DNA of 64,000 bases from Sphingomonas vulcanisoli (GTDB lineage Bacteria > Pseudomonadota > Alphaproteobacteria > Sphingomonadales > Sphingomonadaceae), in the NCBI RefSeq assembly GCF_011761305.1, contig NZ_JAAOZC010000003.1, positions 1 to 64,000 of the forward strand. The letters are read 5' to 3'. Position numbers and translations under genes: made by a program. Under the pieces are notes generated by a model that had not been told where the DNA came from, did not search any database, and saw only the letters and a list, made by a program, of their open reading frames with translations. The number at the start of each line of letters is the position of its first letter. The stretch's first letter is position 1. Positions 1 to 64,000 of the stretch are shown one piece after another.

Positions 1-1
1 C

Positions 2-277
2 CGCGACAATCTCGCCCGCTTCAACCGGCGCTCAAAACGCTACTCCAAATCCCTCGATATGCTCGATGCCACACTCACACTCTTCTTCCATCGACACCTC
101 ATCAATGCAATACAAAGTGAACAATGCCCCTGCAAGGGGAGGGGGACCAGCCGTAGGCTGGTGGAGGGGTGTCCCGCTATCGAGAGGGTGACACCCCTCC
201 GTCAGCCCTGCGGGCTGCCACCTCCCCTTGCAGAGGAGGATCAATCGAAGGCGATGCCTACGCCTTGCAGACGGTAA
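2..277 (+). pseudogene. C-terminal end of IS1-like transposase, cut by window edge and run into repeat A
   Basis: The reading frame is open from the window edge. Its first ~40 residues contain RDNLARFNRRSKRYSKSLDM followed by LFFHRHLINAI. This resembles the C-terminal segment of IS1-family transposases (an arginine-rich stretch with [Y/F]SKS, then a helix). From about base 126 the frame reads through palindromic repeat copy A1 and ends at TAA 275-277, so the last ~50 residues are repeat-encoded and probably not the native end. It overlaps the 3' end of the convergent methyltransferase by 20 bases. No IS inverted repeat was recognised. The family assignment rests on a short segment and is tentative. 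Confidence 0.5.
126..240. repeat. Palindromic repeat family A, copy A1
   Basis: The outer arms read CCCCTGCAAGGGGAGG and CCTCCCCTTGCAGAGG. The inner arms are GTGTCCC near the centre-left and GGTGACACCCCTCC near the centre-right. This is the same layout as copies at 20388, 30969 and 54003. It is internal to the end of the transposase reading frame. Confidence 0.9.
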
Positions 278-1037
278 TCGCTTCCGGACGGGGCGGTTCG
301 CCGACGGGTACGAAGGCCGCGAGATAGCCGCGCGCGGCGGGCATGTCCCGCCAGCCGATCTGGCGATAGCCGACCGCCGCCATCTCGCATTTCAGAAGCG
401 TCGGCGGCGTGCCGTGCGCACCCGTCTCGCGATTGGCGTCGACGATGATGATCCGGCCGCCGGGCCTGAGCGCGGGCCGCAGCCGCGCCATCAGCGCATA
501 AGGATCGCCGATCTCATGATACATGTGGATCAGGAAGATGCGGTCGGCGCTCGCCGGCGGCAACTGTGCGTCGTCCGGCTTGCCGAGGCTGACGCTGACA
601 TTGGCCAGCTTGCTCCGATCGACGCGCTGCCGCAGCCCCGTGACATAAGCGGGCATGATATCCTCGGCGATCACCTGGCCGCGGCCGCCCACGGCCTTGG
701 CGAGATGCAGCGTATAATAGCCCTCGCCCGCACCGATATCGGCGACCGCCATGCCGGGCTTCACCCCGGCGGCGGCGATCACCGCATCGGCCTCATGCGC
801 CAGATCGCGCTCCGGCTCGGTCGACCAGCGCGGCGAAACGATCGAGGCGACAGGCCGATCGGGCAGCGGGAAGCCCGCGGCGTCGCGGTCGGTCTCGGCG
901 TGACCGCACCCGGCGAGGAGAAGGGTAGCGAGAACAAATCCGCTCGTGCTGAGCTTGTCGAAGCACCGTCCTTCTACTTCTCGGTGCGGGAAAGAAGAAC
1001 GGCCCTTCGACAAGCTCAGGGCGAGCGGGGAAATCAT
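258..1037 (-). CDS. Lipoprotein-type class I SAM-dependent methyltransferase
   Basis: A 259-residue protein with a class I methyltransferase fold. Motif I is ADIGAGEGYYT, followed by an acidic residue (AEDI) and a post-motif segment RPGGRIIIVD. Its N-terminus carries a lipobox (LLLAGC, Cys about residue 44), so it should be membrane-anchored outside the cytoplasm, which is odd for a SAM-dependent enzyme. The ATG overlaps the prfB stop as ATGA, arguing that this start is real and translationally coupled. Residues ~4-33 between that start and the hydrophobic core are encoded by repeat D1, which lies in frame. No other ATG, GTG or conventional start lies between the repeat and the hydrophobic core. 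It is a paralogue of the exported methyltransferase at 4839-5591. The substrate is unknown. Confidence 0.8.
   Translation of the reverse strand: MISPLALSLSKGRSSFPHREVEGRCFDKLSTSGFVLATLLLAGCGHAETDRDAAGFPLPDRPVASIVSPRWSTEPERDLAHEADAVIAAAGVKPGMAVADIGAGEGYYTLHLAKAVGGRGQVIAEDIMPAYVTGLRQRVDRSKLANVSVSLGKPDDAQLPPASADRIFLIHMYHEIGDPYALMARLRPALRPGGRIIIVDANRETGAHGTPPTLLKCEMAAVGYRQIGWRDMPAARGYLAAFVPVGEPPRPEAITVCKA
941..1027. repeat. Palindromic repeat family D, copy D1 (inside a coding region)
   Basis: The arms are GTGCTGAGCTTGTCGAAGCAC and CCTTCGACAAGCTCAGGGCGAG, shown here in separate halves about 60 bases apart. Similar copies lie at 38427 and 51591. This copy is translated in frame as residues ~4-33 of the minus-strand lipoprotein methyltransferase. 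Confidence 0.9.
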
Positions 1038-2161
1038 TCCACATCCTCCACGTCCACCGTCTCGCCGGTCACGCGCTGGCTCAGCGCCGCCGCCATGAAC
1101 TTGTCGAGATCGCCGTCGAGCACGTCGCCGGGCGCGGTGGAGGTAACGCCGGTGCGCAGATCCTTCACCAGCTGATAGGGCTGGAGCACATAGGATCGGA
1201 TCTGGTGGCCCCAGCCGATATCGCTCTTGGTGGCGTTGGTGGCGTTGGCCGCCGCCTCGCGTTCCGCCAGTTCGCGTTCGTAGAGGCGGGCGCGGAGCTG
1301 ATTATAGGCCTCGGCCTTGTTCTTGTGCTGTGATCTTTGGTTCTGGCACTGGACGACGATGCCGGTGGGGATGTGCGTGATGCGCACCGCCGAATCGGTG
1401 GTGTTGATGTGCTGGCCGCCGGCGCCGGACGCGCGATAGGTATCGATGCGCAGGTCGCTCTCGTTGTACGTCACCTCGATATTGTCATCGATCTCGGGAT
1501 AGACCCAGACGCTGGCGAAGCTGGTGTGGCGGCGCGCGGCGCTGTCATAGGGGCTGATGCGGACGAGGCGGTGGACGCCGCTCTCGGTCTTGGCATAGCC
1601 ATAGGCGTTCTCACCCTTGAGCAGCAGGGTCGCGGACTTGATCCCCGCCTGTTCGCCCGAATGATAGTCGATCAGCTCCACCTTCATGCCGCGGCGTTCC
1701 GCCCAGCGCGTGTACATGCGCTGGAGCATCCCCGCCCAATCCTGGCTCTCGGTGCCGCCCGCGCCCGAATTGACCTCGACATAGGTGTTGTTGGCATCGG
1801 CCTCCCCGGCGAGCAGCGCGGTGATCTTGTCCTTGTCGGCGCGCTCGGCGAGTTCGGCCAGCGCCTTGACGCCATCGTCGACCAGCGCGTCGTCGCCCTC
1901 GGCTTCGGCCATCTCCATCAGCTCGATCGTATCGGCCTTCTCGGCCTCGATCGCCTTGACCGCCGCGATCGATTCATCGAGCCGCCGGCGCTCCTGCATC
2001 ACCGCCTGCGCCTGCTTGGGATCGTCCCACAATTTGGGATCCTCGACACGGTTGTTGAGCTCGTCGAGACGCCGGAGCGCGCGCTCCCAATCGAGGAAAC
2101 GGCGGACCAGGGCCATCGCGGCATCGATCTGATCGACAAAGGCTTGCGCTTCGGCGCGCAT
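1034..2161 (-). CDS. prfB: Peptide chain release factor 2
   Basis: A 375-residue class I release factor that recognises UGA/UAA and triggers peptidyl-tRNA hydrolysis on the ribosome. Visible features: the N-terminal helical domain, the recognition-loop region [19 protein letters not shown] (the SPF-type tripeptide is SPY here), and the catalytic GGQ in [16 protein letters not shown]. The length matches the family (E. coli RF2 is 365). The gene is read in one uninterrupted frame from ATG, so the programmed +1 frameshift at an in-frame UGA used by many bacterial prfB genes is absent. It lies downstream of PBP1A across repeat B1 and overlaps the downstream methyltransferase start by 4 bases. Confidence 0.97.
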
Positions 2162-2184
2162 ATTCGTGTTTCCAATCTTACTTA

Positions 2185-2260
2185 TACCCCGGCGAAGGCC
2201 GGGGCCCAGGATCGCGAGCGCGACGCCTGTGGCTCTGGACCCCGGCCTTCGCCGGGGTAC
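2185..2260. repeat. Palindromic repeat family B, copy B1
   Basis: The arms TACCCCGGCGAAGGCCGGGG and CCCCGGCCTTCGCCGGGGTA are almost perfect inverse complements flanking ~35 bases. The copy fills the gap between the pbp1A-type gene and prfB. It could fold into a strong RNA hairpin but has no T-tract. Confidence 0.9.
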
Positions 2261-2269
2261 GTTCGCTAG

Positions 2270-4726
2270 TTAGTAAATCCCGCCCTGCTTTGCCAAGAAA
2301 TCGCTGTCGTTCTGCGCGGCCTTGGGTTTGGCGAGGGGGGTGACGGCTTCCTTGCCGATCGCGCGGCGGGGTTCGCTTTCGGGCTTGAACGCTTCCCAGA
2401 TCGCGGCGGGCTTGGGATCATCGTCATTGGGGAAGACGCCGAAGATCTTGCGGCCTGATCTGCGATCGATCGCCACCATGCGGATGCCGGGCGCGACCTT
2501 GAACGGCACCACCGGCATATCCTTCATCGCCACCTGCGCGAATTGCAGGAAGATCGGCGCGGCCAGCGTGCCGCCCTGCGCATAAGCGCCCATCGGCCGC
2601 GGCCTATCGTAACCGATATAGACGCCGCCGACGAGATCGGGCGATCCGCCGACAAACCACACATTGGTCGGCCCGCTGTTGGTCCCGGTCTTGCCGAACA
2701 AGGGCCGGTTGAGGCTGCGCAGCACCACCGCCGTGCCGCGCTGGACGACGCCCTCCATGATGTGGACCATCTGATAGGCGGTCATCGCATCGATCACCTG
2801 CGTGCTGCGGCTGATCGGGCGCGGCATCGGGCCGCCGTTCCAATCCTTGGCGTTGCAACCCTCGCACGGCCGCGTATCGGCGCGCCAGATCACCTTGCCG
2901 TGGCGATCCTGGACATAATCGATCAGAGTCGGCTTGAGGCTGCGGCCCTGGTTGGCGAGCATCGAATAAGCGTTGACCATGCGCAGCACGGTCGTCTCGC
3001 CCGCGCCCAGTGAATAAGCGATATAGGGTGGGTAGGTGCCGATGCCGAAGCGCTTGGCGTAATCCACCACCTTGTCCATGCCCGCGGTGGAGGCGGCGCG
3101 GACGGTCATCAGGTTGCGCGATTGCTCGACGCCCCAGCGCATCGTCTGCGGGCCGGCGTAAGAGTTGGTGAAATTCTTGAAGCATTTGGTGCCGAGTTCG
3201 CGCGTCTGGAACACGCAGAAGGGCTCGTCATCGAGAATCGAGGCGGGGGTCAGGCCGCTGTCGAGCGCGGCGGTATAGACCATCGGCTTGAACGCCGATC
3301 CCGGCTGGCGGAGCGCCTGGGTGGCGCGGTTGAAGGGCTCGCGCGCATCGAAGCCGCCCTGCATCGCCAGCACCTGCCCAGTGTGCGGATTCTCTGCGAC
3401 GAAGCCGCCGGAAATGCCGGGGATCGTCCGCAGCGACCAGTTGCTGCCATTCTTGCCGACGATGATCACGTCGCCGGTGCGCAGGAAATCGAAGGCATGG
3501 CCGCCGACGTTGCGCTTGGCCATCGCCGCGCCGCTTGCCGGCAAGGTGCCCTGTGTGCCGTCCGAGAAGCCGATCACTGCCTCGCCGCGCGATTTGCTGA
3601 GGATCACCGCCGCGCGCCAATCGGCATAGCCGGTGCGCAGATCGAGCGCCGCCAGCCGCGCGGGCCAGCCGTCGCCCGCGTCGATCGCGCCGACCCGCCC
3701 GCGCCATCCGCCGCCCTCGAAGCGGATCAGCCCGGCGCGCAGCGCATCCTCGGCCGCCTTCTGCACCTTGGGATCGAGCGAGGTGCGCACCCACAGGCCG
3801 CCGGTATAGACGCCGTGCGGGCCGTTCTCGTCGGCCTCGCCGTAGCGTGCCATCAGCTCGCGGCGAACCTCCTCCATATAATAGCCCTCGAACGCGCGCT
3901 CGCGCTCCAGCCGGGCATCGGAGCGGTGGACGGTGCCGAGCGGCGTGGCATCGGCGTCGGCCTCCTGCGCGGCGGTGATATAGCCGTTGGCCTGCATCTG
4001 CTTGAGCACATAGCGGCGGCGATCGAGCGCGCGATCGGCGTGGCGATCGGGATCATAGTTGGAGGGCGCGCGCGGCAGCGTGGCGAGATAGGCGGCCTCG
4101 GGCACGGTCAGCTGATCGACATCCTTGCCGAAATAAGCCCGCGCCGCCGATTGCACGCCATAAGCGTTCCGCCCGAGGAAGATCTGGTTGAGGTAGAGCT
4201 CCAGGATCTGCTGCTTGTTGAGGCTGTTCTCGATCCGGATCGCCAGCACCGCCTCGCGCACCTTGCGGGTCGGCGAATAGGCCGCGTTGAGCAGCAGGTT
4301 CTTGGCGACCTGCTGGGTGATCGTGGAGCCGCCATGCGCGCGCTCACCGCTGCCATAATGGGTGAAATAGGCGATCACCGCATTGCCGAACTTGAGCGGC
4401 GCGACGCCATGATGCGTGAAGAAATTCTTGTCCTCGGCCGATATGAACGCTTGGACGAGCAACGGCGGAAATTCGTCATAGTTGAGCTGCACGCGCCGCT
4501 CGCGCGCGAAGCTGTACACCGGCGTGCCGTCGATCGATCGCACGTTGGTCGGCAGCGGCGGCTCATAGGTGAGCAAGGCGTCGGTCGAGGGCAGGCCGGC
4601 GATGAAGAAATAATAGAAAGCCGCCCAGGCGATGGCGAGCAGGAGGAAGACATAGGCCGTCCACCGCACCCGCCGCTCGGCCCAATAGGAGCGGAACGTC
4701 GCGCCGCCGGGGATCGCGAACTTCAT
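2270..4726 (-). CDS. mrcA: Penicillin-binding protein 1A (bifunctional transglycosylase/transpeptidase)
   Basis: An 818-residue bifunctional peptidoglycan synthase. A short cytoplasmic tail and one transmembrane helix (residues ~22-44) precede a GT51 glycosyltransferase domain with catalytic Glu ~98 in AEDKNFFTHHG and the GGSTITQQ motif ~132-139. The transpeptidase domain has SxxK (SAFK, Ser ~477), SRN (~536-538) and KTG (~679-681). An inserted OB-like domain lies between them, as usual for class A PBP1A. Genes for a cell-wall amidase upstream and prfB downstream are in the same orientation, an order familiar in Alphaproteobacteria. The end, KQGGIY, is followed immediately by repeat B1. Confidence 0.96.
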   Translation of the reverse strand: MKFAIPGGATFRSYWAERRVRWTAYVFLLLAIAWAAFYYFFIAGLPSTDALLTYEPPLPTNVRSIDGTPVYSFARERRVQLNYDEFPPLLVQAFISAEDKNFFTHHGVAPLKFGNAVIAYFTHYGSGERAHGGSTITQQVAKNLLLNAAYSPTRKVREAVLAIRIENSLNKQQILELYLNQIFLGRNAYGVQSAARAYFGKDVDQLTVPEAAYLATLPRAPSNYDPDRHADRALDRRRYVLKQMQANGYITAAQEADADATPLGTVHRSDARLERERAFEGYYMEEVRRELMARYGEADENGPHGVYTGGLWVRTSLDPKVQKAAEDALRAGLIRFEGGGWRGRVGAIDAGDGWPARLAALDLRTGYADWRAAVILSKSRGEAVIGFSDGTQGTLPASGAAMAKRNVGGHAFDFLRTGDVIIVGKNGSNWSLRTIPGISGGFVAENPHTGQVLAMQGGFDAREPFNRATQALRQPGSAFKPMVYTAALDSGLTPASILDDEPFCVFQTRELGTKCFKNFTNSYAGPQTMRWGVEQSRNLMTVRAASTAGMDKVVDYAKRFGIGTYPPYIAYSLGAGETTVLRMVNAYSMLANQGRSLKPTLIDYVQDRHGKVIWRADTRPCEGCNAKDWNGGPMPRPISRSTQVIDAMTAYQMVHIMEGVVQRGTAVVLRSLNRPLFGKTGTNSGPTNVWFVGGSPDLVGGVYIGYDRPRPMGAYAQGGTLAAPIFLQFAQVAMKDMPVVPFKVAPGIRMVAIDRRSGRKIFGVFPNDDDPKPAAIWEAFKPESEPRRAIGKEAVTPLAKPKAAQNDSDFLAKQGGIY

Positions 4727-4730
4727 GATT

Positions 4731-4814
4731 TACCCCGGACCCCGGCGCAGGCCGGGGCCCAGAGCCATAAAGCGCTCCGTTCGTGATCCTGGGCCCCGGC
4801 CTGCGCCGGGGTAC
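4731..4814. repeat. Palindromic repeat family B, copy B2
   Basis: The arms TACCCCGGACCCCGGCGCAGG and CCTGGGCCCCGGCCTGCGCC, with GGGGTA at the outer edge. It occupies the gap between the exported methyltransferase and the PBP1A gene, so it would lie in the message if these genes are co-transcribed. Confidence 0.88.
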
Positions 4815-4838
4815 GGAGGGAGGTCATAAGGTCGGCGC

Positions 4839-5591
4839 TTACTTCGGCTTGCGGAATTTGTAGATGAACTGGTCCGTCCGGTGGCGAAGCGTGGGATCGA
4901 AGACCTTGAGCGTATGATCGTCGGCCGGGTTGGCCAGCACCTTGCTCTCGCCCACGAAGACGAAGCCCGCCGCGGTCACTTCCTGCTTCACCACCGCCGG
5001 ATCGATGCGGTGCAGCGTGTTGGTGTCGCGCAAGCCCGATCCTGCCGCGGCGGCATGATCGAGCACGATGTAAACGCCGCCGGGCTTCAGATTGATGAAA
5101 ATCTGCTTGTTGAAGCCGACCAGATCGGCGCCCGGAATATTGTGCAGGTCGTGATAATTCTGCGAGGTCCAGGCGACATCGCTCTGCGCGGGCGGGGCGG
5201 GATCCAGCAATTTGTCATGCACGGGCATGATGTTCGGCTTGATCTTGGCGAGGCTGGTCAGCCGATCGAGCGCCTTGGCCGGATCCTTCGATCCGTTGAT
5301 CATCTCATCGGGCACATAATCCACGACCTTGCCGTTGGGCCCCACGACATCGGCGAACAACCGCGTGAAATAGCCGCCGCCGGGCACGATATCGACGACC
5401 GTCATCCCAGGCTTCACGCCCGCGAACGCCAGCATCTCGGCGGGCTTGCGCTCGGCATCGAGCGCGACATCGTCGGCGGGGCGCGTCGTATCGGCGACGG
5501 CGGCGGTGATATAAGCGGGCGGCGCGGCGTGGAGCGCGGCCAGCGGCGTGGCGGCGAGCAGCGCGGCGGCGAGAAGCTTACGATAGGTCAT
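4839..5591 (-). CDS. Exported class I SAM-methyltransferase-like protein
   Basis: A 250-residue protein with an apparent Sec signal peptide (residues ~1-23: basic MTYRK, then a Leu/Ala-rich core, LHAAPP cleavage region). It carries a class I methyltransferase core: VVDIVPGGGYFT in the motif I position, GKVVDYVPDE in motif II, and LKPGGVYIVLDH after it. The signal peptide suggests a periplasmic location, where SAM is not expected, so either the signal is not cleaved or the fold has another use. Its start overlaps the amidase stop as ATGA, showing tight coupling to that gene. It is a paralogue of the lipoprotein methyltransferase at 258-1037. Function unknown. Confidence 0.82.
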   Translation of the reverse strand: MTYRKLLAAALLAATPLAALHAAPPAYITAAVADTTRPADDVALDAERKPAEMLAFAGVKPGMTVVDIVPGGGYFTRLFADVVGPNGKVVDYVPDEMINGSKDPAKALDRLTSLAKIKPNIMPVHDKLLDPAPPAQSDVAWTSQNYHDLHNIPGADLVGFNKQIFINLKPGGVYIVLDHAAAAGSGLRDTNTLHRIDPAVVKQEVTAAGFVFVGESKVLANPADDHTLKVFDPTLRHRTDQFIYKFRKPK

Positions 5592-6481
5592 TCCTCATCC
5601 TTCTCCTTGATCCGCGCGGCGAGCTGTCGCGCGAAATGCGTGGTCGCGGCGCGGCGTACCGCGGTGGCGATCTTCTCCCGATAGTCGTCCGAGGTGAGAA
5701 GTGCCAAATCATCTTCGTTGGAAATATAGCCGGTCTCGAGCAGCACCGATGGCACGTCCGGCGCCTTCAGCACCATCAGCCCGGCGAATTTGTGGAAGGT
5801 GGGCTTGAGGCCGATCAGCGGCGCCATTTCCTTCTGCAGCGTGTTGGCGAAGGTGGAGGAGACGTTCATCGTCTCGCGCTGCGCAAGATCGATCAGGATC
5901 GACGAGACGTCGCTGGTCTCGCGGCTCAAATCGATGCCGTTGATCACGTCCGCCTTATTCTCGCGTGCGGCGAGCGCGGCGGCGACCTTGTCCGAGCTGG
6001 TGTCGGAGAGCGTATAGATGCTCGCGCCGCGCGCCGCAGGGCTGGGCGCGCTGTCGCAATGGATCGAAATGAAGAGATCGGCATGCAGCCGCCGCGCAAT
6101 CTCGCGCCGTTCGGCCAGCACTAGGAAATGATCGTCGCTGCGCGTCATCACGACGCGGAACAGCCCGCTCTGGATCAATTCGTCGCGCACCACCTTGGCG
6201 ATGCCGAGCGCGATATCCTTTTCATGCGTGTCGCCATCGGCGGAGGAGGAGCCGGGATCATGCCCGCCATGCCCGGCATCGATCACGATCAGCGGCGCAT
6301 CGGCCCGCCTGGCGCCCTGCACCTTGGGCAGGCCGAGCGTGGACGGGCGCGGCGGGATCGCCGCACTCGCCTTGTTCGGCGGCGCCTTGGCGAGCGCGGG
6401 CTCGGCGAGGAGCGCCAGGATCAGGACGATAAGCGGGCCGCGCACGGCTGCTGTTCTTAGCGGGCTGCGGAATGCCCGCAA
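5588..6481 (-). CDS. amiC: N-acetylmuramoyl-L-alanine amidase (Amidase_3, AmiC type)
   Basis: A 297-residue periplasmic zinc amidase that cleaves the bond between MurNAc and the peptide stem during cell separation. An N-terminal signal/anchor segment (~residues 10-31, ending ALAKA) is followed by a linker and the Amidase_3 domain. Zn-binding and catalytic signatures visible: VIDAGHGGHDPG, HEKDIALGIA, SIHCDSAP and the C-terminal VLLETGYISN. There is no AMIN targeting domain, so it is shorter than E. coli AmiC. It is the first gene of the minus-strand run amidase, methyltransferase, PBP1A, prfB, methyltransferase. Confidence 0.93.
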   Translation of the reverse strand: MRAFRSPLRTAAVRGPLIVLILALLAEPALAKAPPNKASAAIPPRPSTLGLPKVQGARRADAPLIVIDAGHGGHDPGSSSADGDTHEKDIALGIAKVVRDELIQSGLFRVVMTRSDDHFLVLAERREIARRLHADLFISIHCDSAPSPAARGASIYTLSDTSSDKVAAALAARENKADVINGIDLSRETSDVSSILIDLAQRETMNVSSTFANTLQKEMAPLIGLKPTFHKFAGLMVLKAPDVPSVLLETGYISNEDDLALLTSDDYREKIATAVRRAATTHFARQLAARIKEKDEE

Positions 6482-6488
6482 GAGAGGT

Positions 6489-6782
6489 TCACGCCGCCGC
6501 CACGAAGGGCGCGATATCGATGGTGTCGGCGCGCTGCCGCACCTGCGCGATATCGTAGCTGAGCTGCATCCGCAGCACTGTCTCCATGCTGATGCCGAAC
6601 GCCTTTTCGAGCCGCAGCGCCATGTCGGGCGTCATCGCCGCAGCGCCGTTGCACAGATTGTTGAGCGCCTGACGGGTCACGCCCAGCGCTTTGGCAGCGG
6701 TGGCGATGGTCAGATCATGGCCCTCGACGATCTCGGACCGGATGAAACGGCCCGGATGCGGCGGAGTCTTCATGCGGGGCAT
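6489..6782 (-). CDS. higA: HigA family antitoxin (copy 1)
   Basis: A ~97-residue XRE-type helix-turn-helix protein. HTH: AATAAKALGVTRQALNNLC (residues ~28-46), preceded by HPGRFIRSEI, the hallmark N-terminus of VapI/HigA antitoxins. The ATG at 6782 is preferred over the GTG one codon upstream because AGGAG lies 7 bases ahead. It begins 9 bases after the toxin stop, the toxin-first order typical of higBA. It should neutralise HigB and repress the operon through the palindrome at 7101-7121. A second HigA of similar sequence lies at 13564-13860. Confidence 0.92.
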   Translation of the reverse strand: MPRMKTPPHPGRFIRSEIVEGHDLTIATAAKALGVTRQALNNLCNGAAAMTPDMALRLEKAFGISMETVLRMQLSYDIAQVRQRADTIDIAPFVAAA

Positions 6783-6791
6783 CACAATCTC

Positions 6792-7079
6792 CTAATGATA
6801 ATCCTCAAGGTCGAGGTCGTGCAGCACGCCTTCGGCATCTTCGCGGAAAGTCAGCCGCCAGTTCTTCGTCACGAACAAACTCCAATGGCCCTTGCGATCC
6901 CCCGTGAGCTGATGCGCTTTCCACTTGGGTGGCATCTTCAGTTCCACCGTCGTCGCCATGTCCTGAAGGAAGGCCAACATCAGCCGTAGCTTATCGGCAG
7001 CGGCAGCATCGACCTTCGCGGCATCATCTTCTTCGTAAAGCCTCTTCAAGCCCTTGTGCGCGAAGCTTCCGATTTCCAC
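6792..7079 (-). CDS. higB: HigB family toxin, RelE/ParE fold (copy 1)
   Basis: A 95-residue toxin of the HigB/RelE superfamily, whose members cleave mRNA on the ribosome. Features: GSFAHKGLKRLY at the N-terminus, then HQLTGDRKGHWSLFVTKNWR and the C-terminal LDLEDYH. It uses a GTG start, with AAGGA 9 bases upstream. The promoter region, with TTGACA embedded in a palindrome, lies just upstream. Its C-terminal half is clearly homologous to the toxin at 13281-13574 (NWR[L/M]TFR and DLEDYH shared), so the window holds two paralogous pairs. Confidence 0.9.
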   Translation of the reverse strand: MEIGSFAHKGLKRLYEEDDAAKVDAAAADKLRLMLAFLQDMATTVELKMPPKWKAHQLTGDRKGHWSLFVTKNWRLTFREDAEGVLHDLDLEDYH

Positions 7080-7100
7080 GAACCGTCCTTAGCATATTTC

Positions 7101-7121
7101 TGTAAAGTGTCAATTTACACT
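7101..7121 (-). promoter_or_regulatory. Palindromic operator/promoter of higBA copy 1
   Basis: The dyad TGTAAA-N7-TTTACA (7101-7119) overlaps AGTGTCAATTTACACT (7106-7121). On the minus strand it contains a consensus -35 (TTGACA, 7113-7108) 28 bases before the toxin start; no convincing -10 is seen. HigA proteins are known to bind palindromes over their own promoters. The same element, 20 of 22 bases identical, precedes the second higBA pair. Confidence 0.65.
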
Positions 7122-7496
7122 TGCGGCTGCTGTGTCGATCCAGCGGGCGCCCGGGTCATCTCTTGCCGCAATCCCCGTGCGATGCTACCTCCTGAATGTC
7201 CCGGTCTTTTTGCCGGGAACGCCGGCGCTTCACAGGCGGCCGGCATTTTCCAGGTTGAAGCCGCATGTGCCATTTTTCCCTCCAGCCCGATTCCGCCGCG
7301 CAAGCGTGCGATCGCCGGGTTGAGGGCGTTTCCGGAAGCTTCGGCTTGCCGGGTGGCCGTGCCGCCAAGGCAGTATCCACCACCACAATCGACGGCTCGG
7401 GCCGCGAGCCGGAGAAAACGGCTCGACATCAGACCCCGCCGTCCCATCGCGCACGGCGCCGCGGACAAGCGCGCGCCGGCGCCCGGAGACCATTGA
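7122..7496 (+). other. Intergenic stretch and probable structured leader of rne
   Basis: About 375 bases without a supported gene. It holds a stem-loop at 7199-7218 (TCCCGG, 8-base loop with a T-run, CCGGGA). A second GC-rich dyad near 7405-7425 (GGCTCG...CGAGCC) is also present. RNase E genes in several bacteria have long autoregulatory 5' leaders; that this one does is an inference. No promoter was identified with confidence. Confidence 0.4.
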
Positions 7497-10127
7497 ATGT
7501 CCATGCGTATGTTGATCGACGCGCGCCACCGGGAAGAAACCCGCGTGGCCGTCGTCAAGGGAAACCGTGTCGAGGAGTTTGATTTCGAATCCGAAGAGCA
7601 TAAGCAGCTCAAGGGGAATATCTATCTAGCCAAGGTCACGCGGGTCGAACCGTCGCTTCAGGCGGCGTTCATCGATTACGGCGGCAATCGCCACGGCTTT
7701 CTCGCTTTCAGCGAAATCCACCCCGATTATTATCAGATCCCCAAGGAGGATCGTGAGGCGCTGCTCCGCGAAGAGGCCGAGCATGCCGCCGAAGAGGAAG
7801 CGCTGCGCGCCCGCGAAGACGAAGATGACGACGGCGACGACGACGTCGAATCGATCGAACGCCTCGATGACGATGGCGCGCGCGAAACGCTCGACGCTGC
7901 CGAGGATTATGAAGAGGGCGAGGAGGGCGACGATCGCCCCGCGCCCAAGCCGACCTCGACGCGGTCCGACGATCACACCGCCGAATCGCTCCGTCAGCGG
8001 CGGATGAACCTGCGCCGCCGCTACAAGATTCAGGACGTGATCCGCCGCCGTCAGGTGCTGCTCGTTCAGGTCGTCAAGGAAGAGCGCGGCAACAAAGGCG
8101 CGGCGCTGACCACCTATCTCAGCCTCGCCGGCCGTTATTGCGTGCTGATGCCCAACACCAGCCACGGCGGCGGCATCAGCCGCAAGATCAGCAATGCGGG
8201 TGATCGCAAGCGCTTAAAGTCGATCATGGCCGATCTCGATCTGCCCAAGACGATGGGCTGCATCGTGCGCACCGCCGGCCTGCAACGTACGCGGCAGGAG
8301 ATCGCGCGCGATTTCGATTATCTCGCGCGCCTCTGGGATGAGATCCGCGAGAATACGCTCAAATCCGATGCCCCCGCCGAAATCTACCGCGACAGCGATC
8401 TGATCAAGCGCGCGATCCGCGATATCTACAACAAGGATATCGATGAGGTGATCATCGAGGGCGAGGACGGCTATCATGCCGCGCGCAGCTTCATGAAGCT
8501 GCTCATGCCCAGCCACGCCAAGAAGATCGCGCCCTATTCGGATGCGGTGCCCTTGTTCCAGCGCTACGGGGTCGAGGATCAGCTCGCGGCGATGTACCAG
8601 CCGGTCGTCCAGCTCAAATCCGGCGGCTATCTGGTGATCAACCCGACCGAGGCTCTGGTCTCGATCGACATCAACTCGGGCCGTTCGACCCGCGAGCATA
8701 ATATCGAACAGACCGCGCTGATGACCAATCTGGAAGCCGCGCACGAGATCGCCCGCCAGCTCCGCCTGCGCGATATGGCCGGCCTCGTCGTGATCGACTT
8801 CATCGACATGGAGTCGCACGGCAACAACCGCAAGGTTGAGCGGGCAATGAAGGAAGCGCTCAAGAACGATCGCGCGCGTATACAGGTCGGCCGCATCTCG
8901 CCCTTCGGCCTGTTCGAGATGAGCCGCCAGCGGCTGCGCACCGGCGTGCTCGAAGCCTCGACCCGCATCTGCCCGCATTGCGAAGGCTCGGGCTTCATCC
9001 GCACCGCGTCGTCCTCGGGCCTGCACGCGCTGCGCCTGCTGGAAGAGGAGGCCGCGCGCGGCCGTGGCAGCCAGATCCGTCTGCGCGCCAGCCAGGAAGC
9101 GGCGCTCTATGTGCTCAATCGCAAGCGCGTCGAGCTTGGCGATATCGAGGATCGCTACGGCGTCCTGATCGAGATCGTCACCGATGGCACGCCCGAGGGC
9201 GCGCGCATGACGGTGGAGAGCGGCGGTCCGCCGCCCAGCCATGCGCCCAAGCTGCCGCCGCAGGTGGCCCGCGAAGCCGATGACGACATCATCGACGAGG
9301 TCGATGATGAGGAGGTGTTCGAGGGCGGCTCCGAAGAAGATGGCGAGCGCTCGGAGCGTGGCGATCGCGAGAGTGGTCGTGGCCGTGGCCGTGGCCGCCG
9401 CCGCCGCCGTCGTGGCGGTGGCCGCGAGCAGGGCGAAGGTGCGGCCGAGTCCGTGTCCGAAGCGGGTGAGAGCGAAGCCGTCGCGCCGGTCGACGCCGAG
9501 GACGGTGATGACACGGCCGAGACGCATGAAGCGTCCGGCGAGGGCGGTGAAGGCGAAGGCCGCCGCCGTCGCGGTCGTCGGGGTCGCCGTGGCGGACGCC
9601 GCCGTGATCGTGAGGGCGCGCCCGAGGGTGAGGCGCTCGCCGCCGAACTGCTCGAAGCGGTTGAGCCGGTCGAAGCGGAAGCGCCCGTCGAGGCTGAGCC
9701 CGTCGCCGAGGAAGCGCCCAAGGCGCGCCGCCGTCCGCGCGCTCGCAAGGGCGATGCCGTGGCCCTAGCGCCCGTGGAAGTTGTCGAGGCGCCTGTCGTT
9801 GAGGCCGAAGCTCCGGCGGAGCCCGAAGCGCCGGTGCGCAAGCGCCGCGGCCGTAAGGCGGCGGAAGTGCCGGTCGAGGCAGCGGTGGAAACGCCCGTCG
9901 CCGAGGCCGCACCGATCGCCGAAGCGCCTGAGCCCGAGCCTGCCGCTGAGGCCCCCGCGCCGCGCCGTCGGGGCCGTAAGGCCGCTGCCCAGGCCGCGCC
10001 CGCGGTGGAAGCATTGGTCGAACAGACCCCGTCGCAGGAAGCCCCCGCCGAGGAGGCTGGAGCCGAGGACGAAGGCGAGTCAGGCAGTCCGCGCCGCGGC
10101 TGGTGGCAGCGGACCTTCGGGGCCTAA
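7497..10127 (+). CDS. rne: Ribonuclease E/G family endoribonuclease
   Basis: An 876-residue RNase E, the main endonuclease for mRNA decay and rRNA/tRNA processing. The N-terminal S1-like region (YLAKVTRVEPSLQAAFIDYG) is interrupted by a highly acidic insertion (~residues 84-170), a feature of alphaproteobacterial RNase E. The catalytic DNase I-like domain includes VSIDINSGR (~387) and VVIDFIDME (~432), which hold the Mg2+-binding Asp residues. The zinc-link is CPHCEGSG (~491). The C-terminal third is a low-complexity scaffold of Arg-rich blocks and Pro/Glu/Ala repeats, expected to bind RNA and degradosome partners. The ATG at 7497 fits the conserved start MRMLIDARH two residues in. Confidence 0.96.
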   Translation: MSMRMLIDARHREETRVAVVKGNRVEEFDFESEEHKQLKGNIYLAKVTRVEPSLQAAFIDYGGNRHGFLAFSEIHPDYYQIPKEDREALLREEAEHAAEEEALRAREDEDDDGDDDVESIERLDDDGARETLDAAEDYEEGEEGDDRPAPKPTSTRSDDHTAESLRQRRMNLRRRYKIQDVIRRRQVLLVQVVKEERGNKGAALTTYLSLAGRYCVLMPNTSHGGGISRKISNAGDRKRLKSIMADLDLPKTMGCIVRTAGLQRTRQEIARDFDYLARLWDEIRENTLKSDAPAEIYRDSDLIKRAIRDIYNKDIDEVIIEGEDGYHAARSFMKLLMPSHAKKIAPYSDAVPLFQRYGVEDQLAAMYQPVVQLKSGGYLVINPTEALVSIDINSGRSTREHNIEQTALMTNLEAAHEIARQLRLRDMAGLVVIDFIDMESHGNNRKVERAMKEALKNDRARIQVGRISPFGLFEMSRQRLRTGVLEASTRICPHCEGSGFIRTASSSGLHALRLLEEEAARGRGSQIRLRASQEAALYVLNRKRVELGDIEDRYGVLIEIVTDGTPEGARMTVESGGPPPSHAPKLPPQVAREADDDIIDEVDDEEVFEGGSEEDGERSERGDRESGRGRGRGRRRRRRGGGREQGEGAAESVSEAGESEAVAPVDAEDGDDTAETHEASGEGGEGEGRRRRGRRGRRGGRRRDREGAPEGEALAAELLEAVEPVEAEAPVEAEPVAEEAPKARRRPRARKGDAVALAPVEVVEAPVVEAEAPAEPEAPVRKRRGRKAAEVPVEAAVETPVAEAAPIAEAPEPEPAAEAPAPRRRGRKAAAQAAPAVEALVEQTPSQEAPAEEAGAEDEGESGSPRRGWWQRTFGA

Positions 10128-10150
10128 GCGCACCGGTGACGTGGAATTCC

Positions 10151-10231
10151 CCGTACTCCGGCGAAGGCCGGAGTCCAGGATCATCGGCGGCATCGCTTGT
10201 GGCCCTGGGCTTCGGCCTGCGCCGGAGCACG
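10151..10231. repeat. Palindromic repeat family B, copy B3 (diverged)
   Basis: The arms TACTCCGGCGAAGGCCGGAG and CTTCGGCCTGCGCCGGAGCA show compensating changes relative to copies B1 and B2, so the pairing is kept. It lies between rne and the M48 protease gene, and could form a hairpin in the rne 3' end. Confidence 0.8.
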
Positions 10232-10290
10232 GTGCAATCTGAATCACTGTCTTCACCCGCCATTCAGCGCCCCTGCGCGAAATTCGGGCT

Positions 10291-11664
10291 ATGAAGCCCA
10301 GCCTCGCCCGCCGTCTCCGCTTGCTCTGCATAAGCGCGATGGCGGTGGTGCTGGTCGCCGAGCCGATCCTCGCCCAATCGGTGCTGCGCGATGCCGAGAC
10401 CGAGAAATTCCTCAGCGATATTTCGGAGCCGCTGGCCAAATCGGCGGGGCTGCAGCCGGGCGCGCTCAAACTCTATCTGATCGGCGACGGCAGCATCAAC
10501 GCCTTCGTCGCCCAGGGCCAGGCGATCTACATCAACTCCGGCACGATCGAATCGGCCGACAATTACAATGAGCTGCAGGGCGTGATCGCGCACGAACTCG
10601 GCCATATCGAGGGCGGTGATGCGGTGCGCTCCGATGGCGCGGTGACGGGCGCGATGCGGATCAGCTTGCTCACGCTGCTGCTCGGCGCGGCGGCGATCGC
10701 GGCGGGCGCTCCGGAGGCGGGCATGGCGGCGATGATGGCCGGGCAGAGCGCGGCGGAGGGCAAGTTCCTCGCCTATAGCCGCCAGCAGGAAGGCTCCGCC
10801 GATGCCTCCGCGGTGCGCCACCTCAACGATGCCCACACCACGGGCAAGGGCATGGTCAGCTTCTTCACCAAGCTGAAGCGCGAGGAATATCGGCTGACCC
10901 CCAGCTACACCAAGATCGACAGCTACGAAGTCGATCACCCGATGTCCGAGGATCGCGAGCAGGTGCTGCGCGATAGCCTCGAGAAATCGCCCTACTGGAA
11001 TACGCCGCTCGATCCCGCGCTGCAGGCGCGTTTCCTGCGGATCAAGGGCAAGCTGGTCGGCTATCTCGACGATCCCAAGATCGTGCTCAACAAATATCCC
11101 AACAGCAATCAGAGCCCGGCGGCGCTCTACGCGCGCGCTTATGCCTGGCACCGCAGCGGTTATCCCGATCAGGCCGAACTGGAGATCGCCAAGCTCGTCG
11201 CCACCTCTCCCCACGATCCTTATTATCTCGAACTCAAGGGCCAGGTGCTGCTGGAGGCGGGGCACCCGCGCGAAGCGATCCCGGCGCTGCGCGAGGCGGT
11301 AGCTAATTCGGGCAACGCGCCGCTCATCGGCGCGACCCTGGGCCACGCGCTCGTCGCCACCGACGATCCCGCCAATCTCGCCGAGGCGACGCGCGTGCTC
11401 AAGGTGACGGTGCAGCGCGATATCGAGAACCCCGATGCCTGGTACAATCTCGGCCTGGTCTATTCGCGGATGGGGGACGAGCCGCGCGCCCAGCTCGCCA
11501 CCGCCGAACAATTGAGTCTCAACGGCAAGCCCGGGCAGGCGGCGTCCAGCGCGGAGATGGCGATGCGCGGTCTGCCCACGGGCAGCCCCGATTGGCTGCG
11601 CGCACAGGATATCGCGCTGACCGCGGCGGACGAAGCCAAGCGGCAACGGAAAGGCCGGCACTGA
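10291..11664 (+). CDS. M48 family metalloprotease with TPR repeats (BepA-like)
   Basis: A 457-residue periplasmic protease. It has a signal peptide (basic RRLRLL, hydrophobic core, ending EPILAQS), an M48 catalytic domain with zinc motif HELGH (~residues 100-104) and downstream EGSADASAVRHL holding the third ligand, then TPR-like helical repeats from ~residue 260 to the end. This architecture matches BepA/YfgC, a quality-control protease and chaperone for outer-membrane proteins. It ends one base before the DsbA-like gene, so the two are likely co-transcribed, consistent with joint roles in envelope protein maturation. Confidence 0.92.
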   Translation: MKPSLARRLRLLCISAMAVVLVAEPILAQSVLRDAETEKFLSDISEPLAKSAGLQPGALKLYLIGDGSINAFVAQGQAIYINSGTIESADNYNELQGVIAHELGHIEGGDAVRSDGAVTGAMRISLLTLLLGAAAIAAGAPEAGMAAMMAGQSAAEGKFLAYSRQQEGSADASAVRHLNDAHTTGKGMVSFFTKLKREEYRLTPSYTKIDSYEVDHPMSEDREQVLRDSLEKSPYWNTPLDPALQARFLRIKGKLVGYLDDPKIVLNKYPNSNQSPAALYARAYAWHRSGYPDQAELEIAKLVATSPHDPYYLELKGQVLLEAGHPREAIPALREAVANSGNAPLIGATLGHALVATDDPANLAEATRVLKVTVQRDIENPDAWYNLGLVYSRMGDEPRAQLATAEQLSLNGKPGQAASSAEMAMRGLPTGSPDWLRAQDIALTAADEAKRQRKGRH

Positions 11665-11665
11665 T

Positions 11666-12385
11666 ATGGCAAAAATGGTGACTCTCCTCCTCGCCGGCGC
11701 GGCGGGGCTGGTGATGGGCGTGGCGGGATCGCGCGCGATGGGCGCCGAGCCGCAGAACCGCGCCGCGATCGAGGCGATCGTCCACGATTATATCCTCGCC
11801 CATCCCGAGATCATTCCCGAGGCGATCGGCAAGCTGCAGAACAAGCGCGCTGCCGATGCCATCGCGCTCGATCGTTCGGCGATCGAGACGCCGTTCGCCG
11901 GTGCCTGGGCGGGCAATCCGCACCCCCGGGTCACGCTGGTGATGTTCAGCGATTATAGCTGCGGCTTCTGCAAGGCGAGCGCGGGCGATATCGATCGGCT
12001 GCTGGCGGAGACGCCCGATCTCAAGGTGGTGTGGCGTGAGATCCCAGTGCTGGGGCCGCAGAGCGTGGTCGCGGCGCGGGCGGCTTTGGTCGTCGCCAAG
12101 CAAGGCCATTATCTCGCCTTCCACCGCGGCATGTTCGCCTCCTCGGGCCGTCCCGACGATGCCACGATCGCGCGCGTTGCCAAGGCCAGCGGCGTCGATC
12201 CCGCCCACCTCGCCGAACAGGGCAAGGGCGCCGATGTCGATGCCGAACTCACCGCCAACATGAAGCTCGCCGCACGGCTCGGCGTGGACGGGACCCCGAC
12301 CTTCGTGATCGGCGATCAGATCATGAGCGGTGCGGTGGGTTACGATGCGCTCAAGAAAGCCGTCGACACAGCGCGGAAATCCTAG
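11666..12385 (+). CDS. DsbA family thiol-disulfide oxidoreductase
   Basis: A 239-residue exported thioredoxin-fold protein. An N-terminal hydrophobic signal segment (residues ~5-22) is followed by a helical segment, then FSDYSCGFCKAS with the redox CxxC (~98-101) and the cis-Pro region VDGTPTFVIGDQ near the C-terminus. It resembles the Com1/ScsC-like DsbA group of Alphaproteobacteria rather than canonical DsbA (CPHC). The gene starts one base after the M48 protease stop. No DsbB is nearby. Whether it acts as oxidase or isomerase cannot be told. Confidence 0.9.
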   Translation: MAKMVTLLLAGAAGLVMGVAGSRAMGAEPQNRAAIEAIVHDYILAHPEIIPEAIGKLQNKRAADAIALDRSAIETPFAGAWAGNPHPRVTLVMFSDYSCGFCKASAGDIDRLLAETPDLKVVWREIPVLGPQSVVAARAALVVAKQGHYLAFHRGMFASSGRPDDATIARVAKASGVDPAHLAEQGKGADVDAELTANMKLAARLGVDGTPTFVIGDQIMSGAVGYDALKKAVDTARKS

Positions 12386-12388
12386 CGT

Positions 12389-12478
12389 CGTCACCCCGGA
12401 CTTGTTCCGGGGTCCACCCCACCGTTGGCTTCGGCGCTTGTGGATGCGTGGATGCCGGAACACGTCCGGCATGACGGA
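12389..12478. repeat. Palindromic repeat family C, copy C1
   Basis: The left arm CGTCACCCCGGACTTGTTCC and right arm GGAACACGTCCGGCATGACGG, with GGGTCCAC and GTGGATG inner sequences. Related to the copy at 23680. It fills the gap before the WecG-type gene. Confidence 0.85.
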
Positions 12479-12505
12479 GGAGGATACTGGGGATAAGGAT
12501 GCGAT

Positions 12506-13243
12506 ATGCGCACCGAATTCCTCGGCCTCGATTACGATCCGCTCGATACCGAGGAAGCCGTCGCCTGGCTCGCCGCCCGCCCCGCCGACGCACCCTTTGC
12601 CTACATCATCACCCCCAACGTCGATCACGTCGTCCGCATCACGCAACGCAGTGCCGACGATCCGGTCTGGTCCGCCTATCGCGCCGCCGCGCTGTGCCTG
12701 TGCGACAGCCGCATCCTCGCCAAGCTCGCAGCCTTACGCGGCGTAAAGCTCAAGATCGCGGCCGGCAGCGACATCACTGCCCAGCTACTCGACCGCGGCC
12801 TTACCCCCGGCGACCGCCTCTGCGTGATCGGCGGCGACGCCGCGATGCTCGCCGATCTCCGCGCCCGCTGGCCGCAGCAGCAATGGCTGCACCACCAACC
12901 GCCGATGGGCCTGCTCACCAACCCCGCCGCGATGGCCGAGGCCGCCGCCTTCGTCGCGGACGCCCGCGCCCGCTACACCTTCCTCGCGATCGGCTCCCCC
13001 CAGCAGGAGTTGCTCGCCCAGGCGATCGTCGCGCTTGGGCGGGCGATCGGCACCGGCCTGTGCATCGGCGCCTCTATCGAATTCGTCACCGGCCGCAAAG
13101 CCCGCGCGCCGCTCTGGATGCGCCGCCTGAGCCTCGAATGGCTCCACCGCCTCGCCAGCGAGCCCCGGCGGCTATGGCGGCGCTATCTGGTGGAAGGCCC
13201 GCGGATCGCGCTGCTGGTCTGGCGCTGGCATCGGAAAGTGTAA
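12506..13243 (+). CDS. WecG/TagA/CpsF family glycosyltransferase
   Basis: A 245-residue GT26 enzyme that transfers a sugar to a lipid-linked intermediate in cell-surface polysaccharide synthesis. Family signatures: ITPNVDHVVRI near residue 40, the LC DSRI segment, RLCVIGGDAAM, YTFLAIGSPQQELLA with the conserved PxQE, and GTGLCIGASIEFVTG. AAGGA lies ~7 bases before the ATG. It converges on the priming sugar transferase at 13864-15258, so both probably serve exopolysaccharide assembly, but the second higBA pair sits between them. Its TAA stop lies inside the operator of that pair. Confidence 0.92.
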   Translation: MRTEFLGLDYDPLDTEEAVAWLAARPADAPFAYIITPNVDHVVRITQRSADDPVWSAYRAAALCLCDSRILAKLAALRGVKLKIAAGSDITAQLLDRGLTPGDRLCVIGGDAAMLADLRARWPQQQWLHHQPPMGLLTNPAAMAEAAAFVADARARYTFLAIGSPQQELLAQAIVALGRAIGTGLCIGASIEFVTGRKARAPLWMRRLSLEWLHRLASEPRRLWRRYLVEGPRIALLVWRWHRKV

Positions 13244-13273
13244 CTTGACACCTTACAGGAGGTAGCCTATCTG
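13237..13273 (+). promoter_or_regulatory. Promoter/operator of higBA copy 2
   Basis: -35 TTGACA at 13245-13250, a 17-base spacer, and -10 TATCTG at 13268-13273. The -35 sits in the dyad AGTGTAACTTGACACC, nearly the same as the copy 1 operator. Transcription would start within a few bases of the toxin GTG at 13281, so the message may be almost leaderless. The element begins inside the last codons of the upstream glycosyltransferase gene. Confidence 0.7.
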
Positions 13274-13280
13274 ATGTCGG

Positions 13281-13574
13281 GTGAGGGTTGAAGGCATCCG
13301 GCACAAAGCTCTCGAGCGTTTCTACCTGACCGGCAACCGCAAGGGCTTGGACGCGCAGCTCGCGCCTCGGTTGAGCCGCATGTTCGCGTTTCTCGATGCC
13401 GTTCAAACCATCGCCGATCTCAAGGTGCCGCCGAACTATGATGCGCACGAATTGAAGGGAAACCGCGCTGGCACCTGGTCGCTGACCGTAACCAGAAACT
13501 GGCGCATGACCTTTCGGGTCACCGAGGATCTCGGCATCGAGGATATGGACCTGGAGGATTATCATGGTGCTTAA
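13281..13574 (+). CDS. higB: HigB family toxin, RelE/ParE fold (copy 2)
   Basis: A 97-residue HigB-like ribosome-dependent mRNA interferase candidate. Signatures: GIRHKALERFY, HELKGNRAGTWSLTVTRNWR, and the C-terminal MDLEDYHGA. It starts with GTG very close to the predicted transcription start, so a leaderless or near-leaderless message is possible. It overlaps the antitoxin gene by 11 bases. It is paralogous to the toxin at 6792-7079, with a similar domain layout but many substitutions, so cross-neutralisation between pairs cannot be assumed. Confidence 0.9.
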   Translation: MRVEGIRHKALERFYLTGNRKGLDAQLAPRLSRMFAFLDAVQTIADLKVPPNYDAHELKGNRAGTWSLTVTRNWRMTFRVTEDLGIEDMDLEDYHGA

Positions 13575-13860
13575 GATGCACGCCTCGCACAGTCTCCATC
13601 CGGGCGATTGGCTGCGCACGGAGCTGATCGAGCCGCATGGGCTCACTGTCAGCGGCGCGGCGGATAAGCTGGGCGTAACGCGCCAGGCGCTTAGCAGCCT
13701 GCTCAACCAGAGGTCAGGCGTCTCGCCCGATATGGCGATTCGTTTTGAAAAACTGTTCGGGTTGAGTGCAGAAACCCTGATCCAGATGCAGGCGAGCTAC
13801 GATCTCAAGCTGGCGCGCGCCCACGAAAAGGACATCCACGTCCGGCCGCTCGCCGCCTGA
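13564..13860 (+). CDS. higA: HigA family antitoxin (copy 2)
   Basis: A 98-residue XRE-family HTH antitoxin with HPGDWLRTELI and HTH SGAADKLGVTRQALSSLLNQ (residues ~34-53). The ATG at 13564 overlaps the toxin end; a second in-frame ATG at 13576 is also possible. It ends 3 bases before the convergent sugar transferase stop, with no room for a terminator. Related to the antitoxin at 6489-6782 (GVTRQAL and the M-Q-x-S-Y-D segment shared). Confidence 0.92.
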   Translation: MVLKMHASHSLHPGDWLRTELIEPHGLTVSGAADKLGVTRQALSSLLNQRSGVSPDMAIRFEKLFGLSAETLIQMQASYDLKLARAHEKDIHVRPLAA

Positions 13861-13863
13861 CGC

Positions 13864-15258
13864 TCAATAGGCATTCTTGTGCACGATCACGCGAAGCGTC
13901 CCCGCCAGGATCGATATGTCGCGCCAGATCGTCCAGCCGCTGAGATATTCGAGATCGGCGTTGAGCCGATCGGCCAGATCCTTGCGCTCCTTGGTCTCGC
14001 CGCGGTAGCCGCGCACCTGCGCCAGGCCGGTGAGGCCGGGCTTGAGCGCGTGGCGCACCCAATAGCGCTCGTCCACTTCCCAGAAGAGCTCGTCGCCCGC
14101 CAATGAGCCCAGCGCATGCGGGCGGGGCCCGACCAGGCTCATGTCACCGCGCAGGATGTTGAACAGCTGGGGCAGCTCGTCGATGCTGGTCGCGCGGATG
14201 AAGCGACCGATACGGGTGACGCGGTCGTCATGCTTGGAGACCGATTTGTTGCCGCTCTTATCGGTGCGGTCGCTGCGCATCGATCGGAATTTGTAGACCA
14301 GGAACAGCCGGTTGCCGCGGCCGACGCGCGGCTGAAGGAAGAACACCGGCCCCCGGCTATCAAGCTTGATCGCGATCGCCACCGCCAGCAGCACCGGCGA
14401 CAGGAAGACCAGCGCCGGGATGGTGATCGCCAGATCGAGGATGCGCTTGGCGGCGCGGCGGCCCATATCGAGCGGCGCGACCGAGACGGCGAGCGTATGC
14501 CGGCCGCTCATGCTGCCGATGCCGATTGGGCTGAGCTTGTCGAGTTCGTCCGCCAGGATGTAGCCGTTGACGCTCGAACCCTTGAGCAGCACCGACCAGA
14601 TGTAGCGCCGCTCGGGCGGGCAGGCGATCACGACGCGATCGACGCCGCGCAGCCGCTTGGCCAGCCGGTTGAGCATGTGCGGATCGCCGGTGTCGGGCCT
14701 CAGCTTGTCGCGCACCGTATCCAGCACATGCATGTGCGGCGGTGCATCGCACGCCACCTCGTCACAGATCATCAGATCGTAGACGAGCCGCATTCCCGTG
14801 CGCAATTTGATATAGGCGAAGCAGAGGTAACGCGCCGCGGCCAGCGTCAGAAAGGTGGCCGCGATCGCCACGCCGGACGTCATCCGCGACATGTCCGCGC
14901 CCACCTTCATGTAGAAAGCGAGGAAGAAGACCGCGAACACCGCGAACACATAGGCCAGGATCGCGCGGGAGAGGCCGGTCTGGACGTCCGACAAGATCTC
15001 GCTGGAATAAGCGTCGCTGTTGATCGCGATACCTACGTACAGCGGCAGCACGGCGGCGAAGAGATTGATCCCCACCGGTGAGAGCGGATCGTGAAAGCGG
15101 ATATAATTGCCGAGCAGGCAGCCACCGAAGATCGCCAGGCAATCGACCACCAGGATCATGAAGCACAGGCGGATGCGCAGCGTTTGCAGCTGCGCGGGGT
15201 TCACGCGGTTGCGGTCCCCCCGCTCTCTCTCTGGATCGGTCGTACTGCCGTGCATCAC
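13864..15258 (-). CDS. Polyprenyl-phosphate sugar-1-phosphate transferase (exopolysaccharide priming enzyme)
   Basis: A 464-residue membrane enzyme. Four N-terminal transmembrane helices (~residues 30-160), a CoA-binding-like cytoplasmic domain, a fifth hydrophobic segment ([20 protein letters not shown]), then the bacterial sugar transferase domain: [49 protein letters not shown]. Such enzymes move a hexose-1-phosphate to undecaprenyl phosphate to begin repeat-unit assembly. The C-terminal HKNAY and overall form are like GelB/SpsB of sphingan producers. No other polymer-assembly genes are within the window apart from the WecG-type enzyme, so the product is not known. Confidence 0.9.
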
Positions 15259-15442
15259 TTCGCTCTACGCCAATTTGGCTGACGAATATGTAGCAAGTGC
15301 AAGATATTACAGGAACCCGCCTGCGGCACATCCATAAACCCCCCAGGAACCGCGCGTCGGTAAAGCGACAGCACGCAGCCGCGGCGGTGTCAACGTATCG
15401 CGCGGTTGCCAGCGGCGGCGATTCGCGGCAGCGCACGGCGCG

Positions 15443-15922
15443 ATGGGCGAGAAGGAATCACCGCCGGGCGAGCCGCTGCCGAGCCTGATCCAGCGGCTGC
15501 ACCTCCCGCGCGGTGTGGCGCTGCGCGCTATCGGCGCGGCCTTGCTTGCCGTGCTGGCGCTGGTGGCGATCGTCACCGGGCTGCTGGGGCGGCAGGCGCG
15601 GCGGCAGGCGGTGGCGCTGGGTGAGGTGGTGGCGGCGCGCGCCGCGATGCGCGATGCCGATCGGCGCGCGGCAGGACTGTTCGCGGATCCGCCGCTGGGC
15701 GACGAACTGGCGGCGGTGGCCGCGCATCTGCCCCCGGAGACCAGGCTCGCCTCGGCGGCGCGGGACGAGGCGGGCGCGCTGATCATCGCGATCGACAGCG
15801 CCGATCCCGATGCGCTACGCCAGACGCTGCGCGCCGATCCCTGGTTCGCCGCCTTTCAGGAGCGCGGCCAGAATATCGGCGAAGGCGGCGCGATCCGCGT
15901 CACCTTCCGGCGGACGCGCTGA
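15443..15922 (+). CDS. Small GspL-like (PilN-like) inner-membrane protein
   Basis: A 159-residue protein: short cytoplasmic segment, one transmembrane helix (~residues 25-48), then a helical stretch and a ~70-residue domain running from [20 protein letters not shown] to IRVTFRR. The pattern (membrane helix, coiled stretch, LPP...L.S, alternating beta strands) matches the periplasmic ferredoxin-like part of GspL/PilN without the actin-like cytoplasmic domain. The next gene starts 2 bases after its stop. It converges with gspD across repeat A5. The assignment to the GspL class is inferred from layout, not from strong sequence identity. Confidence 0.5.
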   Translation: MGEKESPPGEPLPSLIQRLHLPRGVALRAIGAALLAVLALVAIVTGLLGRQARRQAVALGEVVAARAAMRDADRRAAGLFADPPLGDELAAVAAHLPPETRLASAARDEAGALIIAIDSADPDALRQTLRADPWFAAFQERGQNIGEGGAIRVTFRRTR

Positions 15923-15924
15923 CG

Positions 15925-16680
15925 ATGCGCGCCGGCCAGGCGATCGGGCTGCTGTTTCTGCCGCTGCTCGGCTTCGCGGCGTTCGAGAATGTGCGCGGGC
16001 TGCGATCGGCGCGGACCGAGCGCGCGATTGCCGTCGCGGCAGCGCGGCCGACTTCGGTCGTGGCGGCGGAGGGTGTGGCGATCCCGGCGGCGGACCGTGG
16101 CGCGGCGGAGCGGGCGCTGATCAAATTGCTCGGCGATCGCGCCGCGGCGCTGGGTGTGCGGCTGGCGACGGGAATCGTCGGCGCGGGCGTCCAGGGTCAC
16201 AGCGTCGCGAGTGAGCTGGTCGTGACCGGCGGAGAGGCTGCGGTGCTGCGCTTCGCAACCGCGATCGAGGCCGGCCTCCCGACCGCGCGGCTCAGCCGCT
16301 GGACGCTTACCCCCGTGCCTGAAGGCCTGCGCCTCGAAGGCCGCGCCGTCGCCTTCTGGCAATCGGGCAAGCCCGCGCCATCGCCGAATGCGATCGCCGT
16401 GGCCGCGCCGGGCGCTGCTTTGTCACCACCGACCGGCCTCTTCGCTCCCGCCACATCGGCGAAGGTCCACGGCGGCTTCCCGGCCGAGCTGATCGGCATC
16501 GTCGGCCGCATCGCGGTCGATCCGCAGGCGATGCTGCGGCTGGCCAACGGCAGCACGCGCACGGTGGCGGTGGGCGAGACAGTGGAAGGGTGGAAGCTGG
16601 TCGAGATCAGCGCCGATCGCGTGCGCTTCCGGCGGGGGGTGGAGGAGAAGACGTTGGTTTTGCCAACTGCGAGCGAATGA
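15925..16680 (+). CDS. GspM-like protein with a C-terminal GspC/PilP-like domain
   Basis: A 251-residue protein. One N-terminal transmembrane helix (~6-22), then a GspM/PilO-like ferredoxin-type domain (GAAERALIKLLGDRAAALG, HSVASELVVTGGEAAVLRF, LSRWTLTPVPEGLRLEGRA; residues ~50-145). After a Pro/Ala linker, a ~65-residue beta domain reads LIGIVGRIAVDPQAMLRLA and AVGETVEGWKLVEISADRV, which looks like the homology region of GspC or PilP. So it appears to fuse two assembly-platform functions. Adjacent to a GspL-like partner and the T2SS secretin. Moderate confidence in fold, low in exact role. Confidence 0.5.
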   Translation: MRAGQAIGLLFLPLLGFAAFENVRGLRSARTERAIAVAAARPTSVVAAEGVAIPAADRGAAERALIKLLGDRAAALGVRLATGIVGAGVQGHSVASELVVTGGEAAVLRFATAIEAGLPTARLSRWTLTPVPEGLRLEGRAVAFWQSGKPAPSPNAIAVAAPGAALSPPTGLFAPATSAKVHGGFPAELIGIVGRIAVDPQAMLRLANGSTRTVAVGETVEGWKLVEISADRVRFRRGVEEKTLVLPTASE

Positions 16681-16806
16681 TCCTCCCCGGCACGGGGAGG
16701 TGGCGGCCGTAAGGCTGACGGAGGGGGCTATCAACCGGCGCCGCGCCTAATGGTGAGCCCCCTCCACCATCCTGCGGATGGTCCCCCTCCCCGTGCCGGG
16801 GAGGAT
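16681..16806. repeat. Palindromic repeat family A, copy A5 (between two stop codons)
   Basis: The arms TCCTCCCCGGCACGGGGAGG and CCTCCCCGTGCCGGGGAGGA begin directly after the TGA at 16678-16680 and reach the TAA of convergent gspD (16806-16808). The inner part has GCTGACGGAGGGGGC opposite GCCCCCTCCACCATCC. Its exact fit between two stop codons may let it act as a bidirectional hairpin. Confidence 0.88.
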
Positions 16807-18896
16807 TAGTAGATCCCCTCAAGCTCCACCGGCAGCCGCGCCCTCGGCGGCTCGAGCAACAGGCTGCTGTGATCGCTCAGCCCATATTCCGCGCCGCGCA
16901 GCCGCAGATATTTGCCATCCGCCGCGGTCGAAACCTCCGCAGCGGTGCGCAGGATCGTCGGGCGCAGGAACACGAACAGGGTCCGCTTGGTCTGCTCCAG
17001 CTTGCGATCCTTGAACAGATTGCCGACCAGAGGCAGATCGCCCAGCACGGGCACCTGGCTCTTGGTGTCCATACGGTCGTCCGAGATCAGCCCGCCGAGC
17101 ACGATCGTCTGGCCATCATCGGCCAGCACCGTGGTCTGGATCGCGCGGCGGTTGGTGACGAGATCGGCCGCGCCCGTCACCGCGCCCGCGATCGAGGACA
17201 CTTCCTGCGACACATCCAGCCGGATCGTATCGCCCTCATGCACGCGCGGGATGATCTTGAGCGTCAGGCCGACGTCCTGCCGTTCGATCGTCGTGAACGG
17301 CGTTGTCGTGCTGCCCGCGACGGTGGTGTAGCTGCCCGTCTTGAATGGTACGTTCTGGCCGACGATGATCTGCGCGGGCTGGTTGTCGAGCGTGGTGATG
17401 CTCGGCGTCGAGAGCAAATTCGCCTTGGTCGAGCTCGCCAGCGCCTGGATCAGGATCTGGAAATCATGGCCGCCGATCGCGCCGGTGATGCCGCCGTCGG
17501 TGGCGAAGGAGGCGACCTTGGCGCCCAGTGCCGACAGCACGCCGGAGAGCGAGGTGCCGTTGGTGCCGAACGAGCTGATCGCGCCGCTGGCATGCGGCAG
17601 ATCGCCGCCGACCCCGAATTGCACGCCCAGCGACTCGGCGACGTCGCTGTTGACCTCGACGATCGCCGCTTCGATCAGCACCTGCGGGCGGCGCACGTCG
17701 AGCTGTTCGATCAGCGGCTGGATCTGCGCGATCGCGGCGGGCGATCCGCGCACGACGATCGCGTTGAGCTCGGTCGAGGCCTGTACCGCGAGATCGGGGG
17801 TGGAGAAACCCACCGACGGCCCCGAGCTGCCGGAATTGTTGAGCGGCAGCGTGGCGGAGGCGCCGCCGCTGCCGCTGGTCGATCCCATCGTGCCGCTGCC
17901 GCTGGAGCCGATCCCCGAAATGCCGCCCGCCGCGAGCGCCGATGCGCCCGGTGATCCGGTGCCCTGCGTGCCTGTCGCGCCCGCGCCGAAGGCGGTGTCG
18001 GAGAGCGTCCGCGCCACCGGATTGGCCGATTGCGTCTGGCCGCCCATCAGCCCGGACAGCACCTGCGTCACCGCTTCGGCATCGGCCTGGCGCAGCCGGA
18101 AGACGCGCAGCGTCGGCGTGCCGCCGCCCGGCCGATCGAGCTGGGAAACCATGCGCCGCGCGTCCGCCACCGCCACCGGCGATCCGCGCACGATCAGGCT
18201 GTTGCTGCGCTCGTCGATCGCCACGCGCGGGCCGTTCTCGCCCTCGCCATAGAGGCTGCGGATCGCCGCGCCGACGTCCTTGGCGTTGGCGATGCGCAGC
18301 TGGATCGTCGCAAAGCCCGCGCCGCCGCCCGAATCGAGGCTCGCCGCCAGCCGCTCGATCCGCGCGATATTGTCGGCATAATCGGTGACGACGATCGCCG
18401 GCGGGCTGGTCAGCGGCTCGACGCTGCCGAACTGCGCGACCAGTGGGCGAAAGATCCGCGCCGCCGTCTCGGGCGACACATTGCGCAGGCGGATGAGGCG
18501 GGTGGTGACCGGCCCGGCCGCGACGCTGCTCGTCTCGCGCACCGCATCGGCCTGCGGCACGATCCGCCACGCGCGCCCGGCCCTGACCGCGGTGAAGCCG
18601 TGGACGCGCAGCACCGACTGGAACAGCTCCCACACGCCATTGGCGCTGAGCGGCGTCGCACTGGTGACGTTGACCGTGCCGCGCACCTGCGGATCGAGGA
18701 TCAGGGTGCGCCCGGTCAGCCGCGAGATCTGCTCGGCCACCGCCGAAATCTCGACATCATGCATGTTGACGACGATGTCGCCGGCATTGCCTGGTGCTGC
18801 AGGGCTCACCGCGGCGGACGGTGCCGTCGGCGCGGGCGCGCCTTGCGCCAGCGCGGGCGTGGCGATCAGCAGCGCGATCAATAGCAGGCGGATCAT
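16806..18896 (-). CDS. gspD: Type II secretion system secretin GspD
   Basis: A 696-residue outer-membrane secretin. Signal peptide (MIRLLLIALLIATPALAQ), N0 domain (VVNMHDVEISAVAEQISRLT), N1-N3 repeats separated by a Gly/Ser-rich linker (residues ~330-380), then the secretin domain with GQNVPFKTG, RQDVGLTLKIIPRV and the signature VPVLGDLPLVGNLF. No S-domain or lipobox is obvious, so pilotin use is unclear. The start overlaps the gspC stop as ATGA, showing a gspCD operon. Transcription probably starts at the promoter at 19788-19816. Confidence 0.96.
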   Translation of the reverse strand: MIRLLLIALLIATPALAQGAPAPTAPSAAVSPAAPGNAGDIVVNMHDVEISAVAEQISRLTGRTLILDPQVRGTVNVTSATPLSANGVWELFQSVLRVHGFTAVRAGRAWRIVPQADAVRETSSVAAGPVTTRLIRLRNVSPETAARIFRPLVAQFGSVEPLTSPPAIVVTDYADNIARIERLAASLDSGGGAGFATIQLRIANAKDVGAAIRSLYGEGENGPRVAIDERSNSLIVRGSPVAVADARRMVSQLDRPGGGTPTLRVFRLRQADAEAVTQVLSGLMGGQTQSANPVARTLSDTAFGAGATGTQGTGSPGASALAAGGISGIGSSGSGTMGSTSGSGGASATLPLNNSGSSGPSVGFSTPDLAVQASTELNAIVVRGSPAAIAQIQPLIEQLDVRRPQVLIEAAIVEVNSDVAESLGVQFGVGGDLPHASGAISSFGTNGTSLSGVLSALGAKVASFATDGGITGAIGGHDFQILIQALASSTKANLLSTPSITTLDNQPAQIIVGQNVPFKTGSYTTVAGSTTTPFTTIERQDVGLTLKIIPRVHEGDTIRLDVSQEVSSIAGAVTGAADLVTNRRAIQTTVLADDGQTIVLGGLISDDRMDTKSQVPVLGDLPLVGNLFKDRKLEQTKRTLFVFLRPTILRTAAEVSTAADGKYLRLRGAEYGLSDHSSLLLEPPRARLPVELEGIY

Positions 18897-19648
18897 CGCG
18901 TCGGCACCGTCAGCGTCACCGGCTGGCCGTTGCGCATCACTACCATCTGCGCGCTGCCGTTGCTCTGCACCGCCTGCAGCGCGGCGGGATTGGCGATCAG
19001 ATCGGCGACGGGCTTGTCGGCGATCTTCTGGATGACATCGCCGGGCTGGAGACCGGCGGCGCGGGTGCGCTCGGTCGTCTGGCCGATGTGGAGGCCGTCA
19101 CCGCCCACGGTCGCTCCCAGCGACGAGAGGAAGGCGGCGGTGCCGGCCAGCGAGGGTGGCTGCGCGGCGGTCGGGTTCGACACCGGGGCGGGGGCCGCGG
19201 CGTGGAGGCCGCCGTTGCGATCGGGAAAGCCCAGGCTCTGCCGCCCGCCACTCCCCGAGAGGATGACATGATCGACCGCGATCGATTCGATCGTGCCCGG
19301 GCCGATCTGCTGTCCGATGTAAAAGGCTTGAGGCGCCGCTCCGCCGACGGAGATCAACGCGGAAGAGGCCGATTGCGGCACGGCGAGCAGGATACCGCGC
19401 AGCACGATGCTCTGATCGGCCGATGCGCTGGCAGCGGGCGCGGCGACGCTGCCGCCGAACGGCGTGAGCGCGATCAAAGGCGCGATGTCGACAGGTTTGG
19501 CCGGTCGTGCCGCCACGGGCGCCGCGCCGAACCGCTGGCCGGGATCGCCCGCCAGCCGCCACGTCAGCCCCGCCAGCGCGATGCCGATCGAGATCGCCAC
19601 GAGCGCGGTGAAGATATCGACGCCGATCCGCGCCTGGCGCGGCGTCAT
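18893..19648 (-). CDS. gspC: Type II secretion system protein GspC
   Basis: A 251-residue inner-membrane protein that links the platform to the secretin. Start MTPRQARIG chosen because it gives the usual short cytoplasmic tail before the transmembrane helix (~10-28); the frame remains open further upstream without family-like sequence. After a linker comes the homology region (LRGILLAVPQSASSALISVG, FYIGQQIGPGTIESIAVDHV), then a C-terminal PDZ-like domain (GLQPGDVIQKIADKPV, residues ~200-251). Stop overlaps gspD start. Confidence 0.9.
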   Translation of the reverse strand: MTPRQARIGVDIFTALVAISIGIALAGLTWRLAGDPGQRFGAAPVAARPAKPVDIAPLIALTPFGGSVAAPAASASADQSIVLRGILLAVPQSASSALISVGGAAPQAFYIGQQIGPGTIESIAVDHVILSGSGGRQSLGFPDRNGGLHAAAPAPVSNPTAAQPPSLAGTAAFLSSLGATVGGDGLHIGQTTERTRAAGLQPGDVIQKIADKPVADLIANPAALQAVQSNGSAQMVVMRNGQPVTLTVPTR

Positions 19649-19787
19649 GCGCGCGCGCCCTCGCGGCAGCAAAGCTGCCCCTGCGCGGCCTTGTAACGCT
19701 CCACCCCGTCCATCCGGCGCCCCTCGCTCCCCCGCTTTGTCGCTGGCCCACCGAACGAGGGCAAGCCGATTCTCGTTCAGCTCGGCC

Positions 19788-19816
19788 TCTTTACCATAAT
19801 GGTTAATAAAAGTCAA
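19788..19816 (-). promoter_or_regulatory. Candidate promoter of gspCD with an embedded palindrome
   Basis: On the minus strand: TTGACT (19816-19811), 17-base spacer, TAAAGA (19793-19788). The spacer contains the perfect 11-base palindrome ACCATAATGGT (19793-19803), extended to TTACCATAATGGTTAA. An operator in the spacer suggests control by a DNA-binding regulator. TTAACCAT also resembles a CtrA half-site. The 5' leader would be ~130 bases. This is the only AT-rich spot in the 320-base gap between gspC and gspG; the rest is repeat A6 and unremarkable sequence. Confidence 0.5.
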
Positions 19817-19838
19817 TAGGAGAAAGCTATCCAGGTTA

Positions 19839-19966
19839 TCCTCCCCCGCTAGGGGGAGGTGGCGCCGAAGGCGTCGGAGGGGGAGGACGGCGGCACATTC
19901 ATTTGAGGCAATCACGTCCGCCCCCTCCGTCAGCTGCGCTGACACCTCCCCCTGGCGGGGGAGGAT
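19839..19966. repeat. Palindromic repeat family A, copy A6
   Basis: The arms TCCTCCCCCGCTAGGGGGAG and CTCCCCCTGGCGGGGGAGGA, inner GGCGCCGAAGGCGTCGGAGG and CCCCTCCGTCAGCTGCGCTG. Lies directly after the gspG stop. Closest to copy A7 (41625), sharing AGCTGCGCTGACACC and GGCGCCGAAGGCG blocks. Confidence 0.88.
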
Positions 19967-19968
19967 GA

Positions 19969-20583
19969 TCAGTGGCCACTCAGCTTGATGTCGGCATCCA
20001 CGCCCTCGCCGCCGACCTTGCCGTCCTTGCCCAGCGTCGTCAGTTCGAACCCCAAGCCGTCCTCGCCGGGGCTCTTGTAGGTGTAGGGATGGCCCCACGG
20101 ATCGCTCGGCAATTTGTCGAGATAGCCGCCCGAGGCATAGTTCGCAGGCGCGGGATCGCCGCTCGGCTTGGTGACGAGCGCCTGCAAGCCCTGCTGAGTG
20201 GTGGGATAATCGCCATTGTCGAGCCGATACATCTTGAGCGCCGCAGAGATCGATCGCAGGTCGCTCTCCGCCACCGTCACCCGCGCCTGATCGGGCCGGC
20301 CGATGATGTTCGGCACGATCAGCGCCGCGATCAGAGCGATGATCGCCAGCACCACGATCATCTCGATCAGGGTGAGACCTGCTTCATCCTCCCCTGCAAG
20401 GGGAGGGGGACCATGCGCAGCATGGTGGAGGGGTATCCCGCTATCGATAGGGTGACACCCCTCCGTCATCGCTGACGCGATGCCACCTCCCCTTGCAGGG
20501 GAGGATGGCGGGGAACTGCGACGATCTTCGCTTGGCATAGCGGTCATGCGGCCTAGTATAGCCGTCTCCCATGCGAAGGCCAT
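19969..20583 (-). CDS. gspG: Type II secretion major pseudopilin GspG with repeat-encoded leader
   Basis: The mature pseudopilin is clear: prepilin peptidase site EDEAG|LTLIEMIVVLAIIALI with Glu at mature position 5, then LGKD and the C-terminal calcium-loop region LPSDPWGHPYTYKSPGEDG. The mature length is ~135 residues, as usual. The leader is abnormal. Repeat A2 lies in frame between any upstream start and the cleavage site and encodes ~40 residues. Possible starts give leaders of 69 (ATG 20583), 57, 54, or 31 residues (ATG 20469, inside the repeat); normal leaders are ~6-25. The 20583 start would overlap divergent gspL by 13 bases. The true start is uncertain. Confidence 0.88.
   Translation of the reverse strand: MAFAWETAILGRMTAMPSEDRRSSPPSSPARGGGIASAMTEGCHPIDSGIPLHHAAHGPPPLAGEDEAGLTLIEMIVVLAIIALIAALIVPNIIGRPDQARVTVAESDLRSISAALKMYRLDNGDYPTTQQGLQALVTKPSGDPAPANYASGGYLDKLPSDPWGHPYTYKSPGEDGLGFELTTLGKDGKVGGEGVDADIKLSGH
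20388..20506. repeat. Palindromic repeat family A, copy A2 (inside gspG)
   Basis: The arms TCCTCCCCTGCAAGGGGAGG and CCTCCCCTTGCAGGGGAGGA, with inner GTATCCCGCTATCGATAGGG and GTGACACCCCTCCGTCATCG. It is translated on the minus strand as part of the GspG leader. Confidence 0.92.
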
Positions 20584-21704
20584 TGCCCCTCAACGACTTC
20601 GCGACCGACCGAGGCCCGGCCACCGCCGGCATCTGGTCGATCGATGGCGATGGCCTGAGGCCGATCGAGCGCTTCGATGTCGGCCCGGCGATCGTGTTGG
20701 TGCCGAGCGAGGCGGTGTTGCTGCTCACCGCTGATCTGCCCTTGCCCACGCCCCGCCGCCGCTTCGAGGCCTTGCCCTTCGCGATCGAGGATCGGGTCGC
20801 GGTGCCGATCGGCAGCGTCCATTGCGCACTGGGCGAGGAGCTTGCGCCGCAACGCCACCTTGCGGGCGTCGTCGATCATGCCGTGATGGCCGCGTGGAGC
20901 GCGATGCTCGCCGAGGCCGGTCTCGATCGCGCCGCGCTCGTGCCCGATGCTCTGGCCTTGCCCGTGCCTCCGGAGGGCGCGTGGAGCGTCGATCTCGCTG
21001 CGGGCCGCGCGCTGGTGCGCCTGCCCGATGGCACCGGCTTCGCGCTCCCCGCCGCGCATCTCGAATCGGCGTGGGAGACGGCAGGGCGCCCCCGCATAGT
21101 GGCCTATGGCGAGCTTCTGCCCTTTGCCGTCGCCGGCGATCCCCTCGAACTCGCCGCCACCCCCCTCGCCGAACGCCTGCTCGCTCCCGCGCTGGACCTG
21201 CGTCAGGGCCGCTATGCCCCACCCCGCCGCAGCGCCTCACCCTTGCTCAAGCGCATCGCTATCGTCGCCGCGATCGGGGTCGTCGCGCATGGCGCGATCG
21301 CCACCGCCGATACGTTGGCGCTGGATCATATCGCCTCCCAGCGCGCCGCCGAGACGCGCGCGCTGATCGCGCAGGTCGCGCCCACCGCCGTGGTCGGCGA
21401 GGATGTCGCCGCCAGCGCCGAGGAACTGCTCCCCACCAGTGGCGCCGGCCCCTCGCAATTCCTGCCCTTGCTCTCCCGCGTCGCCACCGCGCTCAAGCCG
21501 CTCGGCGCGCAGATCGTGATGCGCAGCGTCAATTTCGATGCCGCGCAGGGCACGCTCTCGGTCGAGATCGAGGCGGCGGACATCGCCGGCCTCCAGAAGG
21601 CGGGCGGCCTGCTCACCTCGAGTGGGCTCAACGCGATGGCCGGCGCGGCGAGCCAGGATCAGGGCAAGGCGGTGGGCGCCTTCCTCATCAAGGGCGCGGC
21701 CTGA
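20571..21704 (+). CDS. gspL: Type II secretion system protein GspL
   Basis: A 377-residue assembly-platform protein. The cytoplasmic actin-like domain (residues ~15-225: VPSEAVLLLTADLPLPTPRR, LPFAIEDRVAVPIG) is followed by one transmembrane helix (~228-250) and a periplasmic ferredoxin-like domain ending GAFLIKGAA. It recruits the GspE ATPase and binds GspM. First gene of a tight plus-strand run gspL-M-E with ATGA overlaps. Divergent from gspG with almost no intergenic space. Confidence 0.9.
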   Translation: MRRPLPLNDFATDRGPATAGIWSIDGDGLRPIERFDVGPAIVLVPSEAVLLLTADLPLPTPRRRFEALPFAIEDRVAVPIGSVHCALGEELAPQRHLAGVVDHAVMAAWSAMLAEAGLDRAALVPDALALPVPPEGAWSVDLAAGRALVRLPDGTGFALPAAHLESAWETAGRPRIVAYGELLPFAVAGDPLELAATPLAERLLAPALDLRQGRYAPPRRSASPLLKRIAIVAAIGVVAHGAIATADTLALDHIASQRAAETRALIAQVAPTAVVGEDVAASAEELLPTSGAGPSQFLPLLSRVATALKPLGAQIVMRSVNFDAAQGTLSVEIEAADIAGLQKAGGLLTSSGLNAMAGAASQDQGKAVGAFLIKGAA

Positions 21705-22189
21705 TGCTGGAGCAACTCCGCCCCCAATGGGAGAAAGGCGCGCTGTGGTGGGATGAGCGTTCGGCGCGCGAGCAGCTGATGCTCGGTAGCCTGTTCGCCA
21801 TCGCGCTCGTCGCGCTGCTGCTCGGCGCAGTGATCCGCCCGCTGGAAAGCGCGCGCGCCCGGGCGGCGGCGGACATCCGCACCTATCAGATGATCGATCT
21901 GCGGCTGCGGCAGGGCGGGGTCAGCAGCGGCCAGCGCTCCGGCCCGCCCGCGCAGCAGATCTCGCAGAGCGCGGCGGCGGCGGGGCTGCAGGTCCAGCGG
22001 ATCGAGCCGCAGGGCGCGCGCACCAACGTGGTGCTGGCCGATGCGCCGTTTGATGCCGTGCTGCGCTTCGTCGCCGATCTCGAAAAGAACAGCGCGCTCC
22101 GGGTCAGCGAAGCTCGTATCGAACGCAGCCAGATCGCCGCGGGCATGGTCACCGCGCAATTCCTGGTCGCCGGGGGCGCAGCGGGCTGA
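21704..22189 (+). CDS. gspM: Type II secretion system protein GspM
   Basis: A 161-residue inner-membrane protein. A short cytoplasmic tail (WDERSAREQLMLGS, typical of GspM) leads into one helix (~27-45), a coiled stretch, and a periplasmic ferredoxin-like domain (LQVQRIEPQGARTNVVLADA, FDAVLRFVADLE). Start and stop both overlap the neighbours as ATGA, so gspL, gspM and gspE are translationally coupled. Confidence 0.9.
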   Translation: MLEQLRPQWEKGALWWDERSAREQLMLGSLFAIALVALLLGAVIRPLESARARAAADIRTYQMIDLRLRQGGVSSGQRSGPPAQQISQSAAAAGLQVQRIEPQGARTNVVLADAPFDAVLRFVADLEKNSALRVSEARIERSQIAAGMVTAQFLVAGGAAG

Positions 22190-23658
22190 TGGCGACCGCA
22201 GCCCCCGCCCGCGCCCTGCTCCCCTACGGCTTCGCCCGCGTACAGGGCGTGATCGTCGCCGATGGCGAATGCCTCCACCGCGCCGCCACGCCACTGACCG
22301 CATTGCTCGAAGCCCAACGCCTCGCCGGCGCCGCGCTCGCCTGGCGCAAGCTGCCCGATGCGGAGTTCGAGAAGGCCCTCCAAGCGCTCTACCGCGATCA
22401 GGCAGGGGACAGCGCCGATATCGCCGCCGAGGCGACCGATCTTCACGCGCTCGCCGACAGCGTCGCCGCCACCGAAGATCTGCTCGATACCTCCGACGAT
22501 TCGCCCGTCATCCGCCTGATCAACGCGCTGCTGCTGGAGGCGGTGAAGGAGCATGCCTCCGACATCCACGTAGAAACGCAGGAGCGCCGGCTGATCGTCC
22601 GCTTCCGCGTCGATGGCGTATTGCGCGATGTGGTCGAGCCCAATCGCGCGCTGGCGCCGCTGCTGACCAGCCGGATCAAGGTGATGGCGCGGCTCGATAT
22701 CGCCGAGAAGCGCGTGCCGCAGGATGGCCGCGTCACGATCCGCGTCGGCGGGCACGAGATCGACATCCGCGTCTCCACCATCCCGACGCAGCATGGCGAG
22801 CGCGTGGTAATGCGCCTGCTCGATCGCGGGTCGGTGGAGCTCGACATGGCGACGCTCGGCATGAGCCCGCGCGACCTCACCCTGTTCGAGAAACTGCTTG
22901 ATCGCCCGCACGGGATGCTGCTCGTCACAGGGCCGACGGGTTCAGGCAAGACGACCTCGCTCTATGCCGCGCTGACCCGGCTCAACGATCGCAAGCGCAA
23001 CATCATGACGGTCGAGGATCCGATCGAATATGAGCTGGCGGGCATCGCCCAGACCCAGGTCAACCCGCGCACCGATATGAGCTTCGCGCGCGGGCTGCGC
23101 GCCATCCTGCGCCAGGATCCGGACGTGATCATGGTCGGCGAGATCCGCGATCAGGAGACTGCCGAGGTCGCGGTGCGCTCCGCGATGACGGGCCATTTCA
23201 TGCTCTCGACCCTGCACACCAATTCGGCGGTGGGATCGGTTACGCGATTGGTCGACATGGGGGTGGAGCGGTATTTGTTGGCGCCGATGCTGGTCGGGTT
23301 GGTCGCGCAGCGGCTGGTGCGGCGGCTGTGTTCGGCGTGTCGGCGCGAGGATGTCGCGGGCGCGCGGGATGCCGCACTGCTGGATGGCGCGATCGCCGAG
23401 GGTGAGACGGTGTGGCGCGCGGTAGGCTGTCCGGCCTGCCGGGGCGAAGGCTTCCGGGGTCGGATGGGGATCTACGAGATCGTCGCGGTCGATGGCGCCT
23501 TCGAGGCGCTGATCCACGATGGCGCGCCGGAGGCGGCGCTGGTCGCAGCGGCACGCGCGGCGGGGCCGAGCTTGCTCGACGACGGCATCGCCAAAGTGCG
23601 CGCCGGGGAGACCACGGTCGAGGAAGTCGCGCGGGTGACGCGGGATGAGGGGGTCTAG
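22189..23658 (+). CDS. gspE: Type II secretion system ATPase GspE
   Basis: A 489-residue hexameric secretion ATPase on the cytoplasmic face. Features: N-terminal GspL-binding region, SDIHVETQERRLIVRFRVDG, Walker A GPTGSGKTTSLY (~residue 247), Asp box MTVEDPIEYEL, Walker B-type VIMVGEIRDQETAE, His box GHFMLSTLHTN. The C-terminal tetracysteine zinc motif is CSAC (~380) with CPAC (~414), as in canonical GspE. Stop is followed by repeat C2 and then gspF. Confidence 0.96.
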   Translation: MATAAPARALLPYGFARVQGVIVADGECLHRAATPLTALLEAQRLAGAALAWRKLPDAEFEKALQALYRDQAGDSADIAAEATDLHALADSVAATEDLLDTSDDSPVIRLINALLLEAVKEHASDIHVETQERRLIVRFRVDGVLRDVVEPNRALAPLLTSRIKVMARLDIAEKRVPQDGRVTIRVGGHEIDIRVSTIPTQHGERVVMRLLDRGSVELDMATLGMSPRDLTLFEKLLDRPHGMLLVTGPTGSGKTTSLYAALTRLNDRKRNIMTVEDPIEYELAGIAQTQVNPRTDMSFARGLRAILRQDPDVIMVGEIRDQETAEVAVRSAMTGHFMLSTLHTNSAVGSVTRLVDMGVERYLLAPMLVGLVAQRLVRRLCSACRREDVAGARDAALLDGAIAEGETVWRAVGCPACRGEGFRGRMGIYEIVAVDGAFEALIHDGAPEAALVAAARAAGPSLLDDGIAKVRAGETTVEEVARVTRDEGV

Positions 23659-23679
23659 TGCGCCTCTTCACTTCTTTTC

Positions 23680-23767
23680 GTCACCCCGGACTTGTTCCGG
23701 GGTCCACTCCACCACGGGCTCCGGAGCTTCAGGATGGGTGGACCCCGGAACAAGTCCGGGGTGACGG
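23680..23767. repeat. Palindromic repeat family C, copy C2
   Basis: The arms CGTCACCCCGGACTTGTTCC with GGGGTCCAC and GTGGACCCCGGAACAAGTCC with GGGGTGACGG are near-perfect complements. It splits the gspE-gspF gap. A Shine-Dalgarno (GGGGGGAGG) follows just outside its right edge, ahead of gspF. Confidence 0.92.
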
Positions 23768-23782
23768 TAAGGGGGGAGGCTG

Positions 23783-25003
23783 ATGGCCGCGTTCGTCTAC
23801 AAAGCCGTCGATACCGCCGGGCGCCCGCAAAAGGGCGTCGTCGAGGCCACCAGCGCGGCGGGTGCGCGCCGCCTGCTGCGCGAACGCGCGCTCCTCCCGG
23901 TCTCGGTCGAAGCCAGCACCGCCAAGCCCTCGGCCACCGCCATCCCGCTTCCCTGGCCCCGCCGCCGCATCTCCGCCCGCGCGCTGGCCACCGCCACCCG
24001 CCAGCTCGCCACCCTGATCGGCAGCGAGATCGCGGTTGAGGAGGCGCTGCGCCTCGCCGGCGATCAGGCCGAAACCACCCGGATGCGCTCGCTGCTCCTC
24101 GAACTGCGCGGCAGCATCCTTGATGGCCGCAGCCTCGCCGCCGCGCTGGCGCTCCACCCCCAGGCCTTCCCCGATTATTATCGCGCCTCGATCGCGGCGG
24201 GCGAGCAGAGCGGGCGTTTGGGTGAGGTGATGACCCATCTCGCCGATTTCGTGGAGAACAGGCAGCGGGCGCAGCAGAAGGTGCAGCTTGCCCTGCTCTA
24301 TCCGGCGCTGCTGGCGGTGGTATCGCTTTCGATCATCGTGCTGATGATGATCTTCGTCGTCCCCGATATCGTCCGCGTGTTCGAAACGCATGGCGCGGAC
24401 CTGCCCTTTCTTACTCGCCTGCTGATCTTCGCCAGCAATTTCGTCCGCCATTTCGGCTGGGTGCTGCTCGCGCTGATCGTCCTCGGTGGGATCGGCGCGG
24501 GCCGCTGGCTCAAGAGCCCCGCCAACCGCCTGACGCTCGATCGCACGCTCGCCACCCGGCGGCCCTTCGCCAAGGTTGTACGCCAGTTCGCGGCGGCGCG
24601 CTTTGCGGGGACGCTCGGCCAGCTCGTCGAAAGCTCGGTGCCCTTGGTCGATGCGCTGCAGGCGGCGGCGGCGACCACCTCCAACCTGTATGTCCGCGAA
24701 CGTGCGATGGCGGTGGCGGCCCGGGTGCGCGAGGGCGGCAGCGTGGCGGGCGCGATGCAGGAGACCGGCGCTTTCCCGGCGATGCTGGTGGCGATCGTCG
24801 CGAGCGGCGAGGCGAGCGGGCGGCTCGGGCCGGCAGTGAGCCGCGCAGGGACCGAACTCGATCGTGAGATGGAGGCTTTGACCTCGACGATCGTCGCGCT
24901 GGTCGAGCCCGCGGTGCTGTTGTTCATGGGCGGGATCGTGCTGCTGCTGGTGCTTGCGATCCTTCTGCCGATCATCAACCTCAACAATCTGGTCGCGCAG
25001 TGA
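23783..25003 (+). CDS. gspF: Type II secretion system inner-membrane protein GspF
   Basis: A 406-residue platform protein with two tandem T2SSF domains. N-terminal FVYKAVDTAGRPQKGVVEA, first domain with RQLATLIGSEIAVEEALRLA, hydrophobic helix (LALLYPALLAVVSLSIIVLM), second domain with RFAGTLGQLVESSVPLVDAL, and a C-terminal membrane helix (VALVEPAVLLFMGGIVLLLV). Length matches the family. GGGGGGAGG lies just before the ATG. It converges with gspN, 4 bases apart. Confidence 0.95.
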   Translation: MAAFVYKAVDTAGRPQKGVVEATSAAGARRLLRERALLPVSVEASTAKPSATAIPLPWPRRRISARALATATRQLATLIGSEIAVEEALRLAGDQAETTRMRSLLLELRGSILDGRSLAAALALHPQAFPDYYRASIAAGEQSGRLGEVMTHLADFVENRQRAQQKVQLALLYPALLAVVSLSIIVLMMIFVVPDIVRVFETHGADLPFLTRLLIFASNFVRHFGWVLLALIVLGGIGAGRWLKSPANRLTLDRTLATRRPFAKVVRQFAAARFAGTLGQLVESSVPLVDALQAAAATTSNLYVRERAMAVAARVREGGSVAGAMQETGAFPAMLVAIVASGEASGRLGPAVSRAGTELDREMEALTSTIVALVEPAVLLFMGGIVLLLVLAILLPIINLNNLVAQ

Positions 25004-25007
25004 CGCC

Positions 25008-25754
25008 CTATAGCGCGCTATCGATCCGTACCGTGGCGAGCAGCGGCAGCAGCGCTATCCCAACGTGCGTCGGGGTAAGCGTCAGCCGTCCACTGGCGAT
25101 GCCGCCCTCAATCATCTGGCGGCGTGCCTGGCCGAGCGGTGCGGCGGTGATTCGCGTGGCGTTGCCCGGCTCGGCGAGTGCGCTGATCCTCAGCGGCGGC
25201 AGGGGGCTGGTCTCGGCGCTCCCCTTGGCCGCGCAACTGCCGCCGTCGGCGCGGATCGACCCCACCGCCGCCGATGCCGCGCCCGCAATCCGCAGCTTCG
25301 GCAGATCGATCTGCAAAGTCGTATCGCAGGCAAAGGGCAGCGATGGGGCGAGCGCGGCGAGCAAGGCGCCGTCGCCGCGCCCCGCAAGCCCTTCGAACGC
25401 ATATCCGCCGCTGATCCGTGTGGCGCTGCCCGCGATATCGGTGCCCGTGCCGGTCAGCCGCACGTCGGCGGCATATGCGAAGCTTGCCAGACTGCGCCAC
25501 GGCGCCCAGCGCCATTGGATGCGATACGCCCCGTCGATCACCGCCTCCCCGCTCCACACCGTTCCCGCCACGGCAAAGCGGGGCGAGGGGGTGAGCGCGA
25601 AGCGCGCGGGCCAGCTGGCGATCAGCGCCACCAGATATGCGAGGACGCCGATGGCGATGAACACAGCGCTGCGGCGCGTGACGATGGGCGCGCGCTGAGA
25701 TGCGGCCGGATCGGCGGCAGCTGCTGTTAGCTCTGCGCTCAGCCCTCGCGGCAT
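25008..25754 (-). CDS. gspN: Type II secretion system protein GspN
   Basis: A 248-residue candidate for the GspN family: one N-terminal membrane helix (RRSAVFIAIGVLAYLVALI, ~27-45) and a periplasmic beta-rich domain (FAVAGTVWSGEAVIDG, IQWRWAPWRSL). The GTVWSG and W-rich segments are typical. The only ATG in a sensible position is 25754, which makes it overlap the divergent LpoA-like gene by 55 bases; a GTG at 25664 would cut into the membrane helix. The start is therefore uncertain. Confidence 0.78.
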   Translation of the reverse strand: MPRGLSAELTAAAADPAASQRAPIVTRRSAVFIAIGVLAYLVALIASWPARFALTPSPRFAVAGTVWSGEAVIDGAYRIQWRWAPWRSLASFAYAADVRLTGTGTDIAGSATRISGGYAFEGLAGRGDGALLAALAPSLPFACDTTLQIDLPKLRIAGAASAAVGSIRADGGSCAAKGSAETSPLPPLRISALAEPGNATRITAAPLGQARRQMIEGGIASGRLTLTPTHVGIALLPLLATVRIDSAL

Positions 25755-26704
25755 CGCTCGCCCCTTCGTCCTTGGCCAAAGCGGCGAAGAGCCTGCCGCC
25801 CGTCGCCCTGCTCCTGCCGTTGAGCGGCGTCCACGCCGCGCTCGGGCGCAGCATGGCGCGCGCGGCGGGGCTGGCGCAAGGGCTTGAGAAGAAAGCGCTG
25901 ATCATCCTCGATACCGGCGGCACGCCCGAAGGCGCGGGCGCTGCGGCGCGGCAGGCGCTGAAGCAGGGCGCGGGGATCGTCTTCGGTCCCTTGCTTTCGG
26001 CGGAGGCGGGCGCGGTGCTGGCGGCGGTGGGCACCCGCGTGCCGGTGGTGAGCTTCAGCAACGATCCGGCGCTGCTCGACAGCGGCCTGTTCTTGCTCGG
26101 CATCACCGCCGATCAGGCGGTGGCGCCCTTGCTCCGCTATGCGCGCGGACGCGGCGTCCGGCGCGTGGCGCTGGCGGTGGGCAGCGATTCCTGGAGCGCG
26201 CAGATCGCGGCGGCGGCGACGCGGGTGGCGGCGGCGGAGGGGCTGGAGCTGCAGCGCGGGCCGGGCAGCCAGCCCGATGCCCTGCTGGTCGGCACGATCG
26301 CCGAGGGCGCGCAGCAGGGGCCGGCGGCGCGGGCGGCCGGTGTGCAGTTGCTCGGCGCCTTCTCCGGCATCAACGGATCGCAGGAGCCACTGGCGGCGAT
26401 CGAGGGCGCGTGGCTGTCCGCGCCCGATCCCACCCGCTTCGCCGATTTCGCCGCGCGCTTCGAAGCGCAGGTCGGCGCGCCGCCGGGCGTGATCGCGGGC
26501 CTTGCGTACGATGCGGCGGGAATAGCGGTGGCGTTGCGCAAGAGCGGCGGCGAGGATCGATCCGCCTTGCTCAGTCCCACGGGCTTTCCCGGCGTCTGCG
26601 GCGCGGTGCGCTTCCGCGAAAACGGCAGCGCCGATCGCGCTATGGCTATCCTGGCGGTGGAGCAGGGCCGTTTCCGCGTCATTGTGGGTGGCGCTTCGGC
26701 TTAG
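25700..26704 (+). CDS. LpoA-like / periplasmic-binding-fold protein (penicillin-binding protein activator family)
   Basis: A 334-residue exported protein. An N-terminal RR-containing signal (DRRQLLLALRSALAASLAPS) is followed by VALLLPLSGVHAALGRSMAR, the typical opening of Leu/Ile/Val-binding-type domains found in LpoA and related proteins, and by VIAGLAYDAAGIAVALRKSG near the end. LpoA homologues activate PBP1A; a PBP1A is encoded about 21 kb away. It lacks a clear lipobox and LpoA's N-terminal TPR domain, so an activator role is inferred. Confidence 0.75.
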   Translation: MRPDRRQLLLALRSALAASLAPSSLAKAAKSLPPVALLLPLSGVHAALGRSMARAAGLAQGLEKKALIILDTGGTPEGAGAAARQALKQGAGIVFGPLLSAEAGAVLAAVGTRVPVVSFSNDPALLDSGLFLLGITADQAVAPLLRYARGRGVRRVALAVGSDSWSAQIAAAATRVAAAEGLELQRGPGSQPDALLVGTIAEGAQQGPAARAAGVQLLGAFSGINGSQEPLAAIEGAWLSAPDPTRFADFAARFEAQVGAPPGVIAGLAYDAAGIAVALRKSGGEDRSALLSPTGFPGVCGAVRFRENGSADRAMAILAVEQGRFRVIVGGASA

Positions 26705-26728
26705 GGTGGCTACAGCGCCGACTTGCGC

Positions 26729-26818
26729 TTAGCGAAACACACCCAGCGCAACCGCCGTGCCCAAAGCCAGGGCCGCAACAGCGACGATAATAGCGATGCG
26801 GCGGGTTTTGGGCGGCAT
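26729..26818 (-). CDS. 29-residue single-pass membrane microprotein
   Basis: The short frame runs from ATG (26818-26816) to TAA (26731-26729), with a Shine-Dalgarno-like GAGGGGA 8 bases upstream. The product has a basic start (MPPKTRRIA) and a hydrophobic helix (IIVAVAALALGTAVALGVF) ending in Arg. It resembles the N-terminal anchor of the haem chaperone CcmE, which also begins KxKxRR plus one helix, but no CcmE body follows. It may be a true microprotein or a fragment. Convergent with the LpoA-like gene. Confidence 0.5.
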   Translation of the reverse strand: MPPKTRRIAIIVAVAALALGTAVALGVFR

Positions 26819-27169
26819 GGTCGATTCCCCTCTTGGTTTTGCTTGCTAGCTGTCACGCAGTCACAAAACCTACAGAAGAGGGGGCTAGGTACAAGCCCGG
26901 ACGATACGCGCATTAACGACCATGCTTAGCTGACATGGTTAACGGCTCGCCGCAGCAGAGGGGCATTTTGCCGCGACAGTCGCTGCCGATACGCCATTCC
27001 GGCGCCGGAAAAGTGTGCGGAATCAACGGGTGGGGCACCTTGCATGAGCGATCCTTGCGCCTGGGAACTTTTTCGTAATTGGTGCAACGAATTGAAAAGC
27101 TTTGTTAACTTTGGTAAGCGCAAAAGCGTTCGAGCGCTGCGGGGGCGCTCTGACGGGGTGTCAGTCTCG
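26819..27169 (+). promoter_or_regulatory. AT-richer intergenic region with candidate DUF1800 promoter
   Basis: A 350-base gap without a supported gene. A possible promoter for the DUF1800-DUF1501 pair is TTGAAA (27092-27097), 17-base spacer, TAAGCG (27115-27120). An imperfect dyad at 26913-26942 pairs TTAACGACCATG with CATGGTTAA; the TTAACCAT half resembles CtrA sites known in Alphaproteobacteria. The open frame continues upstream from 27170 to 27044, but that part does not look like an exported-protein N-terminus. Confidence 0.4.
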
Positions 27170-28870
27170 ATGTTTTTTAAGCGTATGCGCGGCCCGCTGG
27201 CCGGCGGTCTGGCCTGTCTCGCGCTTGCGGCTTGCGGCGGTGGTGGCGGCGGCGCGACCCCGACCACGCCCGACAACGGCGCCGCCGCCGCGCAGGCCGC
27301 CGCGACACTGAAGGCGCAGGAAACCGATGTCTCGCGCCTCGCCAAGCAAGCCACCTTCGGCGCGACGCAGACTTTGATCGATCACATCAAATCGGTCGGC
27401 GTCAGCGCCTGGCTCGATGAGCAGTTCAGCGCGACCGGCAGCACCTATGCCGATATCGCCGCCGACAAGAAGCAGTCGGGCAGCGCCGGTTTCTGCGCGA
27501 CGACGGACAATCAGTGCAACCGCCACTATTTCTCGCGGGAGCCGGTGGCGATGCGCTTCTATGCGGATGCGCTCGGTAAGCCCGATCAACTCCGCCAGCG
27601 CGTCGCCCTCGCCCTGTCGCAGCTGATGGTCACCTCCGCGCTGGAAGTGCCCAACGCCGAGGGGCTGGCCGGTTACAACCAGATCTTCCTGGATAACGCC
27701 TTCGGCAATTTCCGCGATATCCTCGGCAAGGTCACGCTCTCCGGCTACATGGGCGATTATCTCGATATGGCGGGCAGCAACAAGAATGCCCCCAACGAGA
27801 ATTATGCGCGCGAGATGCTGCAGCTGTTCACGATGGGCCCGAACAAGCTTAACATGGATGGCACCCTCGTCACCGATTCGACCGGCGCCGCGGTCGCCAA
27901 TTATACCGCAGATGACGTCCACAATGTCGCGCTCGCGCTTACGGGCTGGACCTATGCCCGCTTCGGAGCGGCAACCGACGCCTCTTTCACCGATTATGCC
28001 GCGGCGATGGTTCCCAATGCCGCCGCTTATGCGACGACGGCGAAGACCTTCCTCGGCATCACCATCGCAGCCGGTGCGAGCCAGACCGACAGCCTCAACC
28101 AAACGCTGGACGCCGCCTTCAACAACGCCTCCACCCCGCCTTACATCGCCAAATATCTGATCCAGCAGCTCGTCACCTCCAACCCGTCCGCCGGTTATGT
28201 CGGCCGCGTCGCGGCGGTGTTCGTCAACAACGGATCGAACGTGCGCGGCGATATGAAGGCGGTGATCAAGGCGATCCTCACCGATACCGAAGCGCGCGGC
28301 GCCGCGGGCAGCGGCGACACTTACGGCAAGGTCAAGGAGCCGATCCTGCTGCTGACCGGCGTCGCCCGCGCGATCGGCATGACCAGCGACGGTTTCGTCC
28401 TCACCCAGCGCGATGCCGCGCTCGGCCAGCCGGTGTTCCAGGCGCCGTCCGTGTTCAATTTCTATCCGCCCGATTTCCCGCTGCCCGAAAGCACCACATT
28501 GGTCAGCCCGTCATCGAAGCTGCTGTCCACGGGCACCTACGTGCTCCGCAGCAACCTGGCCTATGATTGGACGGTGAGTACGCCCGCGCTCACGCGCAGC
28601 GAATTCAACGTCAACACCGCCGTCACCGGGGCGACCGGCACATCGATCGACATGACGAGCTGGGAGGCGTTCGGCACCGATATCGACAGCATGATCGATC
28701 GCATCGATCTGCTGTTCGCCAACCGCACGCTGACCGATGCGCAAAAGGCCGCGCTCAAGAGTGCCGCCACTGCGGTGACCAACACCAACGCCACGACGCA
28801 GGCGCGGATGCGCGCGCAATCGATGCTTTACGTGATGTTCTCCAGCCCGCTCTATCAGGTGGACCGCTAA
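27170..28870 (+). CDS. DUF1800 domain lipoprotein
   Basis: A 567-residue exported protein. Start ATG 27170 chosen because it yields a clean lipoprotein signal (FKRMRGPLAGGLACLALAAC, lipobox LAAC) followed by a Gly-rich spacer. DUF1800 signatures: SRLAKQATFGATQTLIDHI, YAREMLQLFTMGPNKLN, and VFQAPSVFNFYPPDFPL near the C-terminus. The family is widespread and nearly always paired with DUF1501, as here. Its biochemical function is not established. The stop overlaps the next start (TAATG), so the two are translated together. Confidence 0.88.
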   Translation: MFFKRMRGPLAGGLACLALAACGGGGGGATPTTPDNGAAAAQAAATLKAQETDVSRLAKQATFGATQTLIDHIKSVGVSAWLDEQFSATGSTYADIAADKKQSGSAGFCATTDNQCNRHYFSREPVAMRFYADALGKPDQLRQRVALALSQLMVTSALEVPNAEGLAGYNQIFLDNAFGNFRDILGKVTLSGYMGDYLDMAGSNKNAPNENYAREMLQLFTMGPNKLNMDGTLVTDSTGAAVANYTADDVHNVALALTGWTYARFGAATDASFTDYAAAMVPNAAAYATTAKTFLGITIAAGASQTDSLNQTLDAAFNNASTPPYIAKYLIQQLVTSNPSAGYVGRVAAVFVNNGSNVRGDMKAVIKAILTDTEARGAAGSGDTYGKVKEPILLLTGVARAIGMTSDGFVLTQRDAALGQPVFQAPSVFNFYPPDFPLPESTTLVSPSSKLLSTGTYVLRSNLAYDWTVSTPALTRSEFNVNTAVTGATGTSIDMTSWEAFGTDIDSMIDRIDLLFANRTLTDAQKAALKSAATAVTNTNATTQARMRAQSMLYVMFSSPLYQVDR

Positions 28871-30231
28871 TGGCTCTCGATCTTTCGCGCCGCCAGTTCG
28901 GCAAGCTGATGGCGGGCACGGGCGCAAGCGCCGCCTTCCTCCAGCTCGGCCGCACCGCGGCGATCGCCGCTCCGGTCGCGGGCTATAAGGCGATGGTCGG
29001 CATCTTCCTGTTCGGCGGCAATGACGGCTGGAACATGGTCGTGCCCAACGACGCGCGCTTCGCGGGCTATGCCGCCTCGCGGGGCACGGTGGCGCTGACG
29101 CAGAGCAGTCTCGTGCCGCTGGCGGGATCGGCCTATGGCCTCAACGCCGCACTGCAGCCGCTGCAGCAGATCTGGAACGAGGGCTCGCTCAATCTCGTGC
29201 TCAACGCGGGCACGCTCTATCAGCCGCTGACCAAGGCGCAGTATCAATCGAGCCCCCTGCTTCGCCCGGTCAATCTGATGAGCCATGCCGATGAGCAGGC
29301 GCACTGGCAGGGTCTGCGCGCGCGCGACATCAACGTCGATGGTTTCCTCGGCCGGCTCAACGATCGCGCCGCGGCGACCACGCTGCCGGGGCTGATCTCG
29401 TTCAACGGGACGCAGCTCGCGGTGCTCGGCAAGACGAGTTCGCCGCTGGTGCTGCCCTCGACGGGCACGGTCGTGCAGAATGCGGCGACGGGCAATTCGG
29501 CCGATCCGGCGGTGTTCGCGCGCAACAGCGCGATCAGCGCCTTTGCCGACGGATCGAGCTACGGCACCGTCACCAAGACGACCGGCGCCGGCATCAGCTC
29601 GGCCTATGCGCAGGCGAGCACCGCCAACACGATCCTCGCCTCCACCTCCAGCACGGTCGATCAATATTTCGTCCGGCCCGGCACCACGACGGCGCTGACC
29701 AGCGATATCTCCCGTCAGTTGCTCCGCGTCGCGCGGATGATCGAGGCGCGCTCGACGCTCGGCCAGGCGCGGCAGACCTTCTTCACCGCCCAGGGCGGCT
29801 ATGACACGCACGCCAATGAGGCGCCGACGCAGACCGCGCTCTACACCGATCTCGCCCAGGCGATGCTCGCCTTCTACAATGCGATGAAGGCGCTCGGCCT
29901 CAACGAGAATGTCACGGCCTTCACGATGAGTGATTTCGGCCGCGTCTATAAGGGCAATGCCCAGAACGGCACCGATCACGCCTGGGGCAACAACCATCTC
30001 GTCATGGGCGGCGCGCTCAAATCGAAGATGGTCTACGGCACCTATCCCTCGACCACGCTCGGCAGCAGCGACGATATCACCGGCGACGGCCGCTTCCTGC
30101 CGACGATCAGCCAGGAGCAATATCTCGGCCCGATTGCGGCCTGGCAGGGAGTGGCGAGCGCGGACATGCCCTATGTCTTCCCCAATTGGGCGACGTTCAG
30201 CGGCAATACGCTGGGTTTGTTCCAGGGCTAG
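28870..30231 (+). CDS. DUF1501 domain protein with Tat-type signal
   Basis: A 453-residue protein. An N-terminal twin-arginine motif (LSRRQFGKLMAG) and hydrophobic stretch suggest Tat export, hence folding before transport and possibly a cofactor or metal. DUF1501 signatures: MVGIFLFGGNDGWNMVVPN, LMSHADEQAHWQG, QGGYDTHANE, and TMSDFGRVYKGN with DHAWGNNHLVMGG, resembling metal-binding sulfatase/phosphatase-fold motifs. Translationally coupled to DUF1800. Substrate unknown; stop is followed at once by repeat E1. Confidence 0.88.
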   Translation: MALDLSRRQFGKLMAGTGASAAFLQLGRTAAIAAPVAGYKAMVGIFLFGGNDGWNMVVPNDARFAGYAASRGTVALTQSSLVPLAGSAYGLNAALQPLQQIWNEGSLNLVLNAGTLYQPLTKAQYQSSPLLRPVNLMSHADEQAHWQGLRARDINVDGFLGRLNDRAAATTLPGLISFNGTQLAVLGKTSSPLVLPSTGTVVQNAATGNSADPAVFARNSAISAFADGSSYGTVTKTTGAGISSAYAQASTANTILASTSSTVDQYFVRPGTTTALTSDISRQLLRVARMIEARSTLGQARQTFFTAQGGYDTHANEAPTQTALYTDLAQAMLAFYNAMKALGLNENVTAFTMSDFGRVYKGNAQNGTDHAWGNNHLVMGGALKSKMVYGTYPSTTLGSSDDITGDGRFLPTISQEQYLGPIAAWQGVASADMPYVFPNWATFSGNTLGLFQG

Positions 30232-30340
30232 CCCCTCCCCTTTAGGGGAGGGGTTGGGGTGGGGGACTCCGGCAAGATTACGAAGGACGGGGGTGTTGGG
30301 AGACCCCACCCCCAACCCCTCCCCTGAGGGGGAGGGGCTT
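30232..30340. repeat. Palindromic repeat family E (short form), copy E1
   Basis: The arms CCCCTCCCCTTTAGGGGAGG with GGTTGGGGTGGGG and CCCCACCCCCAACCCCTCCC with CTGAGGGGGAGGGG. Starts at the base after the DUF1501 stop codon. Confidence 0.88.
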
Positions 30341-30406
30341 TAGACATGCTTCCCTCCGGCAACCGCTTTGCCTAGAACCCCGCATTGCGTGCAGCTTGGG
30401 GCGGAA

Positions 30407-30967
30407 ATGACGACGTTCGATATTGTGGTGGGGCTGGTGCTGATCGGCGGCGGCGTGCTCGGTTCGCTGAGCGGCTTCGTCAAGGAAGTGCTGTCGATCC
30501 TCGCTTGGGTGCTGGCGATCTTCGCGCTCAAAATGCTGCATGCGCCGGCCAGCCGCTTCCTGGCCGAGATCGTCAATTCGTCCGGTGGCGGCGCGGTCCT
30601 CGCCTTCGTGCTGGTATTCGGGATCACCTATCTGCTCGGCAAATGGGTCGCGGCCTCGATCGGGCGGCGGACGCGGCAATCGGTGCTGGGCTCGCTCGAT
30701 CGCCTGCTCGGTGCGGGCTTCGGCGTGCTCAAGGGGCTGCTGGTCGCCACCGTCGCCTTCATGGCGACCAACCTGCTGCTCGATGTCTGGTCGGGCCGGG
30801 ATGCGGTGCGGCCCGAATGGATGCGCAAGGCCAGGACCTATCCTCTGCTGGACGCCAGCAGCCGCGCGGTCGTCCAGTTCGTCCACTATCGCCGCGGCGA
30901 CATGCCCGGCCACCAATTGCTCGATCGTACCCGCCTCGATAACGCCCAGGGCAACGGCGCGGTCTAA
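30407..30967 (+). CDS. CvpA family membrane protein
   Basis: A 186-residue inner-membrane protein with four hydrophobic segments (~7-24, 29-45, 62-82, 102-122) and the family start TFDIVVGLVLIGGGVLGSLS. Homologues are linked to colicin V production and envelope stability. Start at ATG 30407 removes 13 upstream in-frame residues with no family likeness. Followed directly by repeat A3. Confidence 0.88.
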   Translation: MTTFDIVVGLVLIGGGVLGSLSGFVKEVLSILAWVLAIFALKMLHAPASRFLAEIVNSSGGGAVLAFVLVFGITYLLGKWVAASIGRRTRQSVLGSLDRLLGAGFGVLKGLLVATVAFMATNLLLDVWSGRDAVRPEWMRKARTYPLLDASSRAVVQFVHYRRGDMPGHQLLDRTRLDNAQGNGAV

Positions 30968-30968
30968 G

Positions 30969-31085
30969 TCCTCCCCTGAAAGGGGAGGTGGCGCGCGAAG
31001 CGCGTCGGAGGGGTATCCTGCTATCGTGAGGGTGACACCCCTCCGTCATCGCTGACGCGATGCCACCTCCCCTTGCAGGGGAGGA
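30969..31085. repeat. Palindromic repeat family A, copy A3
   Basis: The arms TCCTCCCCTGAAAGGGGAGG and CCTCCCCTTGCAGGGGAGGA, with inner GTATCCTGCTATCGTGAGGG and GTGACACCCCTCCGTCATCG. Shares the GTCATCGCTGACGCGATGCC block with copy A2. Confidence 0.92.
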
Positions 31086-31133
31086 TCGACACGAACGGTT
31101 TCTATTCGGCCGCCAACGGCTACATAAGGCGGC

Positions 31134-31568
31134 ATGACGGCCGCGCTCTACAACAGCACGATCCTCCGGCTCGCCACCGCGATTCCGCATCAGGCGCGCC
31201 TGGAGCATCCCGGCGCCACCGCCGAGCGGCGCTCGCCGGTCTGCGGCAGCCGGGTGACGGTGGACGTGACGCTGGATGAAGCGGGCCGCGTCGCCGCAAT
31301 CGGCCAGCTCGTCCGCGCTTGCGCGCTGGGGCAGGCTTCGGCGGCGCTTATGGGCGAACATGCGATCGGCAAGACCGCCGCCGAGCTGGGCGAAGCGCGT
31401 GATGCACTCGGCGCCTTCCTCGCAGGGGACCGTGACGATCCCGGCGCCTGGCCCGGCCTCGAAATCTTCGCGCCGGCGCGGCCGCACAGTGCGCGCCACC
31501 CCTCGATCCGCCTCGCCTTCGAGGCGGTGACCGAAGCCGCCGAGCGCGCGGGCACGGGCGCGGCGTGA
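31134..31568 (+). CDS. NifU/IscU-like iron-sulfur scaffold family protein
   Basis: A 144-residue protein with the NifU_N fold. Cysteines occur in PVCGSRVTVDVTLDE (Cys ~37) and VRACALGQASAALMGEH (Cys ~63), the first two ligand positions of IscU. The third ligand position lies in HSARHPSIRLAFEA, where Cys is replaced, so cluster assembly by the standard three-Cys site is not possible without another ligand. The stop overlaps the GTG of the Kef-type gene. It may be a specialised carrier rather than the main scaffold. Confidence 0.8.
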   Translation: MTAALYNSTILRLATAIPHQARLEHPGATAERRSPVCGSRVTVDVTLDEAGRVAAIGQLVRACALGQASAALMGEHAIGKTAAELGEARDALGAFLAGDRDDPGAWPGLEIFAPARPHSARHPSIRLAFEAVTEAAERAGTGAA

Positions 31569-33337
31569 GCGAGAATCTGGTCCTCGATGGCGTGATCATG
31601 CTGGGCACGGCGCTGGCGCTGGTGCTGCTGTTCCGCAGGCTCGGGCTGGGCGCGACGCTGGGTTATCTCGTCGCGGGCGCGCTGATCGGGCCGTCTGGCT
31701 TCGCCCTCGTCGGCGGCGCCCAATCGAAAATGAATATCGCCGAGCTCGGCATCACCCTGCTGCTGTTCATCGCCGGGCTGGAGCTCAATCTCGCGCGGCT
31801 GTGGCGGCTGCGGCGCGATATCTTCGGTTTCGGCCTGGCGCAGGTGGCGATCTGCGGCCTCGCGCTTGCGGGGGTGGTGCTCGCCTTTGCGGGCTTCACT
31901 TATGCGGCGGCGCTGGCGATCGGCCTGCCGCTGGCGCTGTCCTCCACCGCGCAGGTGCTGCCGATGCTGCGCTCGGCGGGCCGGATGAACACGCCATTCG
32001 GCGAGCGCGCCTTTGCGATCCTGCTGTTTCAGGATGTGTCGATCGTCCCGCTGATCACGATCATCGCCGCGCTGAGCCGTGCGCCCGCTGACCCCGCGAC
32101 GCCGCCGGGATGGCTGATGGCGCTGTATACGGTGGGCGCGGTCGTCGCGCTGGTGCTGGCCGGGCGCTACCTGCTCAATCCCTTGTTCCGCTTCATCGGC
32201 GGGCTGGGCGAGCGCGAGCTGTTCGTGGCGGCGGCCTTGTTCACTGTGCTCGCCGCATCGGCGGTGATGGAATGGCTGCACCTTTCGACCGCACTCGGCG
32301 CCTTCGTCGCGGGCGTGATGCTCGCCGATTCGCCCTATCGGCATGAGCTGGAGGCGGACGTCGATCCGTTCCGCACCATATTGCTCGGCCTGTTTTTCGT
32401 TGCGGTCGGCATGATGCTCGATCTTCACGCGATCGCCGCGCGGCCTTTCTTCGTGGTGGGATTGGCGGCGGCGGTGGTGATCGTGAAGGCGGCGCTGATC
32501 TTCGGCATCGCCCGCGCCTTCGGCATCGCGACGCGCTCGGCCTTGGGTCTCGGCTTGCTGCTCAGCCAAGGCGGCGAGTTCGGCTTCGTGCTGTTTGCGC
32601 AGGCCAAGAATGCGATGCTGATCTCCGATTCGGCGGCGAGCCTGATGGGCGCGGTGGTGACACTCTCGATGGCGACCACGCCCTTCCTGATGCAGTTCGC
32701 GCGCCGCTTCTACGATCCCGACAAGGCGCCTGCGGCCAGGCGCGACGATCTCGATGGCCCGGAGAAGGCCGATCATTCGGCGGCGGTCGTCGTCGGCTAC
32801 GGGCGCTTCGGGCAGACCGTCGCGCAGATGCTGATGGGTGCGGGGATGAGCGCCACGATCATCGATAACGATGCCGAGATGATCGATATTGCCGCGAAAT
32901 TCGGGCTCAAGGTCTATTATGGCGATGGCACGCGGCTCGATCTGCTCCGCCAGGCCGGTGCGGACGAGGCCAAGGTCATCATCTTCGCCATGGACAAGGA
33001 TCAGCTGAGCCGGGAAGAACTGGAGGTGGCGCTCAAGAGCTTCCGCCAGGCCGCCATCTTCGTTCGCGCTTATGATAGGCGGGCGGTGCTGGAATATCGG
33101 GGGCTCGATGTCACGCTGACCGTGCGCGAGGTATTCGAGAGCGCGGTGCTGATGGGCCGCCGCACGCTCAAGACTTTGGGCGTGGAGGAAGGCCGCATCG
33201 CGCGCATCGAACAGGCCTATCGCGCGCGCGACAAGGAGCGGCTCACGCTCCAGGCCGACAAGGGCATCTTCTCCGACGAGGCCCGCGCCGCTTTCCATCC
33301 CCAGCAGCCGTTCGATGAAGCGGAGGCCGAGTCATGA
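31565..33337 (+). CDS. CPA2 family cation:proton antiporter with RCK domain (KefB/KefC type)
   Basis: A 590-residue membrane protein. About 12-13 hydrophobic segments (residues 5-385) contain LGYLVAGALIGPSGFALVG and LLSQGGEFGFVLF, typical of Kef potassium-efflux systems. A cytoplasmic Rossmann RCK_N domain follows: VVVGYGRFGQTVAQML with VYYGDGTRLDLL. GTG start overlaps the upstream gene; the stop overlaps the DUF423 start, giving a three-gene coupled run. In Kef systems glutathione adducts control gating; this is not shown here. Confidence 0.92.
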   Translation: MSENLVLDGVIMLGTALALVLLFRRLGLGATLGYLVAGALIGPSGFALVGGAQSKMNIAELGITLLLFIAGLELNLARLWRLRRDIFGFGLAQVAICGLALAGVVLAFAGFTYAAALAIGLPLALSSTAQVLPMLRSAGRMNTPFGERAFAILLFQDVSIVPLITIIAALSRAPADPATPPGWLMALYTVGAVVALVLAGRYLLNPLFRFIGGLGERELFVAAALFTVLAASAVMEWLHLSTALGAFVAGVMLADSPYRHELEADVDPFRTILLGLFFVAVGMMLDLHAIAARPFFVVGLAAAVVIVKAALIFGIARAFGIATRSALGLGLLLSQGGEFGFVLFAQAKNAMLISDSAASLMGAVVTLSMATTPFLMQFARRFYDPDKAPAARRDDLDGPEKADHSAAVVVGYGRFGQTVAQMLMGAGMSATIIDNDAEMIDIAAKFGLKVYYGDGTRLDLLRQAGADEAKVIIFAMDKDQLSREELEVALKSFRQAAIFVRAYDRRAVLEYRGLDVTLTVREVFESAVLMGRRTLKTLGVEEGRIARIEQAYRARDKERLTLQADKGIFSDEARAAFHPQQPFDEAEAES

Positions 33338-33672
33338 GCCGGTGGATCGCGGCGGCGGCATTCTCGGGTGCGCTGGCGGTGATGGCGGGCGCGTTCGGCG
33401 CGCATGGCGTAACGGGCCGGGCGGCGGAGTGGCTGAAGACCGGCGGCGAATATGAGGTGGTTCACGCCGTCGCGGCGATCGTCGCGGTGCGGCTGGGTGC
33501 GCGGGTTGCGGCGATGCTGCTGCTCGGCGGATCGATCCTGTTCGCGGGCACGCTGTACGCGATGGCGCTGGGTGCGCCGCTATGGCTCGGCGCGGTGACG
33601 CCCCTGGGTGGTCTGGGGATGATTGCGGGGTGGATTTGCCTGGGGATCGGAATGCTGCGGGACAAAGCTTAG
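33334..33672 (+). CDS. DUF423 (YgdD-like) small membrane protein
   Basis: A 112-residue protein with four hydrophobic helices and the family hallmarks MAGAFGAHG and EYEVVHAVAAIVAV. Function unknown in the family. Coupled to the antiporter gene by an ATGA overlap. Confidence 0.88.
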   Translation: MSRWIAAAAFSGALAVMAGAFGAHGVTGRAAEWLKTGGEYEVVHAVAAIVAVRLGARVAAMLLLGGSILFAGTLYAMALGAPLWLGAVTPLGGLGMIAGWICLGIGMLRDKA

Positions 33673-33691
33673 ATTGTGTCCGGTTTTCAAA

Positions 33692-33841
33692 CCCCTCCCT
33701 TTTAAGGGAGGGGCAAGGGGTGGGTGAGCATCTTCGGGGCTCGATGCCCCCGACGATGCTTTCGGTTGCGGGTTAAGTCAGTCTTTGGGCGCGCAGACGC
33801 GCGCACCCACCCCCGACTCCTCCCTGCGAGCAGGGAGGGGA
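33692..33841. repeat. Palindromic repeat family E (long form, reverse), copy E2
   Basis: Outer arms ACCCCTCCCTTTTAAGGGAG and CTGCGAGCAGGGAGGGG. The interior carries GGGGCTCGATGCCCC and AGTCTTTGGGCGCGCAGACG, the reverse of the block in copies E4 and E5. It abuts the aroB stop. Confidence 0.9.
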
Positions 33842-33843
33842 GA

Positions 33844-34950
33844 TTAGGCAACCACCATCGCTTCCTGATCCAGAAAACGCGCCACATCCGCCAGCGCCAC
33901 ATCCTTCGCCAGAAACGTCTCCCCTATTCCGTGCGCGAGCAGAAAGGGCAGCTTGCCGCCCTCCATCTTCTTGTCATGCAGCATGTGCGCAACCAGCGCC
34001 TCGCCCGAAGCGCGAACGCCCGCATCGCTAAGTGTCGAAGGTAGACCAGTGTCCGCCAGATGCCGCGTCACCCGCTCCGCATCCGCTCCCGAACACATCC
34101 CCATCGCCGCGGAGAAGCGGAACCCCAGTGCCATCCCGCACGCCACCGCCTCGCCATGCAGCAAGCGGTCCGAAAAGCCCGTTTCCGCCTCCAGCGCATG
34201 GCCGAAGGTGTGGCCGAGGTTGAGCAAGGCGCGCCGCCCCTTGGTCTCGCGCTCGTCCTCGCCCACGATCCGCGCCTTGGCGGCGACGCTGTGCGCGATC
34301 GCCTGGGTTTGCAGCGCGACATCGCCGGCCAGCAGCGCGGGGCCGTTCGTCTCGCACCAGGCGAAGAAAGCGGCATCGTCGATCAGGCCGTATTTCACCA
34401 CCTCGGCATAGCCCGCGCGCATCTCGCGGGCGGGCAGGGTTGCCAGCACCAGCGGATCGATTAGCACCAGGCTCGGCTGATAAAAGGCGCCCACCAGATT
34501 CTTGCCCGCCTTGCTGTTGATCGCGGTCTTGCCGCCGACCGAGCTATCGACCTGCGCGAGCAGGCTGGTCGGCACCTGCACGAAGCCGCAGCCGCGCTTG
34601 AGGATCGCCGCCGCGAAGCCGACGAGATCGCCGATCACCCCGCCGCCCAGCGCGACGATATGATCGCCGCGCTCCACCTCCAGCGCGATCAGGCGATCGG
34701 TCAGCGCCTCGAGCTGAGCCCAGCTCTTCGTGCTTTCGCCGGCCGGCAAAAGGATCGTCTCGACGCCGATCGCGCCCAGCCCAGCCCGAAGCGTCGGCAA
34801 TTGCACCGCCGCGACATGTTCGTCGGCTATGACGATCAGCCGGCCAGCCCGGGCGAATGTGGCGAGCACTTCGCCGGCACGGCCCAGCAGCCCGGCCTCG
34901 ATCAGGATCGGATAGGAACGCTCGCCGAGCGATACGGTAATCTCGGTCAT
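33844..34950 (-). CDS. aroB: 3-dehydroquinate synthase
   Basis: A 368-residue shikimate-pathway enzyme that cyclises DAHP to 3-dehydroquinate, using NAD and a divalent metal. Signatures: ALGGGVIGDLVGFAAAILKR, VPTSLLAQVDSSVGGKTAIN, GKNLVGAFYQPSLVLID, and metal ligands in GYAEVVKYGLI, LNLGHTFGHALEAETG and LLHGEAVACGM. Start overlaps the aroK stop (ATGA), the usual aroKB arrangement. Confidence 0.97.
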   Translation of the reverse strand: MTEITVSLGERSYPILIEAGLLGRAGEVLATFARAGRLIVIADEHVAAVQLPTLRAGLGAIGVETILLPAGESTKSWAQLEALTDRLIALEVERGDHIVALGGGVIGDLVGFAAAILKRGCGFVQVPTSLLAQVDSSVGGKTAINSKAGKNLVGAFYQPSLVLIDPLVLATLPAREMRAGYAEVVKYGLIDDAAFFAWCETNGPALLAGDVALQTQAIAHSVAAKARIVGEDERETKGRRALLNLGHTFGHALEAETGFSDRLLHGEAVACGMALGFRFSAAMGMCSGADAERVTRHLADTGLPSTLSDAGVRASGEALVAHMLHDKKMEGGKLPFLLAHGIGETFLAKDVALADVARFLDQEAMVVA

Positions 34951-35480
34951 GCCAGTGCCCTCAGGATCGCCTCGACCGCCGCGCTGTGCGGCAGCGGCTC
35001 GCTGCGCACATGAATCGGCGCGAGCGCATAGATCGGATTGCGTTTCTCGGCGAGTGCGGTGAGCGCCACTTTGGGATCCTGGCCCTTGAGCAAGGGCCGT
35101 GCGCCCGGCCGCCGCGCCACCCGGCCCGCGAGCACGCCGATGTCGGCATCCAGCCAGATCGCGGTGGCGCGATCGAGGATCAGCGCCCGCGTCTCCTCGT
35201 TCATGAAGGCGCCGCCGCCGGTGGCGATCACCTTGCGCCTACCTTCGATCAGCCGGGCGATCACGCGCCGCTCGCCATCGCGGAAATGGCCCTCGCCATA
35301 GCGTTCGAAGATTTCGGCCACGCTCAGCCCCGCGGCCTGCTCGATCTCCTCATCGGAATCGACGAACGGCAGCCGCAGCCGCTGGGCGAGACGGCGCCCT
35401 ACCGTGGATTTGCCCGCGCCCATCAGCCCGACCAGCACGATCGATCGTTCGGGGGCGGAATGAAGGCGGGCGGCGGACAC
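34947..35480 (-). CDS. aroK: Shikimate kinase
   Basis: A ~177-residue kinase phosphorylating shikimate with ATP. P-loop GLMGAGKSTVGRRLA, DSDEEIE for substrate binding, GEGHFRDGERRVI, GGGAFMNEETR and RPLLKG. The GTG at 35480 is chosen since it gives a family-like N-terminus (~17 residues before the P-loop core); an ATG at 35543 would overlap the divergent microprotein gene. Operon with aroB. Confidence 0.92.
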   Translation of the reverse strand: MSAARLHSAPERSIVLVGLMGAGKSTVGRRLAQRLRLPFVDSDEEIEQAAGLSVAEIFERYGEGHFRDGERRVIARLIEGRRKVIATGGGAFMNEETRALILDRATAIWLDADIGVLAGRVARRPGARPLLKGQDPKVALTALAEKRNPIYALAPIHVRSEPLPHSAAVEAILRALA

Positions 35481-35541
35481 GCGCGGGCTATACACAGGCG
35501 CCCCGTCTCGGGCAAAGCACGCGGGAGCCAACGGAGAGAGC

Positions 35542-35676
35542 ATGCCGCGTCCCCTGATCATCCTTCTTGCCATCATCGTCGTGATCCTGATCGTGCTGTT
35601 CGGCCTGTCGATGCTGGATCGACCCGTGCCCGTGACGCATGTCGAGCGCGCGCTGACCAATGCTTCCGCGCAATAG
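35542..35676 (+). CDS. 44-residue single-pass membrane protein
   Basis: Frame from ATG 35542 to TAG, with a strong GGAGAGAG just upstream. The product is MPRPLI, a hydrophobic helix (ILLAIIVVILIVLFGLSML), then ~20 polar residues ending NASAQ. The stop overlaps the next gene by 17 bases, suggesting coupling. No family recognised; the ribosome site and context support a real gene. Confidence 0.65.
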   Translation: MPRPLIILLAIIVVILIVLFGLSMLDRPVPVTHVERALTNASAQ

Positions 35677-37393
35677 GCTTTTGATCGCGGGCGCGGCGGC
35701 GCTCGCGCTGGCGGCGGCGGCGATTGGTCAGGAGCAGAAGCCCGAATCGCTGCTGCCGCCGGGCTTTTCCAGCGCGCCCCCCGCGCCCGCGCCTGTCGTC
35801 CCGGACTCCTCCGGCGCGGTGCCCGTGCCCGATGTCGAGGCGCCGCTCGATAACGCGACCGAGACCGACGAGGCGGCGCCCGATCTGCCACCCGCTCCGC
35901 CCGAAATTCCCCCCGCCGCGCGCCGCTCGCTCGATCGCGTCGGCGCGAGCGACATCTATGGCGATCAGGCGTTCGGTTCGCTCGACGGGCGCTATGTCGC
36001 CACGCTCATGCGCGGCATCCAGGCGCCGATCGCCTCGCGCTGGGCCGAGATCGTGCTGCGCCGTGCGTTGCTGGCCAGGACGCCGGCGCCGGCGGGCGAA
36101 GGGCAGGCCGATTGGGTCGCCGATCGCGCCGCCTTGCTGCTGCGGCTGGGCGAATCGAACGGCGCGCGGCTGCTCGTGCAGGCGGTGGACGTCGATATGT
36201 TCTCACCCCGGCTGCGGCGGGTGGCGATCGAGAGCGCGCTCGCGGGTGGCGATCCCGCCGGCCTCTGCCCGCTGCCAGACGGCGCCGAGACGGTCGGCGG
36301 CGATGCCGTGTGGCCGATGATCCGCGCGGGTTGCGCGGCGCTCTCGAACGATGCCGCCACCGCCAATGCGATGATCGGCAGGGGGCGCCCCGGCGATCCG
36401 ATCGATCATATGCTCGCCGAGAAACTGGCGGGCGCGGGCGGCGCGCGCCGCGCGATGCCGATCGATTGGACGGGCGTGGATTCGCTCACCGATTGGCGCT
36501 TCGGCCTGGCGACCGCGCTCAACATTCTCGTGCCCCAGCCCCTGCTCGATGCGAGCCCAAGCTGGTTCAAGGCCTGGGCCGCGCAGGCGCCGATGATCGC
36601 CGCCAGCGACCGCATTCCCTACGCGCGCGCCGCTGCCGTGCAGGGCGTTCTCTCCGCCGCCGAACTGGTCGATCTCTATGGCCGAGTGATGGACGAGGCG
36701 GGATCGATCGATACCGACAGCCCCTCGGGTCGCCTGCGCGCCGCCTATCTCGGCGACGACGATGAGGCGCGCGTCGCGGCGATGCACAGCCTGTGGGATG
36801 GATCGCAGGGCGAGCCGGATCGCTACGCCGCCGCGATCCTCACCGCGCGGGCGGCGGCGCGGATCGCCCCCGATACGGATCGCAAGGCCGATGTCGTGCC
36901 GATTCTCGGCAGCCTGTTCGCGGCGGGGCTCGACGTGCAGGCGGCGCGCTGGGCGCCGGTCGTCGCGCAGATGAAGGGTGAGGACGGCGATCGCGCCTGG
37001 GCTCTGCTCTCGGTGGGGGCACCCCGCGCGCCGTTTCAGATCGATGCCGCGCGGCTGCAAAGCTATGCCAAGCGCGCCGGCGATGCCGGCAAGCAGCGCA
37101 CCGCGATGCTCGCGGCGGCGCTGGCGGGGCTCGGGCGTCTGCCGGTTGCCGATGCGGAGAAGGCGGCGGGTACGCCGCTGGGCCGGAGCGTCCCGCTGAC
37201 CAACGCCTTCCAGCGCGCGGTGACCGGCAATGCGCAGGGCGGCGCGGCGCTGCTCGCGGCGGTGGCGATGCAGAGCCCGAGCTGGACCGGCGTGCCGCCT
37301 AGCGATTTCTACCGTGTCATCGCCGGCCTGCGCGCGGCGGGGATGGAAACTGAAGCGCGGATGCTCGCCGCCGAGGCGATGACCCGGCTGTGA
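35660..37393 (+). CDS. Exported helical-repeat-like protein of unknown function
   Basis: A 577-residue protein with an N-terminal signal peptide (RNRLLIAGAAALALAAAAIG), a Pro/Ala-rich linker (~residues 30-95), then a long Ala/Leu/Arg-rich region that looks alpha-solenoid, with segments such as RVAAMHSLWDGSQGEPDRYA. No catalytic motif was recognised. It begins inside the end of the microprotein gene and is followed by repeat E3 and xerD. Likely a periplasmic or envelope factor; this is inferred only from the signal. Confidence 0.75.
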   Translation: MLPRNRLLIAGAAALALAAAAIGQEQKPESLLPPGFSSAPPAPAPVVPDSSGAVPVPDVEAPLDNATETDEAAPDLPPAPPEIPPAARRSLDRVGASDIYGDQAFGSLDGRYVATLMRGIQAPIASRWAEIVLRRALLARTPAPAGEGQADWVADRAALLLRLGESNGARLLVQAVDVDMFSPRLRRVAIESALAGGDPAGLCPLPDGAETVGGDAVWPMIRAGCAALSNDAATANAMIGRGRPGDPIDHMLAEKLAGAGGARRAMPIDWTGVDSLTDWRFGLATALNILVPQPLLDASPSWFKAWAAQAPMIAASDRIPYARAAAVQGVLSAAELVDLYGRVMDEAGSIDTDSPSGRLRAAYLGDDDEARVAAMHSLWDGSQGEPDRYAAAILTARAAARIAPDTDRKADVVPILGSLFAAGLDVQAARWAPVVAQMKGEDGDRAWALLSVGAPRAPFQIDAARLQSYAKRAGDAGKQRTAMLAAALAGLGRLPVADAEKAAGTPLGRSVPLTNAFQRAVTGNAQGGAALLAAVAMQSPSWTGVPPSDFYRVIAGLRAAGMETEARMLAAEAMTRL

Positions 37394-37406
37394 GGAGCGA
37401 CCGCCT

Positions 37407-37519
37407 CTCCCCTCCCGCGTGCGGGAGGGGCCGGGGGTGGGCAGGACACACGCGCAGAGCTCCCCCGGATCAAGTCCGGGGTCGCCCCACCCCTAACCCC
37501 TCCCGCTCGCGGGAGGGGC
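37407..37519. repeat. Palindromic repeat family E (short form), copy E3
   Basis: The arms CTCCCCTCCCGCGTGCGGGAGG with GGTGGGCAGG and CGCCCCACCCCTAACCCCTC with CGCGGGAGGGG. Its right edge GGGAGGGG (37511-37518) ends 5 bases before the xerD GTG and can act as its Shine-Dalgarno sequence. Confidence 0.85.
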
Positions 37520-37523
37520 ATGC

Positions 37524-38411
37524 GTGAGCGACACCCCCCTCATCGAAGCCTTCCTCGAAATGCTCGCCGCGGAGGCGGGGGCGGCGCGGAACACGTTGAT
37601 GGCGTACGGCACCGATCTGCGCGGCGCGTCTGAGTTCCTCGGCGGCCGCCTCGCCGAGGCCGATACCGCCGCGCTGGAACGGCTCGGCGAAAGCTGGCTG
37701 CCGCTCGCGCGCTCCACCGCCGCGCGCAAGGCGTCCGCGCTGCGCCGCTTCTTCGGCTTCCTCGCCGATGAGAAGCTCCGCGCCGATGACCCCTCGGCAG
37801 CGCTGCCCCGCCCGGGCACCGCACGCACCCTCCCCAAGATCCTCGGCCACGCCGATGTCGATCGCCTGTTCGCCGTGATCGCCGATCGTCTTAAGGCAGC
37901 GCGCTCCCCCGCCAACCTCCGCCTCGCCGCGCTGATCGAACTGCTTTACGGCTCCGGCCTGCGCGCCACCGAGCTGGTCTCGCTGCCGCGCCGGCTGATC
38001 CGCGCCGATCAACCCTTTCTGATCCTCAAGGGCAAGGGCGGCCGCGAACGGCTCGTCCCCCTCTCCGATCGCGCCCGCGCCGCCGTCTCCGCTTATGCCG
38101 AAACGCTGCCCAAGGACGGCCAATGGCTGTTCCCCTCGGGCGCCAAGCACCTCAGCCGCGTCCGCCTCTATCAATTGGTGCGCGAGCTGGCGGCGGAGGC
38201 GGGCATCCCGCCCGATCGCATCAGCCCCCACGTGCTGCGCCATGCCTTCGCCACGCACCTGCTGGAGGGCGGCGCCGATCTCCGCGCACTGCAGACCATG
38301 CTCGGCCACGCCGACATCGCGACCACGCAGATCTACACCCATGTCGATAGCCAGCGGCTGGTGGAGCTCGTCACGACACGGCACCCGCTGGCGGATAAGG
38401 GGCGAAACTAA
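37524..38411 (+). CDS. xerD: Site-specific tyrosine recombinase XerD
   Basis: A 295-residue recombinase that resolves chromosome dimers at dif with XerC. SAM-like N-terminal domain (YGTDLRGASEFLGGR) and catalytic domain with Arg in LLYGSGLRATELVSLPRR (~145), HVLRHAFATHLLEGGADLRA (~233-252), and LGHADIATTQIYTHV carrying the catalytic Tyr (~271). No dif-like site was sought beyond the immediate flanks. GTG start follows GGGAGGGG supplied by repeat E3. Confidence 0.95.
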   Translation: MSDTPLIEAFLEMLAAEAGAARNTLMAYGTDLRGASEFLGGRLAEADTAALERLGESWLPLARSTAARKASALRRFFGFLADEKLRADDPSAALPRPGTARTLPKILGHADVDRLFAVIADRLKAARSPANLRLAALIELLYGSGLRATELVSLPRRLIRADQPFLILKGKGGRERLVPLSDRARAAVSAYAETLPKDGQWLFPSGAKHLSRVRLYQLVRELAAEAGIPPDRISPHVLRHAFATHLLEGGADLRALQTMLGHADIATTQIYTHVDSQRLVELVTTRHPLADKGRN

Positions 38412-38426
38412 GCGGCACCCTCACCA

Positions 38427-38512
38427 ACCGTTCGTGCTGAGCTTGTCGAAGCACTGTTCTTATTTCAGCGTTGGAGAAGAAGGGCACCCTTCGACAAGCT
38501 CAGGGCAAACGG
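38427..38512. repeat. Palindromic repeat family D, copy D2
   Basis: The arms ACCGTTCGTGCTGAGCTTGT with CGAAGCAC and CCCTTCGACAAGCTCAGGGC with AAACGGT. Lies between xerD and accA. Confidence 0.9.
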
Positions 38513-38578
38513 TAGATGGGTGGCGCACCGGAAGCCTCCGCGTTGACGCTTTCCGCTTGGCCTCCTAACCCGCGCGCC

Positions 38579-39526
38579 ATGGTGGCCTTCCTCGATTTCG
38601 AAAAGCCTCTCGCCGAGCTCGCCGCGCGCATCGCCGAGCTGCGGGAGACCGCTGATGCCAATGGTACGCTGGATATCGATACGGAGGTCAGCCGTCTCCA
38701 GACGCGCGCCGACAAGATGCTCCGCGATCTCTATGGCAAGCTCACGCCGTGGCAGAAGGCGCAAGTCGCACGCCATCAGGAACGGCCGCATCTCAAGGAT
38801 TATATCGCGGGCTTCGTGCAGGATTTCACCGCGCTGGCCGGCGATCGCGCGTTCGGGGACGATCAGGCGATCATCGGCGGGCTCGGCCGGATCGCGGGCC
38901 GCCGCGTCGTCGTGATCGGGCATGAGAAGGGCGAGGATACCGCCAGCCGCATCCGCCACAATTTCGGCATGGCAAAGCCAGAGGGTTATCGCAAGGCGAT
39001 CCGGCTGATGGAACTGGCGGAGCGCTTCGGCCTCCCGGTGGTGACCCTGGTCGATACCGCGGGCGCCTTTCCCGGCGTCCAGGCCGAGGAGCGCGGCCAG
39101 GCGGAAGCGATCGCGCGATCGACCGAGGCCTGCCTCAATCTCGGCGTGCCGCTGGTCGCGGCGATCGTCGGCGAGGGCGGTTCGGGCGGCGCGGTGGCGC
39201 TGGCGGCGGCGAATCGGGTGCTGATGTTCGAACATGCCATCTATTCGGTGATCTCGCCCGAAGGCGCGTCCTCGATCCTGTGGCGCACCGCCGATCGCGC
39301 TTCGGATGCGGCCGATGCGATGAAGATCACCGCCGCCGATCTCAAGAAGCTGGGCGTGATCGATCGCATTGTCGCCGAGCCGGTGGGGGGCGCCCACCGC
39401 GATCCCACGCTGGCGATCGCCAATCTCGGCGCTGCGGTGGCCGATGAGCTCGATGCCCTCGCCCCGCTCGATCGCGCCACGCTGATCGATCAGCGCCGCA
39501 CAAAATTCCTCAATATCGGCGTGTAA
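38579..39526 (+). CDS. accA: Acetyl-CoA carboxylase carboxyltransferase subunit alpha
   Basis: A 315-residue subunit that, with AccD, moves the carboxyl group from biotin to acetyl-CoA in fatty-acid synthesis. Signatures: [19 protein letters not shown] at the start, [67 protein letters not shown], and [15 protein letters not shown]. Start at ATG 38579 gives the family N-terminus; upstream in-frame codons come from spacer. A bidirectional terminator follows. Confidence 0.97.
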
Positions 39527-39591
39527 ATCCCCAAAACCCTCGCCCGCGAAAGCGGGAGAGGGTTAAAATGACGGGAGAGGGCTGAAATAAA

Positions 39592-39627
39592 AAGGCCGGC
39601 GAGGTTTCCCCCGCCGGCCTTCTTTTG
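39592..39627. terminator. Bidirectional intrinsic terminator
   Basis: Perfect 10-base arms AAGGCCGGCG (39592-39601) and CGCCGGCCTT (39612-39621) with a 10-base loop, flanked by TCTTTT on the right and AAATAAAAA on the left. It can end accA on the plus strand and the first Flp pilin on the minus strand. Confidence 0.88.
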
Positions 39628-39642
39628 CCCGTGCTCTTAAGC

Positions 39643-39810
39643 TTAGCTGGCCTTCATGTTGGTCGCGACATTGTTAAAGGTCGTCGAAATCTTGCCGCCG
39701 AGCGTGCTCATTGCGCCAATGGCGGCAACGGCGATCAGCGCCGCAATCAGGCCATATTCGATCGCCGTGGCGCCCTTGCTGTTCTTGATCAGGTTCCGAA
39801 TGGTACGCAT
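39643..39810 (-). CDS. flp: Flp family type IVb pilin (copy 1)
   Basis: A 55-residue prepilin: basic leader MRTIRNLIKNSKGA, cleavage before TAIEYGLIAALIAVAAIGAM with the conserved Glu and Tyr, then a short tail ending TNMKAS. This is the Flp/Fap pilin pattern used by tad-type adhesion pili. No tad secretion genes are within the window. A TTAA-N7-GTTA element lies ~95 bases upstream. A second pilin gene follows upstream in the same orientation. Confidence 0.9.
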   Translation of the reverse strand: MRTIRNLIKNSKGATAIEYGLIAALIAVAAIGAMSTLGGKISTTFNNVATNMKAS

Positions 39811-39903
39811 TTACTATCTCCTCGTCAGGGCCAGCGGCCCCCAGATTTTCCGTCCCGCCGCTCCCGCCCTTGGGCCGACACCGCTTCCTCTAATGGAAGG
39901 GGG

Positions 39904-39918
39904 TAACCGAACCCTTAA
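39904..39918 (-). promoter_or_regulatory. CtrA-like site upstream of Flp pilin copy 1
   Basis: On the minus strand TTAA-GGGTTCG-GTTA matches the CtrA consensus TTAA-N7-TTAA with one mismatch. CtrA is known to control pilin genes in Caulobacter. Proposed from sequence only. Confidence 0.3.
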
Positions 39919-39945
39919 TGCGCTGTCGATTTTGAACCGCCGGTT

Positions 39946-40128
39946 TCAGCCGGTGGGCGTCGCCGCCACGACCTGTGCGGCGACATTGCCCCAAAGCCCG
40001 CCGGAACGGTTGCCCAGCGCGCTGATCCCGACGACCGCGACGATCACGACAAGAGCGACGATCAGCCCATATTCGATCGCGGCGGCACCGCGCCGATCAT
40101 CGAGAAGCTTGCGAAAGCTGGGCAGCAT
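39946..40128 (-). CDS. flp: Flp family type IVb pilin (copy 2)
   Basis: A 60-residue prepilin: leader MLPSFRKLLDDRRGA, then AAIEYGLIVALVVIVAVVGI and a tail with LGNRSGGLWGNVAAQVV. Same class as copy 1 but with a longer, aromatic-containing tail, so the two are not recent duplicates. They may be major and minor pilins of one pilus. Confidence 0.9.
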   Translation of the reverse strand: MLPSFRKLLDDRRGAAAIEYGLIVALVVIVAVVGISALGNRSGGLWGNVAAQVVAATPTG

Positions 40129-40169
40129 GCCAGGGCCGTAGCCGAGTAAGGTAAATTAAAGGTTCGAGC

Positions 40170-40571
40170 TTGGCCGAATATCTGATGGTCCCGGCGGTGG
40201 CGCTGATCGATGGCGATGGCCGCGTGCTGGTGCAGCAGCGTCCGGCGGGCAAATCGATGGCGGGCCTGTGGGAATTCCCCGGCGGCAAGCTGGAGCCGGG
40301 CGAAACGCCCGAGGCGGCACTGGTCCGTGAGCTGCGCGAGGAATTGGGGATCGAGGCCGCCACCGCCTGCCTCGCCCCCGCCTGCTTCGCCAGCGAACCG
40401 CTGGGCGAGCGGCACCTGCTGTTGCTGCTGTACGTCTGCCGCAAATGGCGCGGCATCCCGCAGCCGCTGGAAGGCGGCGCGCTCAAATGGATGCGGCCGG
40501 TGGAGCTGCACGGGCTGGACATGCCGCCGGCGGATCGGCCGCTGATCGGGCTGTTGGAGGCGTTGCTCTAG
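40170..40571 (+). CDS. mutT: Nudix hydrolase, MutT type (8-oxo-dGTPase)
   Basis: A 133-residue enzyme from TTG 40170, or 128 from ATG 40185; the latter gives [15 protein letters not shown], closer to known MutT starts. Nudix box [20 protein letters not shown] followed by ELGI fits GX5EX7REUXEEXGU. MutT hydrolyses oxidised dGTP to prevent A:T to C:G errors. The substrate preference is inferred. Confidence 0.88.
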
Positions 40572-40576
40572 CCAAA

Positions 40577-40724
40577 GCCCCTCCCTTTCAAGGGAGGGGT
40601 TGGGGGTGGGTGCGCGCGTCTGCGCGCCTAGAAGACTCTCCACCGCCCTAAAGCCTCGAAAGGGGCATCGAGCCCCTCTCGAGGCTGACCCACCCCTTGC
40701 CCCTCCCTCAAGAGGGAGGGGTTG
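40577..40724. repeat. Palindromic repeat family E (long form), copy E4
   Basis: Outer arms GCCCCTCCCTTTCAAGGGAG and CCTCAAGAGGGAGGGG. Interior GCGCGCGTCTGCGCGCCTAG, AAGACT and GGGGCATCGAGCCCCT are shared with E5 and, inverted, with E2. Its right edge overlaps the stop codon of the convergent methyltransferase. Confidence 0.9.
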
Positions 40725-41571
40725 GCTTTTTCAACGCCCCCGCCAAACTCGCCGTCGCCGATCCGCGCTTGGCCGGCTGCGGCTGATCGGGGCTGGGGGA
40801 CCAGGCGGTGAGGAAGATCAGCTGGAAACGCTCGCGCGTCTTGCCGTCGGGCTCGGCGGCGTCCGCGAAGGCGGCGTTCAACCGCGCGAGGCGCGCGCGG
40901 CTGAGCCAAGGCGGGGTCTGTCCCGCCAGCTGGTTTGTCGCCGCCATGCCGCGCAGATCGGCGATCAGGCTGAACACCGTGCCATAGCGCACGTCGAGAG
41001 ACTCGACATCGGCGACCGGCAGCGTGAACCCCGCGCGCGTCAGCAGATCGCCCGCCGCGCGCACGTCGATCTGCGGGTGGAAGCGCGCCGGCGCGGCCTC
41101 CCCCGCATCGGCGGCAGTGATCGCCGCCTTGAGCGCGGGCAGGCTGCCCGCCCCGACGAATGCGGCGAGCAACAACCCATCCGGCCTAAGCGCGCGGCGG
41201 CACTGGACGAGCGCGCCGGGCAGATCGTTGACCGTATCGAGGACACCCGCCGAGACGATCAGATCGAAGCTGCCGGGCGCGAACGGCAGCGCGTCCTCCT
41301 CGCATTGGACGCCCTCCGCCGCTGCGGCGAATCGCGCCCCCGCGTCGCACGGCATCACCGTCAAGCCCCGAGCCCGGAGCGCCCCCGTCAGCGCCCCGTC
41401 GGCGCAACCGAGATCGAGCACGTCCTTGAAGTCGCGCGTCACGAAATCCAGCCGCTCCAGCAGCCCCTCGATCATCGCATCGCGCAGAAAGCCGTGCGCC
41501 GCATAACCCGGTTGCGCGCGATCGCGGCGGCGGCGGCGCAGCGCGCGGCTGAAGATTTCGGGCGCGGCCAT
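40708..41571 (-). CDS. SAM-dependent methyltransferase (BioC/NDUFAF5-like)
   Basis: A 287-residue class I methyltransferase. N-terminal FSRALRRRRRDRAQPGYAAH is typical of the NDUFAF5/BioC-like group of Alphaproteobacteria; motif I is VLDLGCADGALTGAL, and FDLIVSAGVLDTVNDLPGAL and RPDGLLLAAFVG follow. NDUFAF5 modifies a complex I subunit; bacterial homologues are often of unknown role. The last five or six residues (ending PTPPS) and the stop lie within repeat E4. Divergent from comF across repeat A7. Confidence 0.86.
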   Translation of the reverse strand: MAAPEIFSRALRRRRRDRAQPGYAAHGFLRDAMIEGLLERLDFVTRDFKDVLDLGCADGALTGALRARGLTVMPCDAGARFAAAAEGVQCEEDALPFAPGSFDLIVSAGVLDTVNDLPGALVQCRRALRPDGLLLAAFVGAGSLPALKAAITAADAGEAAPARFHPQIDVRAAGDLLTRAGFTLPVADVESLDVRYGTVFSLIADLRGMAATNQLAGQTPPWLSRARLARLNAAFADAAEPDGKTRERFQLIFLTAWSPSPDQPQPAKRGSATASLAGALKKPTPPS

Positions 41572-41624
41572 CGCGGGCGCTTGTGCCGAGCGAGCGGGCG
41601 CGGGACAAGCGGGCAGGAATTTAA

Positions 41625-41747
41625 TCCTCACCCGCCAGGGGGAGGTGTCAGCGCAGCTGACGGAGGGGGAGGATGCGATGTCCGTAAATGTATCTCTGTC
41701 CTCCCCCTCCGTCGCCTTCGGCGCCACCTCCCCCTGGCGGGGGAGGA
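41625..41747. repeat. Palindromic repeat family A, copy A7 (overlapping comF start)
   Basis: The arms TCCTCACCCGCCAGGGGGAG and CTCCCCCTGGCGGGGGAGGA. Inner GTCAGCGCAGCTGACGGAGG and CTCCGTCGCCTTCGGCGCC. Both candidate start codons of comF lie inside it. Confidence 0.9.
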
Positions 41748-42481
41748 TATTTGGGGCCCTCAAAACCGCAGCCCAGCGCATCATCGCCTTCGCTCTCCCG
41801 CCGCGCTGCGCGGGGTGCGGGCTCGTGGTCGCGGCGGATCACAGTTTCTGCCTCGTCTGCTGGCAAAGCCTCGATTTCCTCGGCGGCCCCGCCTGCGCGG
41901 TCTGCGCCGAGCCGCTGGAGCTGGCGCTGCACCCCGATACGCGCTGCGGCGCCTGCCTTGCCGATCCGCCGCCGTTCGATCGGGTGCGCGCCGCCGTCGC
42001 CTACGGGCCGATCGCGCGCGCCCTGGCGCTCAAGCTCAAACATGGTGCGCGGCCCGGCGTCGCCATCACCATGGCGCGAGCGATGCGGCGCGCGGCCCCG
42101 GCGATGGCGGCCGAGACGCTGATCGTGCCCGTGCCGCTTCACCGCCGCCGCTTGTGGTCGCGCGGCTACAATCAATCGGCGCTGATCGCCCGCGCACTCA
42201 GCAAGCTAACCGGCGGCACGCTGGCGCTCGATCTGCTCGAACGGCGCATGTCCACGCCGATGCTGCGCGGGCTCAATCCCGGCCAGCGCGCCCGCACCGT
42301 CGCCGGTGCCTTTGCGGTTAACGGCACGATCAAGGGCCGGTCGGTCGTCCTGATCGATGATGTCTATACCACCGGAGCCACCGTGCGCGCCTGCGCCAAG
42401 GTGCTGCGCCGGGCCGGCGCGACGCGGATCGAGGTGCTGTGCTGGGCGCGCGTGGTGCGCGATGATGCCGTCCTGCGTTGA
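41645..42481 (+). CDS. comF: ComF family phosphoribosyltransferase-like protein
   Basis: Up to 278 residues (ATG 41645) or 267 (ATG 41678). Conserved body: zinc-binding LPPRCAGCGLVV, CLVCW, CAVCAEPL and CGACLADPP, then the PRTase domain with VPVPLHRRRLWSRGYNQSAL and VVLIDDVYTTGATVRACAKV. ComF proteins take part in DNA uptake and recombination. The N-terminal ~35 residues come from repeat A7. The family body begins near ALKTAAQRIIAFALPPRC, so the native start has been replaced or lies within the repeat. Confidence 0.9.
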   Translation: MSAQLTEGEDAMSVNVSLSSPSVAFGATSPWRGRIFGALKTAAQRIIAFALPPRCAGCGLVVAADHSFCLVCWQSLDFLGGPACAVCAEPLELALHPDTRCGACLADPPPFDRVRAAVAYGPIARALALKLKHGARPGVAITMARAMRRAAPAMAAETLIVPVPLHRRRLWSRGYNQSALIARALSKLTGGTLALDLLERRMSTPMLRGLNPGQRARTVAGAFAVNGTIKGRSVVLIDDVYTTGATVRACAKVLRRAGATRIEVLCWARVVRDDAVLR

Positions 42482-42524
42482 CAATTGGCATCGGCGACAT
42501 AGGTCGCATGGCTAAGGAGCGTTC

Positions 42525-42788
42525 GTGATGCCGAAGATCGAGATCTACACCAAGATGATGTGCCCCTATTGCATGCGGGCCAAGAAATTGCTCGCCGACA
42601 AGGGTGTCGCGTTCGAGGAATTCGACATCACCATGGGCGGCCCCAAGCGCGCCGAGATGCTGGAACGCGCCCCCGGCCGCAGCACCGTGCCGCAGATCTT
42701 CATCGGCGATCGCCATATCGGCGGCTGCGACGATCTCGTCGCGCTGGAGCGGGGCGGCAAGCTCGATCCGTTGCTCGCCGCCGCCTGA
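42525..42788 (+). CDS. grxC: Glutaredoxin 3
   Basis: An 87-residue dithiol glutaredoxin with active site CPYC (residues 12-15), the TVPQIFIGDRHIGGCDDL segment holding the cis-Pro, and glutathione-binding residues. AAGGAG lies upstream. Its stop overlaps the next start. Confidence 0.95.
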   Translation: MMPKIEIYTKMMCPYCMRAKKLLADKGVAFEEFDITMGGPKRAEMLERAPGRSTVPQIFIGDRHIGGCDDLVALERGGKLDPLLAAA

Positions 42789-43615
42789 TGCGCGCGGCGC
42801 TGTTCCAGGCCTGCACCGGAATCGATCCGGCGGCGAGCGCCGCTGCGCTGTCGGCGGCAGCGGCGAAGGCGCATGCGCAGGGCGCGGACATGCTGTTCAC
42901 GCCCGAGATGACCAACATTCTCGATAGGGACCGCGCGCGCGCCGCGGCCTCGATCACCACGGAGGATCAAGACCGCGTGCTGGCGGCGGCGCGCGAGGCG
43001 GCGGCGAAACATGGCCTGTGGCTGCATATTGGATCGCTGGCGCTGAAGGGCGGGGCGGACGACCGTTATCTCAACCGCGCTTTCGTGATCGACGATAGCG
43101 GTGCGATCCGCGCGCGCTATGACAAGATCCATCTCTTCGATGTCGATCTGCCGGGCGGCGTCAGCTGGCGCGAATCGGACAGTTACAGCGCGGGCAGCCA
43201 GCCGGTGGCTGTCGATACGCCCTGGGGCCGCATTGGCCTATCCATCTGTTATGACTTGCGCTTTCCCGATCTCTACCGCGCGCTGAGCGATGAGGGCGCG
43301 GTGATCCTCGCCATCCCCGCCGCCTTCACCGCGATCACCGGCGCGGCGCACTGGCACATCCTCCAGCGCGCCCGCGCGATCGAGGCGGGCGCCTTCGTCA
43401 TCGCCGCCGCCCAGTCCGGCACCCATGCCGATGGCCGCGAGACCTATGGCCACAGCCTCGTCGTCGATCCCTGGGGATCTGTCATGCTCGATATGGGCGA
43501 TGATGCTGAAGTTACGACCATCGACATCGATCTCGCCAAGGTCGATCAGATCCGCACCCGCGTCCCCGCGATCCGCAACCGCCGCCCGATCGGCGCGGTC
43601 GAAGTGGCGGCATGA
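42788..43615 (+). CDS. Nitrilase-family amidase (Nit1-like, deaminated glutathione amidase)
   Basis: A 275-residue carbon-nitrogen hydrolase with the catalytic triad Glu 40 (FTPEMTN), Lys 113 (RYDKIHLFDVD) and Cys 154 (LSICYDLRFP). The FDVDLPGG and RFPDLYRAL motifs are typical of Nit1, which repairs deaminated glutathione. Location after glutaredoxin supports a glutathione link. Overlaps grxC and the DUF1178 gene by 1 and 4 bases. Confidence 0.9.
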   Translation: MRAALFQACTGIDPAASAAALSAAAAKAHAQGADMLFTPEMTNILDRDRARAAASITTEDQDRVLAAAREAAAKHGLWLHIGSLALKGGADDRYLNRAFVIDDSGAIRARYDKIHLFDVDLPGGVSWRESDSYSAGSQPVAVDTPWGRIGLSICYDLRFPDLYRALSDEGAVILAIPAAFTAITGAAHWHILQRARAIEAGAFVIAAAQSGTHADGRETYGHSLVVDPWGSVMLDMGDDAEVTTIDIDLAKVDQIRTRVPAIRNRRPIGAVEVAA

Positions 43616-44082
43616 TCGTCTTCGATCTCGCCTGCGCAGAGGCGCACGTCTTCGAAGCCTGGTTCGGATCGAGCGAGGATTATGAGGGCCAGCGCGCTCG
43701 CGGTCTGGTCGCCTGCCCGATCTGCGGATCGCCGGAGGTGACGAAGGCGGTGATGGCGCCCAACGTGGGTGCCAAGGGCAATCAACTCGTGCCGCAGGCG
43801 CCGGCCAAGCCCGTGCCGATGATGGCCGGCAACGCGCCCGCGCCGGCCGAGATCAAGCAGATGCTCTCCAAGCTCGCCGAAATGCAGGCCAAGGCGCTGG
43901 AAAAGAGCGAGGATGTCGGCGGCCGCTTCGCCACCGAAGCCCGTGCCATCCACGATGGCGATGCCCCCGATCGCCTGATCCACGGCCAGGCGACGATTGC
44001 CGATGTCAAGAGCCTGATCGAAGACGGGATCGGCGTGATGCCGCTGCCGCTTCCCATCGTGCCGCCCAAGCAGCTGCAATAG
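43612..44082 (+). CDS. DUF1178 family protein
   Basis: A 156-residue protein starting MIVFDLACAEAHVFEAWFGS with a zinc-ribbon-like pair CxxxH and CPICGS, then a helical second half (PAEIKQMLSKLAEMQAKALE). Common in Alphaproteobacteria beside grxC and Nit genes; function unknown. Coupled by an ATGA overlap. Confidence 0.9.
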   Translation: MIVFDLACAEAHVFEAWFGSSEDYEGQRARGLVACPICGSPEVTKAVMAPNVGAKGNQLVPQAPAKPVPMMAGNAPAPAEIKQMLSKLAEMQAKALEKSEDVGGRFATEARAIHDGDAPDRLIHGQATIADVKSLIEDGIGVMPLPLPIVPPKQLQ

Positions 44083-44134
44083 CGAAGCCAGCGGGCTTGT
44101 CGTCGCTCGGTGCGCACGGCTAAGGCCGAAGCGT

Positions 44135-44211
44135 GGCTCCGTAGCTCAGCCGGACAGAGCAACGGTTTCCTAAACCGCAGGTCGGGGGTTCGAGTCCCTC
44201 CGGGGCCACCA
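44135..44211 (+). tRNA. tRNA-Arg (anticodon CCT)
   Basis: A 77-base cloverleaf with CCA encoded. Acceptor GGCTCCG pairs with CGGGGCC (one G-U), discriminator A. D arm GCTC/GAGC, anticodon loop TTCCTAA with CCT at 34-36, T arm GGGGG-TTCGAGT-CCCTC. The first anticodon-stem pair is A-C, a mismatch. The MFS gene begins within 20 bases of its 3' end. Confidence 0.93.
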
Positions 44212-44229
44212 GCGATGGAAAGGTGCGCT

Positions 44230-45675
44230 TTGACCGAAACCGACCGGACGATGCCCGATGTTTCGGTCACGGCCATCGCCCTCGTCGTTGCCGCGGGCAC
44301 GTTCATGCTGTTGCTGGACGGCGCGATCCTGAACACCTCGCTGCCGCAGATCGCGCGCGATTTCCATGTCGGCGCGGTCGACATGAATCTGGGCATCACC
44401 GCCTATATCGTATCGCTCGCGGTGTGTACGCCGCTCAGCGCCTGGATTGCCGATCGGTTGGGATCGAAGACGGTGTTCGCGGGTGCGATCGCGCTCTTCA
44501 CGGTCGCCTCGGTCGGCTGCGCGGCATCGCAGACGCTGCCCGTCTTTCTCGCGGCGCGTGTGGCGCAGGGGATCGGCGGGGCGATGATCATCCCCGTGGG
44601 ACGCGGCATCGTGCTGCGCGTCGCGCGATCCTCCGAACTGCTGCAGGCGACCGCGCTCCTCGTCTGGCCCGCGTTGATGGCGCCGGTGATCGGGCCCGTG
44701 CTCGGCGGCGCGATCACCTCGTGGGTGGGGTGGCGATGGAATTTCCTGCTCAATGTGCCGCTGGGCGTGATCGGCATAGCGCTGGCGCTGGCGATCCTGC
44801 CCCGCAGCGAAGCGCCGTCCCGCCGGCCGCTGGATTGGGTGGGCATGCTCTTGACCGCGGCGGCGCTCATCCTGCTGATATACGGTCTCGGCCGTCTCGG
44901 CGGTAATGGCCCAAATAGCGCCCTCCCGATCGTCCTGGTGATTGCGGGAGCCGCCGTCTTCGGGATCGCGTTCCTCTGGCTCCGCCGCGCCCCGCATCCG
45001 CTGATCGACCTCGAGACATTCCGCATCCCGACCTTTGCGATCAGCACCGTGATCGCGGGCAACCTCTCGACGATCGCGATGAGCGCTGCGCCATTCCTGA
45101 TCCCGTTGATGATGCAAGAGGCATGGGGCTTCACGCCGCTGCGCGCAGGCGGCTGGGTGCTCTGCTATTTCCTCGGCAACCTGCTGATCAAGCCGGCCAC
45201 CACGGCGATCCTGCGGCGCTGGGGCTTCCGCCAGGTGATGATCGTCAACGGAGTCGCAATCGGCTTCACGGTGATCGCCTGCGGCCTGCTGACGCCGGGC
45301 GATCCAAAGCCCCTGATCGCCGCCACCCTGTTCCTCGCCGGAGCGACCCGATCGATGCAGTTGACCGGAATCAACACACTCGCGTTCAGCGACGTGCCGA
45401 AGGAGCGGCGCGGATCGGCATCGGCGCTCGCGGCGATGGCGCAGCAGATCTCGATGGCGCTGGGTGTCGCGATCGGGGCGGTGGCGGTGAATTTGGCCCG
45501 AGGCGCACACGACGCGACAGTGCCCGGTCAGGCGGATTTCCGCATCGCCTTCTTCTTCTGCGGGGCGATCGGCGCGGTGGGCGGGTTGCTTTGCCTGCGC
45601 CTGCGGCCGGACGCCGGCGCCCATGTCAGCGGCCATGCGCACCCGGTGGCGCGCCCCGCTGTCTCGGCCGCATGA
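44230..45675 (+). CDS. MFS transporter, DHA2 (14-TM drug:proton antiporter) family
   Basis: A ~481-residue transporter from TTG 44230, chosen because GGAAAGG lies 6 bases upstream; ATG 44215 and 44251 are alternatives. Hydrophobic segments ~13-14. Motifs: FMLLLDGAILNTSLPQIARD (family motif D1-like), LADRLGSK (motif A: WIADRLGSKTVF), GRGIVLRVARSSE and VIGPVLGGAI (motif C-like). Probably exports toxic compounds; substrate unknown. Its end runs directly into the phnW relic. Confidence 0.9.
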   Translation: MTETDRTMPDVSVTAIALVVAAGTFMLLLDGAILNTSLPQIARDFHVGAVDMNLGITAYIVSLAVCTPLSAWIADRLGSKTVFAGAIALFTVASVGCAASQTLPVFLAARVAQGIGGAMIIPVGRGIVLRVARSSELLQATALLVWPALMAPVIGPVLGGAITSWVGWRWNFLLNVPLGVIGIALALAILPRSEAPSRRPLDWVGMLLTAAALILLIYGLGRLGGNGPNSALPIVLVIAGAAVFGIAFLWLRRAPHPLIDLETFRIPTFAISTVIAGNLSTIAMSAAPFLIPLMMQEAWGFTPLRAGGWVLCYFLGNLLIKPATTAILRRWGFRQVMIVNGVAIGFTVIACGLLTPGDPKPLIAATLFLAGATRSMQLTGINTLAFSDVPKERRGSASALAAMAQQISMALGVAIGAVAVNLARGAHDATVPGQADFRIAFFFCGAIGAVGGLLCLRLRPDAGAHVSGHAHPVARPAVSAA

Positions 45676-45835
45676 GCGGCTGTACTATCGGCTGGCGGAA
45701 AACGGCCGGCTGATCTATCCGGATAAGCTTACCCAGCAGCAGACGTTTCGCATCGGCTGCTTCGGCCATCTCTCGGAACAGGATTTCGCGGAGTTGACCG
45801 CCGCGTTCATCGCCGATGCGAGAAGTCTCCCTTAA
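45670..45835 (+). pseudogene. phnW: Relic of 2-aminoethylphosphonate-pyruvate transaminase (phnW C-terminus)
   Basis: About 50 codons reading ERLYYRLAENGRLIYPDKLT and TFRIGCFGHLSEQDFAEL match the C-terminal segment of class V aminotransferases of the PhnW group (GF.IYPGKLT..TFRIG.IG). The catalytic domain with the PLP lysine is missing. The relic is fused in a different frame to the end of the MFS gene. A small frame could begin at ATG 45623 inside that gene. Likely a deletion remnant. Confidence 0.7.
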
Positions 45836-45844
45836 GAAGCCTCT

Positions 45845-46228
45845 ATGTTCGTCACACCCCCGCCGACAACGACGGTCGAGATCGTCGTGCAGAATGTTCG
45901 CAACGCGCACGGCCATGTGCATGTCGATCTGTGCCAGCAGAGCGAATTCCTGAAGGACTGCTCACTCTCCGGAAGCGTTCCGGCGCAGGCGGGCACGGTG
46001 ATCGTGCGCATCGCCAACGTGCCGCCGGGTCATTATGCGGCGCAGGCGTTTCATGATGAAAATGACAATCACAAGGTCGATTACAAGCTGTTCGGCAGTA
46101 TCCCGAAGGAGGGCGTGGGCTTTTCCAATGACGCCAAGATCAAGTTCGGGCCGCCCAAGTTTCAGGAAGCGGCGTTCGCTCATGGCGCCGCCCGCCAGCA
46201 GATCAGCTTCAGCCTGCGCTATTTTTAA
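45845..46228 (+). CDS. DUF2141 family protein lacking a signal peptide
   Basis: A 127-residue beta-sandwich-like protein with family signatures VPPGHYAAQAFHDENDNHKV and GVGFSNDAKIKFGPPKF. Members are normally exported with an N-terminal signal; here the frame begins MFVTPPPTTTVEIVVQ with a stop codon 3 codons upstream, so the signal has been lost. The truncation coincides with the phnW relic. May be non-functional. Confidence 0.82.
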   Translation: MFVTPPPTTTVEIVVQNVRNAHGHVHVDLCQQSEFLKDCSLSGSVPAQAGTVIVRIANVPPGHYAAQAFHDENDNHKVDYKLFGSIPKEGVGFSNDAKIKFGPPKFQEAAFAHGAARQQISFSLRYF

Positions 46229-46235
46229 CGTCTCA

Positions 46236-46380
46236 ACCCCTCCCCTTCAGGGGAGGGGCATAGGGGTGGGGGCGCGCGTCTGCGCGCCCAAAAGACTCGT
46301 GGCCCGCGAAAGCGTCAAACGGGGCATCGAGCCCCGCTTGCCGCAACCCACCCCCAACCCCTCCCTTGAAAGGGAGGGGC
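46236..46380. repeat. Palindromic repeat family E (long form), copy E5
   Basis: Outer arms ACCCCTCCCCTTCAGGGGAG and CCCTTGAAAGGGAGGGG; interior GCGCGCGTCTGCGCGCCCAA, AAGACT and GGGGCATCGAGCCCC. The right edge GGGAGGGG (46372-46379) is 8 bases before the hpnN ATG. Confidence 0.9.
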
Positions 46381-46387
46381 TTAAATT

Positions 46388-48979
46388 ATGATCCCCACCC
46401 GCATCCTAGCGAGCCTTGTCGGCTTTGCCTGCCGCCGCCCCGGGCTCGTACTGTTCGGTGCTTTGCTGCTCGCGGCCGGTGCGATGCTGTACGTTTCGCG
46501 CAATATCCAGATGTCCAGCGATGCCTCGGCATTGATTTCTCAAAAGGTGCCATGGCGCGCCGCTGAGCATCGCATGGATCAGGCGTTTCCGGCCGGCGGC
46601 GACACAACTCTGGTCGTGATCGACGGCCAGACACCGGAGCTCGCCGAGGCGGCTGCGGCCAGCCTCACCGGCAGGCTGGCGCAGGACAAGCGCCATTTCC
46701 GATCGGTGACGCGGCCTGATGGCGGCGCCTTCTTCGCCAGGGAAGGCCTGTTGTTCGCCTCGCCCGCCGAGGTGCAGGAAACGACGGCGCGGATGATTGC
46801 CGCCCAGCCGATCCTCGGCCCGCTCGCGTCCGATCCTTCGCTGCGGGGCGTCGCGGGTGCGCTCGACACCATGCTTCTGGGTGTAACCAGCGGCCAGGCG
46901 ACGCTCGATCGGCTCGAGCCCGCGATGGGCAAGCTCGCCGATTCGCTGGAAGCGCAGGCGGCGGGCAGGCCGGGCTTCTTCTCCTGGCAGGCGCTGATCC
47001 AGAGCGGCAAGGGCACGCTCGCCGCGCCGACCCGGCGGCTGGTGATGATCCGCCCGGTGCTCAATTATGGCGATCTCACCCCCGGCGTCGCCGCCAGCGA
47101 CGCCATCCGCGCCGCGGCCCAGACGCTCCATCTCGATGCCGAGCATGGCGTCACCGTGCGGCTGACCGGCACCGTGCCCCTGTCCGATGAAGAGTTCGCC
47201 AGCCTCGCCGATCATTGGTGGGTGGTGGCGGGTGCGATGGTGGCCGCGATGCTCGGCACCTTGTGGTTGGCGACCCGATCGCTGCGCGTCACCGCCACGA
47301 TCCTGCTCAGCACGGTTATGGGCCTGATCGTGACCACCGCGCTCGGGCTCGCCGCGGTTGGGCGGCTCAATCTGATCTCGGTGGCTTTCATTCCCTTGTT
47401 CGTCGGCCTCGGCGTCGATTTCGGCATCCAGCTTGCGGTGCGTTTCCAGGCCGAGCGGCACGGCGGCGCGGATCGGGCGACGGCGATCACCGAGGCGGCG
47501 GTGCGGCTCGGCCCGGCGCTGCTGCTGGCGGCGGGCGCGGTCTGCCTCGGCTTCCTCGCCTTCCTGCCGACCGATTATCAGGGCATCGCCGAGCTGGGCG
47601 TGATCGCCAGTATGGGGATGATCGTCGCTTTGCTGTTCAGCGTCACCGCACTGCCCGCGCTGCTGATGCTCCTTCGGCCCGGCAACCCGCGCGCCGAGGT
47701 GGAGAACCCTGCACTGGCGCCCGTAGATGCTTTTCTGATTCATCGCCGTCGATTGGTGCTGGGCGGCTTCGTCGTCGCGCTGGTGATCAGCATCGCGTTG
47801 CTGCCCTTCGTCCGCTTCGATTTCGATCCGCTGCACCTGCGCGCGCGCGATGGCGAGGCGGTCTCGACGATCTACGATCTGATGAAAGACCCGGATCGTT
47901 CGCCCAACACGGTCGATATCCTCACCTCCGATGTGGCCGCCGCGAAAGCGCTGGCGGCGCGGTTGGACATGCTTCCCGAGGTCGGCCGCACGCTGACCGT
48001 GGCGAGCTTCGTGCCCGAGGATCAGGCGCCCAAGCTGCAGACGATCGCCGACGCCAACACCATCCTCGATCTCACGCTCAACCCGATCGAGACGCTGCCG
48101 CCGCCCTCCGACGCCGATATTGCCACCGCGCTGGCCAAGACCGCCGCTAGCCTGCGCGCCGCGCCGGGCAGCGGCCAACCGGCCACCGATGCCCGGCGAC
48201 TCGCGGCGCAATTCGATCGCCTTGCCAAAGCGTCCCCCGCCGATCGTGCGCGGGCGACCGCGATGCTCGTGCCGCCGCTCCAGACGATGCTCGGCCAGCT
48301 TCGTGACAGCCTCTCCGCCCAGCCGGTCACCCTCGCCGATCTGCCGCTTGAGGTCCGCGCCGACTGGATCGGCCTGCATGGTGAGGGTCATGTCCAAGTT
48401 GTGCCCAAGGCCGCTTATGCCGATGGCGATGGCCTCAAGCGGTTCACCAGAGCCGTATTGGCCGTCGCCCCGGGCGCGACCGGGCCGGCGATCTCCATGC
48501 AAGGCGCGGCGCGGACGATCGCGGGGGCCTTCGTCGAGGCCGGCGTGCTGGCGTTGGTGATCGTCACCTTGCTGCTCTACCTGGCACTTCGCGATATCCG
48601 CGAAGTGGTGCTGACGCTGGCCCCGGTAGTGCTCTCGGGTTTCCTGACGCTCGGCACCTGCGTGCTGATCGGGCAGCCGATCAATTTCGCCAACATCATC
48701 GCTTTCCCGCTGCTGTTCGGGATCGGGGTCGCCTTCCACATCTATTTCGTGATGGCCTGGCGATCGGGGGCGACCAATCTACTGCAATCGAGCCTGGCGC
48801 GCGCGATCTTCTTCTCGGCGATGGCGACGGGCACGGCGTTCGGCAGCCTCTGGCTTTCGCACCATCCCGGCACGGCGAGCATGGGCAAGGTGCTGATGCT
48901 GTCGCTGGTCTGGACCCTGATCTGTGCGTTGATCTTCGAACCTGCGCTGCTCGGCCCGCCCGGAAAGGCGAAGGCGTGA
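46388..48979 (+). CDS. hpnN: Hopanoid-associated RND/MMPL transporter HpnN
   Basis: An 863-residue MMPL-family membrane protein with two six-helix halves and large periplasmic loops. Signatures: N-terminal FACRRPGLVLFGALLLA, periplasmic NIQMSSDASALISQKVPWR, and transmembrane FIPLFVGLGVDFGIQLAVRF with the conserved GLGVDF. HpnN moves hopanoids to the outer membrane in Rhodopseudomonas and related bacteria. Its stop overlaps the HpnL-like gene. The Shine-Dalgarno sequence is provided by repeat E5. Confidence 0.9.
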   Translation: MIPTRILASLVGFACRRPGLVLFGALLLAAGAMLYVSRNIQMSSDASALISQKVPWRAAEHRMDQAFPAGGDTTLVVIDGQTPELAEAAAASLTGRLAQDKRHFRSVTRPDGGAFFAREGLLFASPAEVQETTARMIAAQPILGPLASDPSLRGVAGALDTMLLGVTSGQATLDRLEPAMGKLADSLEAQAAGRPGFFSWQALIQSGKGTLAAPTRRLVMIRPVLNYGDLTPGVAASDAIRAAAQTLHLDAEHGVTVRLTGTVPLSDEEFASLADHWWVVAGAMVAAMLGTLWLATRSLRVTATILLSTVMGLIVTTALGLAAVGRLNLISVAFIPLFVGLGVDFGIQLAVRFQAERHGGADRATAITEAAVRLGPALLLAAGAVCLGFLAFLPTDYQGIAELGVIASMGMIVALLFSVTALPALLMLLRPGNPRAEVENPALAPVDAFLIHRRRLVLGGFVVALVISIALLPFVRFDFDPLHLRARDGEAVSTIYDLMKDPDRSPNTVDILTSDVAAAKALAARLDMLPEVGRTLTVASFVPEDQAPKLQTIADANTILDLTLNPIETLPPPSDADIATALAKTAASLRAAPGSGQPATDARRLAAQFDRLAKASPADRARATAMLVPPLQTMLGQLRDSLSAQPVTLADLPLEVRADWIGLHGEGHVQVVPKAAYADGDGLKRFTRAVLAVAPGATGPAISMQGAARTIAGAFVEAGVLALVIVTLLLYLALRDIREVVLTLAPVVLSGFLTLGTCVLIGQPINFANIIAFPLLFGIGVAFHIYFVMAWRSGATNLLQSSLARAIFFSAMATGTAFGSLWLSHHPGTASMGKVLMLSLVWTLICALIFEPALLGPPGKAKA

Positions 48980-49959
48980 GCCGCCTCAACTGGGCCACGG
49001 CGGTCGCGACGTTCGGCGGCCTCGGCCTCGCGATCTGGATGCTGGGGCGCACCGGCTTGGCGCAGACCTTCGGCGTGCTTTCCAACATCGGTTTCGGCGG
49101 CTTCACGCTGTTCATACTGAGCTATCTGACAGTCCTGCTCGCGCTGGGCGCCGCCTGGTCGACCGCGCGTCGCCGCCCCCACGATCATTTCCCCGTCTTT
49201 GTCTGGGCGCGGGCGGTGCGCGAGGCCGCGAACGATTTGCTGCCCTTTTCCCAGATCGGCGGGCTCGTGCTCGGCTTGCGCACGCTGACCGTCGCCGGCG
49301 TACCGCCGGTCCAGGCCTATGCCGCGACGATCATCGATCTCACTACCGAGATCGCCTCGCAGCTGTTGCTCGTATTGATCGGCGTCGGCGTCGCGATCCA
49401 TTTCGTGGTCGAAGCGCGGGCCTATGCGGATCTGCGCATCACCATCTGGGTGGGCGTTGCGCTGCTCGGCCTGCTCACCGCTTCGGTCCTCTTCCTGCGG
49501 ACCCCGATGCTGCGCTTCGCTACAAAGATGGCGGACAGGCTCGTTCCCGCGGCCAGCGCGGTGATCGATGACGTGCGCGGCGAACTCGCGCGGTTCGAGG
49601 CGAATCGCTTCGCCATCGTGCCGAGCTTCTTCTGGAACCTGATCGCCTGGCTGCTGTCGGTGTTCTGCGTGTGGCTGGCGCTGCGGTTGCTGGGGCATCC
49701 GATCGATCCGTTGCGCGCGCTGGCGCTGGAGGCTCTGATCTCGGTGATCCGGAGCAGCGCCTTCCTGATCCCCGGCGCGATCGGCGCGCAGGAGGCGGGC
49801 TATGTCGTGCTGGCCGGCGTGTTCGGGATGGACCCGCAGGCCGCGCTGGCGCTCTCCTTGCTCAAGCGCGCGCGTGACTTCACCATCGGTGTGCCGAGCC
49901 TGTTGATCTGGCAGTTCGGTCTGTTCGGGAGCGCCGAGAGGAGGGCGCAACGGTTATGA
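48976..49959 (+). CDS. hpnL: HpnL-like membrane protein (lysylphosphatidylglycerol synthase transmembrane family)
   Basis: A 327-residue protein with about eight hydrophobic helices. The family pattern is visible in LLPFSQIGGLVLGLRTLTVA, TIIDLTTEIASQLLLVLIGV and FLIPGAIGAQEAGYVVLAGV. Paired with HpnN, it is best called HpnL-like, a hopanoid-associated protein of uncertain biochemical role. Translationally coupled to hpnN. Confidence 0.82.
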   Translation: MSRLNWATAVATFGGLGLAIWMLGRTGLAQTFGVLSNIGFGGFTLFILSYLTVLLALGAAWSTARRRPHDHFPVFVWARAVREAANDLLPFSQIGGLVLGLRTLTVAGVPPVQAYAATIIDLTTEIASQLLLVLIGVGVAIHFVVEARAYADLRITIWVGVALLGLLTASVLFLRTPMLRFATKMADRLVPAASAVIDDVRGELARFEANRFAIVPSFFWNLIAWLLSVFCVWLALRLLGHPIDPLRALALEALISVIRSSAFLIPGAIGAQEAGYVVLAGVFGMDPQAALALSLLKRARDFTIGVPSLLIWQFGLFGSAERRAQRL

Positions 49960-50012
49960 ACGGGCCCGGATCGCGGGCGCCTCCACGCCGGCTTTCCGCC
50001 AGCGAGTGGGGA

Positions 50013-50939
50013 TTAGGGATTCTCCAATGGCCGCGCGCCGACATGGCCTTGTCCGCGGACTTCGGCGATCTTCACCTGCCGATGGCGCTCCGCATAGCCA
50101 GCCCGTTGCGTCGCATCCCGCTCGCCATGGCAGGCGGGGCAACTGACCCCTTCCACGTATAGGCTTGATTGCCGATCCGCCTCGCTGACCGGCCGCCGAC
50201 ACCCGTAACAGAGCGTGTGGCTCCCTGGTTCAAGCCCATGACCGATTGCGACGCGCTGATCGAAGACAAAACATTCGCCCTGCCACCGGCTCTCTTCCGC
50301 GCGCACCTGCTCCAGATAGGCGAGGATGCCGCCCTTGAGATGGTAGACATCCTCCACGCCCTCTGCCTTCAGGAAGGCGGTCGCTTTTTCGCAGCGGATG
50401 CCCCCGGTGCAGAACATCGCCACCTTGGCGTTGGGTTTGAGCAGGCGTTCGCGCTGGGCGCGGAACCAGGCCGGGAAATCGCGGAAGCTGGGCGTCCTGG
50501 GATCGATCGCGCCCGCGAAGGTGCCGACCGCGACCTCATAATCGTTGCGCGTGTCGATCAGCACCGTGTCCGGGTCGGCGATCAGCGCGTTCCAGTCGGT
50601 GGCTGCGACGTAGTGGCCGGTCGCGCGCGGATCGATCTCCGGCTCGCCCATCGTCACGATCTCGCGCTTCAGCCGTACCTTCATCCGATAGAAAGGCGGC
50701 GTCTCGGCGCGGCTCTCCTTGACGTCCATGTCCGCGCAGCCGGGCAAGGCGCGAATATGCGCCAGCACCGCGTCGATACCCTCGTCCGATCCCGCGATCG
50801 TGCCATTGATGCCCTCTTGCGCGAGCAGCAAAGTCCCTTTCACGCCCTGCGCGCAGCACAATTTCGCCAGCGGAGCCTTGATCGCCGCCGGATCATCGAA
50901 CCGGGTGAAGCAGTAAAGCGCGGCGACGCGGATGTTCAC
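50013..50939 (-). CDS. trhO: Rhodanese-domain tRNA uridine-34 hydroxylase TrhO
   Basis: A 308-residue enzyme. Acylphosphatase-like N-terminal domain with [17 protein letters not shown], rhodanese domain with [20 protein letters not shown] and catalytic Cys ~177 in [16 protein letters not shown], and a C-terminal cysteine-rich segment ([18 protein letters not shown]) that may bind zinc. TrhO makes ho5U at the tRNA wobble position with oxygen. GTG start, just after msrB; co-transcription likely. Confidence 0.94.
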
Positions 50940-50940
50940 C

Positions 50941-51384
50941 TCAGCCTTCTACCTGATCCAGATAGGCGCCATAGCCTTTGGCCTCCATCTCATCCTTCGG
51001 CACGAAGCGCAGCGAGGCGGAGTTGATGCAATAGCGAAGCCCGCCGCGATCGCGCGGGCCATCGTTGAAGACATGGCCCAGGTGGCTGTCACCATGCGCC
51101 GAGCGGACTTCGGTGCGGATCATGCCGTGCGTGGCATCGCGGATTTCCGTGACGTGCGCGGGCTCGATCGGCTTGGTGAAGCTCGGCCAGCCGCAATGCG
51201 AATCGAATTTGTCCGCGCTGGCGAACAGGGGCTCGCCGGAGACGATATCGACGTAGATGCCCGCCTCCTTGTTGTGCAGCAGCGCGCCGGTGCCGGGCCG
51301 TTCGGTGCCGCTCTCCTGCGTCACATGATATTGCTCGGGCGTGAGTGCGGCGACGGCTTCGGGCGTCTTGCGATAGTCGGCCAA
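50941..51384 (-). CDS. msrB: Peptide-methionine (R)-S-oxide reductase, zinc-less form
   Basis: A ~147-residue MsrB that reduces methionine-R-sulfoxide. Catalytic Cys in [11 protein letters not shown], and [10 protein letters not shown] with a candidate resolving Cys. The two CxxC zinc pairs of many MsrB proteins are absent ([15 protein letters not shown] and IVSGEPLF instead). TTG start at 51384 chosen because AAGGAG lies ~8 bases upstream and it gives [11 protein letters not shown], the family opening; a longer frame upstream is not family-like. Confidence 0.92.
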
Positions 51385-51423
51385 TGGGAGTCTCCTTCGG
51401 CGCCTAGATGGGGGAGGCGAGCG

Positions 51424-51603
51424 GTGCGGACAAGATTGAGCGTTTGCCGGCGCAAGCGGCGATTTGCGAGCGCCGGGGATGCGGCGGCGCAGGCACAGGC
51501 GGATGGCTTGCCGCTTTTGCCGTACCGCTGCGATCGCTGTGGCCAATTTCATCTCACGAGCCGGACCAAGGGGAAACGCCAGTCTGCTCTCCGCTCGCCT
51601 TGA
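51424..51603 (+). CDS. Zinc-ribbon microprotein
   Basis: A 59-residue protein from GTG 51424, with GGGGGAGG just upstream. Contains a basic N-terminus ([12 protein letters not shown]), a helix, then [16 protein letters not shown], resembling the small CxxC...H ribbon proteins of unknown function with the pattern Y-x-C-x-x-C-x-x-[FW]-H-L-T. The last residues and the stop come from repeat D3. Divergent from msrB. Confidence 0.65.
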
Positions 51604-51680
51604 GCTTGTCGAAGGGCTGTTCTTCCTTCTGACACGCTGAAAAGTAAGGACAGTGCTTTGACAAGCTCAGCACGAACGGA
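51591..51680. repeat. Palindromic repeat family D, copy D3
   Basis: The arms CCGCTCGCCTTGAGCTTGTC with GAAGGGC and GACAAGCTCAGCACGAACGG. Relative to the consensus CCCTGAGC, this copy has CCTTGAGC, which creates the TGA stop of the zinc-ribbon gene. Confidence 0.88.
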
Positions 51681-51759
51681 GTTTGGAGGGCTGGAAAGGC
51701 AGCTAAGGACCATCCCCACCTTGTACCCGGGCCCATAAAGGTCCATTTGGGCAGTAATC

Positions 51760-53541
51760 ATGCCGTTTTCAAAGCTCCCCACGCCTCTTTCCGAGGCGCT
51801 CGCCGCGCGTGGCTATGCCGCGCCCACTCCCGTTCAGGCTGCCGTGCTGGAACCCGAAGCCGCGGGGCGCGATCTGATCGTCTCGGCGCAGACCGGATCG
51901 GGCAAGACCATCGCCTTCGGCATGGCGATGGCGGAGGCGCTGTTTGTCGATGGCGCCTTGCCGCCGCCGCGCGCGCTCGGCGCGCTGGTGATCGCGCCGA
52001 CCCGCGAGCTGGCGCTGCAGGTCGCGCGCGAACTCAGCTGGCTCTATGCCAAGGCGGGGGCGCGGATCGCGACCTGCGTCGGCGGCATGGATGCCTCGCG
52101 TGAGCGGCGTGCGCTCAGCCATGGCGCGCATATCGCGGTCGGCACGCCGGGGCGGCTGCGGGACCATCTCGAACGCGGCGCGCTGGATCTCTCGGGCCTC
52201 AAGGTCGTCGTGCTCGATGAAGCGGACGAGATGCTCGACATGGGCTTCCGCGAGGATCTGGAAGAGATTCTCGATGCCACCCCCGCCGAGCGCCGCACCT
52301 TCCTCTTCTCCGCGACGATGCCCAAGCCGATCGTCGCGCTGGCCCGCCGCTATCAGCGCGACGCGCACCGCATCGAGACGATCAGCCAAGATCGCGGCCA
52401 TGGCGATATCGCCTATCAGGCGATGACGGTCTCGCCGTCCGATATCGAGCATGCGGTGATCAACCTGCTCCGCCTGCACGAGGCCGAGACGGCGATGCTG
52501 TTCTGCGCGACGCGGGACAATGTGCGCCATCTTCACGCCAGCTTGGTCGAGCGCGGTTTCGGTGCGGTCGCTTTGTCGGGCGAGCACAGCCAGAACGAGC
52601 GCAACGCCGCGCTGCAGGCGCTGCGCGATCAACGCGCGCGCGTCTGCGTCGCCACCGATGTCGCCGCGCGCGGCATCGATCTGCCGAGCCTCAGCCTTGT
52701 CGTCCATGTCGAGATACCGCGCGATGCCGAGGTGCTGCAGCACCGTTCGGGCCGCACCGGCCGCGCTGGCCGGAAGGGAACGGCGGTCCTGATCGTGCCC
52801 TTCCCGCGCCGCCGCCGCGTCGAGGGTCTGCTGCGCGATGCCAAGATCAATGCCGAATGGATTTCGGCGCCAAGCCCCGACGACATTCGCGCTGCCGATC
52901 GCGAGCGGCTGATCGCCACCTTGCTCGAGCCGATCGAGCTGGACGATGAGGATCGCGCGCTCGGCGCCCGCTTGCTCGCCGAGCGTAGCCCTGAGGATCT
53001 CGCCGCAGCTCTGGTCCACGCGCACCGCGCCCGGCTGCCGCAGCCAGAGGAACTGGTCGAGAACAGCCCCGCCGCGCACCGGGCCGCGCAGCAGGAGAAG
53101 CATCGCCCGGGCTTCGACGATGTCGTCTGGTTCAAGATGAATATCGGTCGCCGCCAGAACGCCGATCCGCGCTGGATCCTGCCTTTGCTCTGCCGCCGCG
53201 GCCACGTCACCAAGAGCGAAGTCGGCGCGATCCGCATCGGGCAGACCGAAACCTTCTTCCAGGTGCCGCGCAATATCACCGCCAAGTTCCTCGATGCCAT
53301 CAAGCGCACCGCGGATCATGAGGGCGGCGACGAGGGCGCCGTGCTGATCGTCCAGTCGGACGGCCCGCCCAGCGGCACGCGCGGCGACAATCCGCGCTCC
53401 GGCCCGCCGCCGCGCGCCCGGCTCAGCGCTGCTCCCGGCGCAACTCCGCGTGCGCCCGGCGGCGCTCCGCGTGGTGCGCGCCATCAGGCGCGGCCAACTC
53501 ATGGCGCGCCGCGCGGACCTCGGGGTAAGGGGCCGCGGTGA
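51760..53541 (+). CDS. DEAD-box RNA helicase with DbpA-type RNA-binding domain
   Basis: A 593-residue ATP-dependent RNA helicase. Motifs in order: Q-motif region, AQTGSGKT (I), PTRELALQ (Ia), LDEADEMLDMGF (II, ~150), SATMPKP (III), ATDVAARGIDLPSL (V), HRSGRTGRAGRKG (VI). A DbpA-like domain (~residues 455-530: WFKMNIGRRQNADPRWILPL) is followed by a Pro/Arg/Gly tail. Likely acts in ribosome assembly or RNA decay in the CsdA/DbpA manner. Confidence 0.93.
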   Translation: MPFSKLPTPLSEALAARGYAAPTPVQAAVLEPEAAGRDLIVSAQTGSGKTIAFGMAMAEALFVDGALPPPRALGALVIAPTRELALQVARELSWLYAKAGARIATCVGGMDASRERRALSHGAHIAVGTPGRLRDHLERGALDLSGLKVVVLDEADEMLDMGFREDLEEILDATPAERRTFLFSATMPKPIVALARRYQRDAHRIETISQDRGHGDIAYQAMTVSPSDIEHAVINLLRLHEAETAMLFCATRDNVRHLHASLVERGFGAVALSGEHSQNERNAALQALRDQRARVCVATDVAARGIDLPSLSLVVHVEIPRDAEVLQHRSGRTGRAGRKGTAVLIVPFPRRRRVEGLLRDAKINAEWISAPSPDDIRAADRERLIATLLEPIELDDEDRALGARLLAERSPEDLAAALVHAHRARLPQPEELVENSPAAHRAAQQEKHRPGFDDVVWFKMNIGRRQNADPRWILPLLCRRGHVTKSEVGAIRIGQTETFFQVPRNITAKFLDAIKRTADHEGGDEGAVLIVQSDGPPSGTRGDNPRSGPPPRARLSAAPGATPRAPGGAPRGARHQARPTHGAPRGPRGKGPR

Positions 53542-53996
53542 GCGGTGCCGTTCGCATCCTGGTGGATGCCGATGCCTGCCCGGTGAAGGATGAAATCTAT
53601 CGCGTCGCGTGGCGGCGCGAAGTGCCGGTCACCATCGTCAGCAACAGCTATTTCCGCGTGCCCACGCATCCGCTGGTCGATCGGATCGTGGTGAGCGACG
53701 GGTTCGACGCCGCCGACGATTGGATTGCTGAGCAAGCGGACGCCAAAGCGCTCGTCGTCACCGCAGATATCCTGCTCGCCGATCGCTGCATCAAGGCGGG
53801 CGCCACGGTGCTTTCGCCCACGGGCAAACCCTTCACCACCGCCTCTATCGGCGGCGCGATTGCGACGCGCGCGATCATGGCGGACCTGCGCGCCGGCGGC
53901 GATCAGCTCGGCGGCCCGGCCCCCTTCGCCAGGGCCGATCGATCGCGGTTTTTGCAGGCGCTGGATACGGCGCTGGAGAAGCTGGGGAGGGGGTAA
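53538..53996 (+). CDS. YaiI/YqxD (DUF188) family protein
   Basis: A 152-residue NYN/PIN-like protein with ILVDADACPVKDEIYRVAWR at the N-terminus and VVTADILLADRCIKAGATVL further on; the conserved Asp residues suggest a nuclease-like metal site, but no activity is proven. Coupled to the helicase by an ATGA-type overlap. Confidence 0.9.
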   Translation: MSGAVRILVDADACPVKDEIYRVAWRREVPVTIVSNSYFRVPTHPLVDRIVVSDGFDAADDWIAEQADAKALVVTADILLADRCIKAGATVLSPTGKPFTTASIGGAIATRAIMADLRAGGDQLGGPAPFARADRSRFLQALDTALEKLGRG

Positions 53997-54002
53997 CCTA
54001 TT

Positions 54003-54118
54003 CCTCCCCTGTAAGGGGAGGGGAACCATGCGCAGCATGGTGGAGGGGTGTCCCGCCATCGAGAGGGTAATACCCCTCCGTCAGCCCTGCGGGCTGCCAC
54101 CTCCCCTTGCAGGGGAGG
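54003..54118. repeat. Palindromic repeat family A, copy A4
   Basis: The arms CCTCCCCTGTAAGGGGAGGG and CCACCTCCCCTTGCAGGGGAGG, with TGTCCCGCCATCGAGAGGG and ATACCCCTCCGTCAGCCC. Shares TCAGCCCTGCGGGCTGCCACC with copy A1. Confidence 0.92.
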
Positions 54119-54120
54119 AC

Positions 54121-55595
54121 CTAGTGTGTTGCATTCCCTTTCAGCGGCTTCTCGTTGACCGCAGGCGCATCCTCCCAGCCCCCGCCCAGCGCGCGGAACA
54201 GATCGATCTCCGCATCGATCAGGGCGCTGTTCGATTGGGCGAGCGCGGCGCTGGCCTGGGCGCGGGTGCGCTCGGCATCCAGCAATTGCAGGAAATTGTC
54301 CGCGCCGGCATCGAAGCGATATTGCGAAAGCTTGTAGGCGTCTGCGGCCGAGGCATAAGCGCGGCCGAGCGCGGCGTTCTGCTTGGCCTGCCCATCGAGG
54401 CGGGCCAAAGCCTGCTCGGTCTCCTTGAGCGCGGTCAGCACCGCGCCATCGAAACTGGCGAGGCTCGATTCGGCCTGCGCACGCGCTTGGCGGACGCGGG
54501 CACGCGCCTCGCTCTGGATCGGGAAATTCCAGCTGATCAGCGGCCCCAGCGAATAGCTCAACGAGCGCGCCTTGCCGATGTCGCTGAACCGCGTCGCGCC
54601 CAGCGACACCGATCCCGCCAGCGTGATCGTCGGATAGAGATCGGCCGTGGCGACGCCGACCCGCGCGGTATCGGCGGCAAGCTGGCGCTCGGCCCGCCGC
54701 ACATCGGGGCGGCGCGCGAGCAAAGCGCGACCGTCGCCATTAGGCAGCGGCGCGGAGAGCTTGGGCGGCGCCGTGCAGGTGGCGACGATCGGATCGAGCG
54801 CCGCGGGCGGCTTGCCGGTCAGCACCGCGAGCGCATCCAGCGTCGCGCGTCGCTCGGCCTCCAGATTGGCAAGCGAGGCGGCGGCCTGTTCGTAAACCGT
54901 ACGCGCCTGATCGACATCGCGCATCGTACCGCCGCCGCCGGCGTTGAGCCGCTCGGTCAGATCGACGGTCTTGGCCTCCAGCGTCATCGTCTCGCGCGCG
55001 TCGGCAACCTGCGCGGCATAGCCGCAGCTGTCGCCGTACGCGCGCGCGGTATCGGCGGCGACCGCGACGCGCGCCGCATCCAGCGCCGCCTCCGCCGCGC
55101 CATAATCGCCGCGCGCCGCCTCGATCCCGCGCCGCACCCCGCCGAACAGATCGAGTTCGTAGTTGACGTCGAAGCCCGCCGAGTAGGAATTGTAGGTATA
55201 GGCGTCCGGCAACCCAGCGGTTGCGCCGGTGCCGGCGGCAGCGATGTTGCCCGTTGCGCCCAACGCCGCCGTACCCTGCCGCACGCGCGTGTAGCTGGCC
55301 GAAGGCGTCGTGGTCGGCAGCAGCTTGCCGTGCGCCTCGGCGAGCACGTAGCGCGCTTTCTTGAGATTGGCCGCAGCGACACGGACGTCGGTATTGTTGG
55401 CCAGCGCCTCGGTGATCAGCGCATCCAGCGTGGGATCGTCATAGAGCCGCCACCAATGGGCCGGCAGATCGGCGGCGCTCTTCTGCGGCTCGACGAACGG
55501 ACCCGTTGCCGCGGGCGTCGGCGCGGGATGTTTGTAATTGGGGCCGACCATGCAGCCGCCGAGCAGCAGCGCCGCCGAGAGCGCGATCAGACGCT

Positions 55596-55599
<4 letters not shown>
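54121..55599 (-). CDS. Outer-membrane efflux lipoprotein (OprM/NodT family)
   Basis: A 492-residue TolC-type channel. Lipobox LLLGGCMVGPNYKHP (Cys ~16), two OEP repeats with long helical hairpins (ARVRQARAQAESSLASFDGA, AALAQSNSALIDAEIDLFRA). Third gene of an efflux operon; start overlaps the pump stop as ATGA. Forms the outer exit duct of the tripartite pump. Confidence 0.94.
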
Positions 55600-58775
<3,176 letters not shown>

Positions 58776-58779
58776 CGGA

Positions 58780-59970
58780 TCAGCGCGCCGTCGCGGCGGA
58801 AGCGGGCGGCGCGCTGAGGATCGTGGTGCCGGGCGCGGTATCGGCGGCGCGCGGCCGCAGCTTGATCTGATGCGCGTCGACCGCGGCGCCGGGCTGCAAT
58901 TGGCCCAGCCCGTCGAGCACCACCAGATCGCCCGCAGCGATGCCTTTCTTGATCACCCGCAGACCCGCGACCAGCGGCCCGGTCTCGACTTCGCGCGCGA
59001 CGGTCATGCCCTTGGCATCGACGATATAGGCCAGCTTGCGCGTCTGATCGGTGGTGATCGCCTCGTCGGGGATCAGCATCGCATGATAGGTGCCCGAGCC
59101 GAGTAGGCGGGCGCGGCCGAACATGCCCGGCGTGAGCAGACGGCCTGGGTTGGAAAGTTCGGCATGGGCGCGGATCGTGCCCGATCGCGGATCGATCGCA
59201 TTGTCCACGAACACCATATGGCCGTGGTGCCGGTAATCGCTTTCATCGGCGAGCTCGATGTCGACCGGGTTGGGCGTGTTGCGCGATGAGCCGCGCACGC
59301 CCTGCTGCGCCTGGCGGGTATATTTGAGATAAAGGCTCTCGGCGCCTTCGAAGCTGAACCAGATCGGATCCATCGTCACGACGCTGGTCAGTTCGGTCGT
59401 GCTGGCGGTGACGACGTCGCCGAGGCTGACCTTCTTGTCCGAGACGCGACCGCTGACCGGCGCGCGGACGGTGGTGAAATCGAGGTTGAGCTTGGCTTCG
59501 GCCTGCGCCGCGCGGCTGGAAGCGAGATCGGCCTGCGCGGTGCGGACGTTGGCGAGCTTGGTCTCCAATTCCTCCTGGCTCACCGCCTGCACGGTGCGTA
59601 GCTTCTGGGCGCGGGCCAGCTCGGTCTGGGCGTTGGTCAGCGTCGCCTGCGATTTGCCCGTGGCGGCGACCGCCTTGAGATATTCGGCGCGGTAGGGGCG
59701 TGGATCGATGACGAACAGCGGCTGCCCGGCATGCACATCCTGCCCGTTGCGGAACAGAATTCGGGTAACGTTGCCCGAGATGCGCGGGCGCACGCTCGCG
59801 CTTTCGATCGCTTCGAACCGGCCGACATATTCGTCCCAATCGACGACATCGCGGGTCAGCGGGTGCGCGACATTGACGTGCGGCTTCGGCGGTGGCGGCG
59901 GCGCTTTCGATCCGCACCCCGCAAGCATAATGACGGCTGCCCCCAGGCTCGCCCAAATCCGTCCCTGCAT
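58780..59970 (-). CDS. Efflux RND periplasmic adaptor (MexE-like lipoprotein)
   Basis: A 396-residue membrane-fusion protein. Start MQGRIW (59970) gives a lipoprotein signal (AAVIMLAGCGSKAP). Lipoyl halves VRPRISGNVTRILFRNGQDV and TVRAPVSGRVSDKKVSLGDV flank an alpha hairpin; barrel domain follows. First gene of the efflux operon, downstream of the TetR-like palindrome. Confidence 0.94.
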   Translation of the reverse strand: MQGRIWASLGAAVIMLAGCGSKAPPPPPKPHVNVAHPLTRDVVDWDEYVGRFEAIESASVRPRISGNVTRILFRNGQDVHAGQPLFVIDPRPYRAEYLKAVAATGKSQATLTNAQTELARAQKLRTVQAVSQEELETKLANVRTAQADLASSRAAQAEAKLNLDFTTVRAPVSGRVSDKKVSLGDVVTASTTELTSVVTMDPIWFSFEGAESLYLKYTRQAQQGVRGSSRNTPNPVDIELADESDYRHHGHMVFVDNAIDPRSGTIRAHAELSNPGRLLTPGMFGRARLLGSGTYHAMLIPDEAITTDQTRKLAYIVDAKGMTVAREVETGPLVAGLRVIKKGIAAGDLVVLDGLGQLQPGAAVDAHQIKLRPRAADTAPGTTILSAPPASAATAR

Positions 59971-60030
59971 CACTCTGCCCTGTTCTATCGCCGGGCGACA
60001 AATAGGCGTCCGCCCCGACGGCGACAAGTG

Positions 60031-60042
60031 TACCGATCGGTA
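60031..60042. promoter_or_regulatory. Perfect 12-base palindrome, TetR-type operator candidate
   Basis: TACCGATCGGTA lies 61 bases upstream of the adaptor ATG. Such ACCGATCGGT cores are common targets of TetR-family repressors of RND pumps. No TetR gene is in the window, so the regulator must be encoded elsewhere. Confidence 0.5.
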
Positions 60043-60116
60043 TTTTTCGCACTGCATTATTTTGGTGCTGAATTGGCAAGCGGGATGAAAGACGACCGTT
60101 CAGCGCAATGAAAGCA

Positions 60117-60155
60117 TTGACGATTACAAGCGTAGTCATTACGACTACAGGTGTA
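60117..60155 (+). promoter_or_regulatory. Promoter with two BlaI-box-like operators
   Basis: -35 TTGACG (60117-60122), 17-base spacer, weak -10 TACGAC (60140-60145). Two dyads TACAAGCGTA (60125-60134) and TACAGGTGTA (60146-60155) match the BlaI/MecI core TACANNTGTA (the first with one mismatch), centres 21 bases apart, about two helical turns. They themselves form a larger inverted repeat. Consistent with autoregulation of the blaI gene 17 bases downstream. Confidence 0.65.
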
Positions 60156-60171
60156 ATCGGAGATTCGGAAC

Positions 60172-60537
60172 GTGGCGGTGATCGGGGACAGCGAGCTGGC
60201 GGTGATGGAGGTGCTATGGCGCCAAAGTCCGCTGACCGCGCAGGAGGTGGCCGAACGCGCCGGGGAAGGGCGCGACTGGAGCGTCACCACCGTCAAGACG
60301 ATGCTCGGCCGCCTGCTCGCCAAGGGCGTGCTGGCGCATGAGGAAGACGGTCGCCGCTTTCTCTATCGGCCCGCGGTCAGCCGCGAGGATTACACCAGCC
60401 GGGAAACGCGCCGCTTCGCCGATCGCCTGTTCGGTGGCCGCGCGGCGCCGCTGGTCGCCCACCTCGCCGAGGGCGACGGACTGACGAGCGAAGATATCGC
60501 CGAACTGGAAGCCTTGCTGAAGGAGCTGCGGCCATGA
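60172..60537 (+). CDS. blaI: BlaI/MecI/CopY family transcriptional repressor
   Basis: A 121-residue winged-helix repressor: GDSELAVMEVLWRQSPLTAQ, recognition region WSVTTVKTMLGRLLAKGVL, wing HEEDGRRFLYRPAV, and a C-terminal dimerisation helix. GTG start with GGAG ~9 bases upstream. The stop overlaps the M56 gene, the standard BlaI-BlaR pair layout. It probably binds the two sites just upstream. Confidence 0.92.
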   Translation: MAVIGDSELAVMEVLWRQSPLTAQEVAERAGEGRDWSVTTVKTMLGRLLAKGVLAHEEDGRRFLYRPAVSREDYTSRETRRFADRLFGGRAAPLVAHLAEGDGLTSEDIAELEALLKELRP

Positions 60538-62249
60538 TGCACTGGTTTACGCCCGCCTGGATCGTCCAGACCTTGATCGCCTCCAGCCTGTTGATGGCGC
60601 TGGTCCTGGCGGTGCGCGCGCCCGTGATGCGGATGTTCGGCGCCAAGATCGCTTATGCGCTGTGGCTGCTGCCCGCGTTGCGGATGGTCCTGCCGCCGCT
60701 GCCGGGGCACCGCACGCTGATGATCCCGGTCGCATCGCTGAAGCCGCATGAGGCGACCTTCGGCCTGGTCGATCCGGTCCATGCCGCGAATATGGTGGCC
60801 ACTGCCGCCGATCCGCGCCCCGTGCCGCCGGAGCTTGTCGTCCAATATGCGCCGATGGACCCGCCGCCGCTCGAACTGCATCAGGCCGGGCATCTGCCCC
60901 CGCCGCCGCTGTTGGCGCCCCCGCATCCGATCGATTGGACGACGCTGGCGCTCGCGATCTGGCTCGGCGGCGCGCTGCTGCTCTTCGTCACCCAGCTCAT
61001 CCGCTATCGCCTGTTCCTGAACGTCGCGCTCAAGGGCAGCTTCCGCATGGCGCGCGAATGCGGGATCGATGTGCTGGTCAGCGACCATGTGTCGGGACCG
61101 ATCGCCGCGGGCATCTTCAAGCGGCGTATCCTGCTGCCGGGCAATTTCGTCAGCCGCTATTCGTCCGAGGAGCGGCGGCTGGCGCTGCGGCATGAGGCGG
61201 CGCACCATGATCGGCTCGATATTCCCGCCAATCTGCTCGCGCTCGGCATCGTCGCGCTGCACTGGTGGAATCCGCTCGCCCACCGCGCCTATCGCGCCTT
61301 CCGCGCCGATCAGGAGCTCGCCTGCGATGCCACCGTCCTCGGCGATGCCAACCCCGCCGAGCGCCACTCCTACGGCAGCGCGATGCTCAAGTCGGCGAGC
61401 GGCCGCATGCCCGCGATGGCCTGCGCGCTCAGCCACAAGGATCAGTTGAAGAAGAGGATCTTGATGATGGCCACCGCCAAATTCGGCCCCTTCCGCCTGA
61501 TCAGCGGCGCGGCGCTGGCCGCCGGCGCGATCGGCGGCGGGCTGGTGCTCACCGCGACCGGCCAGGCGCAGACCGCACCTGCGAAGATCGAGACCGTAGC
61601 GGTGCCGCCGTCCGTGCCCACGCCGCCCGTGCCGCCGATGAAAAGCGTGCCCCCGGTTCCGCCTGCGCCGCCCGCGCCCGTCGCGATGGCCGCCCCTCCG
61701 GCGCCTCCGGCCCCGCCCGCGCCTCCCGCCCGGCTCGCCGCCGCCGATCGGGAAGCGGCCCGCAAGGCAGCGGAATGCGCCCGCAAGTCGGCGGAGCAGG
61801 CCCGCGAGGCCGGCCGTCAGGCGGCGCTCGCCGGGCGTGAAGCGGCACGTCAGGCCGCTCAGGCCGGGCGCGAAGCGGAGCGCCAGGCCGCGCTCGCCAG
61901 CCGGGAAGCCGCGCGCCAGGCCCGCCTTTCGGACGAACGGGTCCGCCGGATCAACGAAGAGGTTCGCGCCTCGATGCCCGATACCGCCGCGCTCGTTCGC
62001 ACGGCGATGGACAGCGCCCGTGCCGGCCTGCGCGCCACCTGCGATCAGCAGGGCGTGAAGATGCCCGCCGACGCCGATTTCGGCGCACTCGCTACCTGCG
62101 GCACGCATATCCACGACATGGTGATGGCCTCGCTTCGCCAGGCCCGCGCCGAAGTCGCGGGCGATCGCTCGATCCCCAACGACGCCCGCGCCCAGGCGCT
62201 CGCCGGGATCGACTCCGCCATCGCCAGCAACTCCGCCCGCCCGCACTGA
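60534..62249 (+). CDS. BlaR1-like M56 membrane metallopeptidase without a penicillin-binding sensor
   Basis: A 571-residue protein. N-terminal membrane helices (~1-55 and ~135-160) and a zinc peptidase motif HEAAH (~220, in RLALRHEAAHHDRLDIPANL) with RAFRADQELACDATVLG further on. After a membrane helix (~320-345) comes a Pro-rich linker, then an Ala/Arg-rich helical repeat region (REAARQAA repeated, residues ~400-465), then a short Cys-containing end. BlaR1's beta-lactam-binding domain is absent, so the signal sensed is different and unknown. Confidence 0.85.
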   Translation: MMHWFTPAWIVQTLIASSLLMALVLAVRAPVMRMFGAKIAYALWLLPALRMVLPPLPGHRTLMIPVASLKPHEATFGLVDPVHAANMVATAADPRPVPPELVVQYAPMDPPPLELHQAGHLPPPPLLAPPHPIDWTTLALAIWLGGALLLFVTQLIRYRLFLNVALKGSFRMARECGIDVLVSDHVSGPIAAGIFKRRILLPGNFVSRYSSEERRLALRHEAAHHDRLDIPANLLALGIVALHWWNPLAHRAYRAFRADQELACDATVLGDANPAERHSYGSAMLKSASGRMPAMACALSHKDQLKKRILMMATAKFGPFRLISGAALAAGAIGGGLVLTATGQAQTAPAKIETVAVPPSVPTPPVPPMKSVPPVPPAPPAPVAMAAPPAPPAPPAPPARLAAADREAARKAAECARKSAEQAREAGRQAALAGREAARQAAQAGREAERQAALASREAARQARLSDERVRRINEEVRASMPDTAALVRTAMDSARAGLRATCDQQGVKMPADADFGALATCGTHIHDMVMASLRQARAEVAGDRSIPNDARAQALAGIDSAIASNSARPH

Positions 62250-62345
62250 AATCCTGCGTTGTCGCGGATGCGACGAGCCGAGTGTCCGTTTCGGACCCGT
62301 TCCCTCCCGTCATCGTTAGGCTCCCGCACATGATGGGAGTTGAGG

Positions 62346-63125
62346 ATGGCGGGATTGCTCGATGGCCGTGTGGCGCTGGTGACCGGCGGCGAATCCGGGA
62401 TCGGTGCGGCGTCCGCCGTGGCGCTGGCGCAGGCGGGCGCTTCGGTCAGTATCCTCTATTTCCGCGATAAGGGCCTTGCCGATGGCGTCGCGGCGCAGGT
62501 GACGGCGGCGGGGGCCAAGGCCACCACCGTCCAGGCTGATCTCGGCGACGAGGCGCAGGTCGCTGCGGCCTTCGCCGCCGTCACCCAGGCGCTGGGCACG
62601 CCCGATCTCCTCGTCAATTCCGCCGGGCTCAACATGAGCGGCACCAACGTGACGGATATGGAGCTGGCGCAGTGGGACCGGCTCATCCGCACCGATCTCA
62701 CCGGCGCCTTCCTCACCTCGCGCGCGCTGGCGCGGGGCTTGCGGGATGCGAAGAAGCCCGGCCGCATCATCAACATCAGCTCGATCCACGGCCAGGCGGT
62801 GCGCGCGGGCGGGGCGGATTATTGCTCGGCCAAGGCGGGGCTTGAAAACCTGACGCGGACGATGGCGATCGAAGTCGCGCCGATGGGCATTACGGTCAAT
62901 GCGATCGCGCCGGGCATGATCCTGACGCCGATGAACGTGCGCGCCGAGACCGACGCCGGCTATCGCGCCAGCCTCGAACATAACATTCCCATAGGCCGCG
63001 CCGGGCGGGCGGACGAGGTCGGTGCGATGGTCGTCTACTTGTGCTCCGATGCCGCCGCTTATGTCACCGGCGCGGTGCTGACGATCGATGGCGGCCTCAG
63101 CCTCGAAGCGGCATTGGGAGCCTGA
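62346..63125 (+). CDS. SDR family oxidoreductase (glucose/sugar dehydrogenase-like)
   Basis: A 259-residue short-chain dehydrogenase. Cofactor motif TGGESGIG, LLVNSAG, catalytic Ser in INISSIHG, and YCSAKAG for Tyr/Lys. C-terminal VTGAVLTIDGGLSL is typical of classical SDRs. Start ATG 62346 has GGGAG upstream. Followed by the GH130-like gene after 3 bases, so both may act on one carbohydrate. Confidence 0.9.
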   Translation: MAGLLDGRVALVTGGESGIGAASAVALAQAGASVSILYFRDKGLADGVAAQVTAAGAKATTVQADLGDEAQVAAAFAAVTQALGTPDLLVNSAGLNMSGTNVTDMELAQWDRLIRTDLTGAFLTSRALARGLRDAKKPGRIINISSIHGQAVRAGGADYCSAKAGLENLTRTMAIEVAPMGITVNAIAPGMILTPMNVRAETDAGYRASLEHNIPIGRAGRADEVGAMVVYLCSDAAAYVTGAVLTIDGGLSLEAALGA

Positions 63126-63128
63126 GCC

Positions 63129-64000
63129 GTGGCACAGATCGATTTCAACGTCGAAGCCACCGATGCGGTCAAGCTCGATGGGCCGAAGGAGCTGCTCGAG
63201 CGCGATCTGATGAGCCCCTATGTCTGGAAGGGGAAGGACGATGTCTTCCTGATGATGGTCCGCGCGGTGCCCAAGCCAGGCGCGAAGGGCGATAGCGGCA
63301 CGATCTGGTATGCCACGAGCAATGACGGCCTATCCTTCACCGCAACGGCCAAGCCGGTGATCGTGCCGGGGCCGGGGCCGGAAGATATCAGCGGCTGCGA
63401 GGATCCCACCGTCGTCGAGCGATCGGACGGGACGTATGTCGTCTATTATACCGGCGTCGATGCCAGCCGCAGCCACGGCGAGATGCTGTACGCCGAGGGC
63501 CCGTCGATGGGGAAGCTCGTCAAGAAGGGCGTCGCCATCCCATCGACCCCCACCGAGGGCAACGTCAAGGAAGCCACCGTCGATCGCACCAAGGCGGGCG
63601 CGTGGCGGCTGTTCTACGAATATGCCGCAGGCGGCGCCTCGCTCGTCGGTCTGGCGATCGGCGAGAGCGAGGCCGGCCCGTGGCAGCATGAAAAGCAGCC
63701 CTTCAAGCCCCGCCCCGATGGCTGGGACGCCTGGCACCTTTCCACCGGTCCGCTGCTGACCAGCGACAAGGATCATCCGGTGATGTTCTACAATGGCGCC
63801 ACCCAGGATGCGCGCTGGCGGATCGGCTGGATCGCCTTCGATGCCGAATATTCCAAAGTGGTCGATCGCTGCGTTGAGCCTTTGATCTCGCCGCCGCCCG
63901 CCGCCAACCGGCTGGATACGGATATCGTCTTTGCCGCTTCGGTGGTGATCGCGGGCGGACATCCGTGGCTCTATTATTCGCGCGGCGATGCGGCGCTATA
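63129..64000 (+). CDS. GH130-like five-bladed beta-propeller protein (cut by window end)
   Basis: An open frame of at least 290 codons from GTG 63129 to the edge. Blade-like repeats: RDLMSPYVWKGKDDVFLMM, GCEDPTVVERSDGTYVVYYT (the EDP motif of GH130), NVKEATVDRTKAGAWRLFYE, WHLSTGPLL. GH130 enzymes are mannoside phosphorylases or hydrolases; no signal peptide is seen, so a cytosolic role with the SDR is likely. The C-terminus is missing. Confidence 0.78.
   Translation, partial: MAQIDFNVEATDAVKLDGPKELLERDLMSPYVWKGKDDVFLMMVRAVPKPGAKGDSGTIWYATSNDGLSFTATAKPVIVPGPGPEDISGCEDPTVVERSDGTYVVYYTGVDASRSHGEMLYAEGPSMGKLVKKGVAIPSTPTEGNVKEATVDRTKAGAWRLFYEYAAGGASLVGLAIGESEAGPWQHEKQPFKPRPDGWDAWHLSTGPLLTSDKDHPVMFYNGATQDARWRIGWIAFDAEYSKVVDRCVEPLISPPPAANRLDTDIVFAASVVIAGGHPWLYYSRGDAAL

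Follow-up and report, generated by a model that had tools for sequence, protein, structure and literature searches.

The window that we analyzed, a 64,000-nucleotide stretch of DNA, comes from contig C3 of genome G000 (Sphingomonadaceae, 3.27 Mb), a draft in 17 contigs from a genus that includes Sphingomonas natans. Eight genes of a type II secretion system (T2SS), C, D, E, F, G, L, M, and N, all lie within it, the match for N falling just below the curated cut-off. The features on which our argument depends are the following.

16806 to 18896, minus strand: gspD, the secretin (Pfam Secretin, 1e-48).
18893 to 19744, minus strand: gspC region (Pfam T2SSC, 1.2e-11).
19838 to 19966, minus strand: second, diverged copy of the palindromic element, 129 bp, between gspG and gspC (HMM score 21.5; inverted arms I7).
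19969 to 20547, minus strand: gspG, the T2SS major pseudopilin, 192 amino acids made up of a 57-residue leader and the mature protein (start placed by alignment with congeners).
20377 to 20379, minus strand: codon of Gly(-1), with the predicted prepilin-peptidase cut, G|LTLIEM, between 20377 and 20376 (sequence and alignment).
20386 to 20506, minus strand: 121-bp imperfectly palindromic element, ATCC...GGAT, within the leader codons, encoding SSPARGGGIASAMTEGCHPIDSGIPLHHAAHGPPPLAGED (recognized from dispersed copies).
20507 to 20547, minus strand: ancestral 5' segment of the leader, MTAMPSEDRRSSP, the 41 nt ahead of the element (congener alignment and joining of the flanks).
20555 to 20560, minus strand: TATACT, a possible -10 box 7 nt ahead of the ATG, which reads TATAGT in two congeners (alignment).
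20571 to 21704, plus strand: gspL, the divergent neighbor of gspG (Pfam T2SSL, 8.7e-23; upstream region aligned to congeners).
21704 to 25003, plus strand: gspM, gspE, and gspF (Pfam).

The product of gspG matches TIGR01710 at 3e-49 (166.5 bits; cut-off, 88.85) as well as Pfam T2SSG (1.2e-38) and N_methyl, and it is the only GspG encoded in the genome. The remaining pseudopilin genes, gspH, gspI, gspJ, and gspK, are found on contig C4, where H and K score below the NCBIfam cut-offs yet are collinear with I and J, and a prepilin peptidase gene lies at C1:234333. A T2SS without H to K, which had been suspected since gspG has no gspH neighbor, was ruled out by the genes on C4.

On the minus strand, the gspG reading frame stays open between 20583 and 19969 and passes through the repeat. 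The original prediction placed this repeat in frame between every upstream start and the cleavage site, yielding a leader of 31 to 69 residues where 6 to 25 would be usual. The repeat is indeed in frame, except that the start for the 31-residue leader, ATG 20469, lies inside it. The leader is also extended, and the start common to S. natans (G002) and a second congener (G004), an ATG at 20547 directly after a conserved TATAnT, sets its length at 57 residues, consisting of MTAMPSEDRRSSP, the element-encoded segment, and EAG. The 69-residue start is unlikely because congeners read a stop, ATGGCCTTCGCATAA, at that place, and the range quoted for usual leaders was too narrow, given that assignable GspG leaders of clade relatives mostly have 22 to 36 residues and reach about 41. 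With TATACT only 7 nt from the ATG, a leaderless start of gspG is possible from the sequence.

Alignment of GspG from related genomes, the check that had been proposed, recovered the ancestral, repeat-free state. In S. natans (MRMKPSGSATEVSHLAPNGEQG|LTLVEM) and G004 (MRMNPSAYATEVSHRVPEREQG|LTLVEM), the leader has 22 residues, and the extra residues in the window come from a high-copy palindrome, which supports the central claim that a palindrome has rewritten the GspG leader. When 120 nt were taken out and the flanks joined, the result was MTAMPSEDRRSSPPEAG|LTLIEM, a 17-residue leader in frame, whereas removal of the full 121-nt repeat unit broke the frame; the net gain was therefore 120 nt, or 40 codons. 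Of the six frames in this copy of the element, a single one is free of stops, namely, the one read by gspG. Downstream of the insertion, the cleavage site and the mature helix are untouched, with Gly57 (-1) and Glu62 (5) of the prepilin site invariant in a 20-sequence alignment. The 40 added residues are hydrophilic, proline rich, and disordered by prediction. For the leader as a whole, hydropathy is -0.56 and its maximum over 19 residues is 0.44, which suggests no additional membrane segment; net charge is -4, as against -4 or -5 in certain relatives; and predicted pLDDT is 43 to 59 (disordered), compared with 93 for the first block of the mature N-terminal helix. At the RNA level, the 215 nt around the element have a predicted fold of -126 kcal/mol (hairpin z = -9.5), and because so stable a hairpin lies close to the gspG start, lowered or altered expression is possible.

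The element is one of a large family. Across all 121 bp, it is 100% identical to a twin copy at G000:C7:99809-99929, and at least 40 places in the genome scored as full or near-full matches to it. In 603 kb of the genome, profile searching returned 93 full-length copies, which is a lower bound for the genome, and genome-wide pattern matching with 24 nt from one end of the element (up to 3 mismatches) gave 123 matches, compared with 0 for the reversed control pattern. The 93 copies are mostly 115 to 129 bp long, with a mean fold of -89.7 kcal/mol, and they begin with ATCC in 79 cases and end with GGAT in 78. Like a MITE, the element has terminal inverted repeats, ATCCTCCCC...GGGGAGGAT. The family is present in every congener sampled and is weaker in other genera of the family. 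Flanking direct repeats of 1 to 9 nt were not in excess around the copies, in a comparison where duplication of the palindromic dinucleotide AT is indistinguishable from the element ends. Our search for Y1 transposases found no RAYT flanked by the element; the one Y1_Tnp in the genome looks IS200-like and, read by eye, has no element in its 2.35-kb surroundings, so that we rejected a RAYT as the mover. In Rfam, only plant and animal microRNA models matched, far below threshold, and we took these as chance hairpin similarity.

Copies of the element avoid gene interiors. In a strict two-sided test, which the insertions in gspG and in an ABC-protein gene escaped, only 1 of 93 copies had coding DNA on both flanks, compared with 54% of random positions, and that single copy looks like an intergenic gap between two genes. 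Three intragenic copies among the 93 are confirmed, in gspG, an amidohydrolase gene, and an ABC ATPase gene. The amidohydrolase copy (C3:96643-96760; L152 6643-6760) is in frame within the gene of a secreted protein, at the junction between the N-region and the hydrophobic core of the predicted Sec signal peptide. In five congeners, this protein starts at a GTG or ATG in GGAGACGTGAARTGAAG and has an ordinary signal peptide beginning with MK (e.g., MKRLLL...). From the same GTG, the window's genome reads MRARK, then 39 to 40 element residues, and then IAIAAVLVAAPLPAA; subtracting 117 nt restores the frame as MRARK(M/L)IAIAAVLVAAPLPAA, while subtracting the full 118-nt unit breaks it. The copy in the ABC protein (C2:326766-326881; L156 4766-4881) forms an in-frame linker insert between two ATPase domains, is translated in the same frame as in gspG (SSPARGGG...PPLAGKD), and is missing from the short linker of the same two-domain protein in G006. 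Here, too, removal of 117 nt restores the frame and removal of the 116-nt core breaks it. A further copy, at G000:C2:440401-440519, alters the N-terminus of a DUF455-like gene and has no usual start codon directly after it; the ancestral start could not be firmly placed, and we left this copy out of the in-frame cases.

Among relatives, palindromes recur in the leaders of other pseudopilins. The gspG leaders of S. natans and G004 hold none, but other palindrome families, with exact arms of 13 to 33 nt, occupy their gspI and gspH leaders and that of gspJ in G004, and most of these palindromes recur elsewhere in genome samples of about 220 kb. We then surveyed gspH-gspI junctions, with genes assigned by motif, and obtained 47 short and 29 long junctions. 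In most of the short ones, the start codon of gspI and the stop codon of gspH overlap as ATGA or GTGA, and the median leader is 7 residues. Among the long ones, 28 of 29 have a length that puts gspI in the frame of this overlapping start, and every one of the 28 is open, encoding 38 to 72 residues. Most repeats in the gspI parallels are not followed by a start codon. The HMM built for the element family of the window matches eleven long leaders (best, 4e-17); one of them, MKILPGTGRGTAAKRWWRGVSPNAIAACADTPLHHAAHGPPPRTGEDADAG|FSLIEA, has PLHHAAHGPPP and GED in common with the GspG leader of the window. Within the clade that carries the window's family, leader lengths of 149, 149, 149, 152, 152, 152, 155, 158, 161, 209, and 212 nt differ by multiples of three. 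Because the sequences are related, the 28 in-frame leaders are not independent; a rough count of one event per family and clade gives about seven or eight insertions, each with a one-in-three chance of agreeing in frame before an open frame is required.

Other long gspI leaders belong to families that can be told by their peptides and are dispersed to different degrees. In 1.5 Mb, places outside leaders numbered 29 to 33 for VRAERSRST...FDFAQ.ERG, 17 to 18 for HAGLVPASTAP...WTPEQVRGD, 14 for TPLPDKGGVGGG...PDPSLRREGG, 6 for LLRKQEPR...GSCFRRS, and 1 to 2 for RHPGESRDL...IPAFAGMTD, whose dispersal is weakly supported; the leaders of L122, L100, and L094 had no match outside leaders in the same 1.5 Mb. 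As read from these matches, most long gspI leaders (e.g., L088, L096, and L087) are dispersed palindromes of at least five families, the window's among them. Another kind of repeat occupies the gspG-gspH junction of L081, L083, L084, and L088; its terminal DNA resembles GGGATGAC or GGGGTGAC, and gspH apparently takes its start codon from this repeat. Since several gspH repeats may supply a start codon and not a leader, gspH was not counted.

Our results are best explained by a recent, frame-neutral insertion of a mobile palindrome into the leader codons of gspG, an account that we consider probable. The insertion would have added a net 120 nt, so that a leader of about 17 residues grew to 57 with its frame unchanged, and GspG would still be translated from the old start at ATG 20547. 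In class III signal peptides, the leader is hydrophilic, varies in length, and does not leave the cytoplasm; prepilin peptidase, whose recognition depends on Gly(-1), cuts after that residue (PMC10191384, PMC6497953). The extended leader would likewise be kept in the cytoplasm and cut off, and the insertion may have been tolerated because a hydrophilic leader remains cytoplasmic and is removed. Given a hydrophilic, disordered leader and an intact cleavage site, frame-neutral insertion into a discarded segment is the simplest account. The element would thus be a passenger that the gene tolerates, and such elements would land repeatedly in the pseudopilin leaders of this family. In packed gsp operons with overlapping starts and stops, leader DNA may be the sole spacer where an insertion is harmless. 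In terms of sequence evolution, our findings support the view that the secretion signal now includes a mobile palindrome; that the strain translates and cleaves GspG and has a working T2SS, we infer from the genes and their frames.

The original prediction left two branches, a functional long leader or a T2SS without its major pseudopilin, and the complete gene set, the frame-neutral insertion, and the gspI parallels favor the former by inference. It also named what would count against it, namely, a start closer to the cleavage site in repeat-free relatives together with an inactive gspG; the nearer start is there, and no sign of inactivity was seen. An intact frame by itself is no proof of function, and the insertion, identical to its twin copy, may be too young for visible decay. 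This zero divergence, the very stable mRNA fold, and the lack of a GspG match in 4 of the 6 other congeners sampled (two of the four being fragmented assemblies) would suit a scenario in which a message hairpin or an unprocessable leader inactivated or strongly reduced GspG while the T2SS is being lost. We consider such a loss unlikely, as every T2SS gene that we sought, including gspH, I, J, and K and the prepilin peptidase gene, is present without stops, the frame was retained despite stops in five of six frames of the copy, and comparable palindrome-built gspI leaders are kept across many species. Slightly more doubtful is a regulatory reading, in which palindromes are repeatedly recruited because the hairpin that they place between the overlapping start and the body of the pilin adjusts translational coupling and hence the ratios of T2SS pseudopilins; if so, several palindrome families unrelated to one another would be exchangeable as regulatory inserts and would provide a leader peptide as well.

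Two further explanations fit the locus poorly. Translation could begin inside the repeat at the in-frame ATG 20469, leaving a leader of near-ordinary length (31 residues) and most of the palindrome in the 5' untranslated region. Yet this ATG sits in a predicted stem, and AGGGGAGG, about 16 nt upstream by our reading, is too distant for a good Shine-Dalgarno sequence; the upstream ATG 20547 with its TATAnT is conserved in congeners, and the gspI parallels are congruent with the upstream, overlapping start. We regard an internal start as improbable. A short, high-copy repeat in a 17-contig draft also invites the suspicion of an assembly artefact, which we consider highly improbable: the repeat is only 121 bp long, both of its flanks belong to one gene, and further in-frame insertions were seen, two in this genome and many in others. 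The divergent gspL-gspG arrangement is common to congeners, which likewise disfavors misassembly at the repeat.

Palindromes inserted in frame are best known from Rickettsia, and whether such inserts are harmless is debated. The Rickettsia palindromic elements (RPE), 105 to 150 bp long, form in-frame fusions with conserved genes that are otherwise unrelated (Ogata et al. 2000, 2002; PMC10969869, PMC2229807); one such fusion, with gmk, has been demonstrated to yield a translated product with enzymatic activity (PMC2229807). The element described here is similarly a dispersed palindrome of about 100 to 150 bp (93 copies) that lies in frame in gspG, the amidohydrolase gene, and the ABC ATPase gene and is missing from the orthologues in congeners. 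However, only 3 of 93 copies are confirmed as intragenic, compared with nearly half of RPEs (PMC10969869); the host, Sphingomonas, is free-living and not an obligate parasite; and the recurrent target is the pseudopilin leader. Enterobacterial RU-1 (ERIC), RU-2, and RU-3 are MITE-like repeats of 103 to 168 bp that, according to the available part of Delihas 2007 (PMC2759123), are likewise fused in frame to open reading frames. The RU hosts treated there are mostly hypothetical or lineage-specific proteins, and that part contains no pseudopilin leader and no cross-species frame comparison. The CIR of Caulobacter resemble our element as small, dispersed, palindrome-containing repeats of an alphaproteobacterium, but they are reported to be strictly intergenic (PMC10969869) and are tied to CcrM, whereas GANTC, the CcrM site, occurs in 0 of our 93 copies. 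We liken the element to RPE and RU by its apparent mode of action and claim no membership in either. In-frame palindrome insertion is thus of a known kind; in the open-access literature, we came upon no account of these Sphingomonas elements, of pseudopilin leaders that hold palindromes, or of recurrent targeting of such leaders.

The pseudopilin leader seems to be a site where mobile DNA settles without breaking the gene. A free-living, widespread group of bacteria here offers a natural series, in which the leader of one gene has taken up repeats of at least five unrelated families, leader lengths change by threes, and sister species with short leaders serve as controls. This makes it testable what length and degree of oddity prepilin peptidase will accept in a class III leader, and whether selfish palindromes prefer those parts of a protein that are cleaved away and lost. 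In addition, start-site calls and signal predictions may be wrong for genes that carry leader inserts.

The surroundings of the copies show some regularities of their own. The bases adjoining the element ends are biased, with R before ATCC and Y after GGAT, and CGATGATCG-like DNA lies outward of copies at G000 C3:390964, C4:174073, C6:158304, C8:29971, C8:63527, and others, which suggests a target preference or a longer subfamily. We rejected the idea that the ends of the element generally act as preformed Shine-Dalgarno sequences, the signal being too weak (an ATG within 12 nt of the end in 42 of 186 cases, compared with 61 of 360 controls). At three places, G000:C1:716605, C1:742404, and C3:152598, outward-reading GGGGAGG ends stand a few nucleotides before start codons and, from their sequence, could serve in this way. 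Finally, the pseudopilin genes are split between gspG on C3 and gspH-I and gspJ-K on C4, and copies of the element adjoin both locations (19838-19966 in the window; G000:C4:131839-131954), making a repeat-mediated rearrangement possible.
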